Source of the DNA: a virus
Virus record (IMG/VR): IMGVR_UViG_3300043449_000409
Location: 1 to 33,076 of that record
Direction: 5' to 3' (one strand)
Length of the DNA stretch: 33,076 bases
Position numbers and translations under genes: made by a program
Part shown: piece by piece, positions 1 through 33,076 of the stretch
Numbering within the stretch: position 1 is the stretch's first letter
Layout of the letters: each line of letters begins with the position of its first letter
The notes under the pieces: model-generated
What the model saw: the letters and a program-made list of their open reading frames with translations, nothing else
What the model was told of the DNA's origin: nothing
The model's database searches: none

Positions 1-41
1 AACGATCCTAGGGATCAAAGGATTCTTTTTAGAAAGCGATA

Positions 42-1628
42 ATGGAACTTTCAGATCTTATTAATGAAAAAGATTGGCGCAAATGTAAAGGCAAAACAGA
101 TGCGTCAATAGACGAACTTGTCGAAGCGTTCGAATACTTTTGTAATAACTATTGGATGATTAAACATCCTGAACGTGGACGAATACTGTTTGAACTGCGT
201 GAAGCGCAGATCGAAACAGTTAGATCATGGATGTCTAACAGATACAGTGTAGTGCTGAAGGCACGACAGATTGGATTCTCTACCCTGGCTGCAGCATACG
301 CTTTCTGGCTGGCTTTCTTTTGGCCTGACAGATTTATCGTCATGCTTTCCAGGACGGAACGTGAAGCAACCAAGTTGCTACAGAAATCCAAGTATGGATA
401 CAAGTTTATTCCTGCTTGGATGAAGCAGAAGGGTCCAGATTTGACGACCGACAACCAGTTGAAGATGACTTTTTCTAACGAATCAGCGCTTGAGTCGCTT
501 CCTTCGGGCAATGATCCTGCTCGTGGTGAGTCTGTGTACCTGGTTATTGTCGATGAGATAGCGTTCCTTCCTAATTCTGAGGAAGCGTGGGCTTCTATTG
601 AACCTATTGCTGACGTTGGTGGTCGTGTTATCTGTCTTTCTACGGCTAACGGCTCAGGAAACTTCTTTCACACCTTGTGGGTTGGCTCTCAAACTGGCAC
701 AAACCAGTTTAGAGGCGTGTTTTGGCCTTGGTCTGCGGGTGATCGTGACGAACAATGGTATGAATCTAAGGCTAAATCTCTTCCTTCATGGCAGTTGCAT
801 CAGGAGTACCCTCGAAATCCTGAAGAGGCGTTCATTAAGTCAGGTAATCCCGTGTTCGATGTGGACACGTTGAGAGATTTTGTTGTTGAGGAGCCTGAAC
901 GTGGCTATGTGCATGTTCTTGGTAAGAAAAATATTGAGTTTAGGTTGACAAAAGATGGGGAGTTTGCTGTTTATGAACGTCCTGACCACGGAAATGTTTA
1001 TGTTGTGGGCGCTGATGTCGCTGAGGGTCTAGCGCATGGCGACTATTCTTCCATGCACGTTGTGGATGCTAAGACTTTAAGGGTTGTGGCTCATTGGCAT
1101 GGTCATATTGAGCCTGACTTGTTTGGTGATTTGCTGTGTGAGATTGGTTACTGGTATAACGGTGCGCTGATTGGTGTAGAGAACAACAACCATGGTTTAA
1201 CTACACTTAAAGCCATGCAGAGGTACGGCTACAAGAACATGTACCGTACACGCAGGTTACAGCAGCGCAACCCAGAACCTACTGAGGTTCTTGGGTGGCG
1301 TACAACTATGGCAACGAAACCTTTGGCGATTGACGAACTGGCGGCAGCGATCAGAGATAAAGAAATAGATTTATCTGATGGGAAAACGATTCAGGAGTTA
1401 ATTAGTTTTGTGCGTGCCACTAACGGCAAGATGCATGGTTCACCTCACGACGACAGAGTTATGTCTTTGGCTATTTGTTGGCAGATGTTGAAGTATGTGT
1501 GGCTTCCAGAGTATAAATCTGAGGCTCCACCGCCCCAGTACAGCCTGTCTTGGTTCGAAAAGTTCATTATTAGTGAGGATGAACCGTTCAAAAGGGTTCC
1601 TTTGGGTGCATATGCGCACCGAAAATAG
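42..1628 (+). CDS. terL: Terminase large subunit
   Basis: This is the DNA-packaging motor: an ATPase that drives DNA through the portal plus a nuclease that cuts the concatemer. At 528 aa it has the usual family length. The N-terminal ATPase shows a Walker A-like KARQIGFST (73-81), a Walker B ending VIVDE (D171, E172) and a coupling STAN (200-203). The C-terminal RuvC-like nuclease shows GADVAEG (D325), GVENN (E380) and PHDDRV (D470, D471). It opens the late + strand block, upstream of portal and capsid genes. The small subunit is not visible and may lie left of the window. The ATG at 42 has only a weak upstream purine stretch (AGAAAG). Confidence 0.97.
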   Translation: MELSDLINEKDWRKCKGKTDASIDELVEAFEYFCNNYWMIKHPERGRILFELREAQIETVRSWMSNRYSVVLKARQIGFSTLAAAYAFWLAFFWPDRFIVMLSRTEREATKLLQKSKYGYKFIPAWMKQKGPDLTTDNQLKMTFSNESALESLPSGNDPARGESVYLVIVDEIAFLPNSEEAWASIEPIADVGGRVICLSTANGSGNFFHTLWVGSQTGTNQFRGVFWPWSAGDRDEQWYESKAKSLPSWQLHQEYPRNPEEAFIKSGNPVFDVDTLRDFVVEEPERGYVHVLGKKNIEFRLTKDGEFAVYERPDHGNVYVVGADVAEGLAHGDYSSMHVVDAKTLRVVAHWHGHIEPDLFGDLLCEIGYWYNGALIGVENNNHGLTTLKAMQRYGYKNMYRTRRLQQRNPEPTEVLGWRTTMATKPLAIDELAAAIRDKEIDLSDGKTIQELISFVRATNGKMHGSPHDDRVMSLAICWQMLKYVWLPEYKSEAPPPQYSLSWFEKFIISEDEPFKRVPLGAYAHRK

Positions 1629-1640
1629 GGGTAACGAATA

Positions 1641-1880
1641 GTGTTTAATATGATGGGTTCAACTAATTGTATTGAATGCGACTCGCTTTTTACTTTCGAC
1701 GTGTTTCCACGTCGTGGTGCTGTCTGTTTTAAATGCCATATAGGTTCTGTTCGCCTAGGGTTTTCCCATGGCAAAGAGGATTTTCATGGTCCTACTATTA
1801 AGGAGCGTCAGGAACATCAGGTTGCTCAGGCTAAGGCTGCTGGCATTAATGCCGAACCAGTTGGCAACCGTTGGGTGTGA
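1641..1880 (+). CDS. Small zinc-ribbon protein
   Basis: A 79-aa protein of unknown function. C10-x2-C13 and C29-x2-C32 form a classic four-cysteine zinc ribbon, followed by a charged helical tail. It starts with GTG at 1641, 12 bases after the terminase stop; an in-frame ATG at 1650 would lose only three residues and keep the ribbon. It sits between terminase and portal, so a role in packaging or late regulation is possible, but nothing in the sequence fixes this. Confidence 0.75.
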   Translation: MFNMMGSTNCIECDSLFTFDVFPRRGAVCFKCHIGSVRLGFSHGKEDFHGPTIKERQEHQVAQAKAAGINAEPVGNRWV

Positions 1881-1883
1881 GTG

Positions 1884-2084
1884 ATGCATTGGTGGGTTCC
1901 TATTGTCGTTGCTCTTATTGGGGGACCAATAATGTGGGGATTGCATCGTTTTGAGAAAAGAAACAGCGCCCAGCATGGGGAAAGTCTTAGTACTTTGAAT
2001 CGTATAGAGACAAAGATTGAGAAGTTAGATGACCGAATCCATGACCACTTTAGGTGGCATGGTCACGAGAAAGAAGAAAGATGA
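1884..2084 (+). CDS. Small membrane protein, DUF2746-like
   Basis: A 66-aa protein with one N-terminal hydrophobic segment (about residues 2-20), then a short charged helix with heptad-like hydrophobics (LSTLNRIETKIEKLDDRI) and a His-rich end. This layout (TM helix, RF/KRN linker, coiled coil, H-x-H end) matches a small membrane-protein family common in actinophages, often found near lysis or terminase genes. It starts at ATG 1884 (GTG at 1881 also possible), just after the stop of the previous gene, and ends in an ATGA overlap with the next gene. It may be a holin partner or an accessory lysis protein; family recognition is from memory and not tested. Confidence 0.7.
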   Translation: MHWWVPIVVALIGGPIMWGLHRFEKRNSAQHGESLSTLNRIETKIEKLDDRIHDHFRWHGHEKEER

Positions 2085-2269
2085 CTTATAAGGATGCGTT
2101 TAATCGTGCTGTAGCGACTTTTGTTGCTGGTGCTAGTTCGGCTCCTGTTACTTCGGCTGTGTTTGATGTTTCGTTTGTGAAGGCTGCCGCTATCGCGGCG
2201 CTTGTTGCAGCATGGAATTATCTTGGTCGTATCATTCAAGTGTTAAAAGAAGAAAGGTTGGTATACTAA
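2081..2269 (+). CDS. Holin-like protein (r1t type)
   Basis: A 62-aa protein with two short hydrophobic stretches (about residues 9-28 and 31-50) around a mid-chain VFDVSF, ending in a basic amphipathic tail. This resembles small r1t-type holins of Gram-positive phages, which open the membrane to release endolysin. I place the start at ATG 2081, which overlaps the previous stop (ATGA); the earlier in-frame ATG at 2054 lies inside the upstream gene. It is unusual in lying about 19 kb from the endolysin, next to the terminase. The second small membrane protein near the endolysin is a rival holin candidate. Confidence 0.65.
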   Translation: MTYKDAFNRAVATFVAGASSAPVTSAVFDVSFVKAAAIAALVAAWNYLGRIIQVLKEERLVY

Positions 2270-2520
2270 TGGCTACAGACGAAAAAAAGGAAGCGGCAAA
2301 GTTAAAAGCAGAAAGAGCCAAGGCTGCCGCAAAAAGGGCAAAGGCTAATGAAAAAGCCCAAAGAAAAGGCAAGGCCGTAAAAGGTTCTGCATATCTTAAG
2401 ACTGACAAAAATAAACCAGTAAAGCGTGTAGTTGCTGTAAAACCAACACCCAAGACTGCTGGTGGCGGAACTTCTGGTGGGCGTGGTGGCGTACGTTTAT
2501 CTGCAACAAGGTTGAAGTAG
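2269..2520 (+). CDS. Lys/Ala-rich basic protein
   Basis: An 83-aa, highly basic protein. The first 40 residues are an Ala/Lys/Arg helix without aromatic residues; the rest is a Gly/Pro/Lys-rich tail. It starts at ATG 2269, sharing one base with the previous stop (TAATG), with AGAAAGG about 11 bases upstream. The longer frame opening at 2212 only re-reads the holin gene. No family is recognised. Its charge and position before the portal fit nucleic-acid or virion binding, but this is inference. Confidence 0.65.
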   Translation: MATDEKKEAAKLKAERAKAAAKRAKANEKAQRKGKAVKGSAYLKTDKNKPVKRVVAVKPTPKTAGGGTSGGRGGVRLSATRLK

Positions 2521-2529
2521 AAATAGACG

Positions 2530-4320
2530 ATGGCTCGCATATCCAACAGTGATCTTCTTGCCCGATACAAAGGGCATGTCTCCAAATCCAAAAGGTGGAG
2601 GCGTGAAGAAAACTATGATGACACTTGGCGTCGACTCATCGACATGTACCGTGGTCGACAATACGAGTATGCGACAGATGAAGATCGTCTACTAGTAAAC
2701 ATTGCTTTCGCTACAGTAAACGTCATTAACCCCAGTATCTCAGTCAACTATCCTCGCATTGCTGTCAATGCCAGAAAGTCTGAAGATGCTGCTCGCGCTA
2801 TTATTACTGAGGCTGTTGTTAACTATTGGTGGAAGCATTATAAGGTTAAGCCACATTTCCGTCGTGCAGTAAAAGACTTCCTTATTATGGGCCACGCATG
2901 GCTGAAGGTCGGCTATCGTTATGTGGAAGAAGAAGACATCGACTATGAAGGCGATTCTTCTACGGTATCTGACGACAACCTGATTACTCCTACAATCATT
3001 GTTCGAGAAGACCGACCGTTCGTAGAACGGGTATCTCCTTTTGACATGTATGTTGATCCTGATTGCACTTCAGAGGAAGACATGCGTTGGATTGCACAGC
3101 GTATCCGCCGTCCGTTGAAGGAGATTAAGGCAGACAAGCGCTATGCGCTTTCTGCTCGCAATGACTGTTCTCCTACTACTGTGTCTCGTCATGTTGACGA
3201 ACCAGATCGCAAGAAAACATGGGATGAATCCCATCAGTATGCTGACATTTGGGAGTTCTACGATCTAAAGGCTGGCACAATGTCTGTGTTTGCTGATGGT
3301 GGATCACAGTTTTTAATCAAGCCTACAAAGATGCCTTACGCTTTTGGTCATCCTTTTGTGATGATCCGAAACTACGACATCCCAGATCACTTCTATCCTA
3401 TTGGTGACCTTGAGGCTATCGAACCCTTGCAGCATGAGTTGAATGAGACTCGTACACAGATGATGAACCACCGTAAACGGTTCTCTCGTAAGTATTTGTT
3501 TAAGGAATCCGCGTTCGACTCTGATGGTCGTTCGGCATTGGAATCTGATTACGATAACGTGATGGTTCCTGTCGCTGGAGATGAGAATCTCGGCAACGTG
3601 GTTGTTCCTTTCCCATCTATCATCACTCCACCTGAGTTCTACAATCAGTCTAATATGATTCAGGCTGACGTTGAGCAGATCTCTGGTGTGACGGAGTATC
3701 AGCGTGGTGGTTTGCCTGAGATTCGCCGTACGGCTACTGAGGCTGCAATTATGCAAGACGCTGCAAACGCTCGAGCAGCAGACAAACTGGCTACCATTGA
3801 AAGTTCTATTGCCAATGTGGCTGAACGTCTTGTTTCGTTGGCTCAGCAGTACATGACTGGCGAACAGGTTGCCCGTGTTGTAGGTCAGGACGGGGAAACT
3901 GCTTGGGTAACGTTTGATCGTGACTTTATCGCTGGCAAGTTTGACTTTGAGGTTGAGGCTGGATCTACAGCACCTGTCAACGAGTCGTTCCGTCGTCAGA
4001 TGGCACTGCAGATGGTGGATGCTATGGCTCCGTTTGCTTCTGCTGGCATTGTGAACATGCAGAAGTTGGCTTCGCATGTTCTGCAGTTTGGTTTTGGTAT
4101 TAAGACTCCTGAGGAGTTCTTGCAGGAACCTCCTCCTCCTATGCCAGAACCTGGCATGGAGGGTATGCCACCTGAGGGTATGCCACCTGAGGAAATGCCT
4201 GTTGATTTGAGTCAGGCTGTGGCTCCTCCTGCTGCTACGGCAGGTGATTTGAGTGGCATTGACCCTGCCGTTTTGGCTTCGTTGACTGAACGTCTTGGGT
4301 TTGCTTTGCCAAGTACCTGA
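2530..4320 (+). CDS. Portal protein
   Basis: A 596-aa portal (head-tail connector), the dodecameric ring through which DNA enters and leaves. Its position between terminase and scaffold/capsid genes, its length, and an N-terminal half rich in portal-like motifs support the call: ENYDDTWRRLIDMYRGRQY, LLVNIAFATVNVINP, and a conserved GHPFVMIRNYDIPDHFYPIGD segment. The middle has the long helical stem (PLQHELNETRTQMMNHRKR). The last 60 residues are a Pro/Met/Glu-rich, probably disordered tail encoded by a 15-bp repeat. It starts at ATG 2530, 9 bases after the previous stop. Confidence 0.92.
   Translation: MARISNSDLLARYKGHVSKSKRWRREENYDDTWRRLIDMYRGRQYEYATDEDRLLVNIAFATVNVINPSISVNYPRIAVNARKSEDAARAIITEAVVNYWWKHYKVKPHFRRAVKDFLIMGHAWLKVGYRYVEEEDIDYEGDSSTVSDDNLITPTIIVREDRPFVERVSPFDMYVDPDCTSEEDMRWIAQRIRRPLKEIKADKRYALSARNDCSPTTVSRHVDEPDRKKTWDESHQYADIWEFYDLKAGTMSVFADGGSQFLIKPTKMPYAFGHPFVMIRNYDIPDHFYPIGDLEAIEPLQHELNETRTQMMNHRKRFSRKYLFKESAFDSDGRSALESDYDNVMVPVAGDENLGNVVVPFPSIITPPEFYNQSNMIQADVEQISGVTEYQRGGLPEIRRTATEAAIMQDAANARAADKLATIESSIANVAERLVSLAQQYMTGEQVARVVGQDGETAWVTFDRDFIAGKFDFEVEAGSTAPVNESFRRQMALQMVDAMAPFASAGIVNMQKLASHVLQFGFGIKTPEEFLQEPPPPMPEPGMEGMPPEGMPPEEMPVDLSQAVAPPAATAGDLSGIDPAVLASLTERLGFALPST
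4159..4200 (+). repeat. 15-bp tandem repeat in portal tail
   Basis: GAGGGTATGCCACCT occurs twice in tandem (4159-4173, 4174-4188) and is followed by a diverged partial copy (4189-4200). It encodes repeats of EGMPP in the proline-rich C-terminal tail of the portal. Such repeats change copy number easily by slippage. Confidence 0.85.
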
Positions 4321-4330
4321 TTTTCAGGTA
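4314..4330 (+). other. Hairpin across the portal stop codon
   Basis: TACCTGA (4314-4320) and TCAGGTA (4324-4330) form a perfect 7-bp stem with a 3-base loop. The portal stop codon TGA is the last part of the left arm. No T-run follows, so it is not a good intrinsic terminator. It could be an RNA processing or mRNA-end stabilising hairpin in the 59-base gap before the scaffold gene. Confidence 0.5.
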
Positions 4331-4379
4331 ACGAACCGTTTCATATGTAGAGCAACCTGTTCGGACTCTAGGAGTTATT

Positions 4380-5168
4380 TTGACTAATATATTTGATGTC
4401 CCCGATGTTGACCCCACTGATAGTGGACAAGTCGGAGAGGTGGACGATGAAAGCCCTATTTCTGACGCACCTGAACTAGCAGTAGATGAGTATGCAGATC
4501 ACTTTGTGACTGTGAAAGTTGATGGCGAAGATGTTCGAGTACCACTGAATGAGGCTTTGGCTGGTTACAGTCGTCAAGCGGATTATACTCGCAAGACGCA
4601 GGAACTAGCGCAGCAACGACAAGAGTTGCAGTGGGCTAACGCTATTCGTGAGGCGTTGGATAACAATCCTGCTCAAACGATTGATTTGCTTTCTAAGCAT
4701 TACGGCATTTCTCATGCCGAGGCTAAACAGATGAGTGATGATTTCGGTTTTGATGATTGGTCTACACCTGCTGATACTAAAGTGTCTGATCTTGAAAAGA
4801 GGATCGCGGCATTTGAACAGAAGCAGGCTTACGAGGAACTTGAGCGCACTGTTGCATCGTTGCAGCAAAAATACGGTGACGATTTCGACGCTAACGAAGT
4901 TATTGCTGTTGCTCTAGCGAACAACATTGATAACCTAGAAGCAGCCTATAAGCAGGTTGCTTTCGATCGCGTTGCAGCCAAGGCTGAGGCAGCACAAAAG
5001 ATTGCTTCAAATAAGGTTGCACAGGAGAAAGCAATTATTGATTCGAAGCGTTCTGCTCCAGCAGTCGCAGGTGGATCTTCCGCTAAAGGTGGAGGCGAAG
5101 ATGTCGGAGCCATCCGTTCAATCTCCGATGCCTGGGCTGCTGCGAAACGGCAGTACGGCATCTCCTAA
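4380..5168 (+). CDS. Scaffolding protein
   Basis: A 262-aa acidic, mainly helical protein with the architecture of phage scaffolds, which direct capsid assembly and then leave the prohead. The N-terminal 40 residues are acidic and disordered. A segment typical of scaffolds follows (VPLNEALAGYSRQADYTRK at 55-72), then coiled-coil-prone helices (about 136-165 and 190-220), a Gly/Ser-rich linker and a basic C-terminal helix of the type that binds coat. It starts at TTG 4380; AGGAG at 4370-4374 gives good spacing and no better start exists. It lies directly before the major capsid gene. Confidence 0.88.
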   Translation: MTNIFDVPDVDPTDSGQVGEVDDESPISDAPELAVDEYADHFVTVKVDGEDVRVPLNEALAGYSRQADYTRKTQELAQQRQELQWANAIREALDNNPAQTIDLLSKHYGISHAEAKQMSDDFGFDDWSTPADTKVSDLEKRIAAFEQKQAYEELERTVASLQQKYGDDFDANEVIAVALANNIDNLEAAYKQVAFDRVAAKAEAAQKIASNKVAQEKAIIDSKRSAPAVAGGSSAKGGGEDVGAIRSISDAWAAAKRQYGIS

Positions 5169-5183
5169 CTTTAAGGATAACCT

Positions 5184-6122
5184 ATGTCTAACGCAAACTT
5201 TGATGCACTCCTATCAACCACGCTTGCTAATTATCGCAAGCAACTAACCGACAACGTATTTACTGCTCGTCCCCTCACCTATTTCCTTATGGACAAGGGT
5301 CGAATTCGTATGCTTGATGGTGGTACCAAGATTGTTGAGCCTTTGATCTATGGTCAGAACTCTACGGTTAACTCATACTCTGGATACGACACCCTGTCGC
5401 TTGTGGCGCAGGAAGGTATCACTGCTGCTGAATACGAATGGAAGCAGTACGCTGTTTCGATTGCTATCAGTGGTATTGAAGAGGCTAAGAACAACGGCGA
5501 AGCCGCTGTTTTGAACCTTCTGGAAGCCAAGGTCATGCAGGCTGAAGAGTCATTGCGTGAAGGGTTCAACCAGATGTTCTTCGCTGACGGTACTGGCAAC
5601 AGTGGCAAGCATTGGAACGGCTTGGGTAACCTTGTCGAAGCCAGTGGCACTGTTGGTGGAATTAACCGTGCAACGGCTGGCAACGAGTACTGGCGCTCCT
5701 ATGAGGAGAACACTGCTGGTGCTTTGACGCTCGCTCAAATGACCACGGCTTACAACACTGTGTCAGTTGGTAATGACCATCCTGACATGATCTTGACCAC
5801 TCAGACTTTGTTTGAAAAGTATGAGTCGTTGTTGCAGCCTCAACTGCGCTACACCGACACCAAGACTGCAGACGCTGGATTCCAGAACCTGCTGTTCAAG
5901 GCTGCTCCTGTTGCTTACGATGTTCACTGCACTGCTGGTGTTGTGTACTTCTTGAACAGCAAGTATCTAAGCCTGGTTGGTCACAGTGGCAAGTGGTTCT
6001 CTCAGACCGACTTTGTTCGTCCTGAGAACATGGATGCCCGCTATGCGCTCATCATGTGCTACGGCAACTTGACCACTCGTAACGCCAAGAAGCAGGGTAA
6101 GTTGACTGCTAAGACTGCCTGA
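5184..6122 (+). CDS. Major capsid protein
   Basis: A 312-aa protein expected to be an HK97-fold coat subunit. It follows the scaffold and is followed by a strong terminator, as expected for the most abundant virion protein. The N-terminal region has the NVFTARPLTYFLMDKGRIRML stretch and a GG-x-KIVEPLIYGQN strand. The middle has a long spine-like helix (residues 96-130) and a Gly/Asn-rich loop. The end (DFVRPENMDARYALIMCYGNL) resembles the closing strand of this coat family. It starts at ATG 5184 with AAGGA 8-12 bases upstream. The call rests on context and general resemblance, not on a recognised signature. Confidence 0.88.
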   Translation: MSNANFDALLSTTLANYRKQLTDNVFTARPLTYFLMDKGRIRMLDGGTKIVEPLIYGQNSTVNSYSGYDTLSLVAQEGITAAEYEWKQYAVSIAISGIEEAKNNGEAAVLNLLEAKVMQAEESLREGFNQMFFADGTGNSGKHWNGLGNLVEASGTVGGINRATAGNEYWRSYEENTAGALTLAQMTTAYNTVSVGNDHPDMILTTQTLFEKYESLLQPQLRYTDTKTADAGFQNLLFKAAPVAYDVHCTAGVVYFLNSKYLSLVGHSGKWFSQTDFVRPENMDARYALIMCYGNLTTRNAKKQGKLTAKTA

Positions 6123-6129
6123 TAAGTTT

Positions 6130-6170
6130 ATGGGGGTATCCGTTTGGGTACCCCCATACTTATTGTTTTT
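6130..6170 (+). terminator. Intrinsic terminator after the capsid gene
   Basis: A 12-bp stem (6130-6141 with 6146-6157, one T-G pair) closes a GTTT loop and contains five G-C pairs in a row. It is followed by ACTTATTGTTTTT. It begins 7 bases after the capsid stop and is the clearest Rho-independent terminator in the window. It probably limits read-through so that the capsid gene is made in excess over the genes downstream. Confidence 0.88.
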
Positions 6171-6190
6171 AAAACTAGAGCAAGGACAAG

Positions 6191-6457
6191 ATGATGGCAA
6201 CGAAAAAAGTAACAGCAAAAGAGCCAGTTAAAAAAGCAGGGGATGCAACTGCAACTAAAGGCTGGAAAGAGTTCAGTGCTTGGATTAACGGCAAGGACGT
6301 TCGTGGTGGTCCTGAAGCACAGAAACAGGCTGCCAAGATGCGTGCTGATAGATTGCGAAAAGAACTTGGTGGTGGACAAAGAAAGAACCCGCCAGAAAAA
6401 CCAAGGGGTGGCCAGACTCGTCGTGTTCCTGCTAAAAAACTTCCAAATACCAAGTAA
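6191..6457 (+). CDS. Small basic protein
   Basis: An 88-aa basic protein with a Lys-rich N-terminus, a short folded-looking part (GWKEFSAWINGKDVRGG, a helix of RADRLRKEL) and a Pro/Arg/Lys tail. ATG at 6191 and 6194 are equivalent starts behind AAGGAC. No family is recognised. It lies in the stretch between capsid and adaptor where decoration, head-completion or DNA-binding virion proteins are usual. Confidence 0.65.
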   Translation: MMATKKVTAKEPVKKAGDATATKGWKEFSAWINGKDVRGGPEAQKQAAKMRADRLRKELGGGQRKNPPEKPRGGQTRRVPAKKLPNTK

Positions 6458-6469
6458 GGGAAAAGCATT

Positions 6470-6736
6470 ATGCCTGGTGTAACCAAATTAACAAAGCCAG
6501 TTAAGCCTAATAAGCCCGCTACTCCAAAGGTTCCAGTTACTGGCGGTAAGCCTGCTACTGCTGGAACTCCTGCTAATCCTGCTACTAAGGGTTCTGCTAC
6601 TGGTATTCAGAAGAAGGCTGCTGGTATGGCTAAGCGCACTGCCAACAAGCCAACTGCTCCTGGCTACAATGGCAAATCTAAGAAGAAGGCGTCAGGTCCA
6701 TCTGTTGGTTCTGGCAAAAAGGGAATGTATTACTGA
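6470..6736 (+). CDS. Low-complexity Pro/Lys/Ala/Thr-rich protein
   Basis: An 88-aa protein built almost wholly of K, P, A, T, G and S, with repeated KPATP/TPANPATK motifs and no predicted fold. It starts at ATG 6470 with AAGGGAAAAG just upstream. High positive charge suggests nucleic-acid binding or a flexible virion peptide; that is inference. It lacks Cys and has aromatics only near the end (Y662 codon region and terminal YY). Confidence 0.6.
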   Translation: MPGVTKLTKPVKPNKPATPKVPVTGGKPATAGTPANPATKGSATGIQKKAAGMAKRTANKPTAPGYNGKSKKKASGPSVGSGKKGMYY

Positions 6737-6758
6737 GTAACGATTTAGTACTCTATTG

Positions 6759-6989
6759 ATGGCTGGAGTACTTGCATATTCATTATACGGAGAATCCGCT
6801 ATGCGGGATTCTCGTCCGTTTGCTACCGCAGATGCTGTTATGGCTCCTCCTGGTGGTATGGAGTACACGGGTCATACTCGCTGTATGGCAAATGATGGTA
6901 CCTGTCAGGGGGCTAAAGCCAAGGGCACTGATCTTTGCATAGGTCATCTCCGACAGAAGGCGAAGGAGATCTTGAATGAACCTGGCTGA
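6759..6989 (+). CDS. Small Cys/His zinc-binding protein
   Basis: A 76-aa protein. The C-terminal half carries C-x6-C-x11-C-x2-H (RCMANDGTCQG ... DLCIGH), a likely zinc site, then a Lys-rich helix. ATG 6759 (or TTG 6756) gives the full frame; an alternative ATG at 6801 sits in the loop of a hairpin and would give 62 aa with the zinc site intact. The 3' end overlaps the adaptor gene by 14 bases. Similar short zinc motifs occur beside adaptor genes in other actinophages (recollection), with no proven function. Confidence 0.6.
   Translation: MAGVLAYSLYGESAMRDSRPFATADAVMAPPGGMEYTGHTRCMANDGTCQGAKAKGTDLCIGHLRQKAKEILNEPG
6790..6813 (+). other. Inverted repeat around an internal ATG
   Basis: GAGAATCC (6790-6797) and GGATTCTC (6806-6813) form a perfect 8-bp stem, with ACGG/CCGT able to extend it past a bulge. 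The 8-base loop contains the in-frame ATG at 6801. It may only be coding sequence, or may control use of that second start. Confidence 0.45.
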
Positions 6990-7656
6990 TATTAGATCTA
7001 AGGTTCGTACGATTGTCGACATGGATACTGTAGATCTTCCTAATGATCTGCTTGATATGTATGTGCGCGATGGTTTTGATCGGATGATGGCGATTGAGCG
7101 TCGCTGGCCTTTCTTGCAGAAGTCCGCGACTCTTGTGACTGTACCCAATCAGAGAGAGTACGAAATCTCGTCAATTGGTGACGGAGATTTTTCTGATATT
7201 ATTTCAATTGTTGATCGAAGCAGTATTGTCAATCGTTTGACTTTGGTTTCTCATGATGATGCTGAAGCCACTTGGGGTGGAACTCCAGAGCAAACTGGTC
7301 GACCTTTACATTATTCTCTTTGGGGACAAAAGTTAAGTCTTTGGCCTGTTCCAGTTGGCGCGTACACCTTGGGTGTGCGTGGCTATAGGAAGCCTGTTGA
7401 TTGGACAGTGAACACTGCGACTCAGGTTGATGCAGACCCTCGCCTTCATCAGGCTCTGGTCTATTACACTGTTGCTCAGGTATATCAGTTACAGGAAGAC
7501 GTAGAGTTGTCTTCGTTTTATCGTCTTTCTTTTGATGAGAATGTTCGTCTTGTTGCTTCAGATATTATGAAGCCTTCTTCTCATCGTCCTGTTATTTTGT
7601 CTGGTCAACCGTTCCATGATTTAAATGGACTCTACCAGTTCCCCACTTATCCGTAA
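6976..7656 (+). CDS. Head-tail adaptor (connector) protein
   Basis: A 226-aa protein likely to form the ring below the portal. The N-terminus (residues 1-45) is the helical pattern of gp6/gp4-type adaptors: MNLADIRSKVRTIVDMD, then LLDMYVRDGFDRMMAIERRWPF. A beta-rich middle with YEISSI and LWPVP, and a helical end (RLHQALVYYTVAQVYQLQED) follow. It starts at ATG 6976 with GAAGGAG 10 bases upstream, overlapping the previous gene by 14 bases, and shares one base with the next start (TAATG). It lies between the capsid block and the nozzle gene, as in podoviruses. Confidence 0.8.
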   Translation: MNLADIRSKVRTIVDMDTVDLPNDLLDMYVRDGFDRMMAIERRWPFLQKSATLVTVPNQREYEISSIGDGDFSDIISIVDRSSIVNRLTLVSHDDAEATWGGTPEQTGRPLHYSLWGQKLSLWPVPVGAYTLGVRGYRKPVDWTVNTATQVDADPRLHQALVYYTVAQVYQLQEDVELSSFYRLSFDENVRLVASDIMKPSSHRPVILSGQPFHDLNGLYQFPTYP

Positions 7657-9296
7657 TGTTGTCGACTGTTGTTGTAAACGATTTTACGGGTGGCTTGAAT
7701 TATCGTGCTGACGCATTCCAGTTGGCAGATAACGAATCGCCAGATATACTTAATGTAGACATTGATCCTCGTGGCGGTTTCTCTTCTCGTCCTGGCGTCA
7801 ACACTTATGGTGTTGTTCCTGGTCTTACTGCTGGGAACTTTAACACTGATCGTTTGTTTGCTTGGGAAGGTTCTTCCAACCAACTGTTCCTTGCAGCCGA
7901 AGATAAAATATACTATACGTCTAACGGAACTATCTCCGCTTCGCTTGGTTCTAGCGACAACCCATACGGTGCATTCTTCACCTCCTGGTCTGTCGGCGCA
8001 ACATCAACTTTATATATTGCCCGTGGTCACAGTTTCCAAAGTTCCAAATGGAATGGCACAACCTTGACAAACTTGACTGCTTCTGGTGCTGGACAGTGGC
8101 AAAACTCTTATGCCTCTCCAACTGGCACCCACATGCCTAAAGCAAACATTTGTGCTACTCACATCGACAGACTGTGGGTAGCGGACACAAACGAAGGTGA
8201 ATCCATTTATCCCAATAGGGTTCGCTGGTCACATCCTAGTGTTGCTGAGTCGTGGCGCGAACAAGACTACATTGATGTTATTGGTGGCGGAAATGGAATT
8301 ACTGCTCTTGTGCCATTGGGCGATCAGTTAATTATTTTCAAAAAGAAATCTGTGTTTGTGCTACTCGGTTATGACGAGGAAACTTTCCAGTTAGTTCCAT
8401 TAACAACAGAGATAGGTGCAGAGAACCCTAAATGTGTTGCTGTTTCTGAACTAGGTGTTTATTTCTTTTCTTGGCCTGACGGTCTATTTTTTTATAACGG
8501 TCAAACCTTCGCTGATCTTTTTGAGTTCCTTAGACCGTTAATTCAAGCGGACGAAATATCCTATGGGAATTTGAACGCTGTGACTGTTTCCTTTTTGGAA
8601 AGAAAATTAATGATTTCATTTCCTTTAGGCGTAAACGTCGAAGCAACAAAAACTTATAACGATTCAACTATTGATTATGATGATCCAGAAGTTGGATACA
8701 GTGGTGAACCACGCACCAACGCAGTTAACGCCACTTTTGTTTTGGATACAACAATAGGAGAAAGAGGTGCCTGGACCAAGTATGTTTGCGGAGACAACTA
8801 TGGTTTAGGTTGTGCAGTGAACTTTATCGAAGAGAGCGGTCAACGCATCGCTGTCGCCGCGCACCCCTATCAGCCTTGCTTGTTGAGGATCAATCAAGAA
8901 TTGCTTCATCAAGACACCATCAATGGTGTTGTTTACGATTACACTTCCTATTTTGTAACCAAATGGCAGCATGGTGATACGCCAAACTCTAAAAAGTTTT
9001 GGCGTAGACCTGAAATGATTATACGTCAATTGGGTGTTGACATCACATTGAATGTTGATGTCTACCACAATTGGGATAGGGCTGCACCTGAAAGAACTTT
9101 CCAAGTTAATTTAGATGGTGAAGATATCGCTGGAGGTTTCGAATCTTGGGGTCGACCCGACCTTGGTGCCGACCTCGTGAAGGGATATAACCTTGGTCTT
9201 TGCAATTCTGTACAGTTGAAGATTTCTTCTTCTGGTCAGGCTTGGGGTGTGAACGGCATCACATATAAATATAACCCTCGAAGGGTGCGTCTGTGA
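7656..9296 (+). CDS. Tail nozzle protein (T7 gp12-like)
   Basis: A 546-aa beta-rich protein. Its N-terminus (FTGGLNYRADAFQLADNESP, then NVDIDPRGGFSSRPG) fits the pattern of nozzle/stabilisation proteins of short-tailed phages: GGLN, LADNES, N-x-D, RPG. Repeated propeller-like segments follow (DRLWVAD, GITALVPLGDQLIIFKKKSVFVLLG, LGVYFFSWPDGLFFYNG). The C-terminal 120 residues are beta-sandwich-like. It starts at ATG 7656, overlapping the adaptor stop. Its place directly after the adaptor supports a tail-tube extension that closes the particle. Confidence 0.8.
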   Translation: MLSTVVVNDFTGGLNYRADAFQLADNESPDILNVDIDPRGGFSSRPGVNTYGVVPGLTAGNFNTDRLFAWEGSSNQLFLAAEDKIYYTSNGTISASLGSSDNPYGAFFTSWSVGATSTLYIARGHSFQSSKWNGTTLTNLTASGAGQWQNSYASPTGTHMPKANICATHIDRLWVADTNEGESIYPNRVRWSHPSVAESWREQDYIDVIGGGNGITALVPLGDQLIIFKKKSVFVLLGYDEETFQLVPLTTEIGAENPKCVAVSELGVYFFSWPDGLFFYNGQTFADLFEFLRPLIQADEISYGNLNAVTVSFLERKLMISFPLGVNVEATKTYNDSTIDYDDPEVGYSGEPRTNAVNATFVLDTTIGERGAWTKYVCGDNYGLGCAVNFIEESGQRIAVAAHPYQPCLLRINQELLHQDTINGVVYDYTSYFVTKWQHGDTPNSKKFWRRPEMIIRQLGVDITLNVDVYHNWDRAAPERTFQVNLDGEDIAGGFESWGRPDLGADLVKGYNLGLCNSVQLKISSSGQAWGVNGITYKYNPRRVRL

Positions 9297-9661
9297 TGTC
9301 TAGGAAACTGTGGACTGCCCCATCTCAAATGTTTATTAAGGGTGAGAACAACGGTGTTCTGGGGCTTATCTTCAGAACTTTGAATGAGTATTTCCGTAAG
9401 CATATTGGTTTTTGGGCTGAGGTTTCTGGGACAACGGATGCTAATGGTCGTTGCGTTTTTACTATCAGCCCAGGGTTTGAGCCTTCAACAGTGTTGATTG
9501 CAGAGTTCTTTGTGGACGGCAGCGCCCATGATATGGGTCCGCTGCACATCCACTCTCATTCTGCTACGACATTAGATGTTCACTTTCTTACCAAGGCTGG
9601 GCAGGATAGGGCGACTCATGCGGTCAAGATTTCTTATCTTTGTTTGCCATTTACTAGTTAA
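9296..9661 (+). CDS. Small beta-rich tail protein
   Basis: A 121-aa protein. After a 35-residue helical N-terminus comes a beta domain of the form VSGTTDANGRCVFTISPGF-x-P-S-T-VLI, LDVHFLT and HAVKISYLC. Such short beta-sandwich domains are common at the ends of fibre or minor tail proteins in actinophages. It starts at ATG 9296, overlapping the nozzle stop (TGATG). A role as tail decoration or receptor contact is inferred from position and fold pattern only. No other receptor-binding fibre is evident in the window. Confidence 0.6.
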   Translation: MSRKLWTAPSQMFIKGENNGVLGLIFRTLNEYFRKHIGFWAEVSGTTDANGRCVFTISPGFEPSTVLIAEFFVDGSAHDMGPLHIHSHSATTLDVHFLTKAGQDRATHAVKISYLCLPFTS

Positions 9662-9679
9662 CGATTAAAGGTATTAGTG

Positions 9680-10114
9680 ATGAGTTTATATACGGATCTA
9701 GGACTGGCCTGGTCAGGGGGGCAGAGGCAGGCGGCGCAGCAACGCGACGCTTCTTTAGCCATGAACTCTTATGCCCGCTTCTTGTCGCAGAAGCGTGGCA
9801 ATCGTGCTGCGTTTGATACGAATGTTGCTGGCACTAAAGGTCTTGGTCAACTTGCTTCTTCGTATGCGAAGAGGGGTCTTTCTAATAGTGGTATTCGTTC
9901 TGCTGGTGTTCAGGAGTATGGGGATAAGTGGCAGAGGCAACAGCAGGATATTCAGCAGGGTATGGCTGAGGAGCAGATGGGTTACGATTTGGAGGACGCC
10001 GCGTCAATTGCGGAGTACGAAAATATGATTCAGAATTTAAATCGGGAGAAAGAGATGCGAATTCTTGAGGCTGCTGCGATGTTAGAGAAGTTCCGTCCTT
10101 TCTTAGGGAGTTAA
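9680..10114 (+). CDS. Internal virion protein A (putative)
   Basis: A 144-aa, Gln/Arg/Ala-rich helical protein with no Cys. The N-terminal helix starts GLAWSGGQRQAAQQRD; the middle has a small-residue motif (GLGQLASSYAKRGLSNSGI) often seen in short phage proteins that precede ejection proteins; the last 60 residues are coiled-coil-like. It starts at ATG 9680 with AAAGG nearby. As the first of four consecutive Cys-free genes after the tail, it is a likely counterpart of T7 gp14-like ejection proteins. Confidence 0.6.
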   Translation: MSLYTDLGLAWSGGQRQAAQQRDASLAMNSYARFLSQKRGNRAAFDTNVAGTKGLGQLASSYAKRGLSNSGIRSAGVQEYGDKWQRQQQDIQQGMAEEQMGYDLEDAASIAEYENMIQNLNREKEMRILEAAAMLEKFRPFLGS

Positions 10115-10116
10115 TT

Positions 10117-11067
10117 ATGGCTACAGAAAATCAAGCATGGATGTATGCGCCCAAGACTACGACTCTTACGCCTACACAGTTGGCGTTAAGAAATCGACTT
10201 GATCAGCAGGCGAGCGGTGAAGGAGCAATGCGTGTTGCTGGCGACATGTTGCAAGAAGCAATTCGCGAGAACGCTAGACTTGGTGGAGCACCTTGGGATC
10301 CGACTGGTGGGTTGGGTAGTTTGGCTAGGTTGAAACCAAGCAGTGGTGGTGGTGGTGGATCTTTGCCTTCATTCAATTGGAGTTTTGGTGGTAGTAAAAA
10401 GAAAGAAGAAAAAAAGGCACCAACAATTAATGTTGACTATTCTGGCGACGGGAAGAACGTCGATCAATTGCGTGCAATGTACGCTTCTGCTTTAGCAGAG
10501 TTGCAGCGACAGCAGTACGAGGGTGGTCAAACCATTCTTGGTTCTGCAGACAGGATGCGCAATGATCCCATGAACAATGCTAATGCTTATGCTGCATTGC
10601 GGGCTTCTGCTCCTAACGTGGTTGGTAATCCTTTGGCTGAGTACGCTGAGGCTACTGGCATGTCTACTGATATGGCTAACAAGGGTCAGGCTCTTGCTAA
10701 CGCTGATGCTCAGGCTTATCAGAACGCTGTGCAGAATATGTACAACATGATGTCTGCTTCTCAGCAGGCTGCCAATGATACGCGTATGGCTGATATTGGC
10801 ATGATTGAAACTGGCGCTAACCAGGATCTTGTTACGCAGGCGAACATGTTGAAACTTTTGTTGAACCAGCGTGAGACAACTGATGTCGTTGCTTTGCAGC
10901 AGAGGAACTTGGAGAATGCTATTAATCAACGCAATATTGTTACTCAACAGATTCAAACTCTTTTTGGACAAGATAAAAAGATGAAACCAGAAGCACTTTT
11001 GGAATTGATTGAGGCGACTTTAGCAAAGATTAATACTGGTCAGTGGGGAAGCGGAGCGACAACGTGA
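10117..11067 (+). CDS. Internal virion protein B (putative)
   Basis: A 316-aa protein without Cys. The first 80 residues are helical and end in a Gly run (SSGGGGGSLP) and a Lys-rich linker (about 93-100). The rest is Gln/Asn/Ala-rich helix (ALANADAQAYQNAVQNMYNMM, LLLNQRETTDVVALQQRN). It starts at ATG 10117 behind AGGGAG and overlaps the next start (GTGA). No enzyme motif is visible. Context suggests an ejection-apparatus component. Confidence 0.6.
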   Translation: MATENQAWMYAPKTTTLTPTQLALRNRLDQQASGEGAMRVAGDMLQEAIRENARLGGAPWDPTGGLGSLARLKPSSGGGGGSLPSFNWSFGGSKKKEEKKAPTINVDYSGDGKNVDQLRAMYASALAELQRQQYEGGQTILGSADRMRNDPMNNANAYAALRASAPNVVGNPLAEYAEATGMSTDMANKGQALANADAQAYQNAVQNMYNMMSASQQAANDTRMADIGMIETGANQDLVTQANMLKLLLNQRETTDVVALQQRNLENAINQRNIVTQQIQTLFGQDKKMKPEALLELIEATLAKINTGQWGSGATT

Positions 11068-12482
11068 GTGACGCATATCAAGATTTAGCCAATCTGTTCG
11101 GAGTATATGACGGGTCTGCTCAGACCCCTATTAATACTTTGGACAAGATGTTTGATATGTCTGGGAACCCTATGTTCCTGTATTTGACTGGGGTTATAGA
11201 CGAATCTCAGTTTGGTAGTTTTGTGCGTTCAGCCTTGGTTGAGCCAGTGGATATTTCTGGTGCTGACTATTTTGTTATGCAGGATATGAATGCTGGCGAT
11301 CCTGTTCTGAGTGAAGCATATCGTTTGATTCAGCGTGGTGTCTCTGTTAATGCTGCCATGATAGCGATGCTCAAGAAGTACAATGAAACATACGCAAACG
11401 ATGTTGATATGTTGGATTCTCGTTCAACATACATGGAATATGCTCTCGCTGATCTCAATGAGTTTAAAGCAAAATGGGATAAGGCTCAAGAGATTGCATC
11501 TAAGCGTGATTCTGGTGAGTACATGGAAAATCCTGATGGTACTCTTTCAAAGAAAATGGATCCGACTAAGGGTTCCGATGTTTTGAAGCAGTTGGGTTTA
11601 CCACCTGCTTTGCAAAATACTCTTGTGTGGGATGTTGTTCCTGACGACAAACTTCTTGCTATTGCTGCGTCAAAAGATGAATATGCAATGAGGATCCTCA
11701 AGCCTTTTGCTAGCATGATTGATCCTGCTACTGGCGTGTTGGTTCAGAAGGAAGCAAAGAAGATTGCACAGGAGGCGACTAGCAAAGCCAAGTCTGCCTA
11801 TGAGGTTATGTTGAACAGAACGCCAGAAGGAAGGGAATATCTAAAGCAAGTAACGACTGGCAAGACTCAGGCCGAAAAGAGCCAAGATGCAAGAGGCGCA
11901 ATACTAAGAGGCCCACTAACAAACATTCCTGGTATTGCTAGGGGAATTCAGGCAGTTGGCAACAATATAGTTGATCAGATTAAGGAAGGCAAAGTCCAGC
12001 CTAGTATTGCTCAGATTGTTGGCGGAAAAATTGCAGGCCTTTTTGGATTTGGTGACGATGAAAAAAAAGAAAAAGCCAACCAAGCAGATGTCGACGCTAA
12101 ACTTGCCGCTAGTTACGCTGGTCGTGCAGAACAGGAAAGGTTAAGAAAGCCTCTTGATTCTGCTAGGACATTGGCAGCAAATGCAATGCTGGAAGCGCAA
12201 CAGTATAGGCAAGCGTCTGTTAGTCCTTATAGGGGAACTACACCAGCAGTTAGTTGGTTAAACCAAGCATTTCCTTTTGCATCGTTGTTGTCTCAGACTG
12301 GTGAGAGACAAATGAATGTTCCATCTCCAATGGGTACAAGAGCCACTCCAGGTATTTTTTCAGTTCCTAATGCGTTGTCGGCTGCAAAAACTGACCCACG
12401 TTTAAAAGGTCTAACTCCTCAACAGGTTGATCTTTTCTCTACATTTTTTGCTAAGAGTTTTAGCAGTTTTAACGGAAGATAA
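11064..12482 (+). CDS. Internal virion protein C (putative)
   Basis: A 472-aa, mainly helical protein without Cys. I choose GTG 11064 (MSDAYQDLANLFGVY), whose first bases overlap the previous stop; a GTG at 11043 would add seven residues read from the upstream gene. There is a hydrophobic, Gly-rich patch (GPLTNIPGIARGIQAVGNNI and QIVGGKIAGLFGFG, about 290-335) that could insert in or cross a membrane, flanked by charged helices. Position before the giant protein suggests a partner in genome ejection. Confidence 0.6.
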   Translation: MSDAYQDLANLFGVYDGSAQTPINTLDKMFDMSGNPMFLYLTGVIDESQFGSFVRSALVEPVDISGADYFVMQDMNAGDPVLSEAYRLIQRGVSVNAAMIAMLKKYNETYANDVDMLDSRSTYMEYALADLNEFKAKWDKAQEIASKRDSGEYMENPDGTLSKKMDPTKGSDVLKQLGLPPALQNTLVWDVVPDDKLLAIAASKDEYAMRILKPFASMIDPATGVLVQKEAKKIAQEATSKAKSAYEVMLNRTPEGREYLKQVTTGKTQAEKSQDARGAILRGPLTNIPGIARGIQAVGNNIVDQIKEGKVQPSIAQIVGGKIAGLFGFGDDEKKEKANQADVDAKLAASYAGRAEQERLRKPLDSARTLAANAMLEAQQYRQASVSPYRGTTPAVSWLNQAFPFASLLSQTGERQMNVPSPMGTRATPGIFSVPNALSAAKTDPRLKGLTPQQVDLFSTFFAKSFSSFNGR

Positions 12483-12488
12483 TTTATT

Positions 12489-15400
12489 GTGGCATCTCTT
12501 GAAGATATTCTTCGTAACGTACAGCAAGACAAAAGCGGATTCGCTTCCGACACCAGAACTAGCAGTGTTGTAACACGAAGCGACTGGCTTAAAAATGCTT
12601 TCAGTCAAAGCATGCAGCAGGGAGCAACCGTAAGTTCTCCACCCAAAGCCCCGCAACCCACAGGCTTAAAAGGTTTTGTCTTTGACGTACTGAACAACCC
12701 AATTGTTAAGCCGATTATCAACGCAGTTGATGTGCTTGCAATACCTGGGCGTGCAGTAACTTCTGGTTTGCAGGAGTTCATGGACGCTTACGATCAGAAC
12801 CCTAACACTCGTGCAACTTTCAGTGATTTCCGAAAGCAGGTTGATGATCCTACTTTTGGTTTCGGAAGAGTGATCGGTGATTACACTGGGAATAAATGGG
12901 TTGACCGTGTAATTGGTTTTGCTGGCGATGTCGTATTGGACCCGTTGACTTATCTTACTCTTGGTACTACTAAGGCTTTGACTAGCGGGCAAAGGCTTGC
13001 TAGACCTGTTTCTTCTGCCGAAGGAAGGTTTGCTCTTGCTAGCAAACTGTTTGAACTTGGAGCAGACCCAGAGGTAGTTAAAGCAGTTGCACGTCGTGGA
13101 CGTTCAGCAGTTAAGAACCCTGATCTTCTTGCTAAGGCTGGCTACAACAGGGCTGGCGTTTATTGGATGGGCAAGCGTATACCTGGCACTACTCGCGCTG
13201 GCGAGCGTGCCGAAGCAATGTTCACTGGTTTCAGAGTGTGGTCTGGTGACCATATCTTTAAGCGCGTTGGCGATTTGTTTACACCTCAGGACATGTTGAA
13301 TTTGCGACGACAGATTGCGCGTGGTGATGTCCCCACTGAAGACGTTAACGATTTTATTGGGATGATTCTTTCTCGCAATGAGGAGCGTGCAGTTGAGGCT
13401 GCTGCTGGACGGGAAGTTAAGGCTTTGCGACGCACTAATCTTGGTGGTGTGTCTGCCGAGGATATTGCTGTTTCTCGTGGTGAAGTGTACAAGTTGATGG
13501 AGAAACCTATTGTTGTTGATGAACAAATAATTTCTGGTGTTCCTACAACAAATCTTGGTCGCGCACAAGTGCGGTCTTCGAAAGCACAAAAAGCAGCAAG
13601 GGATTTATTGAAAGATAACCCTGATGCTTTGCGTGCATTAGGAGTAGTAGAAGAAGAACTCAGCGGCGTGTTGGGTCGTTCTGTAGGAGCAAATGTTTCA
13701 GATGCTGCTGCGTTAGCAGCATTGCGCGAAAATGATGAAGTTCGTTTGTCTTGGTACAATACTTTAACTGGAATATATGAAGACATTCTTAAGGGCGTTG
13801 ATCCAGAAGATGCTTTAAAAAATAATCTTTCAAAGTTAAATATTCCAGAAGACATAAGGTTGGCAATTCCAGAAAGAGTTAATACTTTAAGAAATCTTCC
13901 CGTGGATTATCAGGGACGGGTTGCTGTAAAACCAACCAGGCAACTTACACCAGAAGAATTTGATTCGATATATTCAAGATCTTCTCCAGGTAAAGTATTC
14001 GATGAGACAACTCCACATGGTCGTGTTGCGGCCGCCGTGTCGGCGCATTTTAAAGATATGCATGAGCGTATTCTTGCTGCTGGTAAGGCTGTTGACCCTG
14101 AGTTTTCTATTGGTGAGATAAGTAATTATGTTCCCCACATGCCGACTGATAAGGCTTGGCGTTGGATGGCAGATACAAATAATCCCGCTGCCACAACAGT
14201 AAAGGATACGTTATTTAATCCTTTTACTAACACTGGCTCCTATAAACATCGTATGGCTGAGGGTGACAAGATTGGTAGTTATGTTTTAACTCAGGCTGAC
14301 ATTAATGGTGGCATTGCTCGTCTAAATAATATCTACCGTCAAGAATTTAAAGTTAATTTTAATTTTTTCGAAACAGATCTTCCCACTATTTTAGATAAGT
14401 ATGACCGCATGTATGCGGGCATGATGGGAAAGATTGCACGCAAAAAGTATTTGGTTGATAGGGGAATCTATCAGCGTGTAGAGCCTCGGTTGATTGCTGA
14501 TCCTGAAATCAACAAGGTTGCTCAAAAGAAAATTAAGAGTGTTAATGATATGCGTTCCAAGGCTGCAAAGAATGCTGCCAAGAAAGTTGATGAATCCGCT
14601 GAATCAATCCGCAATATTTTTGATGCAGAAATTGGTAGGGTGCAAGCACAGATAGACGAGATTGGTAGACCCATCGGCAAGGCGTTGATGGACGAAGGTA
14701 ATCTTGTTTACGCTCAACAGAAGTTGGTGCGCGATCTGGCTTCTGCCAGGGCTGATTTGTATGAGGCACATAATGCTTTCCATAGAAATCTTGACGAGGC
14801 GGCTAGGACGCCGCTCGTTCAGGCTCTTGACCGACAGATGGGTTCTTTGCTTGAACGGTTGGATTCTCTTGCTGATGAAGTAAATCTTCTTGACTTTAAG
14901 GATGCTTCTATTAAGCAGAATCTTCAGCCTGTTCTTGACAGGTTAAAGACGTTAGGTAAGGACATTGAGAGGGCCGAGAAGGTAGAGGCTCGTATCATTA
15001 CTGTTGGGAACATCATGTCCGAGCACTTTGAGGCTATTCTTAATGGCACCGAAGTTGAAGGTGCCAAGGTTGTTGGTCGCAAGATGCGCAACAGTTATGG
15101 CGCTAAAGTCAAACCAGATGTCGCTGCTAAAAAAATGATTGATCGTGCAGTAGACCAGCCTTGGTGGAGAGAAATCCAAAGTGTTCTTCCAATTGCACCA
15201 AGCAAAGTTCAGCGTTATGCGCAACGTAAGAACATTAAGACCAAGTTGCAGGAACTTGCTCGTAGCGCTGGACAGCGTGGAGACTTTGGTGATACTTCTG
15301 CCTTGGAAGAGATGCGTGCAATGGGTGCAGCACTTGTGTCATGGATTGATACGATGCCTGACGATATCGCGCCACTCTTTGGAGAGTTGAAGGACGATCT

Positions 15401-18400
15401 TGTCGAAGCGATTGTTATGGCTGGTCGTAGTTCTGGATACTACAAGAAACTTGCTTCAAAGCGCGCAAAGTCTAGAGGCGTTATTACCGTACAGAATATT
15501 GTCGATAACTTTCGGGATGTTTCTAATGGGGTTACTGAAACTTTAGGTCAGTATTTTGCTGCACAGTCTTTGCGTAATAGGGTTTTCTCTGCTGTTGATC
15601 TTTCTACATCTGCAGACGAGTTGGTTCCTGGTTCCGTATTGGCAAGGATCATTGAAGATCCAGAGTTTAGTTCGTTGAGTCCATACCTTGAAAGGTATGT
15701 TGACGACACGGTTGAATCGGTTGACAGTTTTGATCAGATTCAGCAGTTGATGCAGCCTGGTGAGATGGGTAGCGCAAGACGCGCTGACAGTATTAGTTAT
15801 GGCGAGTTGGAGCAGATTCTTAATAGGGTTGTTAATGATTCTCAGACTAAGACTTTTGATTTGACTCTTCGTACTGGATCAGTGCTTGATAGCAAGTTGG
15901 ACATTCCATTTGATGTGGACAGGAACGGTGTTGTTCGCATTAATATATCCGAATACATTGCGCGTGCAGTTGAATTGGCTGGCGACGACAAGGTAACTCG
16001 CGAGATACTTGACGAAGTATACGACGATTTTTTTCTTGACGCATACAAACCCTGGTGGGAAAGTTTTAAACAGGTAACTGGTAGTCAACGTGGTCGTGTA
16101 GAGTTTGACCTATACCCAAGGTCGACACGAGTTGCTATAGGTGGGCGTGGTCAGCGTAGCCCTCTGCGTGAAGCAGAGCGACGCAAGGTTCAGACTGGTC
16201 AACAGTCGGCAGAGCAGGCTAAGCAAAATCTGCAGAAAAAGACAATGGAGTTGATGGCTGCAGTTGACGACGAGTTACGTCCAGGTGAGGTGCTCAGCGC
16301 CGAAGATGCATATGACAGACTCAACAATCTTCTTCTTCAAACATATTTTAAAACTGAGATTGAGTATCGGTTCTCGAGTTTGACTCGTCAAATGCTAACT
16401 GAAGGTCTTGTCCCCGATAAGGATCTATATCGTCTTGTTGTCAACACTGTAGCCAAGGAATTGTCTGATCATTCGATGGCTCAGGTTGCGTCGTATTCGT
16501 ATGCTACGTCAAAACTTGATGAGATTCTTGATGTGATTGATGGTGCTAGCGTCGAACGTTCAAGGCTTAGGGAGATCATTAAAGATCCTTATGTCGAAGC
16601 CATAGTTAAGATTGAGGCACAGAAACAGTTGGATGCTATTCCTTCTGCTGGCTATTGGCTTGGCAGGGAAGAAGAATTATACAACACTGTTGTCAAGATG
16701 CTTTCGGCTGAGGGCCGAAGCATGGAATTGGATTGGCGAACTGTTGTTGGTGAAGCAAATGGTATTCACCATGCGCATAGTTTGCATGCAGAGTTAAAGG
16801 CTTTGGGTGGCGCGCAGCAGCAATCTGGAGTTACAAATAGGCTTCGAAAGTTGCGTCAACAATATAAAGCGGCTACTGATTCTTTAGATCGTCAACGAAT
16901 CAAGCAGGACATTGATGCGATTGAAGCAAGCATGCCTGCTATTAAGAAGGCTAGACGAGAACTGTTGGAGAAGCGTTTGCGTCCTTGGTATAAGAAGAAC
17001 GTAGATCCTTCTAGTACTGCGCCAACTTTTATAGAAATTGAGTTAGCCCTCAAAGATAGAATCAAGATTAATAAGGCTGGCGGCCGACTTGAACCTACTG
17101 CAACTGTCAATGAGATCAGGACATGGGTTCAGGTTGCTGCTAAAAACATTAGCGAGAATAGCCGTCGTGCCAACAGGAACTTCCGTTGGACTTTGGCTGC
17201 TTCAGATCCTTTCCTTGATGTATCAAAGTTTGAACCTGGAATAAATAACCTTCAAGACTTGCCGTTGATTCACGCTGCTTCTCTTCGTTCCGCTGCTCAA
17301 CAGTTAGAAGATGACGCAGGAGAGTTGGCTTCTGCTCGTATGGCTGTCGACAGGACTATGCCTGTTGTTGAGTCTGCTGAGGAACAGGCTGCATTGGCTG
17401 AGCGTGAGTTGCGCGAGTTGACTCGTAAGGGTGGACGCATCAAGGGTCTTGTGCCTGATGAAGAAGTTGAGGTGATGCGTAGGGCCCGTCAGATCAGCGA
17501 CAGGATTGTTGAACTTAAGAACACCACCAACTATCTTGGTGCTGTTGAAAGATCTGAACTCAACGAACTCATCATGGAGATGGCTAAGTATTCAGTGCGT
17601 CAGGACTATCCTCTTGATTACATGCTTGATCCAGGTAGGATTGCGAGTGGTCTTATTGAAGATGGTGTTTTGGTTTTCCAAAAGAAGACATCTGCCGACC
17701 CTGACGAACTTCTTAAAATTAATGAGATTAAGAGTCAGATTAATGCGCTTGAGAAATCTCTAACTGCTCGCAAGGATGCTGCTGTTCGTTCAGTATCTGC
17801 TGTTGACGACAGAAAGAATGGTGTCACGCAACGTCAGATAAACGAGTTAAAAAGGCAGTTGGAAAAACTTACTGAGCGCAACCCTCTTGGTTCTGAAAAA
17901 TATAGGGAAGTGTTAGAGGCTTCATCTACCAAGAAGGGTGTTGTTTATTTTAGGTTCCGAGAGGGGTCTAGGTTTAGAACTGTTAATGATGTTGTTGAAC
18001 AGCAGAAGAGAATAGCGAAGGCTATTAAGAATGGCGACGAACAGTTAAAGAACTCTTTGCAAATTGAACTTGATAGGGCAATGGTTCCTATTGCTTCTCA
18101 GGAAAAGACGCTTACCTTAAACGGTCGTAGGCTCACCCTTAACGAGGATTTGTTTAGAGGTTTGTTTGATGACGTCAACGAAAGAATTGTTGACGTAACA
18201 GATGAAGGCGCAGTTCGACAGTTTACGCTTCAGCAGGTGGCGTTGCAACGGATGTCTGACATCCTGCAAGCCATTAAGGCTGGAGAGTTTTCTAAAGAAG
18301 ATTTCATTGACGCTTTGCGTCACACATCTTCTCGTAGGCAGAGCGAACTGTATCACACTTACCCCGAGGCGCACACTTCTCGTGTCGCTGCTCTTGAGGA

Positions 18401-21218
18401 GGCGTGGGGTAAGTCTGGTGATAAGAAAATCTTGGATGAGATTGGTGAGTTGGAGGCAGAGGAGTCTCTGACTCGTTATCGTGCTTTGCTTACTGATCGT
18501 GAGAAGGTTATTGATCAGGCACGCAGGTTGCGTGAGGAGTCTCGTCGTGTGACTGGTCAGGTTGGTGAGCGTGGCGCACCGTACGGCTACGAAAAATATA
18601 GTGCAGGCAAGTTCCAAACTTTCTATGCAGAGGAACTAGAAAAGATTAGAGTTGAAGAGTACGAGCGTCTTCTTCCCAAGTATGGCAAGTCTCGTGCAGC
18701 AGAGATGGCTGAGCAGGCGGCAAGGCGCAGGAAGAAAGAGGCTTCATACGCTGCGGCTCGACGTGCTGAGCGCATACCCAACGTAGAACCTACCGTTGGT
18801 TTAGAGGGCGCACAGTTCAGGTTCGATAGGTCGATGAAGAAAGTCAACGACATCTTCGACAATATCAAGCGCACTACGAACAATCAGTATGATCCTTATC
18901 AGAGGTTTATAGAGATTACTTCTGATGGTACTTCTATCTCTGATGCTATGCGCATCATCGTTAGAGAACTTGAGCAGGTACGACCTGACGATCAGACTTT
19001 TGTTAAGTTGGCGGAGTCTATTGAACCTGCTGTTGAGCGTGCTGAAGCGCTGCGAATGCAGTTGAGGTTCTTGGAGTCGAACATTCCAGACGAATTGTTT
19101 GCTCGGTATCTGTACGGTAGTAGTGGGTTGTCGGGTGATCTTGTGTTCCCTGTCACTGCTCATGAACGTCGTCTTGAGATGCAAGGACTTGGCGACACTC
19201 TCGCTAAGTTGGAGAAAGAACGTGTCAGCATGATGCGTTCTGCTTCACGAGAGCAACGCATGGTTGATGTTGGCGAACCTCCTCGTGGATCTGGTGGTCG
19301 TCGTGCCATTCTAGAAGGAGGCGATGGTGGACCTTCGCCTGTTGAGATGGTGCAGTCTGCTGTAGATAGTGGTGCTAAACGAAGTAAGGCTATGGATCCT
19401 TCGTTCAAGCAGGTTAGTGCTACGCTTAGAGAGTCTTCTAAGAAGGTGGCTCAACTTCAGAAAACTCTTGAAGGTATGTCTAGTCTGATTGATGATGCTG
19501 CGATCTTCCGTATGTCGACGCAAGATCAGTATGCTCGCGTTGTCCCTGAGTTGCGTGAACGATTAGATAACCTGATTGCTTCACGAGATAGGATTGCTCA
19601 GATTGTTGCAGGTAATCCTGCTGCAGAGCAGAAGTACTCTGAACTTCTGTTGTTCCAGGGTGAGGTTGAAGAACTTCTGAAAGAACTTGGAACAATCAAG
19701 AGCGGAGGTTCCGACCTTATTGTCAATGCTGACAGTGCTATCAACCCCCCTGGTTTCCCTCCTCTGCCTGGAACGGTAGTTGCTGACGGTACACCTAAAC
19801 TCACGAAAGAATACGAGAAGTATCTTCTCGTTAAAGCACAGTTCCTTAACGCATGGCACGAATACAACATTGTCGACAAGTTCCAGGCTGAAGCATTGTC
19901 CACCATGGAAGATCTTAAGGATCTTAAATGGGGAACGATGGTTGATGAGACGCTGAAGAAAGGTTGGACAACCCTTGAAGAGTTGGGTCTTCCTTCCTAT
20001 CAGGCGACGACACAACTGTTGGAGATCTCTAAGAACATGGAGCGAATGATCCAACCTGAGTTTGTGCGAGGGTTGAATAGGTTCATTGGTTCTTATACTG
20101 GTTTCGTCAAGTCGTATCTGACTGCTAGCCCTGGTTTTGTTGTGCGAAACACTATGGGTAACACGTTCATGCTTGTCGCCGCTGGTGCTGAACTTGAAAA
20201 TCTTTCTAAAGGTATCAAGTTGTATCGTGCTTGGATGGAATCAATAAAGGATGGTCTTGAACAGCAGTTTATAGATCGTCTTCCTCAGCGTGAGCGTGAC
20301 TTGTTTGAGCAGGCAGTCAGGGCATCTGATGCTTCTGGTTACGGTAAAGCACAGGACGCTGTTGCTGGTTGGCAGCCTAAGCGTCAGGTGTTGAAGGACA
20401 ACAAATACACTATGTTGTTCCGTAACATGAACAATGCTTCTGAGGGTTCGGCTCGCTTCATGCTCGCCTACGACTCTGTTGCCAAGGGCATGGACTTCAA
20501 CATGGCTACTGCCAGGGTCAAGAAGTATTTGTTTGACTATGTTGATGTCGGTTCCGCTGACGAGGCGTTGCGCACCATTGTTCCATTCTGGTTCTGGATG
20601 TCTCGCAACCTGCCCATGCAGATCGCTAACCGTTGGACTAACCCTCGAGCCTATTTGATGTACGACAAGTTGATGAAGAACTTGCGCAACAACGAAGATG
20701 ATCAGTACTTGCCTTCTTGGATGGTTACCTCTGGTGCTGTCAGGTTGACTGACGATCTATACTTGAACATGGATCTTGGTTTCAACAGGATTGATGAGGA
20801 ACTTCAGATGTTGGGTGACCCAGCGAAGTTGTTGGGCAAGTTGAACCCTGCGATCAAGGTTCCTGCTGAGGTTCTGTTCAACAAGAGGCTGGGCTACAAC
20901 AGCGATTTTGATGATGAAGGGGTGCAGGCTCCAGGCAGTCTGCTATCGCCTGCTGTACAGGCTTTGGCAAGCCTATTAGGGCAGTCTAGGGAGACCGAGA
21001 GTGGTGGCAGGGGTGTGAGTGAAAAGTTTAGTTACGCACTGCAAAGTATTCTTCCACCCTTGGCTCAAAGCGAACGCCTATTGCCTGCCACCGAGGGTGG
21101 CAAGGAACGTCAAGGTAACGCTTTGCTTGGTTACTTGGGTGTCCCTCTTCGTAATGTGTCGGAGGAGGACCGTCAACGTGAAATGTTGCGTCAACGCTAT
21201 CTGATGCAGAACCAATAG
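12489..21218 (+). CDS. Giant internal virion (ejection) protein
   Basis: A 2909-aa protein taking a quarter of the window and containing no cysteine. It starts at GTG 12489 with GGAAG upstream. Residues 60-160 have a hydrophobic region and the phrase GFAGDVVLDPLTYLTLG seen in long internal or polyvalent phage proteins. Around 545-551 a NYVPHMP motif is followed by GSYKHR and an LPTILDKYDRMYAGMM helix. From 690 to 2450 it is largely charged helix and coiled coil. The C-terminal 400 residues include SPGFVVRN (2547-2554) and VPFWFWMSRNLPMQ (2698-2711), resembling the phage large-polyvalent-protein domain LPD38. No lysozyme or protease motif was seen. It probably travels into the cell with DNA; it could instead act as a tape measure. 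Confidence 0.75.
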   Translation: MASLEDILRNVQQDKSGFASDTRTSSVVTRSDWLKNAFSQSMQQGATVSSPPKAPQPTGLKGFVFDVLNNPIVKPIINAVDVLAIPGRAVTSGLQEFMDAYDQNPNTRATFSDFRKQVDDPTFGFGRVIGDYTGNKWVDRVIGFAGDVVLDPLTYLTLGTTKALTSGQRLARPVSSAEGRFALASKLFELGADPEVVKAVARRGRSAVKNPDLLAKAGYNRAGVYWMGKRIPGTTRAGERAEAMFTGFRVWSGDHIFKRVGDLFTPQDMLNLRRQIARGDVPTEDVNDFIGMILSRNEERAVEAAAGREVKALRRTNLGGVSAEDIAVSRGEVYKLMEKPIVVDEQIISGVPTTNLGRAQVRSSKAQKAARDLLKDNPDALRALGVVEEELSGVLGRSVGANVSDAAALAALRENDEVRLSWYNTLTGIYEDILKGVDPEDALKNNLSKLNIPEDIRLAIPERVNTLRNLPVDYQGRVAVKPTRQLTPEEFDSIYSRSSPGKVFDETTPHGRVAAAVSAHFKDMHERILAAGKAVDPEFSIGEISNYVPHMPTDKAWRWMADTNNPAATTVKDTLFNPFTNTGSYKHRMAEGDKIGSYVLTQADINGGIARLNNIYRQEFKVNFNFFETDLPTILDKYDRMYAGMMGKIARKKYLVDRGIYQRVEPRLIADPEINKVAQKKIKSVNDMRSKAAKNAAKKVDESAESIRNIFDAEIGRVQAQIDEIGRPIGKALMDEGNLVYAQQKLVRDLASARADLYEAHNAFHRNLDEAARTPLVQALDRQMGSLLERLDSLADEVNLLDFKDASIKQNLQPVLDRLKTLGKDIERAEKVEARIITVGNIMSEHFEAILNGTEVEGAKVVGRKMRNSYGAKVKPDVAAKKMIDRAVDQPWWREIQSVLPIAPSKVQRYAQRKNIKTKLQELARSAGQRGDFGDTSALEEMRAMGAALVSWIDTMPDDIAPLFGELKDDLVEAIVMAGRSSGYYKKLASKRAKSRGVITVQNIVDNFRDVSNGVTETLGQYFAAQSLRNRVFSAVDLSTSADELVPGSVLARIIEDPEFSSLSPYLERYVDDTVESVDSFDQIQQLMQPGEMGSARRADSISYGELEQILNRVVNDSQTKTFDLTLRTGSVLDSKLDIPFDVDRNGVVRINISEYIARAVELAGDDKVTREILDEVYDDFFLDAYKPWWESFKQVTGSQRGRVEFDLYPRSTRVAIGGRGQRSPLREAERRKVQTGQQSAEQAKQNLQKKTMELMAAVDDELRPGEVLSAEDAYDRLNNLLLQTYFKTEIEYRFSSLTRQMLTEGLVPDKDLYRLVVNTVAKELSDHSMAQVASYSYATSKLDEILDVIDGASVERSRLREIIKDPYVEAIVKIEAQKQLDAIPSAGYWLGREEELYNTVVKMLSAEGRSMELDWRTVVGEANGIHHAHSLHAELKALGGAQQQSGVTNRLRKLRQQYKAATDSLDRQRIKQDIDAIEASMPAIKKARRELLEKRLRPWYKKNVDPSSTAPTFIEIELALKDRIKINKAGGRLEPTATVNEIRTWVQVAAKNISENSRRANRNFRWTLAASDPFLDVSKFEPGINNLQDLPLIHAASLRSAAQQLEDDAGELASARMAVDRTMPVVESAEEQAALAERELRELTRKGGRIKGLVPDEEVEVMRRARQISDRIVELKNTTNYLGAVERSELNELIMEMAKYSVRQDYPLDYMLDPGRIASGLIEDGVLVFQKKTSADPDELLKINEIKSQINALEKSLTARKDAAVRSVSAVDDRKNGVTQRQINELKRQLEKLTERNPLGSEKYREVLEASSTKKGVVYFRFREGSRFRTVNDVVEQQKRIAKAIKNGDEQLKNSLQIELDRAMVPIASQEKTLTLNGRRLTLNEDLFRGLFDDVNERIVDVTDEGAVRQFTLQQVALQRMSDILQAIKAGEFSKEDFIDALRHTSSRRQSELYHTYPEAHTSRVAALEEAWGKSGDKKILDEIGELEAEESLTRYRALLTDREKVIDQARRLREESRRVTGQVGERGAPYGYEKYSAGKFQTFYAEELEKIRVEEYERLLPKYGKSRAAEMAEQAARRRKKEASYAAARRAERIPNVEPTVGLEGAQFRFDRSMKKVNDIFDNIKRTTNNQYDPYQRFIEITSDGTSISDAMRIIVRELEQVRPDDQTFVKLAESIEPAVERAEALRMQLRFLESNIPDELFARYLYGSSGLSGDLVFPVTAHERRLEMQGLGDTLAKLEKERVSMMRSASREQRMVDVGEPPRGSGGRRAILEGGDGGPSPVEMVQSAVDSGAKRSKAMDPSFKQVSATLRESSKKVAQLQKTLEGMSSLIDDAAIFRMSTQDQYARVVPELRERLDNLIASRDRIAQIVAGNPAAEQKYSELLLFQGEVEELLKELGTIKSGGSDLIVNADSAINPPGFPPLPGTVVADGTPKLTKEYEKYLLVKAQFLNAWHEYNIVDKFQAEALSTMEDLKDLKWGTMVDETLKKGWTTLEELGLPSYQATTQLLEISKNMERMIQPEFVRGLNRFIGSYTGFVKSYLTASPGFVVRNTMGNTFMLVAAGAELENLSKGIKLYRAWMESIKDGLEQQFIDRLPQRERDLFEQAVRASDASGYGKAQDAVAGWQPKRQVLKDNKYTMLFRNMNNASEGSARFMLAYDSVAKGMDFNMATARVKKYLFDYVDVGSADEALRTIVPFWFWMSRNLPMQIANRWTNPRAYLMYDKLMKNLRNNEDDQYLPSWMVTSGAVRLTDDLYLNMDLGFNRIDEELQMLGDPAKLLGKLNPAIKVPAEVLFNKRLGYNSDFDDEGVQAPGSLLSPAVQALASLLGQSRETESGGRGVSEKFSYALQSILPPLAQSERLLPATEGGKERQGNALLGYLGVPLRNVSEEDRQREMLRQRYLMQNQ

Positions 21219-21226
21219 GAGTATAG

Positions 21227-22078
21227 ATGTCTTTACCAAAGTTGAAGATGGTATTCCCATCAACACTACATGGACAGACAAACGGCAACCTTCCGTCCCG
21301 TTTGCTGACTACCATTGGGGTTGGTTCGGCTCTGATGGAGGTGACTGCTGCCCGTAGTTTCATCGCTATGTTCAATGAGGCTCGCAGTCTCGGCTTCGAC
21401 ATCAGGCATGTGGGTCATTACCGTTCTTTCAAGGAGCAGTTGAATCTTTTCCTTGCTCGCTATGAGCCTGTAAGTTTGGCTATCTACACTGCCACTTCAA
21501 GTTCTAATCGCAAGAAGTGGGATGATGCCCTGAAGTATGGTCACGGTTCTGTGTATTGGCGTAAGCGTCTGATCAACGGCAAGTACCCTGCCACTGCAGC
21601 AACGCCTGGCTCATCCAACCATGGGTGGGGATTGGCTTTGGATATTGCAGAGCAATATGACAGTGACTCTTCGCCTGATCCTATTCGCAACGTGTTTGTC
21701 AATTGGTTGATTAGTAACGCCCATCGGTTCGGCATAAGTGCCGAACTGGATTCGGAACCTTGGCATTGGCGTTATGTTGCTGGTGACCAGATACCTCAAG
21801 CAACGCTTGATTTTGAGAAGCGTTCTGGAACGGAAGTAAAACCACAACAGGCTGAGCCTGTGTCGTCTGCCCTTCAGTTTAATTACCCTGGTACACCATT
21901 GAAGATCGGGTCGAAAGGTGTTGCTGTTCAACTCGTGCAAGCCGTTGTTGGTGCGACACAAGACGGTGATTTTGGGAGCACAACTCATAGGCGTGTCGTT
22001 GATTGGCAGACCCGTAATGGTTTGACAGCGGACGGTGTTGTCGGCGCTACTACTTGGAAGAAAATGTTTGGAGCATAA
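21227..22078 (+). CDS. Endolysin: M15 peptidase plus PG-binding domain
   Basis: A 283-aa lysin that should cleave peptide bonds in host peptidoglycan. The catalytic domain (about 20-195) shows the VanY/M15 pattern: YRS (65-67), SSNHGWGLALD (129-139) with zinc ligands H132 and D139, and EPWHWR (177-182) with E177 and H180. The C-terminal domain (222-282) is a PG_binding_1 repeat (IGSKGVAVQLVQ, DGDFGSTT, WQTRNGLTADGVVG). It starts at ATG 21227 behind TAGGAG. There is no signal peptide, so export needs a holin; a holin-like gene follows after one base. Confidence 0.95.
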   Translation: MSLPKLKMVFPSTLHGQTNGNLPSRLLTTIGVGSALMEVTAARSFIAMFNEARSLGFDIRHVGHYRSFKEQLNLFLARYEPVSLAIYTATSSSNRKKWDDALKYGHGSVYWRKRLINGKYPATAATPGSSNHGWGLALDIAEQYDSDSSPDPIRNVFVNWLISNAHRFGISAELDSEPWHWRYVAGDQIPQATLDFEKRSGTEVKPQQAEPVSSALQFNYPGTPLKIGSKGVAVQLVQAVVGATQDGDFGSTTHRRVVDWQTRNGLTADGVVGATTWKKMFGA

Positions 22079-22079
22079 C

Positions 22080-22316
22080 GTGCCACCTTGGAAACATCGT
22101 CGTCGTTTAATCTATGCAACATGTCTGCTTGCATTCTTTATGATCGTGTTTGCTGCGGCGACATTTCGTTCTGATACGAATGTGTCTAGCCAGTTGATTG
22201 TGGGTGGCGTGTCGCTGTTGTCAATCACGTTGACTGCGTATACTGCGTTCGCCACGTTTGAGGATGTGCGCTTGTGGGGTTCGCAGGAACCTGAAGAGGA
22301 TGAGGAAGAACTGTAG
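22080..22316 (+). CDS. Two-TM holin-like protein
   Basis: A 78-aa membrane protein with a basic start (PPWKHRRR), TM1 (about 11-28), TM2 (about 36-57) and a very acidic end (EPEEDEEEL). Size, two helices and place directly after the endolysin match a holin. It starts at GTG 22080, one base after the endolysin stop, with TTGGAG upstream; the longer frame from 22035 runs inside the endolysin gene. It is the last + strand gene. Confidence 0.82.
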   Translation: MPPWKHRRRLIYATCLLAFFMIVFAAATFRSDTNVSSQLIVGGVSLLSITLTAYTAFATFEDVRLWGSQEPEEDEEEL

Positions 22317-22324
22317 TTCATCCT
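22297..22324. terminator. Weak inverted repeat at the convergent gene ends
   Basis: AGGATGA (22297-22303) pairs with TCATCCT (22318-22324) across the two facing stop codons, with an inner GAAC/GTTC stem as an alternative. There is no T-run on either strand. It is the only structure seen where the two operons meet; a working terminator here is doubtful. Confidence 0.25.
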
Positions 22325-22710
22325 GGCACTACGCCTTTGAACTCCCATGGTTCCCATCCTGCTCGTTCCCATAGGTCACGAGCGAACACTAGGTTCCAGT
22401 ATGGAAAGAACATTGTGTTGGGGAATGCCATGCCTAAGTAGGTGAGTCGACCACGATGTATCTGATTGATTTGCATCAGCCCAGCGTCATGTCCATTCCA
22501 TGCTAGGGGATCACATCGTGATTCCCGATACATAACTTTAGAGATTGTCTTCCATTCTTCTTCGGGCCAGCCTGCTTTCATTGCTGTGTCGTACCATTCT
22601 CCACATCTTCCATGTTCGCTTCGTGCCAACTCAACCCAGTTAACATTGGACAAATCAACTGGCGACATCAACCCCAACAGGGTTGCTATTGCTACAAATA
22701 TGTTCGTCAT
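22318..22710 (-). CDS. Secreted lysozyme-like transglycosylase
   Basis: A 130-aa protein with an N-terminal hydrophobic signal-like segment (residues 2-16) and a lysozyme-fold core: YRESRCDPLAWNGHDAGLMQIN (61-82, shown here as landmarks), with E63 the likely catalytic acid and GLMQIN the substrate-cleft motif of soluble lytic transglycosylases. It would cleave glycan strands outside the membrane. C36 and C66 could form a disulfide. It is the last gene of the - strand operon and overlaps the previous one by 4 bases. It may aid entry, late lysis, or resistance to superinfection; timing with early genes is odd for lysis. Confidence 0.85.
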   Translation of the reverse strand: MTNIFVAIATLLGLMSPVDLSNVNWVELARSEHGRCGEWYDTAMKAGWPEEEWKTISKVMYRESRCDPLAWNGHDAGLMQINQIHRGRLTYLGMAFPNTMFFPYWNLVFARDLWERAGWEPWEFKGVVPG

Positions 22711-22973
22711 TCTTCTTCTCCTCTGTCTTCAATGCTAGCCATCAGACTGTGCGCAACCATGGCGGCGAACATCATGAGCGCCGACATTGCGTCGTAGTCT
22801 CCTGTTAAAGCAAACCTGTATGTGTCTATGAATTGCGTGGCTGCTTCGTGTGGAACCATCAGGTGCAGGTCGTAGTAAAGTTCCGAATCTTTTTCTATCT
22901 TCCTTGCTTTAGCGTTGAGTTCTTCGATGTCTTTCGGATCGAACATCTCGAAGAAGTTATTCTCGTCTATCAT
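22707..22973 (-). CDS. Unknown acidic helical protein
   Basis: An 88-aa acidic protein. The first half is charged helix (DPKDIEELNAKARKIEKD); the second has a hydrophobic helix (MSALMMFAAMVAHSLMASI) that could pack in a core or lie on a membrane. It starts at ATG 22973 with AAAGGG upstream and overlaps both neighbours. No family is recognised. Confidence 0.6.
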   Translation of the reverse strand: MIDENNFFEMFDPKDIEELNAKARKIEKDSELYYDLHLMVPHEAATQFIDTYRFALTGDYDAMSALMMFAAMVAHSLMASIEDRGEEE

Positions 22974-23145
22974 CTTTTTCCCTTTCGTGTGCTGCCTTTA
23001 TGGCAGGTAATGTTTTGTTTGTGACATCGTAGATGTTTGCCACCTGTGATTTAGGTAGCCCACATCTCACTGCTTCTATTATTAAATGGTTGAGCAAAAT
23101 CTCGAGTTTGTTTACCGTACTATTCGGCATTTTCTTTATGCTCAT
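22957..23145 (-). CDS. Small HTH-like protein
   Basis: A 62-aa protein whose middle (EAVRCGLPKSQVANIYDVTNK, about 24-44) fits a helix-turn-helix: a first helix, a GLPKSQVA turn and a recognition helix. It may bind DNA, for instance as a phage regulator. ATG at 23145 or 23130 (M6) could start it; neither has a clear ribosome site, and the first overlaps the upstream gene by 26 bases. Confidence 0.55.
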   Translation of the reverse strand: MSIKKMPNSTVNKLEILLNHLIIEAVRCGLPKSQVANIYDVTNKTLPAIKAAHEREKDDRRE

Positions 23146-23317
23146 TACTTGAGAAACCTTCTTTCAAAGAGTCAGCCAAGTCTCCGATAGCCTCTAACAT
23201 CTGTTCGTTGCCCTGGGTAATAAACAATGATAGTGCGATAGTCAGTGACGCAATATCTATGAAGTTGATTTCGCCACCATCGAAGATGGTTGCTTTAGTT
23301 TCTTTCTTGTCGCTCAT
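23120..23317 (-). CDS. Unknown small protein
   Basis: A 65-aa acidic protein with a hydrophobic helix (FIDIASLTIALSLFI) and a charged end. I place the start at ATG 23317 (MSDKKETK) because AAGGAG lies at ideal spacing; the longer frame to 23350 reads through the end of the upstream gene. It begins one base after that gene's stop. No family is recognised. Confidence 0.62.
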   Translation of the reverse strand: MSDKKETKATIFDGGEINFIDIASLTIALSLFITQGNEQMLEAIGDLADSLKEGFSSNEHKENAE

Positions 23318-23318
23318 A

Positions 23319-24086
23319 TTAAACTCCTTTAAGTTTAAGAGTAAAGACATTGTTGTCTAGCATTTGTGCAATCGTACTGTAACCAACAAGGTCACGCCAT
23401 GTATCCAGAACTGATTCGTTCTGTGGCTTAGCGCCACCTTCCATTAGTGTGACAAGTCTTGCGATCTTGTCGCATATCCTTATGCCTATACCAGTGGCAC
23501 CAAACATAAGAATGTTTTGGTGACCGTAGTCATGCTGCTTAGACACAAGCAGATCATGCATCTCTTGCACATCCCACATCTTGATGTGCTTGATATGAGA
23601 CAAGGCTTGCTCGCCTACTGACTTGAACAGGTCGATAGGTATACCTTCATACGCTCTAACCTTCTCACCAATCCGTGATTGGCATGCGAGCATGTACTCA
23701 ATGTTCGCCTGCTTAGGAGGAGATGACGAGTGCATCATTTCAAGTATCGCCAACGATGCATCTTCCCAATAATCAAACATCTTGTACCTCGCATTAATAT
23801 TGTGGTTGTTAATAAGTTTAACACTCAACTCTGACATTGCACGCTGAGTCAATCTCCAAGCATGAGGTTTACTTACACCAAGTTGCTTAGCGAGTTTGCT
23901 ATACGATGCTCGCTCATAGAAAACTGCCTCTATGCAAGTCCTTGACTTGTCGCTGAGTGATTCAACTGCATGCTGAACAGATTCTATATGTCCAGTACTG
24001 AAGTCGGATGGACCATCACCAAACTGTAGCATCCATTCCATTTCTGTTTCAGGTTTGGAAGCGAGGAAGTCTGGGTCAAGGGGCAT
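23319..24086 (-). CDS. Sigma-region-4-like HTH fused to DUF1599/Nmad1-like domain
   Basis: A 255-aa protein of two parts. Residues 36-92 read as sigma-70 region 4: VESLSDKSRTCIEAVF, then SYSKLAKQLGVSKPHAWRLT as the HTH. Residues 173-245 match the all-alpha DUF1599 (nucleotide-modification-associated domain 1) pattern: KQHDYG (183-188), GIGIRICDKIARL (199-211), ESVLDTWRDLVGY (224-236). DUF1599 is thought to act on nucleotides or modified DNA metabolism, though its activity is not settled. The ATG at 24086 is chosen because the frame further upstream duplicates the next gene. It overlaps that gene by 11 bases. Function may be regulation, nucleotide handling or both. Confidence 0.72.
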   Translation of the reverse strand: MPLDPDFLASKPETEMEWMLQFGDGPSDFSTGHIESVQHAVESLSDKSRTCIEAVFYERASYSKLAKQLGVSKPHAWRLTQRAMSELSVKLINNHNINARYKMFDYWEDASLAILEMMHSSSPPKQANIEYMLACQSRIGEKVRAYEGIPIDLFKSVGEQALSHIKHIKMWDVQEMHDLLVSKQHDYGHQNILMFGATGIGIRICDKIARLVTLMEGGAKPQNESVLDTWRDLVGYSTIAQMLDNNVFTLKLKGV

Positions 24087-24534
24087 GACGTTCTGCCTCT
24101 GTCGGAAACCAATCAATGTGCAAAGCATAGTAAGGTTTCTTATTGTCGACGAAACGCTCAAACGTACCATGGTTATTGCATGCCTTAATCCATTCAGATA
24201 ACGGTGCATCCCAATGTCTCTTCTTGCTCGAGTCATAGATCCACAACCTGACAGGACCAATACATTCCCATGTGCTGAGCGCTGCAGCCTTATCAAGTTT
24301 GAACTTGAGTGTGCTGTCACCACGAGATGCAACACCCATCACCTCATACATGCAGTGAGGAACCATGAAGTCTGGTGCGTAGCGCATGGCATCAGCCATG
24401 CCCCGCACATCAAAGTTAGGTCTGTTCAAACCGAAGCGGTGGGCGTACGGGTGGACAAGCAGGAACGCTTCCTCTGCTGTGTCACCCATGGTCGCATACC
24501 TCTTCGACCATTTGCTGTCACGGTAGGTGGTCAT
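24076..24534 (-). CDS. Possible PD-(D/E)XK-type nuclease
   Basis: A 152-aa protein. The core RYAPDFMV (51-58), YEVMGV (63-68) and FKLDKAAAL (78-86) has the order of a restriction-endonuclease fold: PD, then E-x-x on a strand, then Lys-rich helix. The usual E-x-K is E-V-M here, so the lysine is missing or supplied from elsewhere (K77 or K79). Lying directly after a RusA resolvase gene fits a DNA-processing role. It may be an inactive or non-nuclease member. ATGA overlap with the resolvase gene fixes the start. Confidence 0.5.
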   Translation of the reverse strand: MTTYRDSKWSKRYATMGDTAEEAFLLVHPYAHRFGLNRPNFDVRGMADAMRYAPDFMVPHCMYEVMGVASRGDSTLKFKLDKAAALSTWECIGPVRLWIYDSSKKRHWDAPLSEWIKACNNHGTFERFVDNKKPYYALHIDWFPTEAERHAP

Positions 24535-24947
24535 GCTTTGATCCCTACTATCTTGACAACCTGCGAGTCATCTTTCCATGCGACACCGTTCAGTCCGTCA
24601 AGGACTGTCTTGATGTAGTTGTCTAGATCTCCTCGCAGTTTTGTTTTGGATTGGATATCTATTGGCTCAACGATGATTGCTGTGCCTTCGCTGTCTACGA
24701 CGACGTGCACTGCAACTTCTCCTTCGTACACTGGACCATCCCATGCGTCAGCAATTTTCTTTTCTGCATCGACAGTATCTTTGGGTGTGTACATGTATGT
24801 CTTGCCTGCTTTGGATTGTCCTGCTCGTGGTCTACCTTTCGGGTGTGGTCTTCCTTCTAGGAAGATTGAATGTGACCGTATGCTCGTTCGAGAAGTTTCA
24901 GCAGTTCTTTTCTTCCTGCTTCCCCCCTCATCATGTATTTGCCCCAT
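24531..24947 (-). CDS. RusA-like Holliday junction resolvase
   Basis: A 138-aa endonuclease expected to resolve four-way junctions. It shows the RusA signatures: RPHPKGRPR near 33-41 and RGDLDNYIKTVLDGLNG followed by WKDDSQV, where the paired Asp residues bind metal. The only standard start in frame is ATG 24947 (GGAGG 13 bases upstream), which forces a 91-base overlap with the primase gene; the first 25 residues (KKRTAETSRTS) look like a non-conserved extension. Confidence 0.88.
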   Translation of the reverse strand: MGQIHDEGGSRKKRTAETSRTSIRSHSIFLEGRPHPKGRPRAGQSKAGKTYMYTPKDTVDAEKKIADAWDGPVYEGEVAVHVVVDSEGTAIIVEPIDIQSKTKLRGDLDNYIKTVLDGLNGVAWKDDSQVVKIVGIKA

Positions 24948-25756
24948 CGTGTATCAGCATCCTCCAGTATCATCATCGCATCTTGTGGTGCGAGGTTGGC
25001 TTTCCTACATTCGTGTGCCAGGTGGGTGAGGGTTGTTGACCTGTCCCTCCCGACGATTGGTCCATCCCTGAAGATGGTTCTTCCTAATGGTGTCAACATC
25101 CTTGACGCTTCAAGCATGTCGTGTGTCGGCTTAGTGTTGCTGAACTCTACAACTGGCGGGTTGTAGTACTCGGCTAACTTGCTGACTGTCTCAGGTGTGA
25201 CCCTGGTTAATGTTGCTTGGTCAAGGAAGTGGACAAGCGAATACGGGTCGCCGTTCCTGTCAACCACTAGACGTTCGCCAAGGTTCCCGCATGCAGGGTA
25301 TGGCAACCTGACATAGTTGCCGACCTGTGTCGGTAGCAGTGACTCTTGCTTAGGGTTGACCTCCTTGGGATTAAGCCCTGTCACTTGGTGTGCTGCAAGG
25401 AACATGCGTCGCATGTCTCTGGCGGTGACAAGTTCGGTGGCGAACACCCACACATGGTAGCCACGGCGTGTTCTTTCAACCCATGAGTTCACACCCACAG
25501 AATGAAGAGCATCATGCAACATCCAAGCATCATCAGGATTTGGATAGTCAATGTCCGTACACCCCCATATGCACATGGTACTACCATGTACTGGTAGGCA
25601 GGGGTACACCCCGATGTATGGTCCGCTCTCAAGGTGCATGCGGAACATGTCGTGAGTCAACGGTTCCTTAACACAGCCACCATCCCAAGATCCATAGCAG
25701 TCACCACGCCCACGGAATAGGGCTACAAACCGCATGAGATCTGATTGGCTAACCAT
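24857..25756 (-). CDS. Archaeo-eukaryotic-type primase (TOTE-like)
   Basis: A 299-aa primase/polymerase. Motifs in order: YIGVYP (47-52), CTDIDYP with metal-binding D68 and D70, VERTRRGYHVWVF (93-105) with H101, NPKQE (134-138) and GNYVRLPY (146-153). This set matches the primase domain found in TOTE conflict systems and in phage replication genes. The last 90 residues are helical, like a PriCT region. It starts at ATG 25756 with GGGAG upstream and overlaps the helicase by 8 bases, so priming and unwinding are probably coupled. It could also extend DNA, since no separate polymerase is present here. Confidence 0.82.
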   Translation of the reverse strand: MVSQSDLMRFVALFRGRGDCYGSWDGGCVKEPLTHDMFRMHLESGPYIGVYPCLPVHGSTMCIWGCTDIDYPNPDDAWMLHDALHSVGVNSWVERTRRGYHVWVFATELVTARDMRRMFLAAHQVTGLNPKEVNPKQESLLPTQVGNYVRLPYPACGNLGERLVVDRNGDPYSLVHFLDQATLTRVTPETVSKLAEYYNPPVVEFSNTKPTHDMLEASRMLTPLGRTIFRDGPIVGRDRSTTLTHLAHECRKANLAPQDAMMILEDADTRWGKYMMRGEAGRKELLKLLERAYGHIQSS

Positions 25757-26786
25757 TGCTTGTCTCCCTTAAGAACTGTGATGGTAGTTCGCCATCACGC
25801 AAACGAGTCAACCTTCCCGTACCTGACTCTATCTCAAAGTCAATGTCGTCAATCAGGTTGCCCGCTGGACGCTTGTTCTTAACAAGGTTGAGTGTCAATG
25901 TGTGCGCATGTATGCGTGCCTCGTAACGGAGGAAATCTAACTGCTCCATGGCACGCTCACTGGCGGATGACTTGTCAAGTTTGACCTCGAGATCACGGAT
26001 CTGTGAATCAATCTCGAACCTCTTACGTCTGACACCAATGATGTGTGTTGCCTGTTGCTCACCACCAAAGGAACCAGACGAGATAGTCATACGCTTACCG
26101 TCAGCGCCAGACGAACGTGAAGTCTGATGCAACACCAACAGTGGGACATCATGTCTGCGACCCCACGCTTTCAACGTGTTCGCCTTAGACGGGACATCCT
26201 CGCCACCACCTTGTAACAGTTCGAGATAGTCAAACACTACGAGGTCAGGCTTCTGACCCCATACATCTGACACCTCAGCGGTAGCCTTCTCCATATCGGA
26301 GAGAGCCATAGGCTGATCAAGTACCGCAAGGTTAGGGAAGTGATCGTTGGCTGTCTGTCGTAGCAGTTCAATAGCCTGCGCATCATCTTGTGCAACCAAT
26401 CTTTCCAGATCGTTAGCGTTGACACCATGTAGCACGCAAGCAAGTTTGATTAGCACGAGAGGGCGAGGCTCATCAGGTACAAAGTAAATAACATTCTTGT
26501 TCCTGTTCGCCTTTAACATCTCAAGCATGGTCAATGTCTTGCCACTGTGACTGTAACCAATCAGCATCGCCATCTCTCCAGGTGCGATGCCTCGCATCTC
26601 CCTGTCAAGGTCAGTGAAGCCAGTGTAGATACGCTCATGAGGTGACTGTGCCCAACGAACGAACTCGTCGGCTGCTTCCTCAAGAGGCTTGTAGTAGTTG
26701 GATGATTTGGTTTCGGGGATAGACGAAGAAGGGGGGCTTTCGCCCCCCGTCTTCAGTGCTTCCCACTTGGAAGCAAAGTCAGTCAT
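25749..26786 (-). CDS. DnaB-like replicative helicase (RecA fold)
   Basis: A 345-aa ATPase. Walker A is GYSHSGKT (77-84), the catalytic Glu lies in FVPDEP (E106), Walker B is DLVVFDYLELL (D186), the sensor is LVLHQTSR (H220, Q221), and SSGSFGGEQQATHIIG (237-251) is the DNA-binding loop of DnaB/RadA-type proteins. It lacks a DnaB N-terminal domain; residues 1-30 are a flexible linker. It starts at ATG 26786 with AAAGG and a TGATG overlap. Codons 11-21 form a strong RNA hairpin. Confidence 0.9.
   Translation of the reverse strand: MTDFASKWEALKTGGESPPSSSIPETKSSNYYKPLEEAADEFVRWAQSPHERIYTGFTDLDREMRGIAPGEMAMLIGYSHSGKTLTMLEMLKANRNKNVIYFVPDEPRPLVLIKLACVLHGVNANDLERLVAQDDAQAIELLRQTANDHFPNLAVLDQPMALSDMEKATAEVSDVWGQKPDLVVFDYLELLQGGGEDVPSKANTLKAWGRRHDVPLLVLHQTSRSSGADGKRMTISSGSFGGEQQATHIIGVRRKRFEIDSQIRDLEVKLDKSSASERAMEQLDFLRYEARIHAHTLTLNLVKNKRPAGNLIDDIDFEIESGTGRLTRLRDGELPSQFLRETSNG
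26725..26754 (-). other. Strong hairpin inside the helicase 5' coding region
   Basis: GGGGGGC (26731-26737) pairs with GCCCCCC (26742-26748); GAAGA (26725-26729) pairs with TCTTC (26750-26754) past one mismatch. On the transcribed strand the loop is GAAA, a stable GNRA tetraloop. It lies 33-62 bases into the helicase mRNA. The encoded residues (GGESPPSS) are a variable linker, so the bases may be kept for structure. Confidence 0.7.
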
Positions 26787-27214
26787 CAGTTACCTTTCGG
26801 TGGCCAGAAGGCTGCTGGTTCCTGCCCATCAACGGCGTCTGCTTGCTTGAACCAAGGACGCTTAGTTCCTACTGCTACGTCACGGTTGTCCCACACCTTG
26901 CTGACCCCTGCCTTTTGACAGGCGCTGATCAGCCAGTTGGGTAGGTCGCCGTGTTGCTTGCCAGCGATAGCAACATTGCCACCGCCAGATGCAACCGTCT
27001 TGGTTGTTGACACAACCGTAGCGTTGAAACTGTTGATTGCGTTACTGATGTTAGCCTCATCGTTTCCCGACGTTGCTTCCTGCAACTTGTCGTTGACGAA
27101 GTTGAACATGATCTCCCAGTCAGAGCATGTCTGCTCAATGTTCTCTGAACGGTTGATCAGTTCAGCAGCGATCTTCGCTGCGACCTGAGTGATGATTGCC
27201 TTATCCTTATTCAT
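26786..27214 (-). CDS. Unknown protein of the replication cluster
   Basis: A 142-aa protein between exonuclease and helicase. Residues 1-70 are helical; a short Gly-rich link (ASGGGNVAIAGK) leads to a conserved-looking end: HGDLPNWLISACQKAGVSKVWDNR, then RPWFKQAD and PAAFWPPKG. I recall similar W-DNR and FWPP endings in actinophage replication genes without a proven function. A role as a ssDNA-binding or helicase-loading partner is inference from place. ATG 27214 overlaps the previous gene by 4 bases. Confidence 0.6.
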   Translation of the reverse strand: MNKDKAIITQVAAKIAAELINRSENIEQTCSDWEIMFNFVNDKLQEATSGNDEANISNAINSFNATVVSTTKTVASGGGNVAIAGKQHGDLPNWLISACQKAGVSKVWDNRDVAVGTKRPWFKQADAVDGQEPAAFWPPKGN

Positions 27215-28038
27215 GCTTGCTCCTTAGGTGTGATGTCCTCAGGGGACAGTTTACTTCCCTTACATATTGACCACCATGGACACCAAGTTGTACTGCACAG
27301 GTAGTGCGTATCATTCTTGACCCATGAATAATCAACACCGACTAAACAGGCTGTCCGCACAAGCGGGCGAACCTGTTCTCGTAGCCAGTCGGTATGGCTC
27401 TCGTTGCGGTGGATGGGCACAACCTGTGCCTTGCCGCCTCGAACCATGACACCGTACTTGAATTGTACGGGGTACTCGTGCCAGCCTGCAGCGACAGAGG
27501 CAGATGCATACATGGTTGGTTGCACTGCTTGTGATTGCTTGTCTTTGGCTGAGTACTTGCGTGCCGATGTCTTCCAATCCCACACCGCTGTGTCAGTGAT
27601 GCAGTCAATGGTTCCCTTACCCCACACAGATACTCGTTTGCCAATCACTGGGTCATCGTACTCGTCAAGCAGAAACTCAAACTCTTTCTCAACGAACAGC
27701 ACCTTGCCTAGCGTTGGTGCTATCTCTTTCTCCCAGTTCTGACACAGGCTTTGCGAGTATTCATACAACTCTTCGTTGTCATACTTGACACGGTTGAATG
27801 GTTCCTGAAGGAGGCGCTCGAGTTCTTGCTTCGCTACCTTCTTCGCTTCGCCTGCGCCGACAAGAGTTGCAGCGATACCAGCATGGACAGCAGTCCCTAG
27901 TATCGTTGCATCGTTAGGTAACGACCACTCTGGTCTGACTATCGCCTGTCTGCCACGTTCGCCGCACATCAGAGCGTCATTAATCCATGACTGCCTGACG
28001 TAGGCGTTGACATTTGTGTCGGTCAATTCAATACGCAC
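27211..28038 (-). CDS. Cas4/AddB-like Fe-S exonuclease (PD-(D/E)XK)
   Basis: A 275-aa nuclease. Motifs: GTAVHAGI (H52), GTIDCIT (D145), VWDWKTS (D154, K156) and QAVQPTMYA (Q170 to Y177). One cysteine before the nuclease core (C25) and three after it (C248, C253, C259) form the iron-sulfur staple known from Cas4 and AddB. It would resect DNA ends for recombination or replication. The frame starts at GTG 28038; a TTG at 28026, with AAGGTG better spaced, would remove four residues. Confidence 0.88.
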   Translation of the reverse strand: MRIELTDTNVNAYVRQSWINDALMCGERGRQAIVRPEWSLPNDATILGTAVHAGIAATLVGAGEAKKVAKQELERLLQEPFNRVKYDNEELYEYSQSLCQNWEKEIAPTLGKVLFVEKEFEFLLDEYDDPVIGKRVSVWGKGTIDCITDTAVWDWKTSARKYSAKDKQSQAVQPTMYASASVAAGWHEYPVQFKYGVMVRGGKAQVVPIHRNESHTDWLREQVRPLVRTACLVGVDYSWVKNDTHYLCSTTWCPWWSICKGSKLSPEDITPKEQA

Positions 28039-28459
28039 CTTGTAGCCCGTACCTTTCTATTGCCTCATCAGTTGCGAGGTAGTTCGGATTCAATCTTAAC
28101 ATCCTCTTGATTATCCTGCGCTCTTTGGATGACGCACCACCAAAGATACCGTGGTTGTCATCGCTCTGAGACAGAGCAACCATAAGGCAACTCTTCTTAA
28201 CGGGACACGTTGAGCATATCAACTTCGCTTGTCTCGCCTTGGAAGGCGGGTCGCCCCGCTCCCCAAAGAAAACGTCAACGCTCATGCCACGACAGTTTGC
28301 AAAGGTCTTCCAATTGTCCTCGTCTATCTTGTCGTCGCTAGATCCACCCGACACCCCAAGGTGTCGGGTGGATACAGTATCCTGTTGACCCCTGTGGGTC
28401 ATTGTAACAGAGACACCCCCCTTGCGGGGGGACGCCTCAATAATTTTCTTGGTGATCAT
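28028..28459 (-). CDS. whiB: WhiB-family Fe-S transcription regulator
   Basis: A 143-aa protein with the WhiB cluster ligands: FANC (C56) and ICSTCPVKKSC (C-x2-C-x5-C), then GIFGG in place of the usual G[VI]WGG turn, and a basic C-terminal helix (KERRIIKRM) for DNA contact. WhiB proteins bind a 4Fe-4S cluster and act through the host primary sigma factor; phage copies are known to interfere with host WhiB functions. ATG 28459 overlaps the previous stop (TGATG) and has GGCGAGG upstream. The N-terminal 45 residues are unusual: their codons form three RNA hairpins. Confidence 0.88.
   Translation of the reverse strand: MITKKIIEASPRKGGVSVTMTHRGQQDTVSTRHLGVSGGSSDDKIDEDNWKTFANCRGMSVDVFFGERGDPPSKARQAKLICSTCPVKKSCLMVALSQSDDNHGIFGGASSKERRIIKRMLRLNPNYLATDEAIERYGLQGAY
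28342..28431 (-). other. Cluster of three hairpins in the whiB-like 5' coding region
   Basis: In mRNA order: (A) 28431-28416, six C-G pairs with a GCAA (GNRA) loop; (B) 28401-28386, TGACCC/GGGTCA with an ACAG loop, containing the in-frame ATG of codon 20; (C) 28373-28342, a perfect 14-bp stem (ATCCACCCGACACC with its complement) and a TTGG loop. The 3' side of A (GGTGTC) can also pair with the 5' side of C (GACACC), which allows two alternative folds. None is followed by a T-run. Confidence 0.75.
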
Positions 28460-28743
28460 CAGAAAACCTCGCCATCTTCCTGGTAGTATGCATCCAGATT
28501 GGATAGTTGCTGATGATTGAACACTCTTAAGCCAAGCACATAAGTGAATGCGTTATTGTAGATATCTAGGTTATCTCCAACAACTTCACGGCTCATCGCC
28601 TCGTTGTTCGGGTCATGGTAGTCAGTGATGTAAGGCTTGTGCTGACTAACAGCATCAAGTCTATGACTGACAACCGATAGGTTGTTGTCCAGGTACACAA
28701 CGACATACGTTGGTATGTCCACCCTGTATCTAATCTTACTCAT
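28459..28743 (-). CDS. Unknown protein
   Basis: A 94-aa protein, beta-rich at first (YRVDIPTYVVVYLDNNLSVVSHRL) with a Tyr/Asn/Asp-rich second half. It starts at ATG 28743, overlapping the previous gene by 4 bases, and its stop overlaps the whiB start. No family recognised. Confidence 0.62.
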   Translation of the reverse strand: MSKIRYRVDIPTYVVVYLDNNLSVVSHRLDAVSQHKPYITDYHDPNNEAMSREVVGDNLDIYNNAFTYVLGLRVFNHQQLSNLDAYYQEDGEVF

Positions 28744-29000
28744 TTGTATTCTGTTTCCTTTCCTTCCCAGACGACATTGAAATATGTCATCATGCTTTCG
28801 GTTGCTCTGCGCTTGACATCATCAGGCGTGGGTTCACCACGGCTATCGCATGTCATGTCAAGCATCTCGTACATACGGTTGCGCCCAAGGTTGACCTCAA
28901 TGGGGCTAACAACCACACCTTCCTCATCAGTGACGAAGAAGATCTCAGGTCTAAAGGTGTGGTAGTACAACACCTTATCGTTGTCAATGTAATCAAACAT
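28740..29000 (-). CDS. Unknown acidic protein
   Basis: An 86-aa acidic protein: a beta-like N-terminal half (VLYYHTFRPEIFFVTDEEGVVV) and a helical second half (TPDDVKRRATESMMTYF). It overlaps both neighbours (8 and 4 bases) and belongs to the packed early operon. No family recognised. Confidence 0.62.
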   Translation of the reverse strand: MFDYIDNDKVLYYHTFRPEIFFVTDEEGVVVSPIEVNLGRNRMYEMLDMTCDSRGEPTPDDVKRRATESMMTYFNVVWEGKETEYK

Positions 29001-29199
29001 CGTATGCCTCCCCTAGTGCGACAAGGATCTCACCTTGTGCACTAAGTAATGCCAACCTATCTGCGGTAGCAGACCTACCTATTGGCGAGTCCTTGCCATG
29101 CTTGGCAATCTTGTTAGACAGATTGTCTAAAGCAATACCAATAGTCTTGGTGATAGCCTCAAGTTCTGTCGTGTCTAGTTGTACTGAATATGTTTTCAC
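28993..29199 (-). CDS. Unknown small helical protein
   Basis: A 68-aa protein: a beta strand (YSVQLDTTEL) then two amphipathic helices (ITKTIGIALDNLSNKIAKHG and RLALLSAQGEILVALGEAY). It starts at ATG 29199 in an ATGA overlap with the gene before. No family recognised. Confidence 0.62.
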   Translation of the reverse strand: MKTYSVQLDTTELEAITKTIGIALDNLSNKIAKHGKDSPIGRSATADRLALLSAQGEILVALGEAYDV

Positions 29200-29531
29200 T
29201 TGTTCTCCTTTGAAGATGATATTATCAATGGCATTGTACCATTCTTGTCAGTTTCTAATATGGATATCTCACTGTGATCAGTGAACTTGATAGTGATATC
29301 GTCATCCACTTTCCGTGTGTACAAGATGACCTTACCGTTAAGCGCCATCTCATAATCCCAATTGCTATACGCAGCACGATGATGGTATGCCAACTCGAGA
29401 GCATCATACAAAGATGGTGCTGCATCGTACTCATACACAAGATACTTGGTGCCATACTCTGAGTCTCTCCACTCAGGTAACATGACAGACCAAACATCTC
29501 TATCTATATTTCTTTCAATGATGTACATCAT
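29196..29531 (-). CDS. Unknown protein
   Basis: A 111-aa acidic protein rich in Tyr, Trp and Asp with mixed strands and one helix (SLYDALELAYHHRAAYSNW). It starts at ATG 29531 (or 29528) behind a very good ribosome site, AGGAGGAA, nine bases after the amidotransferase gene ends. The site suggests strong translation. No family recognised. Confidence 0.65.
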   Translation of the reverse strand: MMYIIERNIDRDVWSVMLPEWRDSEYGTKYLVYEYDAAPSLYDALELAYHHRAAYSNWDYEMALNGKVILYTRKVDDDITIKFTDHSEISILETDKNGTMPLIISSSKENK

Positions 29532-29540
29532 AAGTTCCTC

Positions 29541-30443
29541 CTAGAACTCATCTTGATTGTATGTATTGCAGAAGCACTCAGCGAATGACTTCTCACAGTA
29601 CCAACAGTGACCACACTCGGGGCACATCTCCGCTTGATCAATGTCAAGATCGTAGATCTCCTCATGCTTGCAAGTAGAACAGATCCAAGATACAAGACTG
29701 TGATCCGCCTCCTCCGTAGATGGAACCCAACAACCGAACTCCTCATCCCACGCCATGTCGCCGTCATGTACTGAACGATACGACCACACATCATCATGCT
29801 CAAGGTCAATCTCCTTGGGGGTAGAGTACGAAGAGTACTTAGAGTACGATGCGTACGATGTGTACTTGGAGAAGTTGTTGTATGTGTAACCATACGACTT
29901 CTTGTATGAGTTGTTGGAATACCAAACACCATCAGCCCAATGACCAAGACTCTCGTTGACAATATACAACGACTGCTTGAGCAGGCTAGATGTATTAAGG
30001 AACGCAAGTTTAGAACCACCCGCAAACTGTGATAGTTCTGACATGCCCTCGTCAGTGTCAAGCAACTCGCCAAGGTCAAACTCAGGCAACCAATCCTCCG
30101 CAAAGATACGGGTATCAGACTTGCCATCCTCCTCCTTGATGGGAAGCATACCGTTGTGACCCATGACAACATCGTCGTTGACACGGAACGGATGACAGTT
30201 ATCAATGTTGGTATCACCATGCGTAGTGATACGCAGATGGAAGATAGAGTCACCCTCAGGGAACTCATCACGCACCATACAATAACTCTTGATGGTGTCA
30301 TTGATATCCATGGAACGATAAGAATAAATCTTACCGTCACCAATCACTGCAAAGCCGAACCCGTCAGGGTTCTGTATCGCAGCACGACGCAACGCCTTCT
30401 TAGATGGGCGTGCTCTACCTGTAGTTGCAATTAATAAACACAT
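29541..30443 (-). CDS. Class II glutamine amidotransferase-like protein with zinc ribbon
   Basis: A 300-aa protein. Residues 1-165 resemble an N-terminal-nucleophile glutaminase: C2 exposed once Met1 is removed, NPDGFGFAV (25-33), HLRITTHG (69-76), CHPF (83-86), GHNGML (95-100) and SDTR (109-112). Such domains release ammonia from glutamine for a partner enzyme. Residues 175-208 are a Tyr/Ser/Asn/Lys-rich linker. The C-terminus has eight Cys (C255, C258, C274, C277, C280, C283, C290, C292), enough for two zinc sites. It follows the amidoligase-like gene, which is the likely acceptor of its ammonia. A palindromic site lies 43 bases before its ATG (30443; CAGGAAG upstream). Confidence 0.8.
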   Translation of the reverse strand: MCLLIATTGRARPSKKALRRAAIQNPDGFGFAVIGDGKIYSYRSMDINDTIKSYCMVRDEFPEGDSIFHLRITTHGDTNIDNCHPFRVNDDVVMGHNGMLPIKEEDGKSDTRIFAEDWLPEFDLGELLDTDEGMSELSQFAGGSKLAFLNTSSLLKQSLYIVNESLGHWADGVWYSNNSYKKSYGYTYNNFSKYTSYASYSKYSSYSTPKEIDLEHDDVWSYRSVHDGDMAWDEEFGCWVPSTEEADHSLVSWICSTCKHEEIYDLDIDQAEMCPECGHCWYCEKSFAECFCNTYNQDEF

Positions 30444-30485
30444 GATGTTACTTCCTGTTCTTGTTTGATTGTTGATTTGATTTGA

Positions 30486-30501
30486 ATATACAACTGTATA
30501 T
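30486..30501 (-). promoter_or_regulatory. Palindromic operator, copy 1
   Basis: ATATACA-AC-TGTATAT: two perfect 7-bp arms around a 2-base centre, 43-58 bases before the amidotransferase ATG. It touches the stop codon of the amidoligase-like gene. It matches copies 2-4. A role as repressor/activator site or promoter core is inferred; no clear -35 box was found. Confidence 0.72.
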
Positions 30502-31835
30502 CACGCACCACGCCGATCAAGCGTGGTAGTGAGGAACTCATATGGCTGGTTGTTAACCCACGACCTGAAGTTAGACCATGCGAAACCGTTCTCACGATAC
30601 GACTTGCTATCGTGGTCACGAGTGTAAGTCCAGATGGCATGAACCATCTCAAGTACAGCAAGCACAGTCTCAGGAAGCAGGCTGCCTCTAAAGTAACGCA
30701 ACTCAACGGTGTTATGAGGAACAAAGTTGAGAGCATGATACCTAGCAAGGCTGGCATGATGATATGTACCCTTGGCAAGGTCACTCAACTTGACAGGATT
30801 ACCATACTGAGATGATGTCCTATCAAACGAAGCCCACCTACCACTGTCACGACCAGCAAACTTCTTCAGCCAAGTCGCATTGTTGTAATGGAACATCTGG
30901 AACTTATGAAGATGCGAGTGACTGAACGAAGCCTTACTCACATGAACATGAAGACCAGCACCAGTACCATCAACTGAACGCCAAGACTGCAAGCCCCTGT
31001 CAGTCAGACCCTTGATCGCCTGCCTAGGGAACAACAACTTGTGTGCCTCAAGCGTGGCAGGGTGAGTAACAATCTCAAAGCCTGAGATAGAAGCATCCTC
31101 CTTGAGATACAAGTAGTTGCCATCGCAACCTGACTCACTCACCAGATACTCAGCGGCATCACGCAAGGAACTCCTATCGCCCGTGTTGTTAGTCTCCAAC
31201 TCAAAGCCCATGAACAGATCACGACCATGCTTGACAACATCAGGATATGTGTACCTGTTGTTCGCATAGTAGTCAAGATCTGGCAACGCCTTAATGCCAG
31301 AGAAATCAACACTCAAATGTGAGTGCTCCTCACTATCCGAAGGAACAAACCAAAACAAACGAGGCGACGGGTTCCAACTGTAATTGTGAACCAGATTTGA
31401 TTCCATCTCCTCTTGATGACTGTCATGGCAACTCTCACAAAGATGACTGTCGTAATAGTCACCCTCATCTTGATAGATGGTGTCATCACTGTGACGCACC
31501 TCATTGCACGAGGCACAAGTTACATAGTCATCGTAACAATACGAACACACAGTCCTGTTACTCCAACCACCAACATAGATATTGATAGTGCTATCACAAT
31601 AAGCAGCACTATCGCAATCCTCACAGTATGTGAAGCAATCAACACAGTAAATCAGTGTTGAGTAATCTCTGTCACGATTAACTCTTCTTGCTAACACTTG
31701 ACCATCACCAGCGATGCGACCAGTAATATGCTCGTCATCTTCAAGGTTGATGTCATTATCGCAAGACCAACAGACTCTAGTCTCTGGCTCCTGCTCCTCA
31801 CCATCATCGGCGCTATCATTTACATTTGTATTCAT
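30501..31835 (-). CDS. Amidoligase-like enzyme with Cys-rich zinc module
   Basis: A 444-aa protein. Residues 20-140 hold a zinc-finger array with CxxC at 22/25, 64/67, 71/74, 97/100, 107/110 and 133/136, plus C80. Residues 205-400 match the putative amidoligase family (glutamine-synthetase-like fold): MGFELET (E212, E214), KEDASISGFEIVTHPAT (E246, E254), GLHVHVS (H296, H298) and TVELRYFRGSL (E378, R380). Such enzymes use ATP to join a carboxylate to an amine. ATG 31835 is chosen because AAAGG lies 7-11 bases upstream; the longer frame to 31997 would read through the operator. Its substrate is unknown. A glutaminase-like gene follows. Confidence 0.8.
   Translation of the reverse strand: MNTNVNDSADDGEEQEPETRVCWSCDNDINLEDDEHITGRIAGDGQVLARRVNRDRDYSTLIYCVDCFTYCEDCDSAAYCDSTINIYVGGWSNRTVCSYCYDDYVTCASCNEVRHSDDTIYQDEGDYYDSHLCESCHDSHQEEMESNLVHNYSWNPSPRLFWFVPSDSEEHSHLSVDFSGIKALPDLDYYANNRYTYPDVVKHGRDLFMGFELETNNTGDRSSLRDAAEYLVSESGCDGNYLYLKEDASISGFEIVTHPATLEAHKLLFPRQAIKGLTDRGLQSWRSVDGTGAGLHVHVSKASFSHSHLHKFQMFHYNNATWLKKFAGRDSGRWASFDRTSSQYGNPVKLSDLAKGTYHHASLARYHALNFVPHNTVELRYFRGSLLPETVLAVLEMVHAIWTYTRDHDSKSYRENGFAWSNFRSWVNNQPYEFLTTTLDRRGA
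30507..30527 (-). other. Hairpin at the 3' end of the amidoligase-like gene
   Basis: ACCACGC (30507-30513) and GCGTGGT (30521-30527) form a perfect 7-bp stem with a 7-base loop, extendable by TCAC/GTGA. It covers the last codons of the gene and precedes operator copy 1. No T-run follows, so termination is uncertain. Confidence 0.45.
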
Positions 31836-31860
31836 GGTATTACCTTTCATTTGATTGACA

Positions 31861-31876
31861 ATATACATTTGTATAT
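31861..31876 (-). promoter_or_regulatory. Palindromic operator, copy 2
   Basis: ATATACA-TT-TGTATAT on the + strand, flanked so that an 18-bp perfect palindrome is formed. It lies 26-41 bases before the amidoligase-like ATG. The surrounding control region (31840-31890) shares two more blocks with copy 3: AGACAGGTACA upstream and ATGAAAGGTAA, carrying the ribosome site, downstream (all on the - strand). Confidence 0.78.
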
Positions 31877-31942
31877 TGCTGTACCTGTCTGGCACATCGC
31901 CACACATGAACCTCAGCCCATGCGTGGGAATGATCGGACAGA

Positions 31943-32197
31943 TCATATATCTGAACGAACCTCCTCTCTTAGAAAGAAATGACCCAACGTCTGCCAACGC
32001 TCAGTCAACAACACAGACTGATACCTGTATGCGACGACATTGATCTGAACACGGCGACCCTTCAGCCACACCTCAGAGACATTGACATCAATATCAAGGT
32101 CACCGAACCAATAGTCACCACTGCTATCATACTCCTGAATAGCACGCACAAGCAGAGACTTGGCACGATCATCAGACATCAAGCGTGTCTCAGGCAT
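31943..32197 (-). CDS. Unknown 84-aa protein
   Basis: A protein with a helical N-terminal third (SDDRAKSLLVRAIQEYD) and a beta-rich rest (DLDIDVNVSEVWLKGRRVQINVVAYRY). I place the start at ATG 32197, which overlaps the stop of the 55-aa gene by 8 bases and has GGTGGTGAA upstream. It is co-transcribed with that gene and ends 107 bases before the amidoligase-like gene. No family recognised. Confidence 0.65.
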   Translation of the reverse strand: MPETRLMSDDRAKSLLVRAIQEYDSSGDYWFGDLDIDVNVSEVWLKGRRVQINVVAYRYQSVLLTERWQTLGHFFLREEVRSDI

Positions 32198-32357
32198 CTT
32201 CACCACCTAACAACTCAGCAATACGAGCACGCACCTCAACAGTCTTAGCACGCACCTCATCAGTACGAGCACGCAACTGTGCAATCTCCAAACGCAACTC
32301 CAAGTTGCGCTGTAAAGCCTGAACAAAAACCTCAGGCGTGAACTCATCATTCTTCAT
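32190..32357 (-). CDS. 55-aa coiled-coil protein
   Basis: A short gene found by reading the strand directly: ATG 32357 (MKNDEFTPEVFVQALQRN) to TGA 32190. Residues 14-49 are one charged helix with a seven-residue repeat (VRARTDE-type: ARTDEVRAKTVEVRARIAEL), encoded by three 21-base DNA repeats. Such a heptad helix should form a coiled coil, perhaps a dimer or trimer. GAAAGG lies about 10 bases upstream and operator copy 3 26-41 bases upstream. No family recognised. Confidence 0.68.
   Translation of the reverse strand: MKNDEFTPEVFVQALQRNLELRLEIAQLRARTDEVRAKTVEVRARIAELLGGEDA
32226..32275. repeat. 21-bp periodic repeat in the 55-aa gene
   Basis: AGCACGCA recurs at 32226, 32247 and 32268, exactly 21 bases apart, inside similar 21-base units. 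Each unit encodes one heptad of the coiled coil, showing growth by in-frame duplication. Confidence 0.8.
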
Positions 32358-32382
32358 TTCATTTACCTTTCATGTCGTAGCA

Positions 32383-32398
32383 ATATACATTTGTATAT
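32383..32398 (-). promoter_or_regulatory. Palindromic operator, copy 3
   Basis: ATATACA-TT-TGTATAT, identical to copy 2 in its 16-bp core, 26-41 bases before the ATG of the 55-aa gene. The region 32363-32414 repeats the three-block layout of copy 2: AGACAGGTACA, palindrome, then ATGAAAGGTAA. Confidence 0.78.
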
Positions 32399-32425
32399 CA
32401 CTGTGTACCTGTCTTGGTACATGAA

Positions 32426-32451
32426 CCCTCACCAGCCTCAACTGGTGAGGG
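32426..32451 (-). other. 10-bp hairpin between genes
   Basis: CCCTCACCAG (32426-32435) and CTGGTGAGGG (32442-32451) form a perfect 10-bp, GC-rich stem with a 6-base loop, 16 bases after the stop of the 146-aa gene. It is placed as a terminator of that unit, but no T-run follows on the - strand. A smaller GTACC/GGTAC stem (32405-32420) lies next to it. Confidence 0.55.
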
Positions 32452-32466
32452 GATAGTACAGACAGA

Positions 32467-32907
32467 TCAGAGCGTCTTGCTCAACTCTGCAATCAGACGG
32501 ATACGGCTCTCCTTGCTGAGGTGCTTAGCCTGGCTGAACACATCGTCATAGGCGGAACGCTTAGCAGGCTTGACACTGTTGCCCTGCTTAGGGTTCTTAG
32601 TCTTGCGTAGGTGGAACATACTCTTGACAGGAGTATTCGTGCCATCTCGCACGACACCCTTAGTCATCTTCCAACCTTGCTTCATCGCCCATTGGATATG
32701 ACCGATGTTCTGTGCTATTGACGCTGCTGCATAATCTTGTGCAACTGCACCTGCAAGTTCACTGTACTGCTTGACAGTGAACCCGTCATTCTTCTTAGCG
32801 ATGGACAAGTAGTCCGTTGCTACATTCCACCATCCTGCAAGTTCTGCTTGCGAACCTTTCAGAATGTCTTTCTCAAACGAGAGATAGTTGATAGTGATCT
32901 TGCTCAT
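32467..32907 (-). CDS. Unknown 146-aa basic protein
   Basis: Mostly helical in the first 80 residues (ELAGWWNVATDYLSIAKK, then QYSELAGAVAQDYAAASIAQN), with a basic Lys-rich linker (KTKNPKQGNSVKPAKRS) and a short C-terminal helix (SKESRIRLIAELSKTL). ATG 32907 follows AAGGAG at good spacing. The same frame is open to an ATG at 32964, which follows an even better AAAGGAGGTGA, giving 165 aa and putting operator copy 4 inside the coding region. No family recognised; a DNA-binding regulator is one possibility. Confidence 0.65.
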   Translation of the reverse strand: MSKITINYLSFEKDILKGSQAELAGWWNVATDYLSIAKKNDGFTVKQYSELAGAVAQDYAAASIAQNIGHIQWAMKQGWKMTKGVVRDGTNTPVKSMFHLRKTKNPKQGNSVKPAKRSAYDDVFSQAKHLSKESRIRLIAELSKTL

Positions 32908-32937
32908 GTTCTTGTCTCCTTTTGTTATGTGTGTGTG

Positions 32938-32953
32938 ATATACGTTTGTATAT
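32938..32953 (-). promoter_or_regulatory. Palindromic operator, copy 4
   Basis: ATATACG-TT-TGTATAT: the same palindrome with one arm base changed. It lies 31-46 bases before ATG 32907, and 8 bases downstream of the alternative ATG at 32961. Confidence 0.7.
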
Positions 32954-32964
32954 TGACGCATCAT

Positions 32965-33076
32965 GATCTTCACCTCCTTTGTTTGCGCTGATGTACACCT
33001 AACGAGGCACAGGAAAAAGTTGTTTTGTTGGATTAGTGCTGGTTGGCGCATATTGTGGTGTGCAACGACAGTGGTC
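32965..33076. other. Right edge of the window
   Basis: About 110 bases ahead of the first - strand gene. They contain the AAAGGAGGTGA ribosome site (near 32970-32982 on the - strand) and no convincing -35/-10 pair. No gene can be assigned; the open frame upstream of 32964 has no ribosome site and is probably leader. Confidence 0.4.

Follow-up and report, generated by a model that had tools for sequence, protein, structure and literature searches.

A GS-fold amidoligase (ALIG) and a class II glutamine amidotransferase (GAT), encoded by adjacent genes of a 33,076-base phage sequence (the window, an entire IMG/VR virus record, IMGVR_UViG_3300043449_000409), probably work together as a two-part amidoligase that depends on glutamine, as judged from conserved residues and structure models. 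The pair is real and well supported, and it is set apart by its conserved zinc-type modules and its reduced cassette. Phage amidoligase-GATase pairs have been annotated for more than a decade, with functions that were only hypothesised; being near-obligate, composed of two genes and equipped with conserved zinc-type modules, the present pair is a minimal system open to direct testing.

The left side of the record carries tailed-phage terminase and portal genes, and its right side a leftward early region with a DnaB-type helicase, an AEP primase, a PD-(D/E)XK nuclease and a WhiB-type regulator. The host of the phage is accordingly likely an actinobacterium. ALIG and GAT sit in this early replication/WhiB region, and envelope genes are not adjacent to them. 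Elsewhere in the record, the largest gene is a 2909-aa open frame (12489-21218, plus strand), and the N-terminal half of a 338-aa ORF (23319-24335, minus strand) carries sigma-70 region 4, with a weak match to DUF1599 (nucleotide modification associated) close to the C-terminus of the ORF.

ALIG (444 aa; 30501..31835, minus strand) matched Pfam Amidoligase_2 (PF12224) with an E value of 4e-4 and 20.8 bits, slightly below the cut-off of 22, as well as PHROG 22302 (1.7e-24) and PHROG 2443 "amidoligase" (3e-9). Amidoligase_2 was matched by 72 of 74 ALIG family members (E<=0.01; best 1.2e-11). The catalytic core covers residues 205-442 (30510..31223, minus strand), and G210, E212, E214, K245, D247, G252, E254, H296, H298, R329, R365, N370, E378 and R380 are invariant in all 74 relatives. 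The motifs ExE, DGS..GxE, GxHxH and ExRxF mirror the GS motifs for metal and ATP, and are presumably the equivalents of GS E129/E131, E212/E220, H269/H271 and E357/R359. Among the catalytic landmarks proposed in the first-pass annotation, E212/E214, E254, H296/H298 and E378/R380 thus stand, whereas E246 is variable (Glu in 31/74) and the conserved acid is D247. The AlphaFold (AF2) model, built from the window protein and its IMG/VR relatives, had a mean pLDDT of 81. Foldseek placed YbdK first (1.4e-5), followed by glutamine synthetase (9e-5), with a probability of 1.00 and TM-scores of only about 0.3; PafA and Dop were weaker matches (E 0.006-0.03). Because the TM-scores of both ALIG and GAT are modest (0.3-0.5), their structural matches are best taken as fold-level likenesses and not as close relatives. 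Family, invariant residues, model and Foldseek matches are concordant with the original call: for fold and residues, ALIG is a GS-fold amidoligase with intact catalytic residues, and ATP-dependent ligation is predicted.

GAT (300 aa; 29541..30443, minus strand) matched PHROG 25883 (7.5e-24) and Pfam GATase_4 (E=3e-4; 20.1 bits, slightly below the cut-off of 23), the latter being matched by 53 of 56 family members (E<=0.01). Its Ntn-hydrolase core, residues 1-180 (29904..30443, minus strand), contains the class II glutaminase landmarks C2, N25PDGFG30, H69LRITTHG76 and G95HNG98, on which the first-pass annotation had based its assignment. C2, N25, G28, G30, H69, R71, T74-H75-G76, H96-N97-G98 and D110 are invariant in 56/56 sequences, including the nucleophile Cys2, which is N-terminal once Met is removed. 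The AlphaFold model (window protein and IMG/VR relatives) had a mean pLDDT of 83, and about 98 in the core, and Foldseek gave GlmS as the best match (E=4e-8), with EgtC and PurF also found. The two cores, GS-like and Ntn, whose absence was to count against the assignment, are therefore both recovered by AlphaFold and Foldseek, and the coordinates, strand and lengths first given for the two genes were confirmed. For fold and residues GAT is a class II (Ntn) glutamine amidotransferase, with predicted glutaminase activity. It is improbable that GAT, instead of donating ammonia, acts as a thiol amidase or peptidase on the ALIG product, to remove or trim it. EgtC, a hydrolase, is among its structural matches, and a published account of the larger cassette groups the glutamine amidotransferase with degradation genes; but the residues of the class II glutamine site (R71, T74-H75-G76, N97-G98, D110) are invariant and GlmS is the best structural match.

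The distribution of the two genes agrees with a joint function. Single-sequence searches of IMG/VR found almost nothing and profiles were required; these detected 451 relatives of GAT and no fewer than 570 of ALIG, of which the best 80 of each were taken, so that the locus set is biased to near relatives. Both genes were found in 123 non-redundant viral loci, and in 123/123 ALIG lies immediately before GAT on one strand, at a distance of -55 to 185 nt (median 10). Five loci had a single call: L052, L096 and L152 end near the contig end, L006 (a Bifidobacterium phage) has ALIG spread across two frames directly upstream of GAT, and L140 has a lone LIM-bearing ALIG. The pairing is near-obligate in this large phage group; homologues in which the two genes almost never occur together had been named beforehand as the outcome contrary to the proposal, and the count is 123 loci with the pair against 5 without a partner call. 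Among more distant phage records, 6 of 7 (L006, L221-L226) have the pair, the exception being Clostridioides phage AR1086-1. A Christensenellales phage has three small genes between ALIG and GAT, and in phage ctfjg026 (L223) the upstream ALIG was recognised by motifs only. The distances of ALIG and GAT are correlated (Spearman 0.59-0.60, reached by 0/200 permutations), a pattern to be expected from close linkage of any two genes. In L006 (Bifidobacterium phage BP677P8; 1800-3550), deposited gene 42 is only the C-terminal part of the two-frame ALIG. In L029, L071, L103, L105, L109 and L121 the pair is preceded upstream by another ALIG-like gene, 205-271 aa long and devoid of the zinc module.

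Outside the viral records, the pair was found at 38 actinobacterial loci, mostly of Nocardia, and often as two tandem ALIG-GAT pairs that have diverged by about 50%. The carriers are genomes or plasmids of Nocardia, Actinoplanes, Amycolatopsis and Mycobacterium. The neighbours of these pairs include integrase, DUF2637, DUF4192 and Prim-Pol primase genes, which suggests that the bacterial pairs sit in integrated mobile elements. Loci L166-L199, which are mostly Nocardia genomes, show ALIG-GAT-ALIG-GAT arrays, with a third ALIG in some. The pair is also present in phages of non-actinobacteria.

As had been noticed at the outset, both proteins bear zinc-type Cys modules at opposite ends. Those of ALIG are LIM-like and N-terminal (residues 22-136, C22-C136; 31428..31772, minus strand), and that of GAT is C-terminal (residues 255-292, C255-C292; 29568..29681, minus strand), with the pattern CxxC-x15-CxxCxxCxxC-x6-CxC. 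Each of C255, C258, C274, C277, C280, C283, C290 and C292 is present in at least 55 of 56 GAT sequences, and the tail probably holds two sites, with zinc as the presumed metal. Of the several Cys pairs in ALIG, those of the last site, C107/C110/C133/C136, recur in 69-74 of 74 sequences, and the earlier sites are variable. With its N-terminal part the ALIG family profile matched LIM domains whose structures have been solved, at a best E of 9e-4, and Pfam LIM was matched by three family members. The zinc tail is absent from the GATs of MEP402, ctgrD200 and the Acinetobacter, Christensenellales and Bifidobacterium phages; the ALIGs of MEP402, ctgrD200 and the Acinetobacter and Bifidobacterium phages nevertheless retain Cys pairs. 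The tail is therefore dispensable for the pairing, and is a mark of the branch made up of actinophages and actinobacteria, along with a few others. For the same reason the docking of the zinc modules on each other, which the first-pass annotation had put forward as one of their possible uses, does not hold as a general rule.

Amidoligase-GATase pairing has already been published for Marvin, for the OM43 phages and for the cassettes of phiEco32, LUZ24 and RIO-1. Marvin gp105/gp106 and the Mycobacterium plasmid homologues (about 29-33% identity) are like the window in gene order, in both enzymes and in the Cys pairs of both; the ALIG of Marvin differs from that of the window in its smaller number of Cys pairs and in a long extension at its C-terminus. 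In the OM43 phages MEP401/MEP402 (PMC10580990), the amidoligase is likewise followed directly by the GATase, but GAT has no zinc tail, and ALIG has a longer N-terminus and fewer Cys pairs. The "peptidoglycan modification cassette" of phiEco32, LUZ24 and RIO-1 shares with the window an Amidoligase_2-type ligase and a class II GATase among early genes, and contains an ATP-grasp ligase, a second amidoligase and a gamma-glutamyl cyclotransferase besides the pair (PMC5498523, PMC3890496). Neither an ATP-grasp ligase nor a match to the gamma-glutamyl cyclotransferase family PF06094 was found in the window or in 22 records of related actinophages (several reach 39-40 kb, and the records may be incomplete); companion genes of either kind were thus rejected. 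An ATP-grasp gene was seen only in L002. The window holds a single ALIG and no second amidoligase, so that its cassette appears to be reduced to two genes. In phage ctfjg026, a distant relative, one protein (L223:4001-5218) combines GAT with two Cys pairs and a gamma-glutamylamine cyclotransferase domain, and in an Arthrobacter phage of cluster AL an AIG2-like cyclotransferase lies beside an amidoligase. This fusion and this neighbourhood point to gamma-glutamyl chemistry.

Two small genes upstream of ALIG, at 32190..32357 (55 aa, minus strand) and 31943..32206 (minus strand; 87 aa from a GTG start or 84 aa from an internal ATG), had been proposed as substrates or partners. This proposal was abandoned, as no homologue of either gene was found among 164 related loci. 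In the 55-aa gene, 21-nt tandem repeats (32211-32294) encode a heptad-like repeat.

From fold, residues and context, we infer the reaction, the transfer of ammonia between the two proteins, the target and the role. GAT, with its Ntn fold and Cys2, would hydrolyse glutamine to ammonia, while ALIG, with its GS fold, would use ATP to activate a carboxylate, most likely the glutamate-type side chain of a peptide, as an acyl phosphate; an amide would result when ammonia captures this intermediate. Recruitment of a large target, peptide or protein, is the most likely task of the LIM-like zinc domain. This two-enzyme mechanism is held to be somewhat likelier than not. In its likeliest role, the pair would act early in infection on a host surface or on a precursor peptide of the cell wall, and the modification would impede the entry of competing phages or conjugative elements; the presence of the pair in phages and in mobile elements of related bacteria fits such exclusion. 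The early setting of the genes, with no envelope genes beside them, and the Pfam scores just under the cut-offs count against the explanation. As a whole, this explanation (two-enzyme amidation, LIM recruitment, exclusion at the surface or wall) comes close to an even chance without reaching it; the wall or surface as target, taken separately, is a tentative assignment well under an even chance. Wall modification against superinfection is a published hypothesis for fuller related cassettes (PMC5498523, PMC3890496, PMC10580990). A possible working analogue is MurT/GatD, a two-gene system for glutamine-dependent amidation of the glutamate of peptidoglycan peptides (PMC3267633). No homology is involved, since GatD is a class I enzyme (not Ntn) and MurT a Mur-ligase relative, whereas GAT is Ntn class II and ALIG has a GS fold. 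No biochemical assay of a pair like that of the window was found in the accessible literature.

For the zinc modules, a protein or a nucleic acid would be no less fitting a target than a wall precursor, and because of them a protein target is nearly as likely as the wall, though unlikely in itself. Amidation or an isopeptide bond would then be the means by which the pair modifies a host or phage protein, for example one that serves transcription, replication or defence, with the zinc domains as target readers. The LIM-like module in nearly all ALIGs, the early-gene setting beside primase, helicase and WhiB, and the protein ligase PafA, with Dop, among the GS-fold structural neighbours argue for it. 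However, no candidate target emerged, the similarity to PafA/Dop is weak and explained by the common fold, and pairs occur in phages of non-actinobacteria too. A Pup-related role, considered for the PafA/Dop likeness and the likely actinobacterial hosts, was rejected, the shared fold being the sole evidence for it. The best structural match of ALIG, YbdK, joins carboxylates to amines on small molecules, which would agree with a pair whose product is a small metabolite, such as an amino-acid amide or a dipeptide, and which leaves polymers unmodified. A secondary-metabolite role was also suggested for Marvin, as cited in PMC10580990. Conserved zinc modules would nevertheless be unusual for a small-molecule ligase, and the commonest neighbour families of the viral pairs look like phage replication and packaging genes and unlike a biosynthetic cluster, so that this product is very improbable.

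The expression of the pair may be controlled through a repeated palindrome. In the window, ATATACAAAYGTATAT is found upstream of ALIG, GAT and two more genes, in agreement with the first-pass annotation, which had reported it ahead of both enzymes. The copies are ATATACAGTTGTATAT between ALIG and GAT (30486..30501), ATATACAAATGTATAT upstream of ALIG (31861..31876) and again upstream of the 55-aa gene (32383..32398), and ATATACAAACGTATAT upstream of the gene at 32467, the first of the cluster (32938..32953). When up to 3 mismatches were allowed on both strands, 9 matches were obtained, against 0.22 expected by chance. The exact 16-mer of the window gave a single match per contig among the IMG/VR matches listed, and is not diagnostic. 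Most related phages have a palindrome of their own, with arms of 7-12 bp and 3-11 copies, often ahead of early genes (for example L012, L023, L031, L048, L064, L068, L070, L073 and L086). At least 3 copies of one 7-bp-armed palindrome were present in 112/161 related loci (some redundant) and in 55/60 loci preselected for repeats, whereas none of 180 dinucleotide shuffles had more than two. With thresholds of at least 3 copies and arms of at least 7 bp, the related loci contain about 70 distinct sequences in 357 copies, 182 of which lie outside called ORFs (41 expected). A copy is found just ahead of ALIG in 62/68 cases (10 expected) and just ahead of GAT in 26/68 (5 expected).

RNA hairpins are disfavoured, as the flanking pairs have no excess of sense-strand G-U (244 versus 328 antisense), and in most phages the palindromes are therefore likelier to be DNA dyads; no Rfam family was assigned to the palindrome regions at Rfam thresholds. 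Since nearly every phage has a different repeated dyad, a rapidly diverging trans-acting dimeric regulator would be implied, a putative immunity-like operator code. The closest description found is that of the cluster O mycobacteriophages, whose 17-bp palindrome, of unknown function, is similarly phage-specific and repeated between genes (PMC4351075). Cluster O has one sequence in more than 30 copies per genome, whereas the present set has about 70 sequences, each in 3-11 copies, in the vicinity of early genes, ALIG among them. If confirmed as operators, the palindromes would amount to a rich natural collection of variants on a single regulatory code. Two readings, that of a glutamine-driven, zinc-guided machine for protein or wall amidation and that of a palindrome-marked regulon to which the pair belongs, are put forward tentatively, at somewhat below an even chance. 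Such a machine may be common to actinophages and actinobacterial mobile elements, each half having its own reader module. In L064, L068 and L086 some palindrome copies extend into long stems. Further strong stem-loops directly follow the palindrome at L012:3350-3470 and L012:4570-4690, and one L012 stem-loop, in which a 7-bp stem closes a TTCGCAA loop, recalls a tRNA T-arm.
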